50,282 nucleotides of DNA, from NCBI GenBank assembly GCA_902514485.1, contig CABXQY010000003.1, positions 1 to 50,282 of the forward strand, read 5' to 3'. The notes beneath the pieces are model-generated. The model made no database searches. It saw only the letters and a program-made list of their open reading frames with translations, and had not been told where the DNA came from. The DNA is from an uncultured Candidatus Poseidoniales archaeon (GTDB lineage Archaea > Thermoplasmatota > Poseidoniia > Poseidoniales > Thalassarchaeaceae). Shown here piece by piece: positions 1 through 50,282 of this stretch. The stretch's first letter is position 1, and each line of letters opens with the position of its first letter. Position numbers and translations under genes: made by a program.

Positions 1-681
1 AACCATCCAAATAGAGAAGAAGAAGAAAATAAATTTGTAACTGCAGTTAAGAATATAGTCAGAAGAGGAGGAGTGGCATTAGTACCTGCATTTGCATCAG
101 GAAGAGGTCAAGATATTCTCAGAATTCTCCATCGAGAGGTGCCCGAATTGAATGTACATTACGACGGAATGGGGACTAGGCTGACAAGAAAATGGTTCGA
201 TAACCCTCAACATATTCGTGATCCGAGTACCTTAGAAGAAGTATGGAAATGGACGAAAAAAGTTTCCAGTAAATCAGATCGAAAAAAGGCCCTTCAAGCA
301 GATGTAATAGTAACTACAAGTGGAATGTTGGACGGAGGGCCAGCTCTTTGGTATCTAAACCGTCTTAGAAACGATCAAGCAAATGGGATTTTAATAACTG
401 GTTATCAGGCAGAAAATTCGGGAGGAAGAAAACTACTCGATGAAGGTAAAATAAGCATATTTGGTAACATGACACAAATTGATTTAGAAGTATCTCAATT
501 TCAATTATCAAACCATGCGGGACATAGTGAATTATGCGATTTTGCGAATGGTTGTAACCCTCAAAACATGATATTATTTCATGCCCCGGAAGAAAGTCGA
601 GATGTTATTTTTTCCGAAATGGGTGAAAAAATCAAAATCCATTTACCGGTTAATGGCACTCCTATCCTGATTAATTCTTGA
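1..681 (+). CDS. beta-CASP metallo-beta-lactamase-fold ribonuclease, C-terminal part (5' end outside window)
   Basis: The reading frame is open from base 1, so the GTG at 73 in the ORF track is internal and the gene begins upstream of the window. The visible 226 residues are the beta-CASP and C-terminal part of an MBL-fold RNA nuclease. They show VALVPAFASGRGQDIL (the beta-CASP PAFxxGR signature), TTSGMLDGGPALWYL, ILITGYQAENSGGR, then the histidine motif NHAGHSEL and a late LFHAPEES. Archaeal relatives (aCPSF/RNase J groups) process or degrade RNA with two zinc ions; the zinc-binding HxHxDH half would lie upstream and cannot be seen. No KH domain is visible. The exact subgroup (aCPSF2-like or another) is not settled. 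Confidence 0.85.
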   Translation, partial: NHPNREEEENKFVTAVKNIVRRGGVALVPAFASGRGQDILRILHREVPELNVHYDGMGTRLTRKWFDNPQHIRDPSTLEEVWKWTKKVSSKSDRKKALQADVIVTTSGMLDGGPALWYLNRLRNDQANGILITGYQAENSGGRKLLDEGKISIFGNMTQIDLEVSQFQLSNHAGHSELCDFANGCNPQNMILFHAPEESRDVIFSEMGEKIKIHLPVNGTPILINS

Positions 682-707
682 TTCAAGGGCTCCGAACAAT
701 TCATAGG

Positions 708-722
708 CCTTATGTAATAAGG
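708..722. other. perfect 6-bp hairpin, possible terminator or operator
   Basis: CCTTAT-GTA-ATAAGG forms a perfect stem with a three-base loop between the ribonuclease stop and the purine permease start. There is no strong T-run after it. It could end the upstream transcript or be a binding palindrome for the permease promoter; the sequence alone does not decide. Confidence 0.3.
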
Positions 723-769
723 AAGACTTAATCAGGCCACGTCCTGAAGAAAGAAAACAGGTGAAAAAG

Positions 770-2365
770 ATGGAAAACGCAAAAGCAGACGAATATTTTG
801 GATATACAGAGAAGGGCGGAACCTTCGATGGCGAGATTAGAGCAGGGTTCACAACCTTCCTAACAATGGCATATATCCTGCTAGTAAACCCAGCAATGCT
901 AACAGTAGCAATTGGTGATGGTACAGATGCAGGTAATGCCACAGCCTTCGCAGACATACTCTTCGCCACAGCAGTAGCGGCCTTTATCGGCTGTACTGTT
1001 ATGGGATTGTGGGCAAATTTACCCTTTGCCTTGGCACCAGGAATGGGGCTTAACGCATACTTCACATTCGGTGTCGTATTAGGAATGGGTATTGCTTGGG
1101 AAGTTGCATTATTTGCAGTATTTGTAGAAGGTATTCTATTTATGATAATGTCTCTACCTCAAGTAGGTTGGAGAACAGCAATGATAAATTCAATACCAAC
1201 CGATCTCAAGATAGCAACTGGTGCGGGTATCGGAATGTTCCTTTCAATCATTGGTTTGAGAGAAATGGGTTGGATCCGAGATGATGGTGCAACGCTTGTA
1301 AATATCGCAGATACAGAAAAGTGGGGCGCAACATCATACGGTATTCCCGATGGATTTTGTTTAGAAGACCATTATGACGCTGCAACAGACTCAATGGTTT
1401 GTGACGTGGTTCAAGACGGATATCTCGAATTAGGAAGTTATGGTCTCCACCAAGAAGGAGCAATAATAGGAATGTTAGCTCTAATCGCAATAGCAGTACT
1501 AATGGCTCGTGGCATCAGAGGTGCTATGATTTACGGTATTATCGTGGCATCAGTATATGGTTGGGCTGTAGGGGCATCAGATCCTTACAACTTCTACTTC
1601 GAAGGCGCACCGGGATGGGGCGGACACGAAGCAACTGCACCTGCATTAGCATCAATAGTCAGCATGCCTTCAATGCCTGAAACCACGCTCTTTGCAGCAT
1701 TTGGTGACGCAGGAATGGGCGCTCTAGAAAAGTCAAACATGGGCGACTTCCTTCTTGTTATGATTGCCTTCCTTTTCGTAGATATATTTGATACGTCAGG
1801 TACTCTTTATTCCGTCGGCCGACAAGCAGGATACGTCGACGAAAACGACGAGTTAATGAACTCCAATGAAGCATTCATGTCAGATGCAGCTGCAACAATC
1901 GTAGGAGGTATGCTAGGTACTAGTACTACGACCACATACATTGAATCAGCAGCGGGTGTTGAAGACGGTGGAAAGACAGGATTGGTTGCCGTTACAGTTG
2001 GTGTGCTAATGCTTTCCGGACTGTTTTTCACAGATTTATTTGCAGCAATACCTCAGTATGCTATGGCATCCGCTTTAGTAATTGTAGGCGCAATGATGAT
2101 GAGGCAGGCAGCAGATATCGATTGGCATGACGCGGAGATGGCATTACCAGCTTTCATTACAATGGTGATGATGCCATTCACTTACTCAATTGCAGATGGT
2201 ATTGCATGGGGTATTATCTCATGGGTAGCTATCAAAGCAGGTATGGGCAAGTTCGATGAGATCAATAAAGTCATGGGCATTCTTTGCGTATTGATGATAA
2301 TGTTCTACATAGGGCCTGGAGACGAATCTACCTTTGGTTGGATTCTCGGCATATTAGGATTCTAA
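770..2365 (+). CDS. NCS2-family (AzgA-type) purine/nucleobase permease
   Basis: Polytopic transporter of 532 residues predicted to import hypoxanthine, guanine or adenine. The N-terminus AGFTTFLTMAYILLVNPAML and the late motifs FDTSGTLYSVGRQAGY and GTSTTTTYIESAAGVE are hallmark AzgA-branch NCS2 sequences. A hydrophilic segment around residues 170-225, rich in Asp, Tyr and Cys, interrupts the membrane core and is longer than I expect for the family. The ORF track starts at GTG 761, but AGGTGA at 759-764 is a good Shine-Dalgarno site five bases before ATG 770, so I take 770. It lies just upstream of apt, so uptake and salvage of purine bases form one unit. The exact substrate cannot be read from sequence. 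Confidence 0.9.
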   Translation: MENAKADEYFGYTEKGGTFDGEIRAGFTTFLTMAYILLVNPAMLTVAIGDGTDAGNATAFADILFATAVAAFIGCTVMGLWANLPFALAPGMGLNAYFTFGVVLGMGIAWEVALFAVFVEGILFMIMSLPQVGWRTAMINSIPTDLKIATGAGIGMFLSIIGLREMGWIRDDGATLVNIADTEKWGATSYGIPDGFCLEDHYDAATDSMVCDVVQDGYLELGSYGLHQEGAIIGMLALIAIAVLMARGIRGAMIYGIIVASVYGWAVGASDPYNFYFEGAPGWGGHEATAPALASIVSMPSMPETTLFAAFGDAGMGALEKSNMGDFLLVMIAFLFVDIFDTSGTLYSVGRQAGYVDENDELMNSNEAFMSDAAATIVGGMLGTSTTTTYIESAAGVEDGGKTGLVAVTVGVLMLSGLFFTDLFAAIPQYAMASALVIVGAMMMRQAADIDWHDAEMALPAFITMVMMPFTYSIADGIAWGIISWVAIKAGMGKFDEINKVMGILCVLMIMFYIGPGDESTFGWILGILGF

Positions 2366-2390
2366 TTAATTTAAATTAGGAACGTAAAGG

Positions 2391-2413
2391 GCCCCGGGTC
2401 TTAGATCCGGGGC
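2391..2413. other. strong GC-rich hairpin between permease and apt
   Basis: GCCCCGGGTC-TTA-GATCCGGGGC folds into a ten-pair stem (one G-T wobble) with a TTA loop, followed by the pyrimidine tract TCCTCCCCTTCTCT. It stands out in AT-rich surroundings and lies about 30 bases before the apt start. It may terminate the permease mRNA, protect a processed end or structure the apt leader. No purine-riboswitch consensus is visible around it. Confidence 0.5.
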
Positions 2414-2442
2414 TCCTCCCCTTCTCTAAACGAGCGATTAGC

Positions 2443-2985
2443 ATGTCAAACAATATTACAGAAATTCTTCGAAAGACAATAAGGACAGTGCCAAACTTTC
2501 CGATAGAAGGTATATTGTTTCGGGACATTTCCCCAATTCTTTCCGACGGAGACTTGTTGGAAAAAATAACAGAGAATTTCTCTGAAATAATACAAACAAA
2601 CAATCTCAAACCCGATTTAATTTTAGGGCCAGAATCTCGCGGATTTATCTTCGGCTCATTATTAGCAGCGCATTTAGGAATAGGTTTTATTCCGGTTAGA
2701 AAACCTGGAAAACTTCCATTCAAAAAAATACAAATCGAGTATTCTTTGGAATATGGTACGAACATTTTGGAAATGCATGAAGATGCAATATCTGCTGGCC
2801 AAAGGGTAATAATCATCGACGATCTTCTTGCGACAGGAGGGACAGTAGAAGCTTGTACCAAATTATGTGAGCAGTTAGGAGGAGAAGTGATTTCAAATTT
2901 GTTTGTTATAGAATTAGAAGGTTTAGGTGCCAGAGAAAAATTACATCCCATCCCTTGCATTTCATTGATTAAATATCCTGCATAG
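2443..2985 (+). CDS. apt: adenine phosphoribosyltransferase
   Basis: A 180-residue type I phosphoribosyltransferase that makes AMP from adenine and PRPP in the cytoplasm. The N-terminus (VPNFPIEGILFRDISPIL) and GPESRGFIFG are the classic Apt signatures. The PRPP-binding loop VIIIDDLLATGGTVEA lies near residues 123-138, and RKPGKLP is the flexible-loop motif. Length matches bacterial-type Apt, and the sequence is closer to that type than to the archaeal Hpt/GfcR groups. It follows the purine permease on the same strand. A related xanthine or hypoxanthine specificity is possible but less likely, given how closely the Apt motifs match. Confidence 0.93.
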   Translation: MSNNITEILRKTIRTVPNFPIEGILFRDISPILSDGDLLEKITENFSEIIQTNNLKPDLILGPESRGFIFGSLLAAHLGIGFIPVRKPGKLPFKKIQIEYSLEYGTNILEMHEDAISAGQRVIIIDDLLATGGTVEACTKLCEQLGGEVISNLFVIELEGLGAREKLHPIPCISLIKYPA

Positions 2986-3011
2986 AACCATAAAAAGGAT
3001 ATCATGCCCCC

Positions 3012-3028
3012 GATTCTTTGAAAGAGTC
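3012..3028. other. small hairpin downstream of apt
   Basis: GATTCTT-TGA-AAGAGTC forms a seven-pair stem (one wobble), flanked on both sides by runs of C. It lies between the apt stop and the next start and could be a weak terminator. There is no T-run after it. Confidence 0.25.
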
Positions 3029-3054
3029 CCCCGCTTTGCCAATAGAGGATAGTC

Positions 3055-3504
3055 ATGGCAGATAAGGCTCCACCACCACCACCAAAGCCTCCACAAAGGC
3101 CCCCTAAATCGCCTTCAAAACCCTCTCAACCACAAAAGAAAAAACCAGCACCACCAAAAGGAAAACCAAAAGGAAAACCAAAAGGAAAACCAAAAGGAAA
3201 ACCAAAAGGAAAACCAGCTCCTAAGAAGAAAAAACGCCGAAGAATAAAAATAAACACAAAACTCGGACTAAGGCAAAAGAAAATAACAGACCAAGAAGAT
3301 AGTTACACGGATCAAATAGGTTGGACAGCAATGGCAGAATCATTCGAAGACTATGAAGAACCTACTCCCGCCGAACCAGAGATAGTAACTCACCAATGTT
3401 CAATGTGCGGTTCGACAATGAGAATCCCTAGGCCCAAGAGAGAGCGTTACAAAGTTATCTGCGCTTATCCTGAATGTGGACATTCTGATATGGTTGGAAT
3501 ATAA
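3055..3504 (+). CDS. small basic zinc-ribbon protein with Pro/Lys-rich tail
   Basis: A 149-residue protein in two parts. Residues 1-75 are low complexity: a proline-rich start (APPPPPKPPQRPPK), five tandem KGKP units and a KKKKRRRIK cluster, which together would bind nucleic acid or ribosomes electrostatically. The C-terminal third carries a zinc ribbon, CSMCGSTMRIPRP then CAYPECGH, giving CxxC and CxxxxC ligand pairs about 20 residues apart. An acidic linker (ESFEDYEEPTPAEPE) joins the two. I do not recognise a named family. The fold suggests a nucleic-acid-associated protein, but function is unknown. The repeat length probably varies between strains because the DNA repeat is perfect. Confidence 0.75.
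   Translation: MADKAPPPPPKPPQRPPKSPSKPSQPQKKKPAPPKGKPKGKPKGKPKGKPKGKPAPKKKKRRRIKINTKLGLRQKKITDQEDSYTDQIGWTAMAESFEDYEEPTPAEPEIVTHQCSMCGSTMRIPRPKRERYKVICAYPECGHSDMVGI
3154..3213 (+). repeat. five perfect 12-bp tandem repeats (CCAAAAGGAAAA)
   Basis: CCAAAAGGAAAA is repeated five times without a mismatch, entirely within the small zinc-ribbon gene. The unit is a multiple of three, so copy-number change would add or remove KGKP tetrapeptides without breaking the frame. Identical synonymous codons in every copy point to recent slippage expansion. Confidence 0.95.
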
Positions 3505-3505
3505 T

Positions 3506-4309
3506 CTAAACTACAAGTATGAACATTCTTCTTATTGAAGCAATTACTAGTACTGAAATAAGCAAATATCTAATTGCTGATTGTTGTGCTACTTGAGAGC
3601 CATATTTTGAACCTAAGTAGCCACCAATTAATACTGCAAAAACAAATGGCAATAAAATTTCAAACTCGATGTCCAATTGTCCCGAAATACTCGCACCAAA
3701 TAATCCTGAGATAGAATTTAGTAAGATAAAGAGAGATGCTGTTGCAGCAGTTGTTTTGGGCGTTGCCCATTTTTTAAGCAATATCACAGGTGAAAGAAAA
3801 ATTCCTCCGCCCACGCCAATGAAACCACTCATTAGGCCGACCCCAGCTCCCACTGGCACAGCAACTGAATATTCTGGAACAACAAAATCTTCTTCATCAC
3901 TATTCTCCTTAGTTTGGAATAATTTGTACGCCGCCCATATCAGAGTAACAGAGAGGAGAGTGTCATAAATTGCGCCATCGACTTTCATGTATCCTCCAAT
4001 AATTGCAAAAGGGATACTCGCCAAAACAAACGGTAATGTAAGTTTTGGAATATGAAAACCAGCCTTTCTATAGTGATAAAAGGCTATACTAGCAACGACT
4101 AAATTTAGGCACCAAGCGTGCTGTTTCAGCCAACTACTATCATATTCTCCGTAAATAGTCAAGGATAATACTGCCAAATATCCAGAAGCACCTCCATGCC
4201 CTACACTAGAGTATAATAGTGCAACGAAAAATAATGCTAGAAGAATTAAAAAATCTGCTTCCGTAAACACAAAGTGTCCTAATGATAAATAATATTTGAA
4301 GAACACCAT
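3506..4309 (-). CDS. TauE/SafE-family membrane transporter
   Basis: Polytopic membrane protein of about 267 residues. The first helix reads LLALFFVALLYSSVGHGGASGYLA, and the second half repeats it as VGAGVGLMSGFIGVGGGIFLSP, the internal duplication typical of TauE/SafE anion or sulfite/organosulfur exporters (eight or so helices). The ORF track starts at 4345 inside the divergent moeA ORF; ATG 4309 just before the first helix avoids that overlap and seems better. An adjacent molybdopterin gene hints at an oxyanion or sulfur compound, but the substrate cannot be assigned. The stop lies one base from that of the zinc-ribbon gene, so the two genes converge. Confidence 0.85.
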   Translation of the reverse strand: MVFFKYYLSLGHFVFTEADFLILLALFFVALLYSSVGHGGASGYLAVLSLTIYGEYDSSWLKQHAWCLNLVVASIAFYHYRKAGFHIPKLTLPFVLASIPFAIIGGYMKVDGAIYDTLLSVTLIWAAYKLFQTKENSDEEDFVVPEYSVAVPVGAGVGLMSGFIGVGGGIFLSPVILLKKWATPKTTAATASLFILLNSISGLFGASISGQLDIEFEILLPFVFAVLIGGYLGSKYGSQVAQQSAIRYLLISVLVIASIRRMFILVV

Positions 4310-4352
4310 TATCAATTCAAACACATTATTCATGTGCTTAGACATTCTCGAT

Positions 4353-5570
4353 ATGCCTATGGAGAGAGGAATAACCTTGGAAAGAGCAATTTCTTTAGTC
4401 CAAAAAGAGAAAAAAGAATTGTCTATAGAGACAATTCTTTTAGATGATTCTCATGGTAGAATTTTAGCCGAACCCTTAGTGTCGAAAGTAAATGATCCGA
4501 GATTTGATAACTCGGCAATGGATGGATGGGCAGTCAGAAAGGAAGATTTTCTAGAGAGTAAAAGTATCAATTTATCTATCGTCGGAATTAGTAAAGCAGG
4601 AGGATCTTCTCCGCCATCTGTTAACTCAGGAGAGGCGTGTAAGATTATGACAGGAGCCCCAATTCCTCGGGGAGCGAATGCAATAGTTATGGTAGAAGAT
4701 AGTGAGATACACGGAAATAAAGTAATAATTTCAGGGCCAGCACGAGAAAATTATATTCGATTAAAAGGAGAGAATATTTCAGAAGGGGAAGTTATACTTT
4801 CAAAAGGCCACTTTATGGACGCGCCTTCGATTTCGCTTGTAGCTACAATGGGATATGATTGTATTCCAGTATTCTGCAAACCTATCATAGGGATAATTAG
4901 TACAGGGGATGAATTAATCCCTCCAGGTTTCGAAATAAATAATTGGCAGATATATGAATCAAACTCTTTTGGAATAGCCGACTTAGTTAGAAAAATGGGG
5001 GGCACGCCAATCCGTTATCCCGCAGTAGTAGATTCTCTTGATATATTGAGAAAATCATTAGATGAAGCTGCAAAAAATTGTGATTTGATAATAACTAGCG
5101 GAGGGGTTTCAATGGGAGATTTTGATATTGTAAGAAAGATAATGGAATTGGAGGGTGAAATTAATTTTTGGCGTATAAAAATGCGGCCAGGAGGCCCACC
5201 TATTTTTGGAAAATGGAGAAAAACGCCAATATTTGGCTTACCTGGAAATCCTGTCAGCAGCCACTTAGTATTCTTGATGATTATTTGTCCATGGTTTAGG
5301 GCATCATTTCAAGCAGATGAAGATTCAAAACCCCGTTTGGGAAGAAAGGTATCTGTAAAAATACTAGATAGTGTTAAAGGAGCCGTTGGAAAAACCTGTC
5401 TCCGCAGGATAAGAATTGTAAATGGTGAAAAAGGGTTAACTGCGACCACACACACTCATCAAGGAAGTGGAAATATTCACAGCATGGTTGCACATAATGG
5501 GGTTACTTTGCTGCCACCAAATTACGACGCTAATGCTGGTGAAATAATAGAAGCGTTCTGGCTAAATTGA
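4353..5570 (+). CDS. moeA: molybdopterin molybdenumtransferase MoeA
   Basis: About 405 residues. MoeA inserts molybdate (or tungstate) into adenylylated molybdopterin, the last common step of molybdenum-cofactor synthesis. Family landmarks are all present: RFDNSAMDGWAV near the start, GEACKIMTGAPIPRGANAIV, then the MogA-like domain with IGIISTGDELIPPG, SGGVSMGDFDIV and KMRPGGPPIFG, and FGLPGNPVSSHLVF. The C-terminal beta domain follows. The ORF track begins at 4296, but homologs start just before the ERAISLVQ segment, so ATG 4353 or 4359 is more likely. It is divergent from the TauE/SafE gene. No other cofactor gene lies in the window. Confidence 0.92.
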   Translation: MPMERGITLERAISLVQKEKKELSIETILLDDSHGRILAEPLVSKVNDPRFDNSAMDGWAVRKEDFLESKSINLSIVGISKAGGSSPPSVNSGEACKIMTGAPIPRGANAIVMVEDSEIHGNKVIISGPARENYIRLKGENISEGEVILSKGHFMDAPSISLVATMGYDCIPVFCKPIIGIISTGDELIPPGFEINNWQIYESNSFGIADLVRKMGGTPIRYPAVVDSLDILRKSLDEAAKNCDLIITSGGVSMGDFDIVRKIMELEGEINFWRIKMRPGGPPIFGKWRKTPIFGLPGNPVSSHLVFLMIICPWFRASFQADEDSKPRLGRKVSVKILDSVKGAVGKTCLRRIRIVNGEKGLTATTHTHQGSGNIHSMVAHNGVTLLPPNYDANAGEIIEAFWLN

Positions 5571-5637
5571 AAGAAAAAAGAATACATGTCTTCAAGGGCG
5601 GCCAATATTTCGAATACTACACAGAGGTACGTAGAAG

Positions 5638-8616
5638 ATGGCTTCCAAGCAAAAAAAACTAGCAACTAATCATGGCTGGATTGAGGTCAAAGGCGCTAGA
5701 ACGCATAATCTGCAAGATATCGATGTTGAAATCCCAAGAGGAAAATTTGTAGTTATTTCAGGAGTTTCTGGTTCGGGTAAATCCAGCCTTGCATTCGATA
5801 CTCTGTATGCTGAAGGTCAACGGAGATATGTAGAAAGTCTGAGTTCATATGCACGACAATTTCTAGGTCAGATGAAAAAACCGGATTGCGACTCGATAGA
5901 GGGGCTTTCACCCGCTATAAGTATAGATCAGAAACAAGGTAGTCATAATCCCAGGTCTACCGTTGCGACAGTAACTGAAATTATGGATTATATGAGATTA
6001 CTTTGGGCAAGAGTTGGAATCCCACATTGCCCCGATTGCGGCCGCGAAGTAGCAAGAAGAACTGTACAAGAAATAGTAGATGACGCGATGTGGCGTTTTG
6101 AAGAGCACGCAATCGCAATTTGGAGCCCTACAATCCGTAATCGAAAAGGAACTCATGTAGATTTATTCAAAGGGCTTGTCGAACAAGGATACTTAGAAGG
6201 TAAAATTAATGGCCGTATGGCTAGTTTTGAAAACCCCCCGGAATTAGAAAAGAATCTGAGGCATGATGTTGATGTTAGAATTGATAGATTAAAAATCAAT
6301 CGAGCCAATAGACAAAGATTGACAGAAGCAATAGAGTCAGGATTACACTTAGGTGCCGGAACCATTGCAATAGAAAGTTTAGATAAGCCAAAGAGTAAGA
6401 ACAGTAGAAACGAACAGGCCGAAAAAACAGAAAAAGGCCAAGTAACACCATATTCTGAAGAATTTGCTTGTCCTGAACACGGCGCCTTTTTACCTGAAAT
6501 GTCGCCAAGAGTATTTTCTTTCAATAATCCCCTGGGGGCATGTCCAAATTGTCAAGGACTGGGTGTACAAAGAGAATTTTCTCCAGATTTAGTCATCGAT
6601 CGAACTGCTTCTGTAGAAGAAGGATGTATTCGTCCATTCAGATCTTCGATGATGTCGGGGTGGTACAAAAGTCAAATGAGGCAGGTTTGCGAGCACTACG
6701 GCATCTCTTCTAATGTGAAGTTTGGAGATTTGAATGATGATGAACAAGATATCTTACTTTATGGCTCGGGGGGCACAATGATATCCTTTGAATTCACGTC
6801 TGAAAAAGGCTCTTCGTATCAAATGATGAGGCCGTGGGAAGGCGTATTCAATAGAATACGTAGAACTTATAATGAAACTTCATCTGATAGAACAAGATCT
6901 AGGATGACATCTTTCATGAACGATGAACCATGTCCTGATTGCCAAGGTAAGAAATTAAATAATGCAGTTAGTAAAGTAATAGTCGGAGGCGTTTCATTAC
7001 CTGCGATATCCTCCTGCAGTGTTTTAGAAGCACTAGCCGTAGTTCAATATTGGCGAGCAGGAGACTTAGATGATACATGGGAAAAATTAGGTCGAGACAA
7101 ACCAAGTAGCAAAATAATTACAATGACAAATCAACTTTCTGAACGTTCAATATTTATTGGAACGGAAATAATCAAAGAAATAGAGGCTCGACTCAGGTTC
7201 CTTGCATTAGTAGGTTTAGATTATTTGACATTGGACCGTCGAGCAAGTACACTTTCAGGAGGAGAATCCCAGAGAATTAGATTAGCCACCCAGATTGGTA
7301 CAAGATTAACTGGAGTAATGTATGTTTTAGATGAGCCCAGTATAGGTTTACACCCAAGAGATAACGACAGGCTTTTAGCAACTCTCAGAGAACTTACAAC
7401 TTTAGGAAACACCTTACTTGTAGTTGAACACGATGAGGCAACTCTCAAACAAGCTGATTGGCTTGTAGACATTGGACCTGGCGCCGGTAAGGAAGGCGGC
7501 AAAGTATTAGTTAGCGGTGAATTAGATGAACTATTTTCTAACGATGAAAGTATAACTGGGGCTTATTTGTCTGGAAAGAAAAGTATACCAATTCCAGATG
7601 ATAGAAAAATACCCGAAGAAAATAAATGGTTACATATCCGTGGAGCCAGAGAAAACAATTTACAAAACATAGATGTCTCAATTCCTCTTGGTTGTGTAGT
7701 AGCAATCACAGGCGTTTCAGGTTCAGGAAAATCCTCGTTAATCGCCTCTACATTGGCCCCTACTCTACTTCGTGAAATACATGGTACCGATGCATCACCT
7801 GGGCGGCATGATAGTATCGAAGGATTTGAAGAAATAGACAAAACAATTGTCATAGATCAATCTCCAATTGGCCGTACCCCGCGTTCGAATGCGGCGACTT
7901 ACACGGGGGCATTCGGACATATTAGGAATTTATTCGCTGAAACAATAATGGCAAAGGAAAGAGGATATATGCCAGGTCAATTTTCTTTTAATGTAAAAGG
8001 GGGCCGATGTGAATCCTGTAAGGGCGCAGGCTCAATAAAATTAGAGATGAATTTTTTACCTGATGTATGGGTGACTTGTGATGTTTGTAAAGGTAAGCGA
8101 TATACAAGAGAAACTCTAGAAGTTGAGTGGAAGGGAAAAACAATCCAAGAAATCTTAGAAATGTCAGTGGCCGAAGCAGTATTGTTCTTTGAAAACCAAA
8201 AATCTCTACATAGAATTCTTACTACTTTGAAGGATGTAGGCTTGGGTTATGTTCGATTAGGGCAACCAGCGACAACGCTATCAGGTGGAGAAGCCCAACG
8301 AGTAAAACTAGCATCAGAATTACACCGCCCCACCAGAAGTCACACTGTTTATATTCTAGATGAACCGACAACAGGGCTTTCATTATTCGATGTCCACCAA
8401 CTGACAGAGGTCCTCCTTCGTCTACGCCGAAATGGACACACAGTGATAGTAATAGAGCATCATCTTGACGTCATTAAATGCGCGGATTGGGTCATTGATT
8501 TAGGGCCTGAAGGAGGAGAATTAGGCGGACTAATAGTGGCAGAAGGCCCCCCTGAAAAAATAATCAAGGTGAAGGGCAGTTACACAGGATTACACCTTAA
8601 AGAACTACTAAACTAG
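5638..8616 (+). CDS. uvrA: excinuclease ABC subunit A
   Basis: A 992-residue UvrA, the damage-recognition ATPase of bacterial-type nucleotide excision repair. Two ABC ATPase halves are complete: Walker A near residues 42-49 (GVSGSGKS), signature LSGGESQRIRLA near 540 and Walker B YVLDEPSIGLHPRD; then a second Walker A near 692, signature LSGGEAQRVKLA near 881 and YILDEPTTGLSLFDV. Zinc modules are seen at CPEHG...CPNC (about 278-304) and CESC...CDVC (about 790-815). Length is close to the usual 940-1000. UvrB and UvrC are not in this window. The gene is of bacterial ancestry and is found in several mesophilic archaea. ATG 5638 is supported by alignment of the ATPase start. Confidence 0.97.
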   Translation: MASKQKKLATNHGWIEVKGARTHNLQDIDVEIPRGKFVVISGVSGSGKSSLAFDTLYAEGQRRYVESLSSYARQFLGQMKKPDCDSIEGLSPAISIDQKQGSHNPRSTVATVTEIMDYMRLLWARVGIPHCPDCGREVARRTVQEIVDDAMWRFEEHAIAIWSPTIRNRKGTHVDLFKGLVEQGYLEGKINGRMASFENPPELEKNLRHDVDVRIDRLKINRANRQRLTEAIESGLHLGAGTIAIESLDKPKSKNSRNEQAEKTEKGQVTPYSEEFACPEHGAFLPEMSPRVFSFNNPLGACPNCQGLGVQREFSPDLVIDRTASVEEGCIRPFRSSMMSGWYKSQMRQVCEHYGISSNVKFGDLNDDEQDILLYGSGGTMISFEFTSEKGSSYQMMRPWEGVFNRIRRTYNETSSDRTRSRMTSFMNDEPCPDCQGKKLNNAVSKVIVGGVSLPAISSCSVLEALAVVQYWRAGDLDDTWEKLGRDKPSSKIITMTNQLSERSIFIGTEIIKEIEARLRFLALVGLDYLTLDRRASTLSGGESQRIRLATQIGTRLTGVMYVLDEPSIGLHPRDNDRLLATLRELTTLGNTLLVVEHDEATLKQADWLVDIGPGAGKEGGKVLVSGELDELFSNDESITGAYLSGKKSIPIPDDRKIPEENKWLHIRGARENNLQNIDVSIPLGCVVAITGVSGSGKSSLIASTLAPTLLREIHGTDASPGRHDSIEGFEEIDKTIVIDQSPIGRTPRSNAATYTGAFGHIRNLFAETIMAKERGYMPGQFSFNVKGGRCESCKGAGSIKLEMNFLPDVWVTCDVCKGKRYTRETLEVEWKGKTIQEILEMSVAEAVLFFENQKSLHRILTTLKDVGLGYVRLGQPATTLSGGEAQRVKLASELHRPTRSHTVYILDEPTTGLSLFDVHQLTEVLLRLRRNGHTVIVIEHHLDVIKCADWVIDLGPEGGELGGLIVAEGPPEKIIKVKGSYTGLHLKELLN

Positions 8617-8664
8617 TATTTGTAGGGCTAAGATTTGAGTATGACTACCCTTTGAGGTTGAGTC

Positions 8665-9420
8665 ATGTACCGTTCAGGGAACCCCGCACTAAATGACTCA
8701 ACTTTTGAAAAAAGTGCTTACAAAGAAGCCTCTTGGTGGGAAGATAGCGAATCAAATTTGATGTCAATGAACGGCGTGGTGGACAAAACAGCGTTATTAT
8801 TAACAATCGTCACACTTACTGCAATTGCAGTTTATCTCACAGTTCCTATCTCTCTATTCTTAACTTTCTTAGGTGCTATAGTTGGATTTGTAGTTGCACT
8901 GATAATAATATTTTCCGGTTCAATGAATCCAATATTAATTTGTACGTATGCAGTATGTCAGGGTTTATTTCTTGGAGGCATAACTTGGATAATCGAGAAA
9001 CAAGTAGATGCCCCTGGTTTAGGAATCATAGCAGCGGTATTGACTCTCTTAATTCTAGGCGTTATGCTTTCCATATATCGCGCGGGCTTAATTTCTTGGA
9101 ATAAGAACATGCAAATCGCAGTAACTTCTTCTATGGTTGCAATTTTGCTAATATATCTTGCTTCATTTATAGGCTCTTTTGTAGGTTTTGAAGTTCCTTT
9201 AATACATGGTAATGGGATTGTTGGTATTGCATTTTCTGTATTTGTCGTAGGAATCGCCTCATTATGTTTAGTTGCAGATTTTGATTTTATCGAAAGAGGC
9301 GTCGAAAGAGGCGCACCAAAACAGTTGGAATGGCGAGCAGCCTTTGGATTATTAGTCACATTAATTTGGTTATATTTGGAAATACTAGAACTTCTTGCAA
9401 AACTAGCATCACGTAGGTAG
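8665..9420 (+). CDS. Bax inhibitor-1/YccA-family membrane protein
   Basis: 251 residues with about seven membrane helices. The N-terminus RSGNPALNDSTFEK, followed by MNGVVDKTALLLTIVTLTAI, is characteristic of the bacterial BI-1/YetJ-like group, whose members are pH-sensitive calcium leak channels. The acidic residue in the last helices (VADFDFIERGVERGAPKQLEWRA) matches the family's conserved FDxIE region. GAGGTTGAG lies six bases before ATG 8665. It sits between uvrA and a LysE exporter on the same strand; the physiological role here is unknown. Confidence 0.85.
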   Translation: MYRSGNPALNDSTFEKSAYKEASWWEDSESNLMSMNGVVDKTALLLTIVTLTAIAVYLTVPISLFLTFLGAIVGFVVALIIIFSGSMNPILICTYAVCQGLFLGGITWIIEKQVDAPGLGIIAAVLTLLILGVMLSIYRAGLISWNKNMQIAVTSSMVAILLIYLASFIGSFVGFEVPLIHGNGIVGIAFSVFVVGIASLCLVADFDFIERGVERGAPKQLEWRAAFGLLVTLIWLYLEILELLAKLASRR

Positions 9421-9431
9421 ATGAGGGTAAT

Positions 9432-10070
9432 ATGGAAACTGATTTAATATTGGCATTGGCTTTAGCCGGTGTTACTTTGGGCATTGTAGAAGGAATTAAG
9501 CCAGGCCCTCTTCTTACTATGGTAATCAAGGAGACACTTTCAGGCGGCCTTAGAGCGGGTGCTTGGACGGCAGCGGCACCAATATTTACAGACGGCCCAT
9601 TAGTAATCATCAGTCTATTCGCCGCAGGATGGTTTGCCACTCAACCATTCGCACTTTTTACAATCTCAATAGTTGGGGGAATATTCCTTATCAAGATGGG
9701 GATCGACTGTTTTTCAATACAGCCTCCAGCTAGTGATGAATTACTTATAGACGCTAAAGGAGCATTTCAAAGAGGACTTTTGACAAATCTATTGAACCCA
9801 AACGTGTATGTATTTTGGTTTTTGATTGGTGGGCCTTTGATGGCAACTGCCGCTAAGGAAGAACCATTAGCCCCTATTGCATATGCTCTATCATTCTTGA
9901 TTTCAATAATATTAGTCAAGACTTTCATAGCATATATTTTTGACAAAACTCGAGGCAACATTTCAGTTAAAATGTATAAAAATGCATTATCATTATGTGG
10001 AATTGCGATGCTTATATTTGCAATAGGATTCATTATACAAGGTATTGAAATTTGGTCCACGGAGTTCTGA
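9432..10070 (+). CDS. LysE/RhtB-family translocator (first paralog)
   Basis: A 212-residue membrane protein with about six helices. The N-terminus LALALAGVTLGIVEGIKPGPLLTMVIKETLSGG matches the LysE/RhtB signature (xPGPxxxxV, then a GxRxG turn). NLLNPNVYVFWFLIGG is the second conserved Asn-Pro motif. Such proteins export amino acids or related small amines. It starts 11 bases after the BI-1 stop and is probably co-transcribed. It opens with METDL, like the second LysE gene at 21.7 kb, but the two are diverged beyond that. Confidence 0.85.
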   Translation: METDLILALALAGVTLGIVEGIKPGPLLTMVIKETLSGGLRAGAWTAAAPIFTDGPLVIISLFAAGWFATQPFALFTISIVGGIFLIKMGIDCFSIQPPASDELLIDAKGAFQRGLLTNLLNPNVYVFWFLIGGPLMATAAKEEPLAPIAYALSFLISIILVKTFIAYIFDKTRGNISVKMYKNALSLCGIAMLIFAIGFIIQGIEIWSTEF

Positions 10071-10072
10071 AC

Positions 10073-11545
10073 TCAAGCCAAAGTGGGAAATCCACCTTCT
10101 GGTAGAGGATTCAGAGGAACAGTCGATCCCCTGAGGCTTGGACCAAGCATCATAGTCCCATATATCCCTTCGTCGGTAATACCATTTCCAATGTTATGAG
10201 AAAGGCCGAACCAGGGTCTTCCATAACTGTCGACTAGAATATCTATGAAATCACCAAATCCTCCACATCTATTGTATCCACAACCAGGCTCTAAACTCAA
10301 GGGGTCACCAAAGTTATTCACTTGAACGGTGGTGATTAGAGGCGTGTCACTAAACGAATCGGTCATAACAGAAATATAGCCATTCCAAGTATCTCCTCCG
10401 GTGTCTCCAAGATATGCAAAGGCAACACGGCCACTATCTCCTGCAGCGACAGCAGGAAAACCGGTTCCATTCAGGCCCGGAGGAGCTATCATCATCGGCC
10501 CGCTCCAAGAATCTCCTTGATCTAAAGAGTATGAATAATATGGTAAATCGTCTACACCCATCCACATGGCATGTAGATTATTTTCTTCATCCGGATAGAT
10601 TTGTGCTTCTTCCGCATTCCAAGTAGCAGCTGTACCGGTATCATCAGTGGGGAGTTCGTGCTCAGTCCAGGTCAGACCACCGTTAGTGGACCTGTAAATC
10701 GAATATCCTTCTCCATCGCAACTAGGATTTCCTCTATAGAAATTACCATCATTAGCTCCTACCATATGACCAGTCAAACCCCCACTGTTACAATTCGCCG
10801 GAGCACCGGGAACCTGTTGAGTCCAAGTTAACCCTCCGTCAAAACTCGAAGAACACAATGGCGACTGCCAGTTTCCATTGATGCAAAATACCCACGTTGT
10901 TGGATGTAAAGGCGCAGGATAAGGAGAAGAAGCAATTGTTTGATGATCTTGAATTGAAGTGCCTGAAGCACCAGTGGGGAATGGTGACCAAGTTTCCCCC
11001 TCATCATCTGAGGTCTCAACCGTCATTCCTAATAGTGCGTGCATATCAAATTTCATTATTCGATCAGTCCAAGGATCTACGTATACATAGGGATCATTGG
11101 AGTTCCCTACTGGAATTAACGTAGGAGAGTAAACATCTTGACAAGTATAATCTGAAACATTAGTCATCTGGAAAAGATTACTGCATTGAATAATCGCAGT
11201 CGCACCAGCAACCCCGTTCCCATAACTGCTCATGTAGATATTATCCTTTGAAGTAATTCCAATAGTGGGCTCGAAAGTTGAAAATCCAATGCCGTAATAT
11301 GTCCCTTCTGTACATATAGGGATATTTTCGCCCTGTAAAACCGAAGTCCCGTTAATAATATGTGGAACAACTAGAGCGTTAATAGCTCCGGGGTAATGGT
11401 ACCATGTATTGTTAGCAATTCCATTTGGGCAGAGATTATCAAAGGGACTATTTTCTTTGATTTCTTCGACCGCATTCCCCGCAAAACAACCAGATATCAT
11501 AGGGGCTAAGAGAAGCAGGACCAAGCAACCGGCTATTGTACGCAC
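10073..11545 (-). CDS. secreted BNR/sialidase-like propeller lipoprotein (paralog 1)
   Basis: 490 residues. The lipobox APMISGC follows a short hydrophobic signal, predicting a lipid-anchored surface protein. The rest is a beta-propeller of the BNR/sialidase-like type, with several Asp-box-like turns such as SDDEGETWSPF, SFDGGLTWTQ, STNGGLTWTE and SLDQGDSWSG. Ten or more cysteines suggest disulfides. Catalytic residues of true sialidases are not evident, so glycan or polymer binding is as likely as hydrolysis. It is the last gene of a long minus-strand run and a tandem paralog of the gene just upstream of it. The start at 11545 is fixed by the signal peptide. Confidence 0.8.
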   Translation of the reverse strand: MRTIAGCLVLLLLAPMISGCFAGNAVEEIKENSPFDNLCPNGIANNTWYHYPGAINALVVPHIINGTSVLQGENIPICTEGTYYGIGFSTFEPTIGITSKDNIYMSSYGNGVAGATAIIQCSNLFQMTNVSDYTCQDVYSPTLIPVGNSNDPYVYVDPWTDRIMKFDMHALLGMTVETSDDEGETWSPFPTGASGTSIQDHQTIASSPYPAPLHPTTWVFCINGNWQSPLCSSSFDGGLTWTQQVPGAPANCNSGGLTGHMVGANDGNFYRGNPSCDGEGYSIYRSTNGGLTWTEHELPTDDTGTAATWNAEEAQIYPDEENNLHAMWMGVDDLPYYSYSLDQGDSWSGPMMIAPPGLNGTGFPAVAAGDSGRVAFAYLGDTGGDTWNGYISVMTDSFSDTPLITTVQVNNFGDPLSLEPGCGYNRCGGFGDFIDILVDSYGRPWFGLSHNIGNGITDEGIYGTMMLGPSLRGSTVPLNPLPEGGFPTLA

Positions 11546-11590
11546 ACCCCTCGCAAAAGCACTGCATACATCAGAATAACGGATAATAAA

Positions 11591-13111
11591 TCATGACATC
11601 TTTAGAGTTGAATTACCTCCAAGGGGTAGTTCAGGTAGGCTAATCAAATCACCATAAAGTGCTGGACCAGTCACGAATGTACCAATAATGGCCTCTTGAA
11701 ATCCAGCGGTATTATGCGCCAAAGCCACCCAAGGCCGCCCCTCATCATCAATTTCAACATCTATGAAATCTCCGAAGCCACCACATCTAACATTACCACA
11801 ATCAGACGTATCATCTAAAGGGTCTCCAGGAAGATTTACTGCTATACTAGTAATCAGTGGGACATCATTGAATGCATCAGTCATAATTGCCATGTAGCCA
11901 CCCCAACCAACTCCTCCTGAGGTGCTATTATTTGCTGTGACATCGTTCATTTCTCCAATATATCCAATTACTACTCTACCTGAATCTCCAGCAAAAATTG
12001 TTGGAAAACCGGTCTCTTTTATTCCAGGCGCTGAAACCATCAAAGGACTCCCCCAGGATTCACCATGGTCTTGGGAGTTAGCATACCAAATCATTTGATC
12101 AGTTGATATCCAAGTAGCATGAATATTTCCCCCTTCATCAACAGCGGTAGCAACTTCGTGTGAATGCCAACCTTGTTGCATACCAACTTCAGTGGTAATG
12201 GTATGCTCACTCCAAGTGTACCCTCCATCGCTGGATGCATAGACTGCCGGACCTTCACAAGAAGGATTACCGCGGTAAACCCAACCATCCGAACCACCAG
12301 CAACATGTCCGTGTAAGCCAGAGCACTGATTGCCAAAGCTCTCTGTAGGATATCCTATTTGTTGAGCATCCCAAGTATGTCCGCCATCAAGAGATCTTGA
12401 GCATTGCGCGCCAGCAGCAGGTGAACCAGTATTGATACAGTAAACATATACGACATCCCCAACTATTGCATTAGAGTGGGGCATAGATGCAATACTCTGA
12501 TGATCCTGTGGAGCATAGTATCCTTCAACCGGGAAAGGGGTACTCCAAGTCTCTCCATCATCATCAGAATATTCAACGAACATAGCAGTAAGAGCGTGCA
12601 TATCGAATTTAACCAATTTATCATTGAATTTATCAACATAAAGATACGGATCATTAGAGTTAGGCGTTTGTCCTTGATCGTCACTCATTCCGAATGGACC
12701 TACATCCTCCCAACTCAAACCTTGATCAGTGGAACGGATGATATGCGTCCCATCTCCCAATCCATTATAATTTGTAAAAAATATAGCTCCAGAAGAAGTA
12801 ATGCCGAGAGTAGGCTCGAAGGTATCCCAACCTGTTCCATAATAGGTCCCTGATGCGTAAAATGGGATATTATTTCCAGAAAGATTTACAGATAAATTAG
12901 CGCCTAAAACAGCATCAGGGTTCGTAGCATCGACAGCGATTGGATTAGAAACAGTACCCGGATAATGATACCAAGTCGTTATTGAAATTTCACCTTCTTC
13001 AAAAGAAAAAGGCCCACTTTCTTCAATATTTTCTATTTTTTCTCCTGCGAAACAGCCAGATAAAGTAGGAACAATCATCAACAAACCGATCATGATTGTA
13101 AGAGTACGCAT
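11591..13111 (-). CDS. secreted BNR/sialidase-like propeller lipoprotein (paralog 2)
   Basis: 506 residues, colinear with its downstream neighbour. Both begin MRT, share the lipobox ending in SGCFAG, a TTWYHYPG or NTWYHYPG segment, the YYGTGWDTFEPTLGITS block (YYGIGFSTFEPTIGITS in paralog 1) and a CGGFGDFIDI/V C-terminal motif. Asp-box-like turns include STDQGLSWED, SDDDGETWST, SLDGGHTWDA, SSDGGYTWSE and SQDHGESWGS, consistent with a five- to six-bladed propeller facing outside the cell. A 45-base gap separates the two genes, so they probably arose by tandem duplication and are transcribed together. The substrate is unknown. Confidence 0.8.
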   Translation of the reverse strand: MRTLTIMIGLLMIVPTLSGCFAGEKIENIEESGPFSFEEGEISITTWYHYPGTVSNPIAVDATNPDAVLGANLSVNLSGNNIPFYASGTYYGTGWDTFEPTLGITSSGAIFFTNYNGLGDGTHIIRSTDQGLSWEDVGPFGMSDDQGQTPNSNDPYLYVDKFNDKLVKFDMHALTAMFVEYSDDDGETWSTPFPVEGYYAPQDHQSIASMPHSNAIVGDVVYVYCINTGSPAAGAQCSRSLDGGHTWDAQQIGYPTESFGNQCSGLHGHVAGGSDGWVYRGNPSCEGPAVYASSDGGYTWSEHTITTEVGMQQGWHSHEVATAVDEGGNIHATWISTDQMIWYANSQDHGESWGSPLMVSAPGIKETGFPTIFAGDSGRVVIGYIGEMNDVTANNSTSGGVGWGGYMAIMTDAFNDVPLITSIAVNLPGDPLDDTSDCGNVRCGGFGDFIDVEIDDEGRPWVALAHNTAGFQEAIIGTFVTGPALYGDLISLPELPLGGNSTLKMS

Positions 13112-13167
13112 ATGTTTCCGAATTTACAATAGCATAAAACATACACCGTATCATTGTGTAAGTACAG

Positions 13168-14199
13168 TTATTCCCAACCATTATCTATAATATTTGGAAT
13201 CGTATCAATTATTGTTTCATCCAGGCTCTTCCACTTCATTTCTAAATCATTTTCAGCCGGAGTCGCATCCCAATACAATTTATTTTTCAAATGCCTTTTA
13301 GCCCATGAAATACTGACTTTTGGATGAAACGCGCAAACTATCAATGCAATAAAGTAAGGCAATTGTCTAATTGGCCATTTTCTGTTAGAATATTTCTTTT
13401 TCAGGAGTTTAGAAATATCACTCCACATCATTTCTCCTGCAACAGTGAGATATCTTCCCTTATTTTCTCCCATTGTTAGCGCTCTCACATGAGCTTCAGC
13501 AACATCTCTAACATCTACTATATTTATCTGCATGGGCAATATTAATGGCAATTCTCTTCTCATAAGCATCATTATTACAGATAACGATCCACTCAAATGC
13601 CTCGAAGAAAGTGGAGGTCCAAAGACCATACAAGGGTGGATAGTAATCATTTTTATTTTCTCCGAATCTTCTAGATTGTCGTGCCAATCTCTTACAATCA
13701 TTTCGGCACTATATTTTGCCAAACCATAAGGGTTTTCTTCTAAAGTTGCATCCGAAGCGAATGTTTTAGCCGTAAGAGTAACACCATTTTCCCATTTTTC
13801 AGGCCGAATTGCTGCAGTAGATGAGGTATGAACGAATCTCTCAATTGTACCACTTTTCTCAATTGCAGAAATCACATTTTTTGTACCAATAACACTCGGA
13901 TCAACAATTTTTGCTTGAGGATTTTTTGATCGAACTATTACAGCAGCAGCAGTATGTATGACATCAGTCGCCCCAGTCATAGCGGAATCCACGCTTTTAG
14001 AATCGAAAAGATCCATTTCCACAATTTCTAAACTACCATTCTCTTCAATTTTGAGATTTTTGAGATGTTCGACCCTTTCGAGGTCGTTTACATCTCTGAC
14101 AGTAGCCCTTACATTTTTTCCTTTAGATAATAAATTGGAAACAACATGGCTTCCGATGTATCCACTGGCTCCAGTAACTACTACGAGATCAGCGCCCAT
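13168..14199 (-). CDS. extended SDR, NAD(P)-dependent epimerase/reductase (dihydroflavonol-reductase-like)
   Basis: About 343 residues. A Rossmann NAD(P) site VVVTGASGYIGSHVV opens the protein, the catalytic Ser lies in VHTSSTAAIRP, and the Tyr-Lys pair is in NPYGLAKYSAEM. The ATVRD segment after beta-2 contains the Arg typical of NADP-using DFR/cinnamoyl-CoA-reductase or 3-beta-HSD-like SDRs. The ORF track start is 14223; I prefer ATG 14199 (MGADLVVVTG), which puts the Rossmann strand where the family has it. It lies between the MMPL transporter and the BNR lipoproteins. The substrate may be a lipid or isoprenoid alcohol/ketone, which is inference from neighbours. Confidence 0.85.
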   Translation of the reverse strand: MGADLVVVTGASGYIGSHVVSNLLSKGKNVRATVRDVNDLERVEHLKNLKIEENGSLEIVEMDLFDSKSVDSAMTGATDVIHTAAAVIVRSKNPQAKIVDPSVIGTKNVISAIEKSGTIERFVHTSSTAAIRPEKWENGVTLTAKTFASDATLEENPYGLAKYSAEMIVRDWHDNLEDSEKIKMITIHPCMVFGPPLSSRHLSGSLSVIMMLMRRELPLILPMQINIVDVRDVAEAHVRALTMGENKGRYLTVAGEMMWSDISKLLKKKYSNRKWPIRQLPYFIALIVCAFHPKVSISWAKRHLKNKLYWDATPAENDLEMKWKSLDETIIDTIPNIIDNGWE

Positions 14200-14238
14200 A
14201 CCCTTTCGAAACAGGCCTAGCACTTCGACTTAGTGTAC

Positions 14239-16575
14239 TTACTCTTCCTCTGATTGGTCATCCTTCTTTGACAACCAATTAGGAGCCCACCAATTTATGT
14301 CGCCCATTAATCGCATCGTCGAAGGGACAACCAATGCTCTGACTATACTAGCATCAACGGCAACGCCCAATGCAAGCATAAAACCGAATTGTTTCATCAG
14401 AACAACTGAAGAAATACCGAATGCAGAAAACACAGTTATCATAACTAAAGCTGCGGATGTGATTATCCTCCCACTCTTTTGCAATCCAACTGCTACTGCC
14501 TTTGTATTATCCTTGGTCCGCTCCCACTCTTCATGGATTCTTGACAACATCAAAACTTCATAATCCATACTCAATCCAAATAAAATTGCAAAAATCATTA
14601 CAGGAGTAGTAGGGTCAATAGGTTGAGGTGTGAAATTTAGTAATTCTGCACCATTACCTTCTTGGAAAATCCATACTAATACTCCGAACGAAGCACTGAC
14701 GGATAGTACATTCATTACTAGCGCTTTTAGTGGTAAAACCACAGACCTAACTTGTAAGAAGATAAGGACATAGCTCGAAATCAGAATAAACGCCAAAGCA
14801 ATTGGCATGTTCTCAGCAACCGCATCCAAAATATCTTGATTATATGCTGCAATGCCGGCCACATTAACAGTGCTCTGGTTACCGAATTGGTCATTCTTAC
14901 TTTCAAGAGCCCGAATACTGTTCACAACATTTCTAGAATCTTCACTAGATTGTTCCCCTTCTATTCCAACTATTACTAAAATTACGTTATCTCCTACGTA
15001 ACTTTCAATGTGGTATTTTCTCTGTAAATCTAGAACGCGCGCGTCCTCAGAAGACAAATCTCCGTCATCAGAATTATTCCAAAACGCAATCACCTCATCC
15101 TGGCTCATCGACGAATTAAAATGCACATACGTGTATACATAACTAGTATGTTTAATAGTCATAATTTCTTTTGAAAAATTGTATAAGTCACGAATATTTT
15201 CTTCTGAGAAAGGATCAACATTTTCCCCAATTTCAAAAACAATTTGAGCAGTATTTCCGGTATTTTCCGGCCAATAAACATCTGTCAACTCCAAACCATT
15301 TCTCGATTCATCATCCGGGCTCAAAGCCTTGTATGTGGTTATGCCCCAATCTGCTTGAAGAAAAGGAGAACCAGCGATTAGTAAAACCATTACCGCTGGG
15401 ACCAGTACTGAAAAAGGGCGTTTCATTACTCTCTCAGCAATCCATGACCAAAAACCATCTTCTTTGGTAGTATCGGTCATTGAGAAAGGGACCTTCAATG
15501 AATTTATTCTATCTCCTAACAAGGACAATATCGCTGGTAAAAGAACTACTGATGAAACCAAAGCAACAAGTGCGGCACATATCCCCCCCCAACCCAGTGA
15601 TGGTAAGCCAGTGTTTTCGAAAAATAACATGCCCATCAATCCAACCATTACAGTCATTGCAGAGAAGAAAATAGCCCTGCCCGCAGTTGCACTAGTCATT
15701 GCAATTGCTGTTCTATGGTCTCTTCCTCTACGCAACTCTTCCCTGAATCGGTTAACTATGAATAATGAATAATCCACGCTCAACCCAATACCTAATAATG
15801 ATACAATATTATTTGCATAAATCGTGATATCATCAAAAATATATGTTAGACCCGTAACAATACCCACAGCTGCAATGACCGTGTAGATGCCAGTTAGAAC
15901 AGGTAAACCAGCCGCAACAAGACTGCCAAACACGAGTAGTAAGATAAGTAAGGTAAGGGGTGCAGAAATCAATTCAGCTTTGATTAATTCTTCTTCAAGC
16001 GTTAAGTCGAATACAACATCAATAGCCAAGTTTCCAGTAACCCATTTTTCCATTCCTTCGGGCGCATCTTCTGGCAAATCTAAACTCTCAATAGTTTCCT
16101 TTAGCAAAACCTTCGAATCTTCTCTATCTAAGTTAACTTGTATACGTATTCTAGACCAAGATTCATCAATTGTACTAATTAGATTCGATTTATTTGCCTC
16201 ATTAGTGAACCACGGGTAATATATTGAAACATCTTCATTAGTTTGGAACACCCTAACAGTTTCTTCCATTGCCGTTCTAACTTCTTCGTCACTAGAGTTT
16301 CCACTTGGGTGATGAAAGAGAACATAAAAAACCTCATAAGAACTTTCATTTTCATCAGCAAAACCTGTTGCGATAGCATCCCATCCATGAACGGATTCCA
16401 GATCGCCTTCGCCGAACCCTTCGATATATTTAGGTTCCAGAGTGATTAACCCAGCAAGCCCAACTCCTAAAAGTAAAGTAGCAATTAATACAACTTTAGC
16501 ATTATCATAAACAAAACCGCCAATTTTGTAGTATAACCTATCTTGTAAAACAGAGGGATCAGTAGTTCCTTCCAT
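14239..16575 (-). CDS. MMPL/RND-superfamily exporter
   Basis: A 778-residue RND-type transporter with the standard two-fold layout: helix 1 near residues 30-50, an extracellular loop to about 185, a six-helix block with GLSVDYSLFIVNRFREE, a second loop (about 420-590), then helices with GLSMDYEVLMLSRIHEEWE and a final VDASIVRALVVPS. The paired Asp-Tyr motifs carry the proton-relay Asp of MMPL/HpnN-like lipid exporters. Substrates in the family are hydrophobic lipids, hopanoids or polyketides. It is 15 bases upstream of the SDR gene and lies in the same run as a geranylgeranyl reductase, which favours an isoprenoid-lipid cargo. A run of eight G (15583-15590) falls in the coding strand; the frame is intact. 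Confidence 0.9.
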   Translation of the reverse strand: MEGTTDPSVLQDRLYYKIGGFVYDNAKVVLIATLLLGVGLAGLITLEPKYIEGFGEGDLESVHGWDAIATGFADENESSYEVFYVLFHHPSGNSSDEEVRTAMEETVRVFQTNEDVSIYYPWFTNEANKSNLISTIDESWSRIRIQVNLDREDSKVLLKETIESLDLPEDAPEGMEKWVTGNLAIDVVFDLTLEEELIKAELISAPLTLLILLLVFGSLVAAGLPVLTGIYTVIAAVGIVTGLTYIFDDITIYANNIVSLLGIGLSVDYSLFIVNRFREELRRGRDHRTAIAMTSATAGRAIFFSAMTVMVGLMGMLFFENTGLPSLGWGGICAALVALVSSVVLLPAILSLLGDRINSLKVPFSMTDTTKEDGFWSWIAERVMKRPFSVLVPAVMVLLIAGSPFLQADWGITTYKALSPDDESRNGLELTDVYWPENTGNTAQIVFEIGENVDPFSEENIRDLYNFSKEIMTIKHTSYVYTYVHFNSSMSQDEVIAFWNNSDDGDLSSEDARVLDLQRKYHIESYVGDNVILVIVGIEGEQSSEDSRNVVNSIRALESKNDQFGNQSTVNVAGIAAYNQDILDAVAENMPIALAFILISSYVLIFLQVRSVVLPLKALVMNVLSVSASFGVLVWIFQEGNGAELLNFTPQPIDPTTPVMIFAILFGLSMDYEVLMLSRIHEEWERTKDNTKAVAVGLQKSGRIITSAALVMITVFSAFGISSVVLMKQFGFMLALGVAVDASIVRALVVPSTMRLMGDINWWAPNWLSKKDDQSEEE

Positions 16576-16633
16576 AGCGGCCCGAATTACTTTTGATATT
16601 AAAAGAACTGGGATGACTGATTATAACAATCGG

Positions 16634-17416
16634 TCAACATAAAGACGATACAGAATCAACAATCAAACTTGGTTGCTGAGGTGCCTTTTCAGCATCATCT
16701 CTTGTTGCTTCTCCGGATAGAACCAAAATTCCATGGACCCCCGCTCTGTCTGCCATTTCCATATCAGTGTACAATCTATCTCCAACCATTGCACAAGCAT
16801 CTAAATCTAAGTTTAATTCGTTAATTTTATGTAAAATCATTCCAGGATTAGGCTTTCCACATATGTGAGTAGGGACGACCCCAGTCGTTGCTTCGAACAA
16901 TGCCATATAAGCCCCAGTATCGGGCAAACCTCCATCAGGAGAGGGACAAACCATATCTGGATGACTGACCACCAAAGGCACTCCTTTCTGTAAATAAATA
17001 GAACCTTTAGTTAACTTTTCATAAGTTATCTCTGTATCATATCCCAATACTACAAATTGGGGATCTTCTGAGTCCGTATTTATTCCGACCTCTTCTAACA
17101 TCATCCTCATTCCTTCTGTTCCAACGAGGTATGTTTCTGAGATATTTTCTAATTTTAGCCAGGACAATAGGTCATGTGTTGAAAGCAACACCTCCTCCTT
17201 ACTAACCGGTATTCCCATTTTTTCTAATTTTGTCAAATATTGATTGACCGATTTACTTGAATTATTAGATAAAAAATATCTTTTTATCCCCCTATCTTCT
17301 ATACGATTTAAAAAATCAATAGCACCTTCTATCAAATTATCTCCCATATATATGGTCCCATCTAAATCAAGAAAAATTGCTTCTATATGTTCTAAATTTG
17401 AAGTTAAAGTTCGCAT
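16634..17416 (-). CDS. HAD-IIA family sugar/glycerol-phosphate phosphatase (NagD-like)
   Basis: 260 residues. All four HAD motifs are visible: FLDLDGTIYMGD (nucleophile and acid Asp), FLSNNSSKS, the Lys motif CGKPNPGMI and MVGDRLYTDMEMADRAG. The large C2a cap between motifs II and III is that of the NagD/p-nitrophenylphosphatase group (HAD-IIA). Archaeal members dephosphorylate small phosphates such as glycerol phosphate, phosphoglycolate or UMP. It begins 12 bases after the geranylgeranyl reductase stop, so the two are co-transcribed. A link to polar lipid metabolism is plausible but unproven. Confidence 0.85.
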   Translation of the reverse strand: MRTLTSNLEHIEAIFLDLDGTIYMGDNLIEGAIDFLNRIEDRGIKRYFLSNNSSKSVNQYLTKLEKMGIPVSKEEVLLSTHDLLSWLKLENISETYLVGTEGMRMMLEEVGINTDSEDPQFVVLGYDTEITYEKLTKGSIYLQKGVPLVVSHPDMVCPSPDGGLPDTGAYMALFEATTGVVPTHICGKPNPGMILHKINELNLDLDACAMVGDRLYTDMEMADRAGVHGILVLSGEATRDDAEKAPQQPSLIVDSVSSLC

Positions 17417-17428
17417 AAAATAAAACCC

Positions 17429-18808
17429 CTAAGGAAGCAATAATGTCTTCATCAAAAACCACGGACTCCATAATTTTGTCTGACTTTCTTTACTAGCAAT
17501 CATTTCAGACATCATTTTTCCAATCTCCTCTTTCTTTGATGCCTTCTTAACAAACCAATTAGTCAAGAGTTTCCATTTCATGACTTTTTGCAATGTCTTT
17601 GAATTTGTTAATTCCGACCCCAAAGCCGCCCATAGTGCGACCATATATTCGATACCAGCATCTTCAGTAAAACCCTCTTTATGAAGATCTTTATCAAAAT
17701 GTGATGCAGTTAATTTTGCTGACAGTAAAGCGTTCCCGATCCCTTCTCCACTGAATGGGTCTACTAAACTCGCAGCATCCCCTACACACATTGCTCCCGC
17801 CATAGCAGCTCTTCTAGGTTGATAGAGAGGTGACGGATTTTTCCTCGGAGAGCCGAAAGGCAACTGCCATCCTTTTCCCGACCCTGGAACCAAAGTCGAA
17901 TTAGCAAATCTATCTTTAAATCTAGGATGTTCATTAATCACCCATTTTTGTATTTTCTTTAAAGATTTCTTTTTATCTCCTTTTAATTTTCTATGCTCAG
18001 AAATTAACATACCAATTCCGACATTAACTCTATTTCCCTGTACTGGGAATAACCAAAAGTACCCTGGCAAAACTTCGTCTATGAAATGTATTTCAATGGC
18101 CCCTTTTTCTCCACCTAAACCTTCTACATTGTCCCAATATTCGCGATATCCTCCGCAGAAATGATCATCATCTCTATGATCCTCGCCATGTAATTCAGTA
18201 ATTACTCGAGAAACAGGGCAATTATAGCCACCAGCGCCTATAGTAATAGCAGAAGTGAAAGACATGTTTTCATTACCTGACCTTGCGCCCCCAATGTTCC
18301 CAGTGATTCCAGTAATTTTATGGGTATTTTCGGTTTTTTCTACTTTTATTTCGTTAACAGAAAATCCTTGAATTACTGCACCGCCGTTTTCTCTGACGAT
18401 TTCTTGCGCTCTCTTAAACATCATATAATCAAATTGCATTCTTGGTAAAGAATAACCAGATTGCAATCCCATTTTTTCATATGCTTCTTCAGGAAGCATG
18501 ACACGTACTTCGGCTCCGTTTGCACTGCCGAATACTATAGAATCGACAACATAGTGAGGGGTCGACTCAATCATATCCAAAACTCCTAATTCTTTGACAT
18601 GAGAAAGAGATTTTCCGCCAACTGCGTCACCACAGATTTTATCTCTTGGCCATATTTCTTTCTCAATTAGAAGAACTTTACAACCATTCAAAGCATTGTA
18701 AGCAGCAGCAGCAGACCCGCCGGGCCCCCCTCCAACAACAATCACATCAAAATGCGCCCCTGACTCAGGAATTTTTCCCGAATCAATAGGTTTTTTCCAT
18801 TCGTCCAT
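17429..18808 (-). CDS. geranylgeranyl reductase family FAD-dependent oxidoreductase
   Basis: 459 residues. The FAD site VIVVGGGPGGSAAAAYNALNG is followed by EKEIWPRDKICGDAVGG, the PRxKxCG(D/G) block of geranylgeranyl reductases. PGYFWLFPV and GDAASLVDPFSGEGIGNAL are the other two family signatures. In archaea such enzymes saturate the isoprenoid chains of membrane lipids or quinones using reduced ferredoxin or NAD(P)H. The C-terminal tail is basic. It is the first gene of the minus-strand run reaching to 10.1 kb. Whether it acts on archaeol precursors or on menaquinone cannot be told from sequence. Confidence 0.85.
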   Translation of the reverse strand: MDEWKKPIDSGKIPESGAHFDVIVVGGGPGGSAAAAYNALNGCKVLLIEKEIWPRDKICGDAVGGKSLSHVKELGVLDMIESTPHYVVDSIVFGSANGAEVRVMLPEEAYEKMGLQSGYSLPRMQFDYMMFKRAQEIVRENGGAVIQGFSVNEIKVEKTENTHKITGITGNIGGARSGNENMSFTSAITIGAGGYNCPVSRVITELHGEDHRDDDHFCGGYREYWDNVEGLGGEKGAIEIHFIDEVLPGYFWLFPVQGNRVNVGIGMLISEHRKLKGDKKKSLKKIQKWVINEHPRFKDRFANSTLVPGSGKGWQLPFGSPRKNPSPLYQPRRAAMAGAMCVGDAASLVDPFSGEGIGNALLSAKLTASHFDKDLHKEGFTEDAGIEYMVALWAALGSELTNSKTLQKVMKWKLLTNWFVKKASKKEEIGKMMSEMIASKESQTKLWSPWFLMKTLLLP

Positions 18809-18842
18809 CTTCTCGCCGTAACTTCGGAAGCATACACAGGAA

Positions 18843-18872
18843 TTGAATATATGCTATAGGCTATATTAGAAA
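18843..18872. promoter_or_regulatory. divergent promoter region between geranylgeranyl reductase and cutA
   Basis: Within the 81-base gap, CTATATTAG sits about 20-28 bases before the cutA ATG, the right place for a TATA box of a leaderless archaeal mRNA. On the other strand CATATATTC lies about 38-46 bases before the reductase ATG. The two boxes are only a few bases apart. Confidence 0.45.
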
Positions 18873-18889
18873 GCGGCTTACGATATACT

Positions 18890-19207
18890 ATGGTAGATAC
18901 AGTGTACGTTGTTGAAACAACACTATCCGGCAAGTTAAACGAAGCAGAAATCGGTCATTGGAGCCAATCAATGATCGATACAAAATTAGTAGCATGTGTA
19001 AATATAGAAAAGATAACCTCAATTTATCGTTGGGAAGATAAAATAGAAAGTATCTCCGAATGGAAAGTTCAGCTATTTACTACTGAAAATTCGAAGAATA
19101 AAGTGATATCTAAAATTAAGTCCGAACATCCTTATGATATTCCTAAAATATTGTGCTGGGCTGCTGAATCTACAAAAGAATATTCTCATTGGGTGAAAGG
19201 TGAGTAG
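18890..19207 (+). CDS. cutA: divalent cation tolerance protein CutA
   Basis: 105 residues, the normal CutA1 length. CutA forms a ferredoxin-like trimer that binds copper and other divalent ions. VACVNIEKITSIYRWEDKI matches the family core (LAACVNI..V.S.Y.WqGKI), and YDIPKILCWAAESTKEYSHWV matches the end (YEVPEI.......YL.W). The cysteine in VACVNI is conserved. Its last codons overlap the Shine-Dalgarno site of the following membrane gene, so the two are translationally linked. Confidence 0.9.
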   Translation: MVDTVYVVETTLSGKLNEAEIGHWSQSMIDTKLVACVNIEKITSIYRWEDKIESISEWKVQLFTTENSKNKVISKIKSEHPYDIPKILCWAAESTKEYSHWVKGE

Positions 19208-19210
19208 CCC

Positions 19211-19885
19211 TTGTTTAAATTAGCCAAAAAAGTTCCAACAACTACTTGGAGTTCCGACAACCCAATGTCAATTCGGCCAAAATTAAAAACTCTAATAATT
19301 TTAATAATAGGTTTATGGATATTTGGCACTGGAGATGCTGTGATTATAGCCGCAGGACTAGGTGTTGCACCATGGACTGTGTTAGCCCAAGGAATTTCCA
19401 ATCAATTAGGCTGCACAATAGGCCAGGCGACATTTTTTGTTAGCGTTGTAGTCTTATTTTTATGGATCCCACTCAAGGAAAAACCAGGTGTTGGAACTAT
19501 ATTAAATGCAATTTTAATTGCAGTTGCAATAGACGTAATGGAACCCATCCTCCCTCATCCCGAAGATCAAGTATTACAGGTATTTCAAGTATTAATTGGA
19601 ACTATTTTTGTTGGAATCGGTAGTGGATTTTATTTGACTGCAAACCTAGGGCCAGGTCCACGAGATGGTTGGATGACAGGTATTCAAAGAATCACTGAAG
19701 TACCAATAGGTAGAGTGAGGACAACAATAGAAATCATAGCACTTGGAATTGGATGGAAATTAGGCGGTATTTTTGGTATCGGTACGATAATATTTGCAAT
19801 ATTAATAGGTCCAATAGTGGCATTATGTTTACAAATTACCAGTATTTGGAGTATTCCTGAAGAAAAGGTCAACCTAGAGACTTAG
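19211..19885 (+). CDS. YczE/YitT-like integral membrane protein
   Basis: 224 residues with about five helices. VAPWTVLAQGISNQLGCTIGQATF and YLTANLGPGPRDGWMTGIQ are the conserved segments of the YczE group (GxxPWdvlhqGis, LGpGPRDGLM). Function in bacteria is poorly defined. The start is TTG 19211, supported by AGGTGAG at about 19198-19204 inside the cutA tail; an in-frame ATG at 19265 is the alternative. The 3' end overlaps the convergent Lrp gene by 17 bases. Confidence 0.8.
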   Translation: MFKLAKKVPTTTWSSDNPMSIRPKLKTLIILIIGLWIFGTGDAVIIAAGLGVAPWTVLAQGISNQLGCTIGQATFFVSVVVLFLWIPLKEKPGVGTILNAILIAVAIDVMEPILPHPEDQVLQVFQVLIGTIFVGIGSGFYLTANLGPGPRDGWMTGIQRITEVPIGRVRTTIEIIALGIGWKLGGIFGIGTIIFAILIGPIVALCLQITSIWSIPEEKVNLET

Positions 19886-20339
19886 CCGCTCCCGAAAAGC
19901 TGTAAAATGAAACTAATGTTTGCGTATGGCCTACTCCTTCAATATTTGATAATTGATCGAGTATGGAATCTCCTAAATTAGCCATATCTTTTGCCACCAC
20001 TTCGACAATAAAATCCCACTGCCCCGTAACAATATGAAGTCCGACAACAAATGGCATTTTACAAATCTCTTCAGCGACAAAACGCCGATCAATTTCATCT
20101 CTCTGTCCGACCCAATTAGCCAATATAAAACCGTGAAGCGGCCAACCCAATTCTTTACGATTTACTTCCACAGTAAATTTATCGATTATATTCCTCTCTT
20201 GTAATCTTCTAATCCTATCATGTACAGTAACTCTCGGCATATCTAGGGCATCGGCAATTGCTTGAGTCGTCGCTCTAGAGTCTTGATTTAGCATTTTTAG
20301 AATACCTGCATCTTTAGCATCTAAATTAGAAAAAGGCAT
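19869..20339 (-). CDS. Lrp/AsnC-family transcriptional regulator
   Basis: 156 residues. The N-terminal winged HTH reads LDAKDAGILKMLNQDSRATTQAIADALDMPRVTVHDRIRRLQERNII, and the C-terminal half is an RAM/AsnC effector domain (VVGLHIVTGQWDFIVEVVAKD, with the G.yD-like ligand loop). Lrp proteins sense amino acids and act as octamers. It is divergent from a cystathionine/methionine-type PLP enzyme, whose promoter it probably controls together with its own. TATA-like AATATTAAG on the minus strand lies about 25-33 bases before its ATG. Confidence 0.92.
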   Translation of the reverse strand: MPFSNLDAKDAGILKMLNQDSRATTQAIADALDMPRVTVHDRIRRLQERNIIDKFTVEVNRKELGWPLHGFILANWVGQRDEIDRRFVAEEICKMPFVVGLHIVTGQWDFIVEVVAKDMANLGDSILDQLSNIEGVGHTQTLVSFYSFSGAAKSLG

Positions 20340-20473
20340 AATTAACGGAATTACCCCCTACTCTTAATATTTCCGTCATAAAGTCGGCAAATGTCTCTCT
20401 AACCGTCATTTTTTCGACAACAACGATTTTTATTCGCCGTTTAGTTGATTTATCAATACCCCTTCCGACATAC
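20340..20473. promoter_or_regulatory. divergent control region, Lrp gene and PLP enzyme
   Basis: This 134-base gap holds AATATTAAG (minus strand, TATA-like for the Lrp gene) and TTTATCAA near 20449-20456 (plus strand, about 20-25 bases before the PLP-enzyme ATG). Short related elements TCCGTCAT, ACCGTCAT, TTCGACAA and TTCCGACA recur across the gap and could be Lrp sites. They are degenerate, so the operator assignment is tentative. Confidence 0.4.
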
Positions 20474-21676
20474 ATGGCAAGTGATGAAACCGACAAAAAG
20501 TTTGCAACCAAAGCAGTACATTCAGGAACAAATCCAATAGGAGGTGGTGTAAATACCCCCGTTTTCCTTTCATCTACTTATCACTTAACAGATGAGAGAT
20601 ATGCTGGTTGGGCGGCAGGTGCTCAGCACGCAATGCTCTACGCTAGGTTATCCAGTGTTAATTCCGAAGCTGTTGCTGCAAAATTAGTTGCAATGGAAGG
20701 TGCTGAAGACGGAGAAACTTTTGCCAGTGGAATGGCGGCAGTATCAACCACTTTGCTCGGATTGTTATCTAGTGGAGATCATGTAATAGCCAGCCCCGAT
20801 GTATATGGGGGAACTTATGGCCTACTAACAGAAGACCTACCTCGTTTTGGCATAGAAGTCACGATGGCAGATATGCGCGACCCTTCTTCATATGAGGCTG
20901 CAATCCAAGAAAATACCAAAATGATATATGTCGAAACAATATCTAATCCCGTTCTGAAAGTTTGTGATTTAGATGCTATGGCAGAAATAGCAAAGAAAAA
21001 CAATCTCATCTCTGTTGTTGATAATACATTTGCATCTCCTTGGGGGTGTAATCCTGTAGAACATGGTTTTGATTTAGTAATACACTCAGGAACTAAATAT
21101 TTAGGGGGGCATTCAGATTTAATAGCTGGATTTGTCGTAGGTAAGAAAGATTTAGTTGCACAAATATTCCCGAAGAAAGTACACTTTGGAGGTGCAGCCG
21201 ATCCCCATATGTGCTATCTGTTAGAAAGAGGTATGAGGACTTTACATGCACGAATGCCAATACACGTATCAAATGCGGCCGAGTTAGCAAAGAGACTCTC
21301 TCAACACCCAATGATTCACAGTGTAAATCATATTTCTTTACCGGATTATGATGATTATGAATTAGCAAAGAAAATAATTCCCAAAGGAAATGGTATGTTA
21401 GCTTATGTGGTGAAGGGTGGCGATGCAGCCGCTCTAAAATTCATGAAATCTTTGAAAATAACACTAGAAGCAACAAGTCTTGGAGGTGTAGAGACTCTTG
21501 TTGAATGCCCATTTAATTCGAGCCATATGTTCGTACCAGAAGAAGTTAGGATGGAAGCAGGAGTAATCCCTGGCTTCGTTCGAATGAGCGTTGGTATCGA
21601 AGATGTGGAAGATATCTGGAACGACATCGAGCAAGCATTACTTGCAGCAGGTGTAGAGTTAGAATCCCGTGCTTAA
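20474..21676 (+). CDS. Cys/Met-metabolism PLP enzyme (cystathionine gamma-synthase/lyase or methionine gamma-lyase type)
   Basis: 400 residues, fold-type I PLP enzyme of the MetB/MetC/MGL group. The start FATKAVHSGTNPIGGGVNTPVFLSSTY, the PLP-stacking segment ASPDVYGGTYGL, VDNTFASPWGCNP and the Schiff-base lysine in VIHSGTKYLGGHSDL are all standard. EATSLGGVETLVECP matches the C-terminal substrate loop. Members make or cleave cystathionine, or degrade methionine to methanethiol; sequence alone does not separate these. Its divergent Lrp regulator and a LysE exporter ten bases downstream suggest amino-acid-responsive handling of methionine or cysteine. Confidence 0.9.
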   Translation: MASDETDKKFATKAVHSGTNPIGGGVNTPVFLSSTYHLTDERYAGWAAGAQHAMLYARLSSVNSEAVAAKLVAMEGAEDGETFASGMAAVSTTLLGLLSSGDHVIASPDVYGGTYGLLTEDLPRFGIEVTMADMRDPSSYEAAIQENTKMIYVETISNPVLKVCDLDAMAEIAKKNNLISVVDNTFASPWGCNPVEHGFDLVIHSGTKYLGGHSDLIAGFVVGKKDLVAQIFPKKVHFGGAADPHMCYLLERGMRTLHARMPIHVSNAAELAKRLSQHPMIHSVNHISLPDYDDYELAKKIIPKGNGMLAYVVKGGDAAALKFMKSLKITLEATSLGGVETLVECPFNSSHMFVPEEVRMEAGVIPGFVRMSVGIEDVEDIWNDIEQALLAAGVELESRA

Positions 21677-21685
21677 GTGATCTCA

Positions 21686-22282
21686 ATGGAAACAGATTTG
21701 CTAATTGCTGCTCTAGTTTTTATTGTGCCAATGTGTTTTACCCCTGGTCCCAATAATGTTCTTTGTGCAGCACATGGTTCGCAGTATGGTTTTCGAAATA
21801 CATTACCTTTGATTATGGGTATGGCAATAGGTTGGTCTACACTGGGGTTATTTGTCGGCGGTGCAACTGTTTTTATAGAAAAAAACCAGTCTTTTTTTGA
21901 TATATTAACATACGTTGGGGCAGGATATATTGCATATCTTGGTTACAAAGTCTGGCAATCTTCTCCTTTGTCTGAAGATGAAAAAGAAAGCTCCAGGTTA
22001 GGGATAAGAACAGGATCTATTATTCAAATAGTCAATGGAAAAGCATGGATACATTTCTTAGTTTTAATGACTCAATTTGGCCATCTGTTCGGAGCAACCT
22101 TTGCTGCCAAGGCAATGCTTGTTCTTCTAAATTTACTTTTTGGGCTCCCAGCAGTAATGTCATGGGCTGCATTCGGGACTCAGTTGAGGAAGTTATTTTC
22201 TACACCTAAATCCGCTAAATTACTAAACAGAATTATGGGTTCTTCTTTACTAGCTGTAGCAATTTGGATAGTATTGGCCTAA
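21686..22282 (+). CDS. LysE/RhtB-family translocator (second paralog)
   Basis: 198 residues with about six helices. PMCFTPGPNNVLCAAHGSQYGFRNTLPLIMG carries the TPGPNN signature of the RhtB/LysE branch, and YVGAGYIAYLGYKVWQS is the matching third-helix segment. NGKAWIHFLV replaces the usual NPK motif. The ORF track starts at GTG 21677; GTGATC at that place matches the Shine-Dalgarno complement of archaeal 16S rRNA, so ATG 21686 is the better start. It follows the PLP enzyme closely and probably exports an amino acid or thiol product of the same pathway. Confidence 0.83.
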   Translation: METDLLIAALVFIVPMCFTPGPNNVLCAAHGSQYGFRNTLPLIMGMAIGWSTLGLFVGGATVFIEKNQSFFDILTYVGAGYIAYLGYKVWQSSPLSEDEKESSRLGIRTGSIIQIVNGKAWIHFLVLMTQFGHLFGATFAAKAMLVLLNLLFGLPAVMSWAAFGTQLRKLFSTPKSAKLLNRIMGSSLLAVAIWIVLA

Positions 22283-22291
22283 AAATTTAAT

Positions 22292-24049
22292 TTATGGTTT
22301 AGATAATTTCCCTGCACCTGATATTTCTGCGAGTTTCTCCATAGCAACAATGTAATCCTTTCTAGCATCTTTTTGATTATGCAGTAATATTTTTTCTGCA
22401 GAATCCCATAGCATCTTTAGAGCCGGAACCCAATCACTCCCCTTGTCTCGTGAAGACGAATCGAATCTCCAGGCATCTGACTCGGTTCTATCGTGAACAA
22501 CCAACCAAGCCCAACCCATGGATGATTCTAAACCACTGCCTTTTCTAGCCATTGAAACCGTAGAAGCGATTCCATGATCTCCTGCTTTTCGAATTAATTT
22601 ATCTGCAAAGTTTAGAGGTACTGGTAACTCATTTGTCTTCCATGGTAATAAATCGAGTTTTTTAGCAGTAGAAAGATTCGCATCTAATTCTCTTAAAAAG
22701 GCGCCAAAACCTTGCTTTCTCTGTAACTGTTTTTTGTAAATTAAATCCGCTTTTTCACCGTTTAAATCGAACATTTTTTCAAGAACAACCATTCCATATT
22801 CTTCCCATAAAGAAACCAGTAGGGGGTGGCATGAACTTTCCTCAAATCTCACAACATCGTCTTCCAAATCGAAAGTTTGACCATCTTGTCTGACGTGTAT
22901 CCCAGAATCCAAATTATCTAGTATCGTTGAAATTGCCTCTTTTTCATTCTCACTACCTGACAAATATTCTAATAATTCATTTTTACCTTCACTATCAAAC
23001 CAATTATTTCCACATACATAACCGTCTTCTATGGAATTGAGAATACTGATTCTACATTCCCTAGCTAAAACTGAATCGTCCAAAGTCATAGACATCCAAG
23101 CCAAAATTATTTCCTCTAATTTTTCCAACCCCTTTGGAGGTAGAGGTTTGTCTTCGGGCCATCCAGTCGGTCTCCAAATCCATTCTGCCTCTACAATTTC
23201 AGAAATTTTAGGAGGAAGCATTGTTAATGCAATCGAGGGAATAAAAGCCTCATCGGGTTTTGAGAGAGAACTTTGTGACAATCCTGCAACGACCCCATTC
23301 TGAAATGTAATTTTCAACCATCCTGAGTCAGTGAACATTTCATTAGTAACAGTTTCTTCATCTAGACCTTTAGACCACCTTATTTCGTCACCGGAGAACT
23401 TTATTGATGCATTATTTAGGGCGGATTCAATCCAGTCATCTGGAGCTAAAGGGGATAATCCGGTGTATTCAAATCCGTTTTTCCAAGAGAAAAACCAATG
23501 TCCAGATTTTGCATGATCATCCCAAACTAATAATCTGAGTTTATGATTATTAAAATTCTGAATGCCTGCTTGATGCGATTGTTTGCCATTACCTCTTCTA
23601 ATGAAACTAGATGACCCATAAACCGGATTGTTGAACACAGATACGGTGGAATGATCCCCATCTAATGCAGCTAACAGACTTCCAGCTAATGAGCGAGATA
23701 TCACGCAACCTCTTCTCTTCACCATTCTTTTTGCTAACCATCTTCTGTCGTGTCTCTTTGATGCAACATAGTCTATTTCTTTCAAACTAGCAGCCATCAT
23801 ATCTCTTCGAGGTTTTCCTAAATTAACATTTATTTTTGGTAGAAATATCAAAGGGTCTTCTATTAGCGAATCTAAATCTTTTTCTAACCTTTCTTGAATC
23901 TGTTTAGATGCTTGTTTTATGCCCCTCACTCGTACTTTTTTTCTGCGATTTTTATCGCCAGGAAAACTAACTTCAGCGGGACCTGCCATATTATACAAAC
24001 TAGCGAAACGATTCCTACCCTTGAGTTCGTCGATTAAAGGTTCAACCAT
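22292..24049 (-). CDS. uncharacterised 585-residue protein translationally coupled to dph5
   Basis: I do not recognise this family. The protein is soluble, with no clear signal or membrane helix. The first 140 residues are strongly basic (RRKKVRVRGIKQASKQ, KRHDRRWLAKRMVKRRG), and the C-terminal half is more acidic and Trp-rich. No Walker, zinc or nuclease motif is evident. ATG 24049 lies inside the end of dph5 (eight-base overlap ATGGTTGA) with GAAGGAAG just before it, so translation is coupled to diphthine synthase; the ORF-track TTG at 24064 is less likely. The basic N-terminus and the partner suggest a ribosome- or RNA-linked role, which is inference only. Confidence 0.75.
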   Translation of the reverse strand: MVEPLIDELKGRNRFASLYNMAGPAEVSFPGDKNRRKKVRVRGIKQASKQIQERLEKDLDSLIEDPLIFLPKINVNLGKPRRDMMAASLKEIDYVASKRHDRRWLAKRMVKRRGCVISRSLAGSLLAALDGDHSTVSVFNNPVYGSSSFIRRGNGKQSHQAGIQNFNNHKLRLLVWDDHAKSGHWFFSWKNGFEYTGLSPLAPDDWIESALNNASIKFSGDEIRWSKGLDEETVTNEMFTDSGWLKITFQNGVVAGLSQSSLSKPDEAFIPSIALTMLPPKISEIVEAEWIWRPTGWPEDKPLPPKGLEKLEEIILAWMSMTLDDSVLARECRISILNSIEDGYVCGNNWFDSEGKNELLEYLSGSENEKEAISTILDNLDSGIHVRQDGQTFDLEDDVVRFEESSCHPLLVSLWEEYGMVVLEKMFDLNGEKADLIYKKQLQRKQGFGAFLRELDANLSTAKKLDLLPWKTNELPVPLNFADKLIRKAGDHGIASTVSMARKGSGLESSMGWAWLVVHDRTESDAWRFDSSSRDKGSDWVPALKMLWDSAEKILLHNQKDARKDYIVAMEKLAEISGAGKLSKP

Positions 24050-24863
24050 TCTTCCTTCTTTCAAAGGCCTCTAACTCATTGTCATTCATATCCGACGGTA
24101 TAATCATACAGTGTATCCACCCATCTTTTAATTTAGAAAGTTGAGAAAGATTTCCCGCCCTAACTTTCTCCTCTTCCATAGAGATATCAGTCAATAAAAT
24201 CCCATTCCATTCATCGACCGGTTTTTTTAATATTTCAAATGTTGAAGTTTCTTGCAAAATTTTATTCGCCATCTTTGTTAGGAGGGCGATTGCCTCGGCT
24301 GGCTTCATTGGCGTTGGATTGACCACCCCCATTCCAGTTGGGTCCAAATCTAATAATACAAGTGTGTGTAATTTATTTTCATAATTTTTACAAATCATTT
24401 CCAGAGGTGAATGCGGCAAGTATTCACCGTAAGAAAAAGGAATGGTGACTTGTCTTCCAAATCGATACGATTGTAATCCAGATAGAGATACTGCAAGCGC
24501 CGTCGCAGTGATTCCGGGAACTACATTAAAATTAATTCCCAATTCATCACATCTTGCTTCTAAATCGACATGCGTCGTTGCTTGCATAGGATCTCCTACG
24601 ATTAAAAGAGCAACGGGGATTTCTTTGGCCATTTTCAACAATTCATCTGGGTTTTCTATATCGGGCCTCATCATCCGTTCCCATTTTCCTATCACAGACT
24701 CTAGTCTTTCTTCTTGTTTTGGAGGTAAAATTGCAGTATAACCTTCTAAATAACGCCTAGAACATGACTTTGCAATATCACTAGCATACTTACTCATGTA
24801 GTCTAAATTACCTGGTCCTAGCCCTACAAGCCAAAGGCCCGCTGGCAAACCTGTCTCCGTCAT
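24042..24863 (-). CDS. dph5: diphthine synthase
   Basis: About 273 residues. Dph5 is the SAM-dependent tetrapyrrole-methylase-fold enzyme that methylates the modified histidine of elongation factor 2 during diphthamide synthesis. LWLVGLGPGNLDYMS matches the family start (LGLYDERDIS follows GLGLGD in many homologs; here GPGNLDYMSKYASD). PVALLIVGDPMQATTHVDLEARC, VVPGITATALAVSLSGLQSYRFGRQVTIPF and TLVLLDLDP match the rest. The ORF track begins at 24899, but ATG 24863 (MTETGLPAGLW) fits the family start. It is head-to-head with the Trm5-like gene and overlaps the downstream unknown gene. Other Dph genes are not in the window. Confidence 0.9.
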   Translation of the reverse strand: MTETGLPAGLWLVGLGPGNLDYMSKYASDIAKSCSRRYLEGYTAILPPKQEERLESVIGKWERMMRPDIENPDELLKMAKEIPVALLIVGDPMQATTHVDLEARCDELGINFNVVPGITATALAVSLSGLQSYRFGRQVTIPFSYGEYLPHSPLEMICKNYENKLHTLVLLDLDPTGMGVVNPTPMKPAEAIALLTKMANKILQETSTFEILKKPVDEWNGILLTDISMEEEKVRAGNLSQLSKLKDGWIHCMIIPSDMNDNELEAFERRKNG

Positions 24864-24888
24864 GGTGAAGCGTCCTAGCCTTCTGCAC

Positions 24889-26079
24889 ATGATGAACATG
24901 ATGCGGCACTTGTTAGTACCGAATAGGAAAGTAGAGGATATTCTCTCTTTGATTATGGAGAATAATTGGTTGGCCGAAGGACAGAGAATTTTCTCATCAG
25001 ATGACGGTTTTTCTAGACTAATCCCCCTCTCACCTTCGGCAGATGCTGATCTTCCGAAATCATTTTCCGACTTTGAAATAATAATTTGTGAGGGGAAATT
25101 GGATGAAAGAGTAGATACTGATTGGTGGAACCATTTAACAGAATTACTCGGTAAAGAAGTAGTATCAAAATACCAAGAATCATGGCCATCTTCTCATGAA
25201 TTTTTAGGAGATATGATGGTAGTCAGGATAAATGATGACATTAAGTCATATACGTCGGAAATCGCGAGAGCCAAACTCCTCGCCCATCCGTCGATAAGAT
25301 TGATATTATCTGATGGGGGCGTAATGGGGGAATTCCGGATTAGAGAACTAGAGGTGATTGGAGGTAGAAAAGAATCGACAATATATACTGAAAGGATTCC
25401 CTCTGAAATCAAGAGTACTAAAGTTCTGATCAAAGAATCCGGAAGATATATTTCTTGTGACCCAAAAGTTGCCTATTACTCCACTAAACTTCAAACAGAA
25501 AGGCTGGAAACTCTTGGTTTCGCCAAAGAATTGCGCGCCGAACTAAATCGTCCATTATCAATATGTGATCCATTTTGTGGAGTTGGTCCCGCTTTATCTA
25601 CATTGATTGCCGAAGAAGACTTAGTCGGTGACCTACTTGCTTCCGATTTGAATTCAGCAGCCGTAGAATTATTATTCGAGAATCTTCAAAGATGGGACAA
25701 AAGAGATTATCCTATTGAATCCGGAAATCTTCAGCGGTATTATGATGATAGAATAGTTGGATTGGCCGATGCTACAAAGATTTCCTTGAATCCTGAGTAT
25801 GCCGGAAAGTGGGATTTATTATTAGTCAATTTACCACATAGAACAGTAGAATTCCTTCCCAAGTTAGTGCCTTTACTTAATCGAACTAACACTTCAATGA
25901 TACGGGGTAGAGTAATAGTTGCCGAATCCGAAATCCCCTTAGTAAATCAAAAAATTAATCAAATCCTTCCTACCCTTGCGGCCGGTAAACCGAAGCCCGA
26001 GTTAAAAATCAAGAGAGATTATAGTAGTGCATTACGACTGTGTTCATTCGAAGCATGGATTGAGAAAGATACCATATAA
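24889..26079 (+). CDS. Trm5-family tRNA (guanine37-N1) methyltransferase-like protein
   Basis: About 396 residues with a class I SAM methyltransferase core. RHLLVPNRKVEDILSLIMENNWL resembles the N-terminal D1 region of archaeal Trm5; GEFRIRELEVIGG and YYSTKLQTERLETL match D2 (GEFRvRelE, yFSprLaTER). The SAM loop is ICDPFCGVGPALSTLI, and LLLVNLPHRTVEFL is the catalytic NLP motif. Trm5 methylates N1 of G37, and some paralogs act in wyosine synthesis. Several ATGs lie between 24862 and 24901; the first overlaps dph5's start, so I take 24889. Divergence from canonical Trm5 means a different tRNA position cannot be excluded. Confidence 0.8.
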   Translation: MMNMMRHLLVPNRKVEDILSLIMENNWLAEGQRIFSSDDGFSRLIPLSPSADADLPKSFSDFEIIICEGKLDERVDTDWWNHLTELLGKEVVSKYQESWPSSHEFLGDMMVVRINDDIKSYTSEIARAKLLAHPSIRLILSDGGVMGEFRIRELEVIGGRKESTIYTERIPSEIKSTKVLIKESGRYISCDPKVAYYSTKLQTERLETLGFAKELRAELNRPLSICDPFCGVGPALSTLIAEEDLVGDLLASDLNSAAVELLFENLQRWDKRDYPIESGNLQRYYDDRIVGLADATKISLNPEYAGKWDLLLVNLPHRTVEFLPKLVPLLNRTNTSMIRGRVIVAESEIPLVNQKINQILPTLAAGKPKPELKIKRDYSSALRLCSFEAWIEKDTI

Positions 26080-26140
26080 CAGATTCTTAGTCCAATGGTG
26101 ACCCCCTACATCATATATATCTCTTAATTCAGTCATGTTA

Positions 26141-26875
26141 TCAACTCTCTATTCTTTTTTGCGAAATAATCTTTCCTGAACCTAGTTCAAAAGCTGAAAT
26201 TCTTGGATTCGCATCTCTCTGGAGATATACTCCTGTATCGATTCCAATAGCAGAAGGCCTACCATCTTCGAGTAATTTCTTACTAATCCAAACCCTATGG
26301 TCGTCAAAAATTCCATAATTCTGAACAATGGTGTGGCCAACAATTACAGTTCTTTTTAGGTCAAATGGATAATTTACTGTAAAAATATCCCTTGACCAAA
26401 GCCTCTCATTATCTGTCTGTTGATCTAGACTCGCCATATAAGGCATATCGCAATATCCTGCATGAACTAATCTAAATTTATCTAATATGATTTCAGTAGG
26501 CAGTAAAGAAATAAATTTTCTAATTCTCTGCATTTCCTCTCTTGATAATGACTTTATCGAAGACCAAAACCCAGTTTCGGAATAATTTCCAAAACCATCA
26601 GTCTTCAGCCAATCCATCAGCAGCATTTCTTCATGGTTCCCTTTCAATGAATACAGGTTATCTTCATACATAAATAAATTTACAACGCCCACACTATCTG
26701 GGCCTCTATCTACCATATCTCCCAGACAAATTGCAATATCTTCCAATCCCAAACTAAGATTATCTATCAAGGATTCCAAAGTTTCTTTATATCCGTGAAT
26801 ATCGCCAATAATCCAAACTTTATTTCCGGAATCTAAGACATTTTGAATTTTTTTTTCTAACCGCCTATTCCTCAT
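26141..26875 (-). CDS. PPP-family metallophosphoesterase (PrpA/ApaH-like phosphatase)
   Basis: 244 residues. The PPP signatures are all present: GDIHGY (about residue 22), GDMVDRGPDS, GNHEEMLL, RLVHAGY and VGHTIVQNYG, with a late IDTGVYL. These residues bind two metal ions. Relatives are bacterial-type Ser/Thr (and Tyr/His) protein phosphatases and symmetric Ap4A hydrolases; the short length fits either. The ATG overlaps the stop of the 112-aa gene (ATGA), so it is the last cistron of the small-protein operon that begins at 28489. A signalling or nucleotide-alarmone role for that operon is therefore possible. Confidence 0.88.
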   Translation of the reverse strand: MRNRRLEKKIQNVLDSGNKVWIIGDIHGYKETLESLIDNLSLGLEDIAICLGDMVDRGPDSVGVVNLFMYEDNLYSLKGNHEEMLLMDWLKTDGFGNYSETGFWSSIKSLSREEMQRIRKFISLLPTEIILDKFRLVHAGYCDMPYMASLDQQTDNERLWSRDIFTVNYPFDLKRTVIVGHTIVQNYGIFDDHRVWISKKLLEDGRPSAIGIDTGVYLQRDANPRISAFELGSGKIISQKRIES

Positions 26876-27210
26876 TCTCCATCTCCTTTTTCAGAATTAG
26901 TAATTTTATCGGAAGGAATGATCCCAAGTTCGGGCCAAATCATCTCTTTATCCAATGTCCAACCACAATATAATGCCGACATTCCTGAAGACCAAACACT
27001 AAGAATATCCCAACGGCCTGATACACTAAATTTCCTGTAATATTCTGAAATTATTGTTATTCTTACACCCCAGTCATCAGTATTAATTTCGACAATTCCT
27101 GGAAATTGTTGCATTCTTTCTTGAAACCACATTTCAGTTCCATTCCATGATTGTACAAGAGATTCAAACAGTTCTCTTTTTTCTTTGATTTTTATTTCTT
27201 CACTCATCAT
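26872..27210 (-). CDS. uncharacterised 112-residue operon protein
   Basis: A small acidic/mixed soluble protein (SEEIKIKEKRELFESLVQ... NTDDWGVRITIISEYYRKFSVSGRWDILSVW). I recognise no family. The segment WGVRITIISEYYRKFSV followed by SGRWDILSVWSSG looks like a small alpha-beta fold. The ORF track starts at GTG 27216, but ATG 27210 overlaps the stop of the 53-aa gene as ATGA, and its own stop overlaps the phosphatase start as ATGA. It is thus the middle of a strictly coupled trio. Confidence 0.75.
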   Translation of the reverse strand: MMSEEIKIKEKRELFESLVQSWNGTEMWFQERMQQFPGIVEINTDDWGVRITIISEYYRKFSVSGRWDILSVWSSGMSALYCGWTLDKEMIWPELGIIPSDKITNSEKGDGE

Positions 27211-27368
27211 TCCCACCCCTTTGAACTTAGTTCGGCTGAGAATGCCTTGTCCAGTGTACGTTGACAGGCAGGTGGATTTTTACATACATACTTGAGATCC
27301 GACCCTCGATGGAAGTTACAGGCCTTGTTCCAGAAAGCAATAGCTTCGGGTATAGAATAGGGACACAT
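27207..27368 (-). CDS. 53-residue cysteine-containing small protein (not in ORF track)
   Basis: This ORF is below the track's length cut. It opens MCPYSIPEAIAFWNKACNF and has Cys at 2, 17, 29 and 35 and His at 20, so C17-x2-H20 with C29-x5-C35 could hold a zinc ion. GGAGGTGG lies seven bases before its ATG, which directly follows the TGA of the upstream 131-aa gene, and its own TGA overlaps the next ATG (ATGA). No other start-stop pair explains this stretch so well. I know no named family. The overlapping ORFs 27227-27415 (-) and 27261-27464 (+) lack such support. Confidence 0.75.
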   Translation of the reverse strand: MCPYSIPEAIAFWNKACNFHRGSDLKYVCKNPPACQRTLDKAFSAELSSKGWE

Positions 27369-27764
27369 TCAAGCCACCTCCGGCCCAGGTTCTTCGACAG
27401 GAGGGGCGACAACATCTTCTACGGGAGCGTATGGCGTTACGACAGCATAGGGGTCTATCTGTAGATTAAGTCCTATTTTGTTGCAGGTCATTTTTATCAT
27501 AGCTAACACATGGTATGGAGTTTTATGGTCAACTACTGTGATTACCCTGAGGGTTTTTTCGTTCACTCTTTGTAGGGTGATGCCTGCGTCGTCCATGCGC
27601 CAGTATTGCCCATCGAGACACCCCATTTGTCTTAGTAGATATGACATATTTCCATTAGATAGGGCATACGTTTCTGCCTTCTCATTTAGTGTGGGCAAGC
27701 GTTCACTTACTGTCATCGTTTTGTTATTCTCTTCATCATTTTCTTCCATTTCTTTCATTATCAT
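27369..27764 (-). CDS. uncharacterised 131-residue protein, paralog A
   Basis: Paralog of the first gene of this operon. An acidic, Asn/Glu-rich leader (about 25 residues) is followed by a core LSNGNMSYLLRQMGCLDGQYW, TLRVITVVDHKTPYHVLAMIKM and LQIDPYAVVTPY, then a Pro/Val/Glu-rich tail ending PGPEVA. The family is unknown to me. AAGGAGAT, formed by the last codons (R-R-stop) of the preceding gene, lies seven bases before ATG 27764. The final codons GAG-GTG-GCT also form the ribosome-binding site of the 53-aa gene. GC is near 50 percent in parts, above most neighbours. Confidence 0.8.
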   Translation of the reverse strand: MIMKEMEENDEENNKTMTVSERLPTLNEKAETYALSNGNMSYLLRQMGCLDGQYWRMDDAGITLQRVNEKTLRVITVVDHKTPYHVLAMIKMTCNKIGLNLQIDPYAVVTPYAPVEDVVAPPVEEPGPEVA

Positions 27765-27769
27765 TTTTT

Positions 27770-28093
27770 TTATCTCCTTTCCATATTTAATTGATAGTTA
27801 TACATTGTAGACCATACTTTTACTAAAGCATCATGATAATCATGATCACTCCGGCACTCATCCTTGAAACTCGTATATCCAACTTCTTGACCCAACTTTA
27901 ATAAAATCGGAAAAACCTTTTCTTTTTCTATTGTTATTCTAAATCTATAATCGGCCCAATCTATGACTTCTATGTCCATTTCTGGCCACAATATCTCTAG
28001 TGGTTCAACCACTCTTGATTTTACTTGAAAACAATCTTCAAGCGAGTTATGCTGCACTACACTAAAAAATCCATATTTTGTAAAAATCCACAT
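27770..28093 (-). CDS. uncharacterised 107-residue protein (MWxFTxxGFFSxVQH type)
   Basis: Begins MWIFTKYGFFSVVQHNSLED and ends VGYTSFKDE...DYHDALVKVWSTM. From memory, this pattern (MW[IL]xT..GF[FY]S[AV]V.H at the start, D-Y-x-x-F-K and a late VWxxM) is shared with a family of small uncharacterised proteins in bacteria and their phages; I cannot name it and a search is needed. The ATG follows the TAA of the upstream gene with no gap and is served by GGAGGTGG in that gene's last codons. Its GC (about 27 percent in one 60-base line) is far below the flanking 131-aa genes, so it has a different compositional history. Confidence 0.78.
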   Translation of the reverse strand: MWIFTKYGFFSVVQHNSLEDCFQVKSRVVEPLEILWPEMDIEVIDWADYRFRITIEKEKVFPILLKLGQEVGYTSFKDECRSDHDYHDALVKVWSTMYNYQLNMERR

Positions 28094-28489
28094 TTAAGCC
28101 ACCTCCAAGCCAGGCACACTCCCATTGTCATCTCCGGAGCCACCTTCTTCGACTGCTATGTATGGCATAACCAGTGTATAGGGGGCCAACTCTAACTCTA
28201 TGTTTGCAGCTTCGAAAGCCACCTTCATCACCATGAGGCCAGAAAAAGGCAACCAGTGGTCGACTACTGCTATGCACCTTACAGTATCTTCAGTTACCTT
28301 CTGTATGTGTACGCCCTCCACCCACAGCGTTTCACCAGTCCTGTACGCGTCCATGAACCCATGGGCCCAGGACAGGTTTTGGTGACTTAGCGCGGCCACG
28401 ACGTCTGCTTCGTCCAACTCTGGCAGGTCTCTTGGAACCTCTCGAGAGGCAGTCTCTTGCGTGTTGTTATTTTTATTACTTTCATTCAT
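28094..28489 (-). CDS. uncharacterised 131-residue protein, paralog B (operon leader)
   Basis: The same length as paralog A and alignable along the core: LSHQNLSWAHGFMDAYRTGETLW, TVRCIAVVDHWLPFSGLMVMKV, LELAPYTLVMPYIAVEE and an end PGLEVA. A polar Asn/Glu-rich leader of about 25 residues precedes the core, as in A. No known motif. AAGGAGAC precedes ATG 28489 by a spacing similar to the other genes of the operon. By hand count over five 60-base lines its GC is about 52 percent, clearly above the following 107-aa gene. It heads the run that ends with the PPP phosphatase. Confidence 0.8.
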   Translation of the reverse strand: MNESNKNNNTQETASREVPRDLPELDEADVVAALSHQNLSWAHGFMDAYRTGETLWVEGVHIQKVTEDTVRCIAVVDHWLPFSGLMVMKVAFEAANIELELAPYTLVMPYIAVEEGGSGDDNGSVPGLEVA

Positions 28490-28590
28490 AATTTTTGTCT
28501 CCTTGGGGTTTTCCCCACACTAGAGACTACTATTAGAAAAAAAAGCATCACTGAAAGCCTTAAATCAACTTAGTGCATCACATTATTAGT
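28490..28590. promoter_or_regulatory. divergent promoter with shared TATA region and a GGGG/CCCC hairpin
   Basis: CTTAAATC at 28559-28566 lies 25-32 bases before ATG 28591, the expected TATA position for a leaderless mRNA. The same AT-rich block read on the minus strand (GATTTAAGG) can serve the small-protein operon. Next to that operon's Shine-Dalgarno site lies a four-pair stem, GGGG-AAAA-CCCC on the minus strand (28505-28516), which would form in the leader mRNA and could affect ribosome access. Confidence 0.5.
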
Positions 28591-29637
28591 ATGGGCGAAT
28601 TTAAGGGTGGGGGAACGTCATTTCCTACGGAGATCCCGTGCCCTATTTGTGAAGGTAACAAATGTAGTGTATGTGATATGGGACCTTCATTGGAGGATAT
28701 TATTCATTGCACACATTTTGATTTGAAAGGGAAAAAATACCGTAAAAGAATATGTGAATGCGTTGAAGGAGAAATTGGCTGGACCAATAAATCAGGGAAA
28801 TGGGAGAAGCTAGGTGAAAAAACAATCAAGACCAAAGAAAGGGACTTCATCACCAAACCGGTCATTAAACAATTAAAGATAGTCCATACGACCAGATGGG
28901 AAAATAAATACAATCTTAAAAAAAGGTTCGGAAACAGAGCCCGCTCATCTTTAAGAATTAGCAAAAACGTCCTTGACATATTGAATAGCCAAACCGGTCC
29001 AGCTGGTAGAAGTGCTAGGAAACAGTTTGCACAAGGCCTTCCGGCTAGTGGAAATACGCATAGAATGCGGAGACAAATACTTCTTTTATTCCATACAGAT
29101 AGCGAATATTTACTCAGGCTTCTTGAAAGTTATTTGTCCAACCCCGAATATAGGAAAAAGATAGACTCAATAAGAGGTAAAGAAATTCACAATGTAGTCG
29201 CCCATCTACCAGTATTAGAGCGAGCAACCGATGATTTAATCGATAAAATCTTATTGAAAAAGGAAGCAACACAGTCCTCTATCGCTGAAAAAAAATTAGA
29301 ATTTTTAAAACATCCACTTTTGAAAGAGAAATCAATGTGGCGATGGAATTTATGCAGATTAATTGAACTTAGAGTTATACATAAAAAATGTCAATTAGAA
29401 TTTCCACAAGACGTAGATACAGAGACTACTGCCGACGCATATGATCGCTTGTATGGAAAAACATTTGCCATTATAACTGACAAAAATGCCAAAAATGATT
29501 CCATTGAAATGATAGAAATCCCTTTCATAGATAAGATTTCAGGCGAATGGAAAGAGAGAACCGTGGAACTAAGGCGAGATACCCAAGATAAAACCCTAGA
29601 CGAATTTGGAGATGAAGAAGAAGCAGAAGGGCCTTGA
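28591..29637 (+). CDS. uncharacterised protein with N-terminal zinc motif
   Basis: About 348 residues. The start EIPCPICEGNKCSVCDMGP has a CxxCxxxxCxxC cluster, followed by ECTHF-like CTHF and CECVEG, so one or two zinc sites are likely near residues 10-60. The middle is very basic and helical (RWENKYNLKKRFGNRARSSLRISKN; SARKQFAQGLPASGNTHRMRRQ), suggesting nucleic-acid binding. The tail is acidic (FGDEEEAEGP). I know no family. ATG 28591 is preferred over the track's GTG 28573 because of the TATA box 25 bases upstream. It is divergent from the small-protein operon and may share its control region. Confidence 0.75.
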   Translation: MGEFKGGGTSFPTEIPCPICEGNKCSVCDMGPSLEDIIHCTHFDLKGKKYRKRICECVEGEIGWTNKSGKWEKLGEKTIKTKERDFITKPVIKQLKIVHTTRWENKYNLKKRFGNRARSSLRISKNVLDILNSQTGPAGRSARKQFAQGLPASGNTHRMRRQILLLFHTDSEYLLRLLESYLSNPEYRKKIDSIRGKEIHNVVAHLPVLERATDDLIDKILLKKEATQSSIAEKKLEFLKHPLLKEKSMWRWNLCRLIELRVIHKKCQLEFPQDVDTETTADAYDRLYGKTFAIITDKNAKNDSIEMIEIPFIDKISGEWKERTVELRRDTQDKTLDEFGDEEEAEGP

Positions 29638-29686
29638 AAAGTGTACAAAGGATTAGTATTATGTATCTCATTAGTGTCGTACAACA

Positions 29687-30730
29687 ATGAGTCGTTTGAA
29701 AATCAAGGACGTTCTCAAGACAAAACGAGATAAAACAATCGCTATATTCTTAGTATCTACATTCTTGTTCTCAGTCGCTTACATCGGTATTGGATATACC
29801 GTCGCATCACAAGGGATCTCCGCAAATCCTGGTTGTGGCATGTGGGCATCTAATACACCCGATAATTGGACCACTAACGATGATTGGGAGAGTTTCGAAC
29901 CATGGAATGATTCCGAAGAGCGTATTGACATAAGAAAAAATTTCGATGTATCTAATTATCAATACCAGTATGAAAACGCTTCATTTGAACCTAGAGGCGA
30001 ATCTGGCATCACTTTACGTGGTTGGTATATAGAAATTGATCCAAATGCTCCTGTAGTTATACAAACACACGGAATGCCTCAGAATGGTAAATGCAAACCA
30101 GAGATGTTGTTGATGCAAGGATATCTTGCAGAGGCAGGAATCAATAGTCTTTCTTTCGATCTAAGAAATTATGGAGATAGCGACGTTGTAAGCGATTATG
30201 TCAGTATAGGGCAAAAAGAATACAAAGACATCCTTGGAGCTTATGATTGGTTAGTTTCTGAAAAGGGATATTCACCCGGAGAAGTTGGAATGACTGCCTT
30301 CTCACTTGGTGGTGGAGCGGCAATTGCCTTTGCAGATGAACCAGGAATAGGGGCAATGTGGCTAGATAGTGCCGTACTTGACTTCCCATTAGTCATAAAG
30401 AACGAATTAGATCGATTGGGATTCCCGTCTAGCTTCGCAGGACCAGGTGTCAGAGTTGGAGGATGGCTCGCAGGAGTCAGCCTTACTGAACGTTCACCAC
30501 TAGAAGCAGCAGATAATGCGGAAGGCCGACCAGTATTCCTTACACACGGAAAAGAAGACCCCAGAGTATCAATCGAACATTCTGAAACATTTGAGGAAAG
30601 AATGATTTCTAATGATGCTAACGTTACAACATGGTATGTTGAGCAAAGAGGACATGTAGATGCTTTATGGGGCAATTCAGAAGAATATAGCTCCAAATTA
30701 GCAGAGTTCTTCTCTAACGCCCTAGTTTAG
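29687..30730 (+). CDS. membrane-anchored alpha/beta hydrolase
   Basis: 347 residues. One N-terminal helix (IAIFLVSTFLFSVAYIGIGYTVA, residues 18-40) anchors it, probably with the catalytic domain outside. The hydrolase fold shows VVIQTHGMPQNGKC (oxyanion region), the nucleophile elbow TAFSLGGG, a late Asp in HGKEDPRVSIEHSE and the catalytic His in EQRGHVDALW. It resembles the ABHD13/BEM46-like branch. An extra Trp/Asp-rich segment at residues 45-80 has no counterpart I recognise. Substrate unknown; esterase or peptidase activity is possible. Confidence 0.85.
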   Translation: MSRLKIKDVLKTKRDKTIAIFLVSTFLFSVAYIGIGYTVASQGISANPGCGMWASNTPDNWTTNDDWESFEPWNDSEERIDIRKNFDVSNYQYQYENASFEPRGESGITLRGWYIEIDPNAPVVIQTHGMPQNGKCKPEMLLMQGYLAEAGINSLSFDLRNYGDSDVVSDYVSIGQKEYKDILGAYDWLVSEKGYSPGEVGMTAFSLGGGAAIAFADEPGIGAMWLDSAVLDFPLVIKNELDRLGFPSSFAGPGVRVGGWLAGVSLTERSPLEAADNAEGRPVFLTHGKEDPRVSIEHSETFEERMISNDANVTTWYVEQRGHVDALWGNSEEYSSKLAEFFSNALV

Positions 30731-30739
30731 TATTCTAAG

Positions 30740-30815
30740 TGGCGCCCCGACCGGGATTTGAACCCGGGTCGCAGCCTCGACAGGGCTGCATGATAGGCCA
30801 CTACACCATCGGGGC
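30740..30815 (-). tRNA. tRNA-Asp (anticodon GTC)
   Basis: Read on the minus strand, a complete cloverleaf: acceptor GCCCCGA pairs with TCGGGGC, the anticodon stem-loop is CAGCC-CTGTCGA-GGCTG giving anticodon GTC, and the T arm is CCGGG-TTCAAAT-CCCGG. The discriminator base is G and CCA is encoded (30740-30742). No intron. The 110 bases upstream, toward the GMP synthase gene, hold the palindrome GTAACGTTAC and a TATA-like TGAAATACA about 25 bases before the tRNA. Confidence 0.97.
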
Positions 30816-30816
30816 A

Positions 30817-30846
30817 GTAACGTTACGACAAAGGTCGTGTATTTCA
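30817..30846 (-). promoter_or_regulatory. likely promoter of tRNA-Asp with short palindromes
   Basis: On the minus strand TGAAATACA lies about 22-30 bases before the tRNA 5' end, a plausible TATA box. Between it and the tRNA are the inverted repeat ACGAC-AAAG-GTCGT and the ten-base palindrome GTAACGTTAC. Their role is not known. Confidence 0.35.
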
Positions 30847-30924
30847 ATCGCACTCTGCAGGGGGTTTCGAATTAGAAGTCATTTCGGGGGATAATTCATG
30901 ACCCTCTCTCTGCTGGATTAGGTT

Positions 30925-31518
30925 ATGTCAGAGGAGAAATTGGTAATCGACGTAATCGATAATGGCGGCCAATGGACTCATAGGGAATGGCGAATGCTAA
31001 GGTATCTAGGAGTTGAAACCCAAATTTTTTCAAATAAAACCCCACTTTCAGATTTAAGAAAGGTAGATGGATTAATTCTTTCAGGTGGAGCTGCAAGAGT
31101 AGGATTAACGGGAGAATTGGGTAATTGTGCAGAATTCTTAACATTAAATGTGCCAATACTAGGTATATGCGCTGGCCACCAATTTATGGCAGGATATTAT
31201 GGTGGCGAATCTCAAGAAGCCCCCCGTCCCGAATTTGGTGCCGCTACAATAGAATTGGTTGATGGCGGCGGCGAGTTATTCGCCAACACTCCCGAGAAAC
31301 AAGGAGTTTGGGAAAGTCATAATGACGAAGTAGTAAGGGCTCCCGATGGGTTCAAAATTACTGCAGTAAGTGATAATTGCGCAATTCAGGCAATGGAGAA
31401 CAAACAAAAGAATAGATTTGGCCTACAATTTCACCCAGAAGTGAATGACTCCGAGTATGGAGATAAGATTTTTGAAAACTTTGTCAATGTCTGTTTGAGG
31501 GCTCGCGACACTCAATAA
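30925..31518 (+). CDS. guaAA: GMP synthase glutaminase subunit (subunit A)
   Basis: 197 residues, a class I glutamine amidotransferase. It supplies ammonia to the separate ATP-pyrophosphatase subunit that turns XMP into GMP, the two-subunit arrangement typical of archaea. The start VIDVIDNGGQWTHREWRMLRYLGVET, GLILSGGAARVG, the catalytic Cys in LGICAGHQFMAGYYGG (about residue 82), VWESHNDEV and the His-Glu pair in LQFHPEVND are as expected. The synthetase subunit is not in the window. It is followed closely by the RpoP-like gene on the same strand. Confidence 0.9.
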   Translation: MSEEKLVIDVIDNGGQWTHREWRMLRYLGVETQIFSNKTPLSDLRKVDGLILSGGAARVGLTGELGNCAEFLTLNVPILGICAGHQFMAGYYGGESQEAPRPEFGAATIELVDGGGELFANTPEKQGVWESHNDEVVRAPDGFKITAVSDNCAIQAMENKQKNRFGLQFHPEVNDSEYGDKIFENFVNVCLRARDTQ

Positions 31519-31560
31519 TTCAACCACAGATTGAAGAAGGGTGCGCTGGTCGGCCGGTTT

Positions 31561-31830
31561 ATGGCTAAGAGCGCTGAGAAACTGATACTTCACAAATGTC
31601 GTCAGTGTAACCGTACTGATAGAAGACCTTGGAGTGAAACTGATTTACCAAAGTGCAATCATTGTGAATCTACTATGGATCCTTTAGAGATTCGATATAA
31701 ATGCCTTAGATGTGGCCATTTAGCTTGGTCGGAAGCAGGATCTACGGGCAAATCTTGCAGATCATGTGGATATCGTATATTCGTAAAACCACGTAAAGGT
31801 GGTCGGCACAAGGTTCTGAAAGCAGAATAA
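31561..31830 (+). CDS. RpoP/Rpb12-like RNA polymerase subunit with extra zinc ribbon
   Basis: 89 residues. The second half, YKCLRCGHLAWSEAGSTGKSCRSCGYRIFVKPR, matches RNA polymerase subunit P (YxCxxCG...CxxCGYRIlyKxR). The first half adds another Cys-rich module, CRQC...CNHC, which normal RpoP (about 45-50 residues) lacks. ATG 31561 replaces the track's upstream TTG 31531. The protein is either the polymerase subunit with a lineage-specific extension or an RpoP-derived zinc protein. It lies directly before a clamp-loader gene. Confidence 0.65.
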   Translation: MAKSAEKLILHKCRQCNRTDRRPWSETDLPKCNHCESTMDPLEIRYKCLRCGHLAWSEAGSTGKSCRSCGYRIFVKPRKGGRHKVLKAE

Positions 31831-31870
31831 GAAACGTTCAGTTCAAGACCCTCCTCTTCGAGGCTAAGAC

Positions 31871-33010
31871 GTGGCGAGTTGGCTGAGTGAACATTCCCCT
31901 CAAACATTCGAGGAGTTGGCAATACCTGAAAAGTTGCGTCAGACGTTGACTTTAGCCAGTATTTCGACAACTCCTCCTAATTTTCTGATTACTGGACCGG
32001 CAGGAGTCGGCAAGACAGCCTCTTGGAAATTGGTAGCGAGACAAATGTTAGGCCCTGGTTGGCGTTCCACCACTCATGTTTTGCAGTGTCGCGATTTAGC
32101 TAGGACAAGTGGTGCGATGGCTAAATTTGAGAATTTCTTAAGACCAGGAGGCACAGATTCTTCGGACACATTGGCAGGGAGAATGTCATTGGATGCATTT
32201 GATAGAAATATAATTTCAACAAATTCATCGGATATCGCTCCAGCGGGCAAAGAAATAGAATTGAAAGAAGGACAATTACCAGTCAGTAGATTAATTGTTT
32301 TAGAAGACGCAGACCATTTGGGACATATAAGGCAAGCCTATCTTCGTAGAATGATGGAAACAGTGGGCAACGCATCTAGGTTTATTTTAGTCGCAAGAGC
32401 ACCAAGTAGAATAATTGATGCATTGAGATCTAGAACCCAGATGATTAGAATTCCTCATACTTCGAAGCCTCAATTGATAACTACTCTTGAATCAATTTGC
32501 GTGAAGGAAAAGATACCCCCTAATGATGGAGTAATTGGAGATATAGTGTATGTTTGTGCAGGAAATCTTCGAAAATCTATATTTACGTTAGAAATGTTGA
32601 GCTCTAGGGGCCTAACTTCCGACCGAGCAGCAGTCCATAAATTAGTTCAGGCAACGACACTTCAGGCAGGGCGTCATCTGCTAGAATTAGCATTAAGAGG
32701 CAAAGTAGTGGAATGGAAATGGGAAAAACAGAATGGTAAGAATCGAAAAGTTTTGACCGGAGCAATAGCCGAGGTTGACAAGTTAATGAATGAGCATGGA
32801 TTAGATTCAGATGATGTAGTTTCTCAAATACACGATGTTGTAGTAGGAAGAAGACTTTCTATTACAGATGAACTTCGTTGTGAAATATTAGATGCATTGG
32901 CTGATTGCGATACAAATCTAAGAAATTCTATGCATGCTAGAATCCCAATAGAACATTTTCTTCACAGAGTTGCTAAGGCTGGAAGAAGCCATGGGCTGGC
33001 TTTTTCATAG
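31871..33010 (+). CDS. replication factor C small-subunit-like AAA+ clamp-loader protein
   Basis: 379 residues. SEHSPQTFEELAIPEKLRQTLTLA is the RFC N-terminal box, followed by Walker A FLITGPAGVGKT (42-49), the Walker B region RLIVLEDADHLG and the C-terminal collar. RFC opens and loads the PCNA clamp. Differences from canonical RfcS are visible: the DEAD-type Walker B reads EDAD, the SRC arginine-finger motif reads RSRT, and about 50 residues are inserted (RPGGTDSSDTLAGRMSLD...) before Walker B. It may be a second, specialised small subunit. Start GTG 31871. The gene stop abuts the tRNA-Arg CCA end. Confidence 0.85.
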   Translation: MASWLSEHSPQTFEELAIPEKLRQTLTLASISTTPPNFLITGPAGVGKTASWKLVARQMLGPGWRSTTHVLQCRDLARTSGAMAKFENFLRPGGTDSSDTLAGRMSLDAFDRNIISTNSSDIAPAGKEIELKEGQLPVSRLIVLEDADHLGHIRQAYLRRMMETVGNASRFILVARAPSRIIDALRSRTQMIRIPHTSKPQLITTLESICVKEKIPPNDGVIGDIVYVCAGNLRKSIFTLEMLSSRGLTSDRAAVHKLVQATTLQAGRHLLELALRGKVVEWKWEKQNGKNRKVLTGAIAEVDKLMNEHGLDSDDVVSQIHDVVVGRRLSITDELRCEILDALADCDTNLRNSMHARIPIEHFLHRVAKAGRSHGLAFS

Positions 33011-33087
33011 TGGCGGGCGATCCAGGATTTGAACCCGGGTTCTCGGCTTAGGAGGCCAAGGTGATATCCAGACTACACTAATCGCCC
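33011..33087 (-). tRNA. tRNA-Arg (anticodon CCT)
   Basis: Minus-strand cloverleaf: acceptor GGGCGAT pairs with ATCGCCC, the anticodon arm TTGGC-CTCCTAA-GCCGA gives CCT (reads AGG), and the T arm is CCGGG-TTCAAAT-CCTGG with one wobble. Discriminator G and an encoded CCA (33011-33013). No intron. Its 3' end touches the stop of the RFC gene, so no spacer exists for a terminator there. Roughly 105 bases follow upstream before the next gene, with T7 at about 33138-33144 and no other clear feature. Confidence 0.97.
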
Positions 33088-33192
33088 AGCCACGCGAGAG
33101 CATGTGCTTCAAGAAATGTAAGGGTGGCCAAAACTGCTTTTTTTGACATTATCTTCCGATGCCATCAAGGATATTGAATACCTCGTAGTGTC

Positions 33193-34623
33193 GTGAAGGG
33201 CTCTCAAGTAGAATTGCCAACCCCCTATGCGGCGGAACCCGAAACCAATTCAAACAAATCAAAAGCCTATTCGAAAAGGATAGCTAGAATCGATTCCCAG
33301 AGGAAATTTTGGACTAAAATTTCCACTATTAGGTACATGCCTTCAATCCGGTTTTGGTTTTCAATAGCCGCACCTGCATCGGCTGGCGTAATATTAACGA
33401 AATGGGAATACTCATCAGTCGAGGTTGCAATAATATTCTTTTCAATTCTCTCAATTCTTCTTTTACCTCCGCATTTTTCATCTTTATTTGCCAAAATGTC
33501 AGCTAGGCACCGCCTCCAATTACGAATTGAAGGATTCAAGTCAAAAGAAGCATATCCTGGCGTTGAAAGAATCCTTAATACACTTCATGAGAGAATATTA
33601 AGGGAAAGGGTAAGGCTATTCTCAGCAATTCTATCTGCTTTATCCTTATTCGCAGTGTGGGAAATCGAAACAGGATATGTATTAGGGCAAATACTAGTTA
33701 GTTTTTCAGTAATACTCGGTTTCATATCTTGGTTGAATACTTTCTATTTGGAAGGCTCGATTCCTATGCGTTCGAATAAGTTCCCCCTTCTTTCTTTGCA
33801 CGCACCTACTTTACATGAGAGTGTTTTGAATAGAGTGTTAACTGATGTTTTAGTTGCTCATTTAGATCCTGAAACTGCAGGAAGTTGGGATGATTGGACA
33901 ATGTCGTTAGAAGAAAAAGTCAGAGACGGTCATTCTCCTTCTGACGCTTTAGAACATATGTTGACTGCTTTACATTTGAACGATAGAGGATTATTAACTT
34001 CCGAGGAGATGATGAGTTCGATTAAAGAAGTATACAAAATATCAGCTTTGGATAAATTAAAAGACACCAATGTAAAAATAAATATTGTTAGTATTCAAAG
34101 CCTCTTAGCTCACACCAGAGCATGGCAACCCGGCTTGTTTCGTTTGATAGATAGATTACATGATTCATCAAAGAACGGCGAATTAATTTTGAGTGAAAAT
34201 AAATGGAGAACAGATTTAGATTTGCCTCCGCGTTCTTCTGATGGCCAATCGGACTTATTTGTTATGGTTCACAACGGGAGTGATTCTGATATGACCGTAG
34301 AAGTCGAAATAGTGACAGCTCATGGAGAACCAGAAGTTCAAACCCTTAGAGTGCCATGTAGGCGGACCAAGATTAAAGAAGTAGTAACTTTAGATGGATT
34401 ATTAGATTCAGCCTTAGTTTTGTGGATAGGTCTAGCGTGGCCTAGCACGGTATCCGGGCCGCATCCAGTACAGGTCACGATAAACGGAGATGATGGCAAT
34501 ACACTTTCTTCGACAATCGTCCAAACGACTTTGACCTCCAGTTTACATCCAGAAAGTGCAGGAGTTAGGATGGCAGATGCGGCAGAAGAAGTTCGAAGGC
34601 TGGCACTTTCCGTATCTGAATGA
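33193..34623 (+). CDS. uncharacterised membrane protein with large cytoplasmic/extracellular domain
   Basis: 476 residues, start GTG 33193. Two pairs of hydrophobic helices are seen near residues 55-95 (RFWFSIAAPASAGVIL; VAIIFFSILSILLLP) and 140-180 (LFSAILSALSLFAVW; LGQILVSFSVILGFISW), followed by about 290 soluble residues. The layout of two membrane hairpins plus a helical and then beta-rich C-terminal part (FVMVHNGSDSDMTVEVEIVTAHG) resembles an immunoglobulin-like end domain. I recognise no family. It is placed between tRNA-Arg and the flavoprotein. Confidence 0.75.
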   Translation: MKGSQVELPTPYAAEPETNSNKSKAYSKRIARIDSQRKFWTKISTIRYMPSIRFWFSIAAPASAGVILTKWEYSSVEVAIIFFSILSILLLPPHFSSLFAKMSARHRLQLRIEGFKSKEAYPGVERILNTLHERILRERVRLFSAILSALSLFAVWEIETGYVLGQILVSFSVILGFISWLNTFYLEGSIPMRSNKFPLLSLHAPTLHESVLNRVLTDVLVAHLDPETAGSWDDWTMSLEEKVRDGHSPSDALEHMLTALHLNDRGLLTSEEMMSSIKEVYKISALDKLKDTNVKINIVSIQSLLAHTRAWQPGLFRLIDRLHDSSKNGELILSENKWRTDLDLPPRSSDGQSDLFVMVHNGSDSDMTVEVEIVTAHGEPEVQTLRVPCRRTKIKEVVTLDGLLDSALVLWIGLAWPSTVSGPHPVQVTINGDDGNTLSSTIVQTTLTSSLHPESAGVRMADAAEEVRRLALSVSE

Positions 34624-34647
34624 TTAATTTTTGGATACTGCCGGGGG

Positions 34648-34677
34648 CGTCATCTTCTTGAGAAGGAATCTTCTCGA
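34648..34677. other. inverted repeats before the flavoprotein gene
   Basis: GAGAAG-GAAT-CTTCTC (34660-34675) is a perfect six-pair stem, extended by a wobble and one more pair. The overlapping CTTCTTGAGAAG just before it is itself nearly palindromic. They lie 15-45 bases upstream of the flavoprotein ATG and could be an operator or a leader hairpin. Confidence 0.4.
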
Positions 34678-34692
34678 AGAGTCCGAGAGAAC

Positions 34693-36108
34693 ATGGAATC
34701 TTGGGATGTTGTAATTATTGGTAGCGGTCCTGCGGCCCTTCGCGCGGCGATAGCATCTTCAGATGCAGGCACAAAACCAATTGTTATAGACAGTGGAAGT
34801 ATAGGTTCAGCAACGGGTGCAGCACCAGTTAGTGGTATTGCTATTTCTTTTGATGAAGTAGACTCAACAACTCATCGAGACGATACTATTTTACTAGGAG
34901 GCGAATCATCAGATAAATCTGTTATAGCAAGAATATGTGGGAAAGGAATTGACGTATTAGCGCAATTAGAGAATTGGGGCTTAGTACTTCAAAGACGAGA
35001 TGGCGGTTTACCATTTGCTTCGGCTGGAAGTGGCCATACCCGCCCTAGACTAGTAGGGTGTGGAGACTCGACCTCTCGAGAAGTAACAAGGATTTTAGAA
35101 GAACAAGTAATGAAAAGAGGAATAGTCCGAAGAACCGATTTACAAACATTATCTTTAGTTATGGACAATAAGCAAGTAAGAGGCATTACAGTATTAAATT
35201 CACAATCTGGCGAGGTTTTTGCAATACAAGCAAAGGCAATAATTTTGGCGACAGAGGGGTATCAAGGCCTTTGGTCAGATTTGTCCGAAGGGCCAGGGAT
35301 CGGAGCAGCACTAGCGGCCTCAGCCGGCATCAAACTCCAAGGAATGTCAAATATTCCTAAGCATCAACTGACTGTTCGGGGTACAAATCTCCATCTTCCT
35401 ATTGACATTCTCAGCGTAGGAGGGAGGTATAGGACTGAGTCCGGGCAAGACATTGCTCTTGGTGAAAATACGACAGACGAAGGCTGCGTGTTAGATTTAA
35501 GGAGTTTAGAATCAGATGCTCAAATCTGGTATGCTCAGACCATTCGAAGGGTCGAAGAAAGAACCGGATTGGATCCATTATCTGATGTCATCCCTCTCAC
35601 AGAAACGGTAGCGTTTACATTAGGGGGTGCTCCAGTTGATGATAGGGGCAGGGTTACTTTCAAGTCTGAAACTATGTGGTTCACAGGACTCTATGCAGCA
35701 GGGCGTTCTGCAAACACTGGAATGCATGGCGAAGGATATTTGTCAGGAAATTTACAATTAGAAGACCTAGTCACAGGAGAAGCAGCAGGTAGCGACGCCG
35801 GAAAATGGTCCCAAACGGTACAGTTTGGTGGCAGCGAAAAAATATCCAAAGAATTAACCAGAACATCCAAAAAAATTGATAAATATTATTCATCAAATGG
35901 TCCGTCAGTAGGCGAAATTTCAAAGAAAATTTCGGTAATAGCGAAAAATATGGGTAGTATTAACGAATCTACATTATCTGTTATTAAGGAGCTTAAAAAC
36001 ACCCAGATAGGACTGACCGATGAATCCAAGGCAATGAATACTGAACTACTAAGGGCAATACAAATTAATGCGGCATTTAGTATTCTAGAATCTGCCGCAA
36101 CAAATTGA
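34693..36108 (+). CDS. FAD-dependent oxidoreductase, succinate dehydrogenase/fumarate reductase flavoprotein-like
   Basis: 471 residues. The FAD site DVVIIGSGPAALRAAIASSDAG starts the protein. SGHTRPRLVGCGDSTSREVTRILEEQ aligns with the GHsxxR...G..i...L region of the SdhA/L-aspartate oxidase family, and FTLGGAPVDDRGRV with its HyTmGGi.tD..G.V segment. GLYAAGRSANTGMHGEGYLSGN is the second FAD motif. The histidine of the usual HyT is replaced (AFTLGG), so dicarboxylate chemistry is not assured. No iron-sulfur or membrane anchor subunit lies beside it; GlpB-like or another lone-flavoprotein function is possible. A DUF3817 gene follows 23 bases later. Confidence 0.8.
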   Translation: MESWDVVIIGSGPAALRAAIASSDAGTKPIVIDSGSIGSATGAAPVSGIAISFDEVDSTTHRDDTILLGGESSDKSVIARICGKGIDVLAQLENWGLVLQRRDGGLPFASAGSGHTRPRLVGCGDSTSREVTRILEEQVMKRGIVRRTDLQTLSLVMDNKQVRGITVLNSQSGEVFAIQAKAIILATEGYQGLWSDLSEGPGIGAALAASAGIKLQGMSNIPKHQLTVRGTNLHLPIDILSVGGRYRTESGQDIALGENTTDEGCVLDLRSLESDAQIWYAQTIRRVEERTGLDPLSDVIPLTETVAFTLGGAPVDDRGRVTFKSETMWFTGLYAAGRSANTGMHGEGYLSGNLQLEDLVTGEAAGSDAGKWSQTVQFGGSEKISKELTRTSKKIDKYYSSNGPSVGEISKKISVIAKNMGSINESTLSVIKELKNTQIGLTDESKAMNTELLRAIQINAAFSILESAATN

Positions 36109-36131
36109 TTTTTATCAATTGAGGTAAATAA

Positions 36132-36425
36132 ATGCGTTTTTTCAATATCACAGGTATCGCAGAAAGCGGTTCAGCAATTAGCTTATTCTTCATTGCCATG
36201 CCATTGAAATATATTGGTGGAAATGAAATTTTAGTCGAAATCATAGGGCCAATCCACGGACTTCTTTGGATAAGTTATATTGCTCTGCTTGGCATAGGAT
36301 ATATTCGAAAAGAATGGAATATTCGTGCTTTGGTTTTAGGCGGTTTCCTGTCAATTTTACCTGGAGGCCCCATTTGGCTAGAACGTCGAATTCGAAATGA
36401 AGAGTATCCCTCCTCAATCTCTTAA
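36132..36425 (+). CDS. DUF3817-family small membrane protein
   Basis: 97 residues with three helices. FFNITGIAESGSAISLFFIAMPLKYIGG and IIGPIHGLLWISYIALLGIG match the DUF3817 pattern (EG.s.l.L...MPLKY..g......GpiHG). GAGGT lies six bases before ATG 36132. Function unknown. The C-terminus GGPIWLERRIRNEEY is the conserved end of the domain. Confidence 0.85.
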   Translation: MRFFNITGIAESGSAISLFFIAMPLKYIGGNEILVEIIGPIHGLLWISYIALLGIGYIRKEWNIRALVLGGFLSILPGGPIWLERRIRNEEYPSSIS

Positions 36426-36477
36426 AAACCAAATAAGTAACCGGTGTATTCTCAACTAGACACCAATTCGACAGTGC

Positions 36478-37971
36478 GTGGTAGACTCTAGCAGCGCCCC
36501 GGAAATCCTTCCTGAATTATCTGCTGCCGCACATAATTTTAACCGAAAAAAGTTAGAAAAAGCTCCATACAGTCTCGATGGGACCCATCCTGGGAACTTC
36601 TTTTTTGGGCAATTATTTCGAATAATGATTTCTTCAGGGCTTTCAATAATATTTCGAACATTTGAATCAGATAAGATCCCTCCAAATTCAGGTGGTAGAA
36701 TCTCTGTAGCAACTCATATCAATGGCTTAGTAGACGCAGGTGTGATGATTAAGACACAAAAAAAACGGATAATCTCCCTCGGCCGACATGACTTAATCAC
36801 AGGCCCTATTATAGGGTGGTGGTCACGTAGAAATGGCGCACAACCAGTTTTAAGAAAGGCAGAGATAGAGGCCGGATTAACTGATCCCGAATTTGCTAGA
36901 AAAATTAATGATAGAAGTATGCTAACAATTGCTAATTGTTTAGCCGGAGGGCATGGAGCAGTAATAATGCCTGAAGGCAAATCCCATCAAGATTCAAAAT
37001 TACATGCATTAAGAACGGGAGCTGCTCGTGCGGCGTTAGTTGCAGCAGCAATAGCCAATGAGAGAGGAAATCCTCCACCAGTAATTCAACCAACGGGACT
37101 TCATTGGAAAACTCATTACTGGTTCAGAACTGGTTGTTTTGTAGAATATTCCAAGCCAATTGATATAAAATTAGTTTTCGATAAGCAGGAATCAACTAGA
37201 TTAGCATCAGGAGAATGGATTGAGCCTCCCGCTTCGGCTGTTCATGATTTGAAAGACCAAATGTTCAGTGCAATTTCTCCTTTAACTCCCGATTCTCCCG
37301 ATTGGGAAACATTTAGGGCGTTGAAACTACTTGCCAATCTTAAGGCTATAAATAATCAAAAACGCTTTACAACCCTTCGTGAAGAAGTACTTTCGACAAG
37401 AAATATAAGGGACGATAATAAGGCGAATTCTAATTTTGAAAGAATACTCCCTGAAGCTATCGAAGCAGCCGAAATTCTTCATTCAAACAATCTTGATTGT
37501 AGCTCGATAGGGGCGGATTACAAACTTAGAAAGTTGAATTTTAAATCTCGAATTAATGCATTAATAGGGTTATTATTGATGTCCTTTACACTAATACCAA
37601 GCATCATAGGTTCTGGGATACAGTCGGCTCTTGCCCGTTATATGGCAGAAAAAAGTGACGAAGGCCAAGATGCTAGGACAACATATTTCTTCTTAGCAGG
37701 AATATTTTCGCCTGTCTTTTTTTGGCCATTTGTATCTGTCTTAGCAGTCTCTCTTTCCGATTTAACTTTACTCTCTATCTCAGGTATTTTTGTTGCTGTA
37801 GGCATTATTCTTAGTTTCTACATTTCATCATTAATATTTTTACTAGGCTACGACCTTTGGTCGGATTATGCCACGGCTCGAGTCAGAGCTAAATTATCTG
37901 AATCCGAAGATGGTACAAGATTTGAATTATTGATGAAAAATTTGAATTCACAATTAGGACTTCTCATATAG
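36478..37971 (+). CDS. GPAT/PlsC-like acyltransferase with C-terminal membrane domain
   Basis: 497 residues, start GTG 36478. The acyltransferase domain shows RISVATHINGLVDAGVM, an H-x5-D motif (H80, D86) like the yeast Sct1/Gpt2 and related bacterial glycerol-3-phosphate acyltransferases, then IMPEGKSHQDSKLHALRTGAARAAL near residue 163. Motif II surroundings (GWWSRRNGAQPVLR) also fit. Several helices occupy residues 360-460. Such enzymes put fatty acyl chains on glycerol phosphate, which is unexpected in an archaeon with ether lipids; another acceptor is possible. A DUF2299-like gene follows 14 bases later. Confidence 0.85.
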   Translation: MVDSSSAPEILPELSAAAHNFNRKKLEKAPYSLDGTHPGNFFFGQLFRIMISSGLSIIFRTFESDKIPPNSGGRISVATHINGLVDAGVMIKTQKKRIISLGRHDLITGPIIGWWSRRNGAQPVLRKAEIEAGLTDPEFARKINDRSMLTIANCLAGGHGAVIMPEGKSHQDSKLHALRTGAARAALVAAAIANERGNPPPVIQPTGLHWKTHYWFRTGCFVEYSKPIDIKLVFDKQESTRLASGEWIEPPASAVHDLKDQMFSAISPLTPDSPDWETFRALKLLANLKAINNQKRFTTLREEVLSTRNIRDDNKANSNFERILPEAIEAAEILHSNNLDCSSIGADYKLRKLNFKSRINALIGLLLMSFTLIPSIIGSGIQSALARYMAEKSDEGQDARTTYFFLAGIFSPVFFWPFVSVLAVSLSDLTLLSISGIFVAVGIILSFYISSLIFLLGYDLWSDYATARVRAKLSESEDGTRFELLMKNLNSQLGLLI

Positions 37972-37985
37972 GGCGGCGGTAATCA

Positions 37986-38621
37986 GTGACTATGGATGAG
38001 ACGGGGGCCGCAGATGCCATAAGAAAATGGCTTGATAGTGAAAAACTAGAAACAAGAGAGGTAAAAGACCCTCAAAATTTCCTTCATTTACATGTTCGTT
38101 ATCCTCCTACAAAGGCAGCACATGTATTCAATATCGTTATACCAAAAAATAGAAATTTAGTATTAATATATTCAATAACTCGCGTAGATGAGGGCCAACA
38201 ATCAGAGATGAAAGATCATTATTCTACGGACCAACATGGTTGGGAAACTTGGTTACATGATATTCGAATTCTTTTAACTCAAGCAGATTTAGACTGGGTC
38301 CTTCATATAGGGAAAAAAGACGAAACTCCGGGGCCACTCCAAGCATTCAATCTTTCAAGGCCTATTTGGTTTGATGGACTAACTCAAAATGAATTTATGC
38401 ACACAATGAGACACGTCTGGCTCACCAAATTAGCGCTTATTCACAAGATCAAATTCGGATATGGGCCAGGAATAGGTAAACCCGGCCCGGTAGATGATTG
38501 GATATCCAAAAAGTTAGAGAAGACATCAAAAAGCTCTTCTGCTGATGAAGAAAAAATGAATATCGACATAGATGAAACCGGCGGTTTTGGTCGAAGTTTC
38601 GATAGAGATGAATGGGCATAA
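37986..38621 (+). CDS. DUF2299-like archaeal protein
   Basis: 211 residues. AIRKWLDSEKLETREVKDPQNFLHLHVRYP and NLVLIYSITRVDEGQQSEMKDH, followed by WETWLHDIRILLTQADLDW and RPIWFDGLTQNEFMHTMRHVW, match my recollection of the archaeal DUF2299 family (an alpha-beta domain of about 140 residues). The C-terminal 45 residues (SKSSSADEEKMNIDID...) are a low-complexity acidic tail. Start GTG 37986, with ATG 37992 as alternative. Function is unknown. It is probably co-transcribed with the acyltransferase. Confidence 0.7.
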   Translation: MTMDETGAADAIRKWLDSEKLETREVKDPQNFLHLHVRYPPTKAAHVFNIVIPKNRNLVLIYSITRVDEGQQSEMKDHYSTDQHGWETWLHDIRILLTQADLDWVLHIGKKDETPGPLQAFNLSRPIWFDGLTQNEFMHTMRHVWLTKLALIHKIKFGYGPGIGKPGPVDDWISKKLEKTSKSSSADEEKMNIDIDETGGFGRSFDRDEWA

Positions 38622-38639
38622 TTTCTATCCGAATAAGAA

Positions 38640-38712
38640 ATTTAAAAATGACCCGAAAGGGTCGAGGTTAAGTATAGTGAATCGACAAAGCAAGTTGTTA
38701 CAGCGTTAGCTG
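38640..38712 (+). promoter_or_regulatory. promoter and structured leader of the giant surface protein
   Basis: ATTTAAAAAT (about 38640-38648) is a good TATA box. Right after it, GACCC-GAAA-GGGTC (38650-38663) is a perfect stem with a GNRA loop, and CAGC-GTTA-GCTG (38701-38712) precedes the ribosome-binding GGAGTGA. If transcription starts some 25 bases after TATA, the leader is about 50 bases long, unlike the leaderless pattern suggested at several other genes. Confidence 0.45.
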
Positions 38713-38723
38713 GAGTGAGAATC

Positions 38724-41700
38724 ATGGATAGGAACAAGGAAAGAACCAGCGTAATGATAGTTACATTGATGTTAATGAGCTTATTTGTCGCAATGGCTGC
38801 CCCACAAGTTACTGCAAGCGAAGTTGTACTTACAGATGCGGTCCAAATCGTCAATGGAGGCGGCCAAAATGATCGAATGGTCGCTCTTGATTCCGACTCG
38901 GAAGGAAATGTTCATTTCGTATGGAGTCGAAATACTCAACATTTGTATTACAAGCTAGTAGATGCTAGAGGCGAGACACTAATTGAAGCCACACAAATTT
39001 CTAATGCAGGTCAAAGTAGAGCATGGCATCCAGATATTGCAATAGATGATAATGATAGAGCACATATTGTTTGGGCGGATAGGGCAGGAAATTGGGCAAT
39101 CAAATACACAGTCATAGACCCATCTCAAGATGACCTTGATGGTAGCATAGCCATCGATGCATCAATTTCAGTCATCGATGACTTCGAAGTTTCTCGTCAT
39201 ACACAAAATAGAGATTGGCCAGCAATCGATACAGATTCACAGTCAAACGCACATATTGTCTGGGAAGATTCTTATGAACAATTGGATAAATATTACCAAC
39301 AGCCACAGATTTACTATGCAATGATAGAAGCCGACATAGTCGCTAGAACTGCGATAGTAGCAGTCGATGAAACATTGCTTACACCTATAATTGGGCACAA
39401 GGGACACCCCGATGTAGCCGTAGATCTTGACGATTATGTCCAAGTGGTTTGGGACGATACTCGTGGAGGTAAGGTAGAGATGGTAGTTCCGATCGATACT
39501 TCAGGTTCAATGAATGCAGAATGGGCCGATATGTGCGCTGTATTTTATGGTGGTTCATTTGCTAGTGGTTATAATTTCGAAGGATTAAAACCAATGCTTG
39601 AAAGAGCGAACATGACTGTATATGAGACACTATATGCATTGAGTGGTAATTGGCCATCTGCTGCAACTAGTGGAAACTGTGCAGCGGCATATTCAACAGG
39701 CGGTAGTGGAAATCAAGGACCGAGAACAACGGCTTTAGGATTACAACCAAATGATGACTCAGGAGGAATACGAGAATTAACAGAAGTTGTGTATTCTAAT
39801 GGAGCTATAGATCTTCCAACAGATGGTGGTTATTATAGCGAATTTTGGGGACCTGCATCAACTTGGGCTTGCTTCTCTTGGCACGATAATTTAGGGAACG
39901 TACCTGGAAATCCACCAACAATGTTAGACCATAAATGGAATCCAAACGCTACAAAAATTGTGATACCGATTTCTGACGAAGGCCCATACGGAGGAGATCC
40001 GGCAGGAGATTCCGACGACACCCAATCGATATTAGAGGCGCACAATGCATGTGTCAATGCGGGAATTATCCCCATTCCTCTTATGGCCGCTGGATTCGGT
40101 AGCGGTTCTACTGAAGTGGGTTCTCACATGATGGATTTAGCACAATGCCCTAATGGTTTTACGAGTCTCAATACTAGAACATGTAGTGGTGCGACATTAG
40201 CGCTAACTAATGCTGAAGGTATGATGTACAGTTTCCCAACAGGTTCTGCTAATCAAGCAGAAATGCAATTGATGGTTGAAGCATTGGTCTATCTATCGAC
40301 TAATAATTCTAGAGAAATTTTCCTTACTGTTCTCGACCCGCTCGGTTTACTAGAGTCTCCTTGGGCTGGTTGGAGTAAAGGCGACTCCGGAACTATTGCC
40401 GATGAGACTTCAGATTCATACTATGAAGATCTAGGCGCATCCCCGGATGCACTTGGTTATGGGCACTTGGTCGTTGTTAATGATACTAGAATAACATTGA
40501 ACGACGCATATAGTTTACATCCAGCAATTGCAATAGATAATTCTGGAAATACTCATTTAACTTGGATGGATGGTAGAGCCTATGGTTTCGACATTGATGT
40601 AAATTATGAGATATATTATACGCGTTTAAGATTGAGTTCAGCGGGTGCATGGGACGGAGTTAGCGAAGGGCTCCCTTCCTATGCCATAAAACAAATTGCG
40701 GATGCTGCAATATCTAATGTTGAAGGCTATGAGGGAATAGCTCCAGACAGGCCATTTAGTGCAAATTCACACATGCCTTCAATACTAACGGATTCATTCG
40801 ATAATGTCCATTTGACATGGCTTGATAATTATAATGGAACACAGGGAGAAACACTAATGTATTCCCGTTTAAATCATACAAATAATGACTATCCTTCAGG
40901 TTTCCCTCTTAATTCGATAGCATCTTCTATCTTCGATCCATGGGAATTGATTCCAATTACTGAATGGCAATCGGATAAATTAGGTCCGAATTCACCAGCT
41001 CTTCCAGAACTAGGACAACCACCCGCTTTTGCTAATGATATGGGGAGCGGAGCACATGTTGGTTGGTCAGACACAAACAAATGTAATGATGAAAATAATG
41101 GTGGTTCTTACACATTATGTTATGTTCATATTTTAACTGGATTAGTAGATGTATCCTTATCTGATTCGGAGACATTTTACCACACTATAGAGCCAAGTGA
41201 ACAAACCACATACAATATGACAATTTCTAACCCAACACCGGGTCCAGCAGATTTAGTTGCAGACATATTTTCATTAGCGATAGAGGGAGTGCCGACAAAT
41301 TGGAGTGCTAGTATTTTCTTCGCTAGTAATCATACCCCAATTTTTGATTCCACACCTGTATCTCTTCAAGGCGGCGAATCTATTTCATTGTACATGAGAG
41401 TACGTGCACCAACAATTTACCAAGCGAATGAGGATGAGTTAGCCACAATCAAGGTAACAGCAATTTCATACAAAGATCCTGCAATCAGGGACGAAGCGAT
41501 AACGTTGACTCTGATGGATGTTGTCCATGGTATTGAATTAGATACGAGTCATTTCCAAGCAGATGTCGAGCAAGGGCAACAGGCGACATTTTCAATTTCT
41601 ATAACTAATACAGGAAATGTATACGATACCTTTGCTTTCTATGACCCAACTACTTTGGAAGGACAAACAGAATGGGCATTGCCTTTCGGTTGGGGCATTA

Positions 41701-43796
41701 CCTTCCCAACTTCATTATCTCTAGATCCAGGTCAATCAATGACTAGAAATTTACAGATAGATGTCCCCACCTCACAGGAACCAGGAACTTTTGTTGTATA
41801 CTTGAAGGGCTGGTCGACCGGTGAGCCTGTGCTGTCTGTGGACAAAGGAACATTCGATATTCTCGAATTATGGGTCAATGTCTCAATTAAGAGTACTGGT
41901 AATATTGTATTTGAATTGGGAGATACAACTCAGCATGTATTACCAGGTGAATGTTCTGAGTTCGAAATCGATGTAACGAAGCATTTCACACCCGGTCATT
42001 TAGTATTCACTACACCCGGTGGTCCCGATGAGAAGCCAGACGAAGTTTCTGAGCAAACATGGAGATTCGATCATTGGACGGTGAATCTAGACTTTTCAGA
42101 AGCACCGGGAGGAAATAGTGTTCCACAGGATTCACCCAGATACTGGTCTGTAGTTGATATGCCATACAAGGTAACTGCAGAAATGTGTGCACCATACAAT
42201 GCCACAGCAGGAATAGGTGACTCTGTAACTGTTAAAGCAACTCTAGATGGCGCTCCAAAAGTTAGGGACTCTGTTGTTTTAGTCACAAATGTCATCCAAA
42301 GATATGACTTAGAAGCTACAACTGAGACCATACTGTCTCTGTACCCTGGACAGGAATATCAGCTTGATACTACAATAGAGAATACAGGTAATGGAGCAGA
42401 TCGTTATGACATGGCGATTAACTCGATAACTAATCAAGATGGTGAAGCAGATGTTTGGGACATTGTAATCCCTCGTATATTATTCCAGGAATTAGACCGT
42501 GATGAAGTTCAACAAATCCCAATAATGATAAATGTCCCTGAACAAACATTAGCAGGGCAATATACTGTAGTAATTGAGATACTCAGTGAAGAAACTTTCG
42601 AAGGGAGCAAAGTCAGAGATTTAATTACCTTGCAAATAGAGGTAGTTGAATTCCATGATATGAGGATAACAATCGATCCTACTGTTGAGAGCCGAATAAA
42701 GACAACTGCTCCTGGAAGAGTAGTTAGGTTTACAATGAATGTGACTAATTTCGGAAATGTGGCAGATCAACCTACGGTGCATAATCATACTGTAGATGGA
42801 TCTGGTTGGGATACTGTACCAGGTCTCAATACACTCAGTACATGGAACATCCAATATGCATTATTGGAAGGTTTCGGTTCCGAATATCCAATAGAACGTC
42901 CATGCGTAGTACTCATGGCCGGTGATCCAATACCTACAGATGGGTGCTTTAAAGATTCTAAAGGCAGAATAACATTACCCGAAATGCCTTCTTACACCAC
43001 ACTACAATTAGTTGCAATAGTGACAATAGATCCTTCAGCCGCCCTAGCAGATAGGGAAATAGGAATAAAACTAAAATCGAGCTTCGGTGATTCCGAAGCT
43101 GGTGGAGATTTCGACGAAACTCCAGTTTGGACAGATTCTTGTACAATCGACATGAATGAAGACGGCTTCCCAGATAACTATCGTCCAAATTGTGATACTA
43201 ACGAACAAGTCTTAGAATTAAGATTAAGAGCACCTGATTTACGAATTATTGAAGCTAAAGTAGGAGAAACTACCGGGCAAATCGGGGATATGTTGCCTGT
43301 CAGTGTTACTATTGCAAATGATGGCAATTCTCATGCTACAGATATTAATGTTATTTTGTGTGTTGACCAATCGGTCAGCTCGATAAAGAAGAACGGATGT
43401 GATGAATCTAATATCGTATATCGTCAATTAATCGAAGCAATAATGCCAACATCAGAGGGAGACGAACCCCCTTACATCACTCTGTTATATCTTGTTGAAG
43501 CGGGGACACATGAAGTTGTAGTCGTACTTGATCCAGACAACATAATTGTAGAAACAGATGAACGTAACAATTTCCAATCTGTAGGAGATATGGGTTCGAA
43601 CTATGGTGCACTTGACGTTGGAGTCGAACTCATCGCTACTTATTCAGTACCTGCAATAATTTTAGGAGCAACGTTTGCTCTGATATCAGTAGCTGGAGTG
43701 GTTATGTATGGTCGAAGAATGGAAGCATTGGATAGATTTGCTGAGAAGAGTAGTATGTTATCGAATCAGGATGACGATTCGGATTTAGAATTTTAA
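38724..43796 (+). CDS. giant surface protein: propeller motifs, VWA domain and NEW3/CARDB-like repeats
   Basis: 1690 residues. A signal peptide (IVTLMLMSLFVAMAAPQVTAS) is followed by repeated HIVWxD motifs (DDNDRAHIVWADR, DSQSNAHIVWEDS, DLDDYVQVVWDDT) typical of a beta-propeller. At about residue 257 a VWA domain interrupts it with the metal site PIDTSGSMNAEW; the propeller motifs then resume (DNSGNTHLTWMDG, DSFDNVHLTWLDN). Later come several Ig-like NEW3/CARDB-type units (ITNTGNVYDTF, IENTGNGADRY, VTNFGNVADQ, IANDGNSHATD), an EF-hand-like DMNEDGFPD and a C-terminal helix with a short charged tail. Start ATG 38724, with GGAGTGA five bases before. Likely adhesion or polymer binding at the cell surface. 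Confidence 0.88.
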   Translation: MDRNKERTSVMIVTLMLMSLFVAMAAPQVTASEVVLTDAVQIVNGGGQNDRMVALDSDSEGNVHFVWSRNTQHLYYKLVDARGETLIEATQISNAGQSRAWHPDIAIDDNDRAHIVWADRAGNWAIKYTVIDPSQDDLDGSIAIDASISVIDDFEVSRHTQNRDWPAIDTDSQSNAHIVWEDSYEQLDKYYQQPQIYYAMIEADIVARTAIVAVDETLLTPIIGHKGHPDVAVDLDDYVQVVWDDTRGGKVEMVVPIDTSGSMNAEWADMCAVFYGGSFASGYNFEGLKPMLERANMTVYETLYALSGNWPSAATSGNCAAAYSTGGSGNQGPRTTALGLQPNDDSGGIRELTEVVYSNGAIDLPTDGGYYSEFWGPASTWACFSWHDNLGNVPGNPPTMLDHKWNPNATKIVIPISDEGPYGGDPAGDSDDTQSILEAHNACVNAGIIPIPLMAAGFGSGSTEVGSHMMDLAQCPNGFTSLNTRTCSGATLALTNAEGMMYSFPTGSANQAEMQLMVEALVYLSTNNSREIFLTVLDPLGLLESPWAGWSKGDSGTIADETSDSYYEDLGASPDALGYGHLVVVNDTRITLNDAYSLHPAIAIDNSGNTHLTWMDGRAYGFDIDVNYEIYYTRLRLSSAGAWDGVSEGLPSYAIKQIADAAISNVEGYEGIAPDRPFSANSHMPSILTDSFDNVHLTWLDNYNGTQGETLMYSRLNHTNNDYPSGFPLNSIASSIFDPWELIPITEWQSDKLGPNSPALPELGQPPAFANDMGSGAHVGWSDTNKCNDENNGGSYTLCYVHILTGLVDVSLSDSETFYHTIEPSEQTTYNMTISNPTPGPADLVADIFSLAIEGVPTNWSASIFFASNHTPIFDSTPVSLQGGESISLYMRVRAPTIYQANEDELATIKVTAISYKDPAIRDEAITLTLMDVVHGIELDTSHFQADVEQGQQATFSISITNTGNVYDTFAFYDPTTLEGQTEWALPFGWGITFPTSLSLDPGQSMTRNLQIDVPTSQEPGTFVVYLKGWSTGEPVLSVDKGTFDILELWVNVSIKSTGNIVFELGDTTQHVLPGECSEFEIDVTKHFTPGHLVFTTPGGPDEKPDEVSEQTWRFDHWTVNLDFSEAPGGNSVPQDSPRYWSVVDMPYKVTAEMCAPYNATAGIGDSVTVKATLDGAPKVRDSVVLVTNVIQRYDLEATTETILSLYPGQEYQLDTTIENTGNGADRYDMAINSITNQDGEADVWDIVIPRILFQELDRDEVQQIPIMINVPEQTLAGQYTVVIEILSEETFEGSKVRDLITLQIEVVEFHDMRITIDPTVESRIKTTAPGRVVRFTMNVTNFGNVADQPTVHNHTVDGSGWDTVPGLNTLSTWNIQYALLEGFGSEYPIERPCVVLMAGDPIPTDGCFKDSKGRITLPEMPSYTTLQLVAIVTIDPSAALADREIGIKLKSSFGDSEAGGDFDETPVWTDSCTIDMNEDGFPDNYRPNCDTNEQVLELRLRAPDLRIIEAKVGETTGQIGDMLPVSVTIANDGNSHATDINVILCVDQSVSSIKKNGCDESNIVYRQLIEAIMPTSEGDEPPYITLLYLVEAGTHEVVVVLDPDNIIVETDERNNFQSVGDMGSNYGALDVGVELIATYSVPAIILGATFALISVAGVVMYGRRMEALDRFAEKSSMLSNQDDDSDLEF

Positions 43797-43814
43797 TTAA
43801 TTTTATAATTTAAT

Positions 43815-44552
43815 CTAACGAACTAGCCACCAAGGTAGAGGTGTGTCTTTATTGATTGAAACGAAATTATTTCCGTTAATTACGAAATCTTTCATTAGTC
43901 GACCCCTTATATTTTCCATTATTTCGTGTGCATCAGCAGGTTGAATACGTATATTCTGTGAAAAAACATCCAAATCCAAAGGCCTTCTAGGATGTGTCAT
44001 CATTTCTCTAGCCATTATTCTTTCTTCATAAGATTCAGAATTTTCAGATACTCCTTTAGAGGCTTTATTCATAACTTGTTGGTGTAAGGCAATAATAGCG
44101 TCCCTTTGGTCATCAATTTTTTCTAGAACTAAGTCTAATTGAGAGAGTAAATTCATTGCCTCTGACATTGGTAATTTTCTCCTTGTGCCCAAACGGTCAA
44201 TTAATGGATCAAGTTCGGCTGGTAATTTATTCGATAATCTCATAGGGCCGCCAGAAGGCATCTGTCTATGCTCTGCTCTGAATAAATCAGGCCCCAAATC
44301 AAGCCTCAAAGAAAACGACTGATTTACTTTATACATCTTTTTAGGCGGCCCGCCCTTTTCAGATGGAACGGTTTGAGAATCGATAAAACCAGCCTTTTCC
44401 AATATTTTTACATGTTTCATAACTGCTTGCTGACTTATTTCTAATAATTCGGAAAGTTGTAATGGGTAATGTGGCTCCTTAACTAAATGTCTGAGAATAT
44501 CTCTTCTTGCCCGATTTTCAAGAATATCTATGGCCTCATCAAAGTCCACCAT
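43815..44552 (-). CDS. ArsR-like winged-helix transcriptional regulator
   Basis: 245 residues. The first 80 residues form a winged HTH: EAIDILENRARRDILRHLVKEPHYPLQLSELLEISQQAVMKHVKILEKAGFIDS, with the wing ending in GGPPKKMYKV. The rest is a helical segment (LSQLDLVLEKIDDQRDAIIALHQQV) for dimerisation and an unknown C-terminal part. The form is that of archaeal ArsR-type regulators with long C-termini. It converges on the giant surface gene with an AT-rich 18-base gap. Its targets are unknown. Confidence 0.85.
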   Translation of the reverse strand: MVDFDEAIDILENRARRDILRHLVKEPHYPLQLSELLEISQQAVMKHVKILEKAGFIDSQTVPSEKGGPPKKMYKVNQSFSLRLDLGPDLFRAEHRQMPSGGPMRLSNKLPAELDPLIDRLGTRRKLPMSEAMNLLSQLDLVLEKIDDQRDAIIALHQQVMNKASKGVSENSESYEERIMAREMMTHPRRPLDLDVFSQNIRIQPADAHEIMENIRGRLMKDFVINGNNFVSINKDTPLPWWLVR

Positions 44553-44632
44553 CACTTACCAACTCAGAGTTGGGTAGTGGGCCTACATCTAAAAACCCAA
44601 CTTATATCGTTCATATCTAATTCAGATGGAAA

Positions 44633-45421
44633 TTACTGACCCTCATCCCATATTTTCCAGCGGTCAGATTCTTCTTTCGAGCTATCGACTTCTTCATTTT
44701 TCAATTCAGGAACCACATGATATTTTTCTTTAGGGCTCTCCATTTTAATATTCTCACTAGAAATAAATGGCTCAGGAATCTCCTTCTCTCCATCCAAATT
44801 ATTTTTCTTAAATAATTCATCAGTTGTCATGATATTTTCTCGTATTATGATATTTTTTTCCGGGAGCCGCTTCCCTCTTCTCCATAATATCAATGCTCCA
44901 ATTAAAGTAATAATACCCAGAGGAAAACCTAAGCAACAACTAATCATAGAAATCAGAATCCACCCATCTGATAACAAACTTGATTGAATCTTCAAATCAT
45001 CAATTAACCAAAGCGTAGTGTTTCCTTCATTTACTATACTATATTCTCCATCATCTCTTATTTCAAAAACCCTAATAGGATCATAAATTAAATTTCCCTG
45101 AGAGTCAGGTCTCTTATTGATTGACTCAATTAAGCCCGGTTTTTGCCCTTCTATTTCTACCCCCTCTATGTCAGTTAATTTTAGTTCAGGAGACGATTCG
45201 TTACCATCTATTCTGAGAGCCATATAATATCCAATTGTAGATAAATCTACATTTCCTTGCTCTCCTGCTTCTAATTTAATAATATAATTTTCTTCATTAT
45301 CTATGTCCATTTTATCAATAATATTCTCAGTCGATTTCCAATAAGAGGCTACAAATACTATAATTAGAACTAAGGAAATAGCAGTCAATCGCTTGATCCA
45401 CAGTTTTCCCCGCGCTTCCAT
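44633..45421 (-). CDS. uncharacterised two-helix membrane protein
   Basis: About 262 residues: a first helix (RLTAISLVLIIVFVASYW), an extracellular beta-rich domain of about 120 residues (YYMALRIDGNESSPELKLTDIEG... GEYSIVNEGNTTLWLIDD), a second helix (LISMISCCLGFPLGIITLIGALILW) and an acidic cytoplasmic tail. The outer part resembles a small Ig-like/lectin-like fold, without a known family. ATG 45421 is preferred over 45433. It lies between the regulator and top6A. Confidence 0.7.
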   Translation of the reverse strand: MEARGKLWIKRLTAISLVLIIVFVASYWKSTENIIDKMDIDNEENYIIKLEAGEQGNVDLSTIGYYMALRIDGNESSPELKLTDIEGVEIEGQKPGLIESINKRPDSQGNLIYDPIRVFEIRDDGEYSIVNEGNTTLWLIDDLKIQSSLLSDGWILISMISCCLGFPLGIITLIGALILWRRGKRLPEKNIIIRENIMTTDELFKKNNLDGEKEIPEPFISSENIKMESPKEKYHVVPELKNEEVDSSKEESDRWKIWDEGQ

Positions 45422-45460
45422 AATTAGAAGCAACGGGTATTATCATTTCACATTTGGCTA

Positions 45461-46570
45461 TCAATAGGCTAAACCGATATCAGCCAATTTCTCTGGAAGA
45501 TAAGTATCAGTTACGAAATCAAGTCCATATTTGGCGAGAGATTGCTGTTCTGCCTTTTTACCAATCTCTTTCATTAAATTTATTTGATCCTTCCAATATC
45601 CAGTATTGAATCTAGGGTCAGTTAACTCTGAGTCTAACGCGCCTAAGTCTTGCTTAGTTAATTCATCACTTGGTAAATCATATGCTAAAATATCATCAGC
45701 AGTTATTCCCAGATACGTTGCTTCTTTTGTTGCTAGATATTCGGAAATATGAGCAGTCTTAATCGCCCCGTATGCAATACTTGCAAATATTCTAAATGAC
45801 CAAGGGTCGCAGTCGGCGAATACAAGTATTGGTTTATTCCATTCTTGACTCATTCTTTTCATGATTCTTCTTGTAGATCTTGCCGGCTGACCCTTTAGAT
45901 GAATTAGAGCGCATCTAGCTTCTTCATCAAATCCATTTTCTACAAGCCTATCGAACATTCCTCCCGTTTCAATGGCCATTATAAAATCAACATCTTCATC
46001 TATCAGGGTTAATTTTTCAGATTCAACATTATATGGTACTCCATATCCCGAATCACCAACATCATCTCTACAATTTATTCTCATCCAATCGCCCTTTCGA
46101 TTTCTTTCTTCAAAAGTAATATTGCCAATTATTCTAGCACCATCTTCTTCTGGTCTTAGTTTGAAATCTTCTCGTAAACATTTTGTGACAATTTCTAAAT
46201 CTTCAGCTAAATTGTTACTTTCGTTCTGTGACCCAAACTTACCGTGCCCCCATCCTTCACTAATATAGTACATCTCTCTTAATGTAGAAGACTTACCAGA
46301 GTCAATCATTTGTTCAATAAATTCAGTTACATGTAAAGAACGAAGTAATTGTCTCGCCGAACCTAAACTAGTAGCATCTCTTGTACTCTTTTTCTTACCG
46401 TACTTATAGACTCCTAATTTATTATCAAAACCAATATTTGTTTTCGCTCTGACTGGCAAGGTCATAGATGGAGGGACACCCTTCTCCATCTTGTTATGCA
46501 TCTCTGCAGCAATTCCTTTCAAGGCCTCTTTGACTTCTAATTTTGACTTTCTTTGACCTATCTCACTCAT
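45461..46570 (-). CDS. top6A: DNA topoisomerase VI subunit A
   Basis: 369 residues, the usual length. Topo VI is the type IIB enzyme that relaxes and decatenates DNA; subunit A cuts the strands and is related to Spo11. The catalytic tyrosine lies in [11 protein letters not shown] (about 101-102) in the winged-helix domain. The Toprim domain shows [17 protein letters not shown] (Glu motif) and [13 protein letters not shown], where the usual D-G-D reads [14 protein letters not shown] is also conserved. Its ATG overlaps the top6B stop by four bases (ATGA), so the two subunits are made together. Confidence 0.95.
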
Positions 46571-48636
46571 ACTTCATCCTCCTCGAATTTGCTAAAAATA
46601 TCTATTTTTTCTTGATTTGTACCATTTTCTGTAACTACATGTATGACTTTTTCTTCACCGACATCTGTGTCTATATTATTTACTTCATGAATCTCTTTTC
46701 GTACGGCACTCAAGGCTTCAGTCTTACGAATTTCTTCTAGTATCTTCTCATCTATTTTTGTAGCTCCTATAATATCTCCATTACCTCTGAAAAATACATC
46801 TGTATCTGTCCAGTCTCCTTTACTAAGTCCTGAAAGAGATATATGAATAGTTGTAGAAGAACCTGGATTTAGAGTATCTAAACGCCAAGCCCAAATCCCC
46901 CTTGCTTCTTTTCTTCCTCCATTTGAATTTTCCACAATTGAAACCATATCACTTTCTGGCCATTTAAGCAATATTGTATATGCCCTAGCCCTAGCTGTAT
47001 AATTGAAGATTTGAATTGAACAAGTGGCTAACTTTCTTTCTTTATCCCAACCTAACTCTTCTTCGCAAAAAACTGCATTCATGATTTGAGTTATTACGGG
47101 AGCCAAATCGGGTTCTTCTCTTCCCAATATTTTCGAGGTCTTTTTAGCGATTTCAGGCAATATAACGTTAACTAATTCAAATTTCTCTCTCGCTTTCTTC
47201 CTTTGAGTATTCTTCTTTAGATGATTTTTCAAACCTCTCCCTACTTCCAAAAGACCTTTCCTAATCTCATTGGAAACTTCTTCATTATCTGAGACAGCTT
47301 CTTTCGCTTCACTAGTAAATTGAACATTAGTTGAGGCTAAATGTATCAATACTGCAGCCGCACCTTTGGGTAAGCCCTTTCCGCCCGGATGATCTAACCC
47401 GTATTGCTTCCAATTGATAGATTCAATTGCTTTGGTTAATGCACATCCTCCTTGTTGATACATTAGAGGGACCCTATTTGCGAATCTTAGTACTTCTATC
47501 GGTCCGTCTGCAGACAAATCCCCTCCAAAAACAAGGCCCACTTCAACTTGAAACGGATTTCCTTGACTAACTGTCGGTAACCTTGTAACTGTTGATGCGA
47601 ATCTAGAATCTATGGCCTTAGATAGCCCCTTTTTAATCAATAAATCATCTATCGGAGATAGACAATCTGTTGGAGGAGGTAAGAGTTTTACTTTTTGAAA
47701 GGCTTCAATTAATTTTTTTGCATCTTCAGAATTGATTCTCTTAGGATTTCTAATTTCTTCTATTTCAGATGATGACAATAGTTCTTTAGCGGCTCTCATA
47801 CTTACTCCTGAGAAATTATGTCGGAGAAAAGAAGTCATTCTCTTCTCTTCAGACTCTCTTAACATTCGTTGCAAGGTCCCTAATTGAATTCCATGAGGGT
47901 GAGGTTTTATTTCTTCTACAACTCTTGGCAACCTTTCACTTGTTCTAATCCATTTTGCATCCTCTATTATTTCTCCATCTCTATCTCTAACTATGAGAGA
48001 AATTGTGGCATGCGGATTAACTATCGACGTCATTCTCAGATATTGAAATACAGATTGTTTTCCACGTTGATATTTTGCCTTCATTATAGTTGCAATCTTC
48101 AATCCATGAATAACTTCTTTTCCTGTATTTTCATCCAGCCAAACATCTCGTCTTTCTTTAGATTTGATGGCTTTATTCTTCCTAGTATCTAACCCCAACT
48201 CTACAAAAACAGCCGAAGAATCATTTTTTATTTTTGAAACCACTCGTGTTTTGGCCCCTGTGGTTAATTGAGAATACATCACTACGCCTGTGATCCCTAT
48301 ACCCTGCTGCCCTCTAGTTTGCCTTATTGCATGGAATCTAGAGCCTAGCAAAAATTTACCAAAGACATTTTCTATAGCATCTCGTGGTATACCTGGTCCA
48401 TTATCTTGTGAAATTAATTCTATATCGTCACCCTTTAGCCTATTAATTTCAACTTTTATTTCAGGAAGGATTCTCGCTTCCTCACAAGCGTCCAATGAAT
48501 TGTCAACAGCTTCTTTAACTGCTGTAATCAATGATCTTTGCAGGGAATCGAATCCTAAGAAGTGTTTATTTTTCTCAAAAAATTCACTTACGGCAATTTG
48601 TTTTTGTTTACTAGAAATGTCGCGTGCATCTACCAT
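46567..48636 (-). CDS. top6B: DNA topoisomerase VI subunit B
   Basis: About 689 residues, the GHKL ATPase subunit of topo VI. KEAVDNSLDACEEA, SQDNGPGIPRDAI and RGQQGIGITGVVMYSQLT form the ATP site; the H2TH region and transducer domain with the conserved QPK-type lysine region (WKQYGLDHPGGKGLPKGAAAVLIH) follow. The last part (residues about 560-640) is an Ig-like C-terminal domain. The track starts at 48663, but GGAGGGAT lies four bases before ATG 48636 (MVDARDISSKQKQIAVSEFFEKN), which suits the family start better. The stop overlaps the top6A start. Confidence 0.95.
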   Translation of the reverse strand: MVDARDISSKQKQIAVSEFFEKNKHFLGFDSLQRSLITAVKEAVDNSLDACEEARILPEIKVEINRLKGDDIELISQDNGPGIPRDAIENVFGKFLLGSRFHAIRQTRGQQGIGITGVVMYSQLTTGAKTRVVSKIKNDSSAVFVELGLDTRKNKAIKSKERRDVWLDENTGKEVIHGLKIATIMKAKYQRGKQSVFQYLRMTSIVNPHATISLIVRDRDGEIIEDAKWIRTSERLPRVVEEIKPHPHGIQLGTLQRMLRESEEKRMTSFLRHNFSGVSMRAAKELLSSSEIEEIRNPKRINSEDAKKLIEAFQKVKLLPPPTDCLSPIDDLLIKKGLSKAIDSRFASTVTRLPTVSQGNPFQVEVGLVFGGDLSADGPIEVLRFANRVPLMYQQGGCALTKAIESINWKQYGLDHPGGKGLPKGAAAVLIHLASTNVQFTSEAKEAVSDNEEVSNEIRKGLLEVGRGLKNHLKKNTQRKKAREKFELVNVILPEIAKKTSKILGREEPDLAPVITQIMNAVFCEEELGWDKERKLATCSIQIFNYTARARAYTILLKWPESDMVSIVENSNGGRKEARGIWAWRLDTLNPGSSTTIHISLSGLSKGDWTDTDVFFRGNGDIIGATKIDEKILEEIRKTEALSAVRKEIHEVNNIDTDVGEEKVIHVVTENGTNQEKIDIFSKFEEDEV

Positions 48637-48690
48637 TTTAATCCCTCCACTTGGTCCTCCCATGTCCTAATGACCTGGGGCCAACTTGTG

Positions 48691-49032
48691 ATGAATGAAG
48701 GCGAACTCCTTAGGCTATTGAAGGATGCGCTTAGAATCGGTCCGAAAGACTATATTTTTGATGATTATAGCATCGTCATGATTGAGCAGATAGTTGATTT
48801 CGCCCATGGCGAGATAGTAGCATACTTCGGAATGATACTTATTTTGAGTGCATTCTTTTTAGAGACAAGAGACGTTTTAGAGAGTAAAGCTCCGACATAT
48901 CTTATGTTAATGGCATCTGGTTCTGGTCTTCTAGCAGTAAGGGCTTATCTTATCTCAGAATGGGCATTTTTAATTTTAGAAGTAGCATGGTTTGCAGCAG
49001 CGGTTTTGGGAATCTTAGCATTAAGAAAATAA
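48691..49032 (+). CDS. small uncharacterised membrane protein
   Basis: About 113 residues with three helices (HGEIVAYFGMILILSAFFL; APTYLMLMASGSGLLAVRAYL; WAFLILEVAWFAAAVLGILAL), after a charged soluble start. No family known to me. The track start 48562 lies inside top6B and is unlikely; ATG 48691 or 48670 fits better. It is divergent from top6B and its end overlaps the aconitase-family gene by 12 bases. Confidence 0.7.
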   Translation: MNEGELLRLLKDALRIGPKDYIFDDYSIVMIEQIVDFAHGEIVAYFGMILILSAFFLETRDVLESKAPTYLMLMASGSGLLAVRAYLISEWAFLILEVAWFAAAVLGILALRK

Positions 49033-50282
49033 CTCAGGATCCCAGGCCGTAATATATCCTGTAAAAGCACTGGTCATAACAGTTAAAGGACTTGCAAGGT
49101 ATAACTTCCCCGGGCCTGATCTTCCTTGGAAATTACGATTTATGGCGGAAATTGACACTTGCTCATCATTGTCGCTGACTCCTGGGCCAGCGCCAATACA
49201 TGCGCCACATCCAGGATCGATTAATTTAATTCCAGCTTTTTCAAACATATCCGTCCATCCATTTTTTCCAGATAGATCTTTAACTGTTTTTGAGCCAAAT
49301 TGAATATAACATTCTACTCCGTCCGCTACTTTCAATCCAGCATCAAGAGCCGCCTTTGTAACTTTAGCATAATATGCAAAATCATCATCTTTACCGGCAG
49401 TACAAGATCCTGCATATGCTATATCGATATTAACCAACCCTAAGTCTTTGATATAAGCTCCATTTGTAGGGTCCGATGGTACCCCCTTATCTGGATCTCC
49501 TGGGTGAGCAACCATAGGCTGAATGTCATCTAAGTCAATGTCATGTATTCCCCCATCATATTTTGCGCCCTCATCAGCAAAAACAAATGAATTATAAATT
49601 TCTTCTCTAGATAAGCCGGGTCTTCTTTTCATTAACCATTCAATAGTTAAATCGTCCGGGTCACAAATACCGGTTTTAGCGCTGCATTCAGTAGCCATAT
49701 TGCACAAAGTAGCCCTTTCATCCATTGAAAGACTTGAGAGCCCCGGCCCCCCGAATTCCATACTACGATCTAATGTTTCTGAATTAGCCGCATATTTCCA
49801 TAAAATATGTAATATTACATCTTTTGCCGTGCAACCTGGATCTAAACTACCTAGCAAATTAAATCTGATACTTTCAGGAACCTTGACGAATGCGAATTGA
49901 TTATGGATCAAATTTGCATATTCTGTAGATCCCACACCATAAGTTAGGGCATTGCTGGCTCCTCCCATGCAAGTGTGGCTATCCGTTGCCTGAATAAAAT
50001 CTCCAACATCAATAAATTCTTCTCTTGCTACTTGATGGCAAATCCCTGGAGAAACTCCATTCACTGCCGAGTAGTCTCTAACTCCAGTATGTTTCTGAAA
50101 GGTATTTTGTAAATCTCTTAAAGTTTGAATTTTATCTTTAAATTTACCAAATCTAGGTACGCCAGTCGCATATAACAGATGGTCTTCGAATACGGCAAAT
50201 TTTGGTGGATTCGGTATTGAATAATTTTCACCGTATTCTATTTTCAAAAATTCATGAACTTGGGCTGTAGTAAATTCATGAG
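49021..50282 (-). CDS. aconitase-superfamily large subunit (homoaconitase/3-isopropylmalate dehydratase type), 5' end outside window
   Basis: The frame stays open to the window edge, so the track's TTG start at 50247 is internal. About 420 residues are visible. SHTCMGGASNALTYGVGSTEYANL, AGSCTAGKDDDF and DPGCGACIGAGPG hold the three cysteines of the [4Fe-4S] cluster (SC; GCGxC). Enzymes of this family isomerise citrate, isopropylmalate or homocitrate. Typical LeuC has SCTNGR; the replacement by SCTAGK and the acid-rich insert VADEGAKYDGGIHDID suggest an outlying subgroup. The small subunit is not in the window; it could lie upstream. Confidence 0.85.
   Translation of the reverse strand, partial: HEFTTAQVHEFLKIEYGENYSIPNPPKFAVFEDHLLYATGVPRFGKFKDKIQTLRDLQNTFQKHTGVRDYSAVNGVSPGICHQVAREEFIDVGDFIQATDSHTCMGGASNALTYGVGSTEYANLIHNQFAFVKVPESIRFNLLGSLDPGCTAKDVILHILWKYAANSETLDRSMEFGGPGLSSLSMDERATLCNMATECSAKTGICDPDDLTIEWLMKRRPGLSREEIYNSFVFADEGAKYDGGIHDIDLDDIQPMVAHPGDPDKGVPSDPTNGAYIKDLGLVNIDIAYAGSCTAGKDDDFAYYAKVTKAALDAGLKVADGVECYIQFGSKTVKDLSGKNGWTDMFEKAGIKLIDPGCGACIGAGPGVSDNDEQVSISAINRNFQGRSGPGKLYLASPLTVMTSAFTGYITAWDPELFS

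What the first reader, a model, noticed from the sequence alone, without database searches (positions are those of the whole stretch)
27366..28096. Two paralogs end in codons that double as the next gene's ribosome-binding site
Paralogs A and B (131 aa each) both end P-G-x-E-V-A-stop. The codons GAG-GTG-GCT give GGAGGTGGC, an almost full Shine-Dalgarno match, and the stop is followed at once by ATG (TAA-ATG after B, TGA-ATG after A). The proteins differ greatly but this junction is kept in both, so selection may act on coupling as well as on protein. It looks like a duplicated cassette: a 131-aa gene plus a switchable downstream partner (107 aa in one case, 53 aa in the other).
Basis: partly seen in the sequence, partly recalled or inferred. 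Interest (0 to 1): 0.7.

Follow-up and report, generated by a model that had tools for sequence, protein, structure and literature searches.

The report
Archaeal gene junction with swappable partners
In marine Group II archaea, a small unnamed gene nearly always ends in codons that also serve as the ribosome-binding site of whatever gene follows, and different small genes have been swapped in at exactly that point, so the sequence records evolution acting on the link between genes as well as on the proteins.

Summary
A (27369-27764 -) and B (28094-28489 -) are paralogs (33% identity) of a family with no Pfam, PHROGs, NCBIfam or PADLOC match, found in 46 of 318 Poseidoniales genomes. Of 49 homologous genes, 44 run straight into the next start codon (TGA/TAA-ATG or TGATG); six more divergent homologs do the same. 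The consensus end is GGC ATG GAG GTG GCY TGA ATG, with seven bases complementary to the anti-Shine-Dalgarno of relatives. GAG and GTG are used far above each gene's own codon usage, also after dereplication, and the junction beats other tight gene pairs in the same loci (SD of 6 or more in 39/43 versus 3/35). Downstream cassettes keep the SD spacing in all three frames, so the ribosome site, not mainly the peptide, is selected. Partners are switchable: near-identical 131-aa genes precede different ORFs, usually leading to the 107-aa 'MW' gene and a protein phosphatase; MW is fused to a phosphatase in two genomes. The operon sits in a ~3.7 kb insertion missing from sister species. The mechanism (termination-reinitiation with an intragenic SD) is known; the operon, its modularity and its families appear new. 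What the proteins do is inferred.

The parts
28094..28489 (-). Paralog B, 131-aa family ('F131'); predicted alpha/beta domain plus disordered tail ending GLEVA
28100..28106 (-). GGAGGTG inside the last codons of B; 6 nt before the ATG of the 107-aa gene
   Evidence: anti-SD GGATCACCTCCT in relatives
27770..28093 (-). 'MW' gene, 107 aa, the usual end partner of F131; distant relatives in phages, plasmids and viral contigs
27369..27764 (-). Paralog A, 131 aa; an extra gene relative to the related operon in G061
27375..27381 (-). GGAGGTG inside the last codons of A; 6 nt before the ATG of the 53-aa gene
27207..27368 (-). 'MCPY' gene, 53 aa, Cys/His-rich; recurrent cassette in both families of the order; ends in SD-like AAAGGGGTGGGAATGATG in another frame
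26872..27207 (-). 'F114' gene, 111 aa from the ATG coupled to the 53-aa gene (114 aa if read from GTG at 27216)
26141..26875 (-). PPP-type metallophosphatase (protein-serine/threonine phosphatase-like), -4 overlap with F114
28573..29637 (+). Divergent gene 'c3' (ATG at 28594 also possible); its cluster is present in 21 loci, divergent to F131
26070..29786 (.). Inserted block: absent between the TYW2-like gene and the alpha/beta-hydrolase gene in sister species

Best explanation
This is a horizontally moved operon of small genes, translated one after another by termination-reinitiation. The last codons of the 131-aa gene (NNG GAG GTG GCY or GTC, then TGA or TAA) hold a seven-base Shine-Dalgarno sequence at a fixed distance from a start codon that touches or overlaps the stop, so a ribosome finishing the 131-aa protein is placed on the next gene (anatomy and conservation shown; ribosome behaviour inferred from published work in Haloferax and E. 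coli). Because the inserted genes also tend to carry the next gene's ribosome site in their own 3' ends, small ORFs can be gained, lost or exchanged at this point without breaking expression of the distal MW and phosphatase genes (exchange shown by comparison; recombination route not shown). The 131-aa, MW and cassette proteins most likely work with the operon's protein phosphatase as binding or targeting subunits made in step with each other (inferred from gene order and the MW-DSP fusion).
For: Junction kept in 44 of 49 homologs and six more divergent ones. Codon excess robust to dereplication. SD core 7-8 nt from the start; in downstream cassettes it falls in frames 0, 1 and 2 at spacing mostly 7-9. 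Anti-SD of relatives is GGATCACCTCCT. Uncoupled members lack GGAGG. Three unrelated coupled gene pairs also end EVA or EVV, one of them KKEVA TGA ATG in G311. Partner exchange between close relatives: G280, G291 and G293 carry 0, 149 and 354 nt inserts with 85-93% identical 131-aa ends; G311 and G312 carry a 114-aa versus a 57-aa gene; at least 14 changes between direct MW and insert on a 47-gene tree. Window versus G061: the alignment is continuous in G061 while the window has 395 extra nt, gene A, with both ends at the SD motif. Empty site in sister species. MW fused to a DSP. Termination-reinitiation helped by intragenic SD: PMC6728339; need for overlap or near-zero gap and enrichment for complex subunits: PMC10666635.
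Against: No expression data. No fold match for the 131-aa or MW model, so the phosphatase link rests on gene order and fusion only. The terminal peptide may also be selected: uncoupled G240 second copy lost the SD but ends F-D-V-V. Junctions further down the operon have a strong SD less often (11/43 with 6 or more; p = 0.07 against baseline). The phosphatase type differs between loci and some loci show none nearby.
Confidence: 0.78

Rival explanations
1. The C-terminal peptide (hydrophobic-E-V-A/V) is what is selected, as a binding or degradation tag of the 131-aa protein; the SD match is a by-product.
For: The peptide follows a variable, predicted-disordered tail. The last codon is nearly always A or V although the SD does not need it. 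Uncoupled G240 second copy (F-D-V-V) and G199 (V-E-V-C) keep a similar peptide with a lost or weakened SD.
Against: Strong synonymous bias to GAG and GTG and G before GAG whatever the residue; cassettes keep SD spacing with other peptides in other frames; unrelated proteins end the same way at coupled junctions.
Confidence: 0.12
2. The conserved stretch is a DNA recombination site at which ORF cassettes are inserted, as in an integron; the SD role is secondary.
For: Exact exchange of ORFs at the junction with conserved flanks; some inserts are bounded by near direct repeats (G311, G293); gene A's breakpoints lie in the motif.
Against: Not every insert ends in the same repeat (RWN and GGVC types); no recombinase was recognised among the proteins scanned; four of eight motif occurrences checked outside the family (three distinct gene pairs) were also coupled gene ends, as an SD origin predicts.
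Confidence: 0.1
3. The junction was inherited without special selection (relatedness of the sequences).
For: Many homologs share ancestry, and GMEVA dominates in one family of the order.
Against: The rest of the protein has diverged to 20-50% identity and the tail just before the motif is barely alignable; significance remains with representatives under 45% identity; uncoupled copies lost GGAGG.
Confidence: 0.03

Closest known systems
Translational coupling by termination-reinitiation with intragenic SD in archaea and bacteria (PMC6728339, PMC10666635)
   Same: Stop and start touch or overlap; SD in the 3' end of the upstream gene; co-directed genes.
   Different: Here the spacing is mostly 0 (TGA-ATG) rather than the usual -4 or -1, the SD is unusually strong and conserved across one family, and the downstream gene changes while the junction stays.
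Integron gene cassettes
   Same: Interchangeable small ORFs at one fixed position.
   Different: No integrase or attC recognised; cassettes carry the next gene's SD rather than a recombination hairpin; the position is inside an operon, before MW.
Phosphatase-bearing operons: DSP (PTP-SAK/CDKN3-like) or PPP metallophosphatase
   Same: Standard phosphatase domains at the distal end.
   Different: Preceded by undescribed 131-aa, MW and cassette families; in two genomes MW is fused to the DSP.

Membership tests
Termination-reinitiation coupled gene pair | Co-directed genes whose stop and start overlap or nearly touch | tested here: met
   Offset 0 or -1 in 44 of 49 homologs
Termination-reinitiation coupled gene pair | SD sequence inside the upstream gene at workable distance, matching the organism's 16S 3' end | tested here: met
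   SD of 6 or more in 39/43, spacing 7-8; anti-SD read in relatives including one of the same genus, not in the window's own incomplete genome
Termination-reinitiation coupled gene pair | Downstream translation depends on upstream translation | not testable with these tools
   Needs a reporter assay
Integron-type cassette array | Exchangeable ORFs at a fixed site | tested here: met
Integron-type cassette array | Linked tyrosine recombinase and attC-like sites | tested here: inconclusive
   No recombinase among the proteins scanned; not every neighbour was scanned and attC was not modelled
Known anti-phage defence system | Match to a defence protein family | tested here: not met
   No PADLOC match for the operon proteins; only a neighbouring ThiF protein in other loci matched weakly
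PPP-type metallophosphatase (window 26141-26875) | Metallophos domain with GDxHG, GDxxDRG and GNHE motifs | tested here: met
   PF00149 E 8e-14; motifs read in the translation; nearest NCBIfam models are below their cut-offs

The most novel reading that the evidence does not exclude
The SD-stop-start junction acts as a dedicated gene slot: its short repeated sequence promotes gain, loss and exchange of ORFs, giving these archaea a pool of interchangeable subunits for a mobile phosphatase complex, each automatically expressed in step with the 131-aa protein.
Probability: 0.25. Interest if true: 0.78.

Novelty: new variant of a known kind. Interest (0 to 1): 0.52.

Why it matters
It is a natural experiment separating selection on a protein's end from selection on the next gene's ribosome site: the same junction is kept while partners and even reading frames change. 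It also describes a mobile, modular operon of undescribed small proteins tied to protein phosphatases in uncultured ocean archaea, including the assembled MG-II chromosome CM001443.

Tried and rejected
Provirus origin: no F131 match in phage records or viral contigs; MW has distant relatives there but without this junction in those inspected. Dispersed DNA motif: GGAGGTGGYYTGA occurs only twice in the window's genome. Defence system: no PADLOC hit. Fold-based function: no significant PDB or BFVD match, VIA Z at most 4.5. A first 16S fragment (L196) was bacterial contamination and was discarded. G191 looked like an exception but has an N gap at the junction. A ubiquitin-like (PRTRC) link was considered because ThiF genes lie beside the operon in some genomes, but none was seen beside it in the window; one literature search gave nothing useful.

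Full report
Observation. On the minus strand B ends TTG GAG GTG GCT TAA followed at once by the ATG of a 107-aa ORF, and A ends CCG GAG GTG GCT TGA followed at once by the ATG of a 53-aa ORF. A and B are paralogs, 33% identical. Neither they nor the small neighbours match Pfam, PHROGs, NCBIfam or PADLOC.

Family. A profile search of the order found the family in 46 of 318 genomes, in 13 of 22 genera. Record titles of matching MW loci name Poseidonia and Candidatus Poseidoniales, including the MG-II chromosome CM001443. The protein is predicted as a confident alpha/beta domain with a low-confidence, probably disordered tail of variable length; the last residues are conserved again, mostly GMEVA.

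The junction. Of 49 homologous genes, 38 have the next start directly after the stop and 6 overlap it by one base. Six divergent genes, found only because MW lies next to them, also end GMEVA or SMEVV and run straight into MW. The Glu codon is GAG in 41/45 (46% expected from the same genes), the Val codon GTG in 40/47 (23% expected), and the codon before GAG encodes several amino acids but ends in G in 42 of 49. After reduction to 28 sequences under 45% identity the bias stays (p = 8e-6, 5e-11). Relatives' 16S ends GGATCACCTCCT, so GGAGGTG can pair over seven bases. Against other tight gene pairs in the same loci the junction is exceptional, 39/43 versus 3/35. That baseline set is small and rests on a simple ORF caller.

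Coupling or peptide. Cassettes inserted downstream also often end in SD-like sequence, but in all three frames: KEVA, RWN/RWQ, GGVC. Three unrelated gene pairs in these archaea end EVA or EVV at a coupled start. Members without a coupled partner lack GGAGG. These favour selection on the ribosome site. Some selection on the peptide is not excluded: one uncoupled copy ends FDVV.

Switchable partners. Downstream of the 131-aa gene lies MW directly, or one to three small ORFs and then MW: MW was found for 40 of 47 entries, at -1 to 545 nt. Closely related 131-aa genes differ in partner: G280 none, G291 a 49-aa and G293 a 117-aa ORF in the same kind of chromosomal neighbourhood; G311 114 aa versus G312 57 aa; G105 none versus G103 57 aa. 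The tree needs at least 14 changes between direct MW and insert (a quick tree with many weak forks). Compared with G061, the window has exactly one extra gene, A, with breakpoints in the SD motif.

Context. After MW comes a dual-specificity phosphatase in many loci; in the window the distal genes are the 53-aa gene, F114 and a PPP-type metallophosphatase. In G273 and G274 MW is fused to a DSP-like domain; the Pfam match was run on the G273 protein. A divergent gene cluster, c3, is present in 21 loci. In sister species the TYW2-like and hydrolase genes that flank the block are neighbours about 110-170 nt apart, so the 3.7-kb block is an insertion.

Mechanism. Shown: anatomy, conservation, codon bias, frame independence, partner exchange, presence/absence of the block. 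Taken from the literature: termination-reinitiation helped by intragenic SD, with strong need for near-zero spacing, enriched among subunits of complexes (PMC6728339, PMC10666635). Inferred: that ribosomes reinitiate here, that the proteins form a complex with the phosphatase, and that the motif helps recombination.

Verdict. The molecular principle is known; the family, the modular operon and the degree of junction conservation appear new, within the limits of the libraries and papers searched.

Noticed in passing
L149:5915-6790 (G273), L150 (G274): MW domain fused to a dual-specificity-type phosphatase in one ORF, hinting that MW works with the phosphatase.
   Followed up: partly
L065, L077, L080, L082: A ThiF (E1-like) gene with a conserved companion lies close to the 131-aa gene in G143, G196, G225 and G199, reminiscent of PRTRC-type or E1-E2 modules.
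   Followed up: partly
L190 (G045), around 2030-2110: The otherwise empty site keeps about 60 nt resembling the 3' end of the window's metallophosphatase gene, suggesting past presence and loss of the block.
   Followed up: partly
L123, L124, L125; L201-L226: MW-like genes in bacteriophages and viral contigs; in two phages a NUDIX gene lies just upstream.
   Followed up: partly
L196 (G046:C25): Bacterial rRNA operon in an archaeal MAG, a contaminating contig.
   Followed up: yes
window 28573-29637: Divergent conserved gene c3, no Pfam family; many relatives carry a conserved FKRxWAPAxCRLLEL-like stretch; possible regulator.
   Followed up: partly
window 22292-24064: 590-aa ORF next to diphthine synthase with no Pfam or NCBIfam match.
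   Followed up: no
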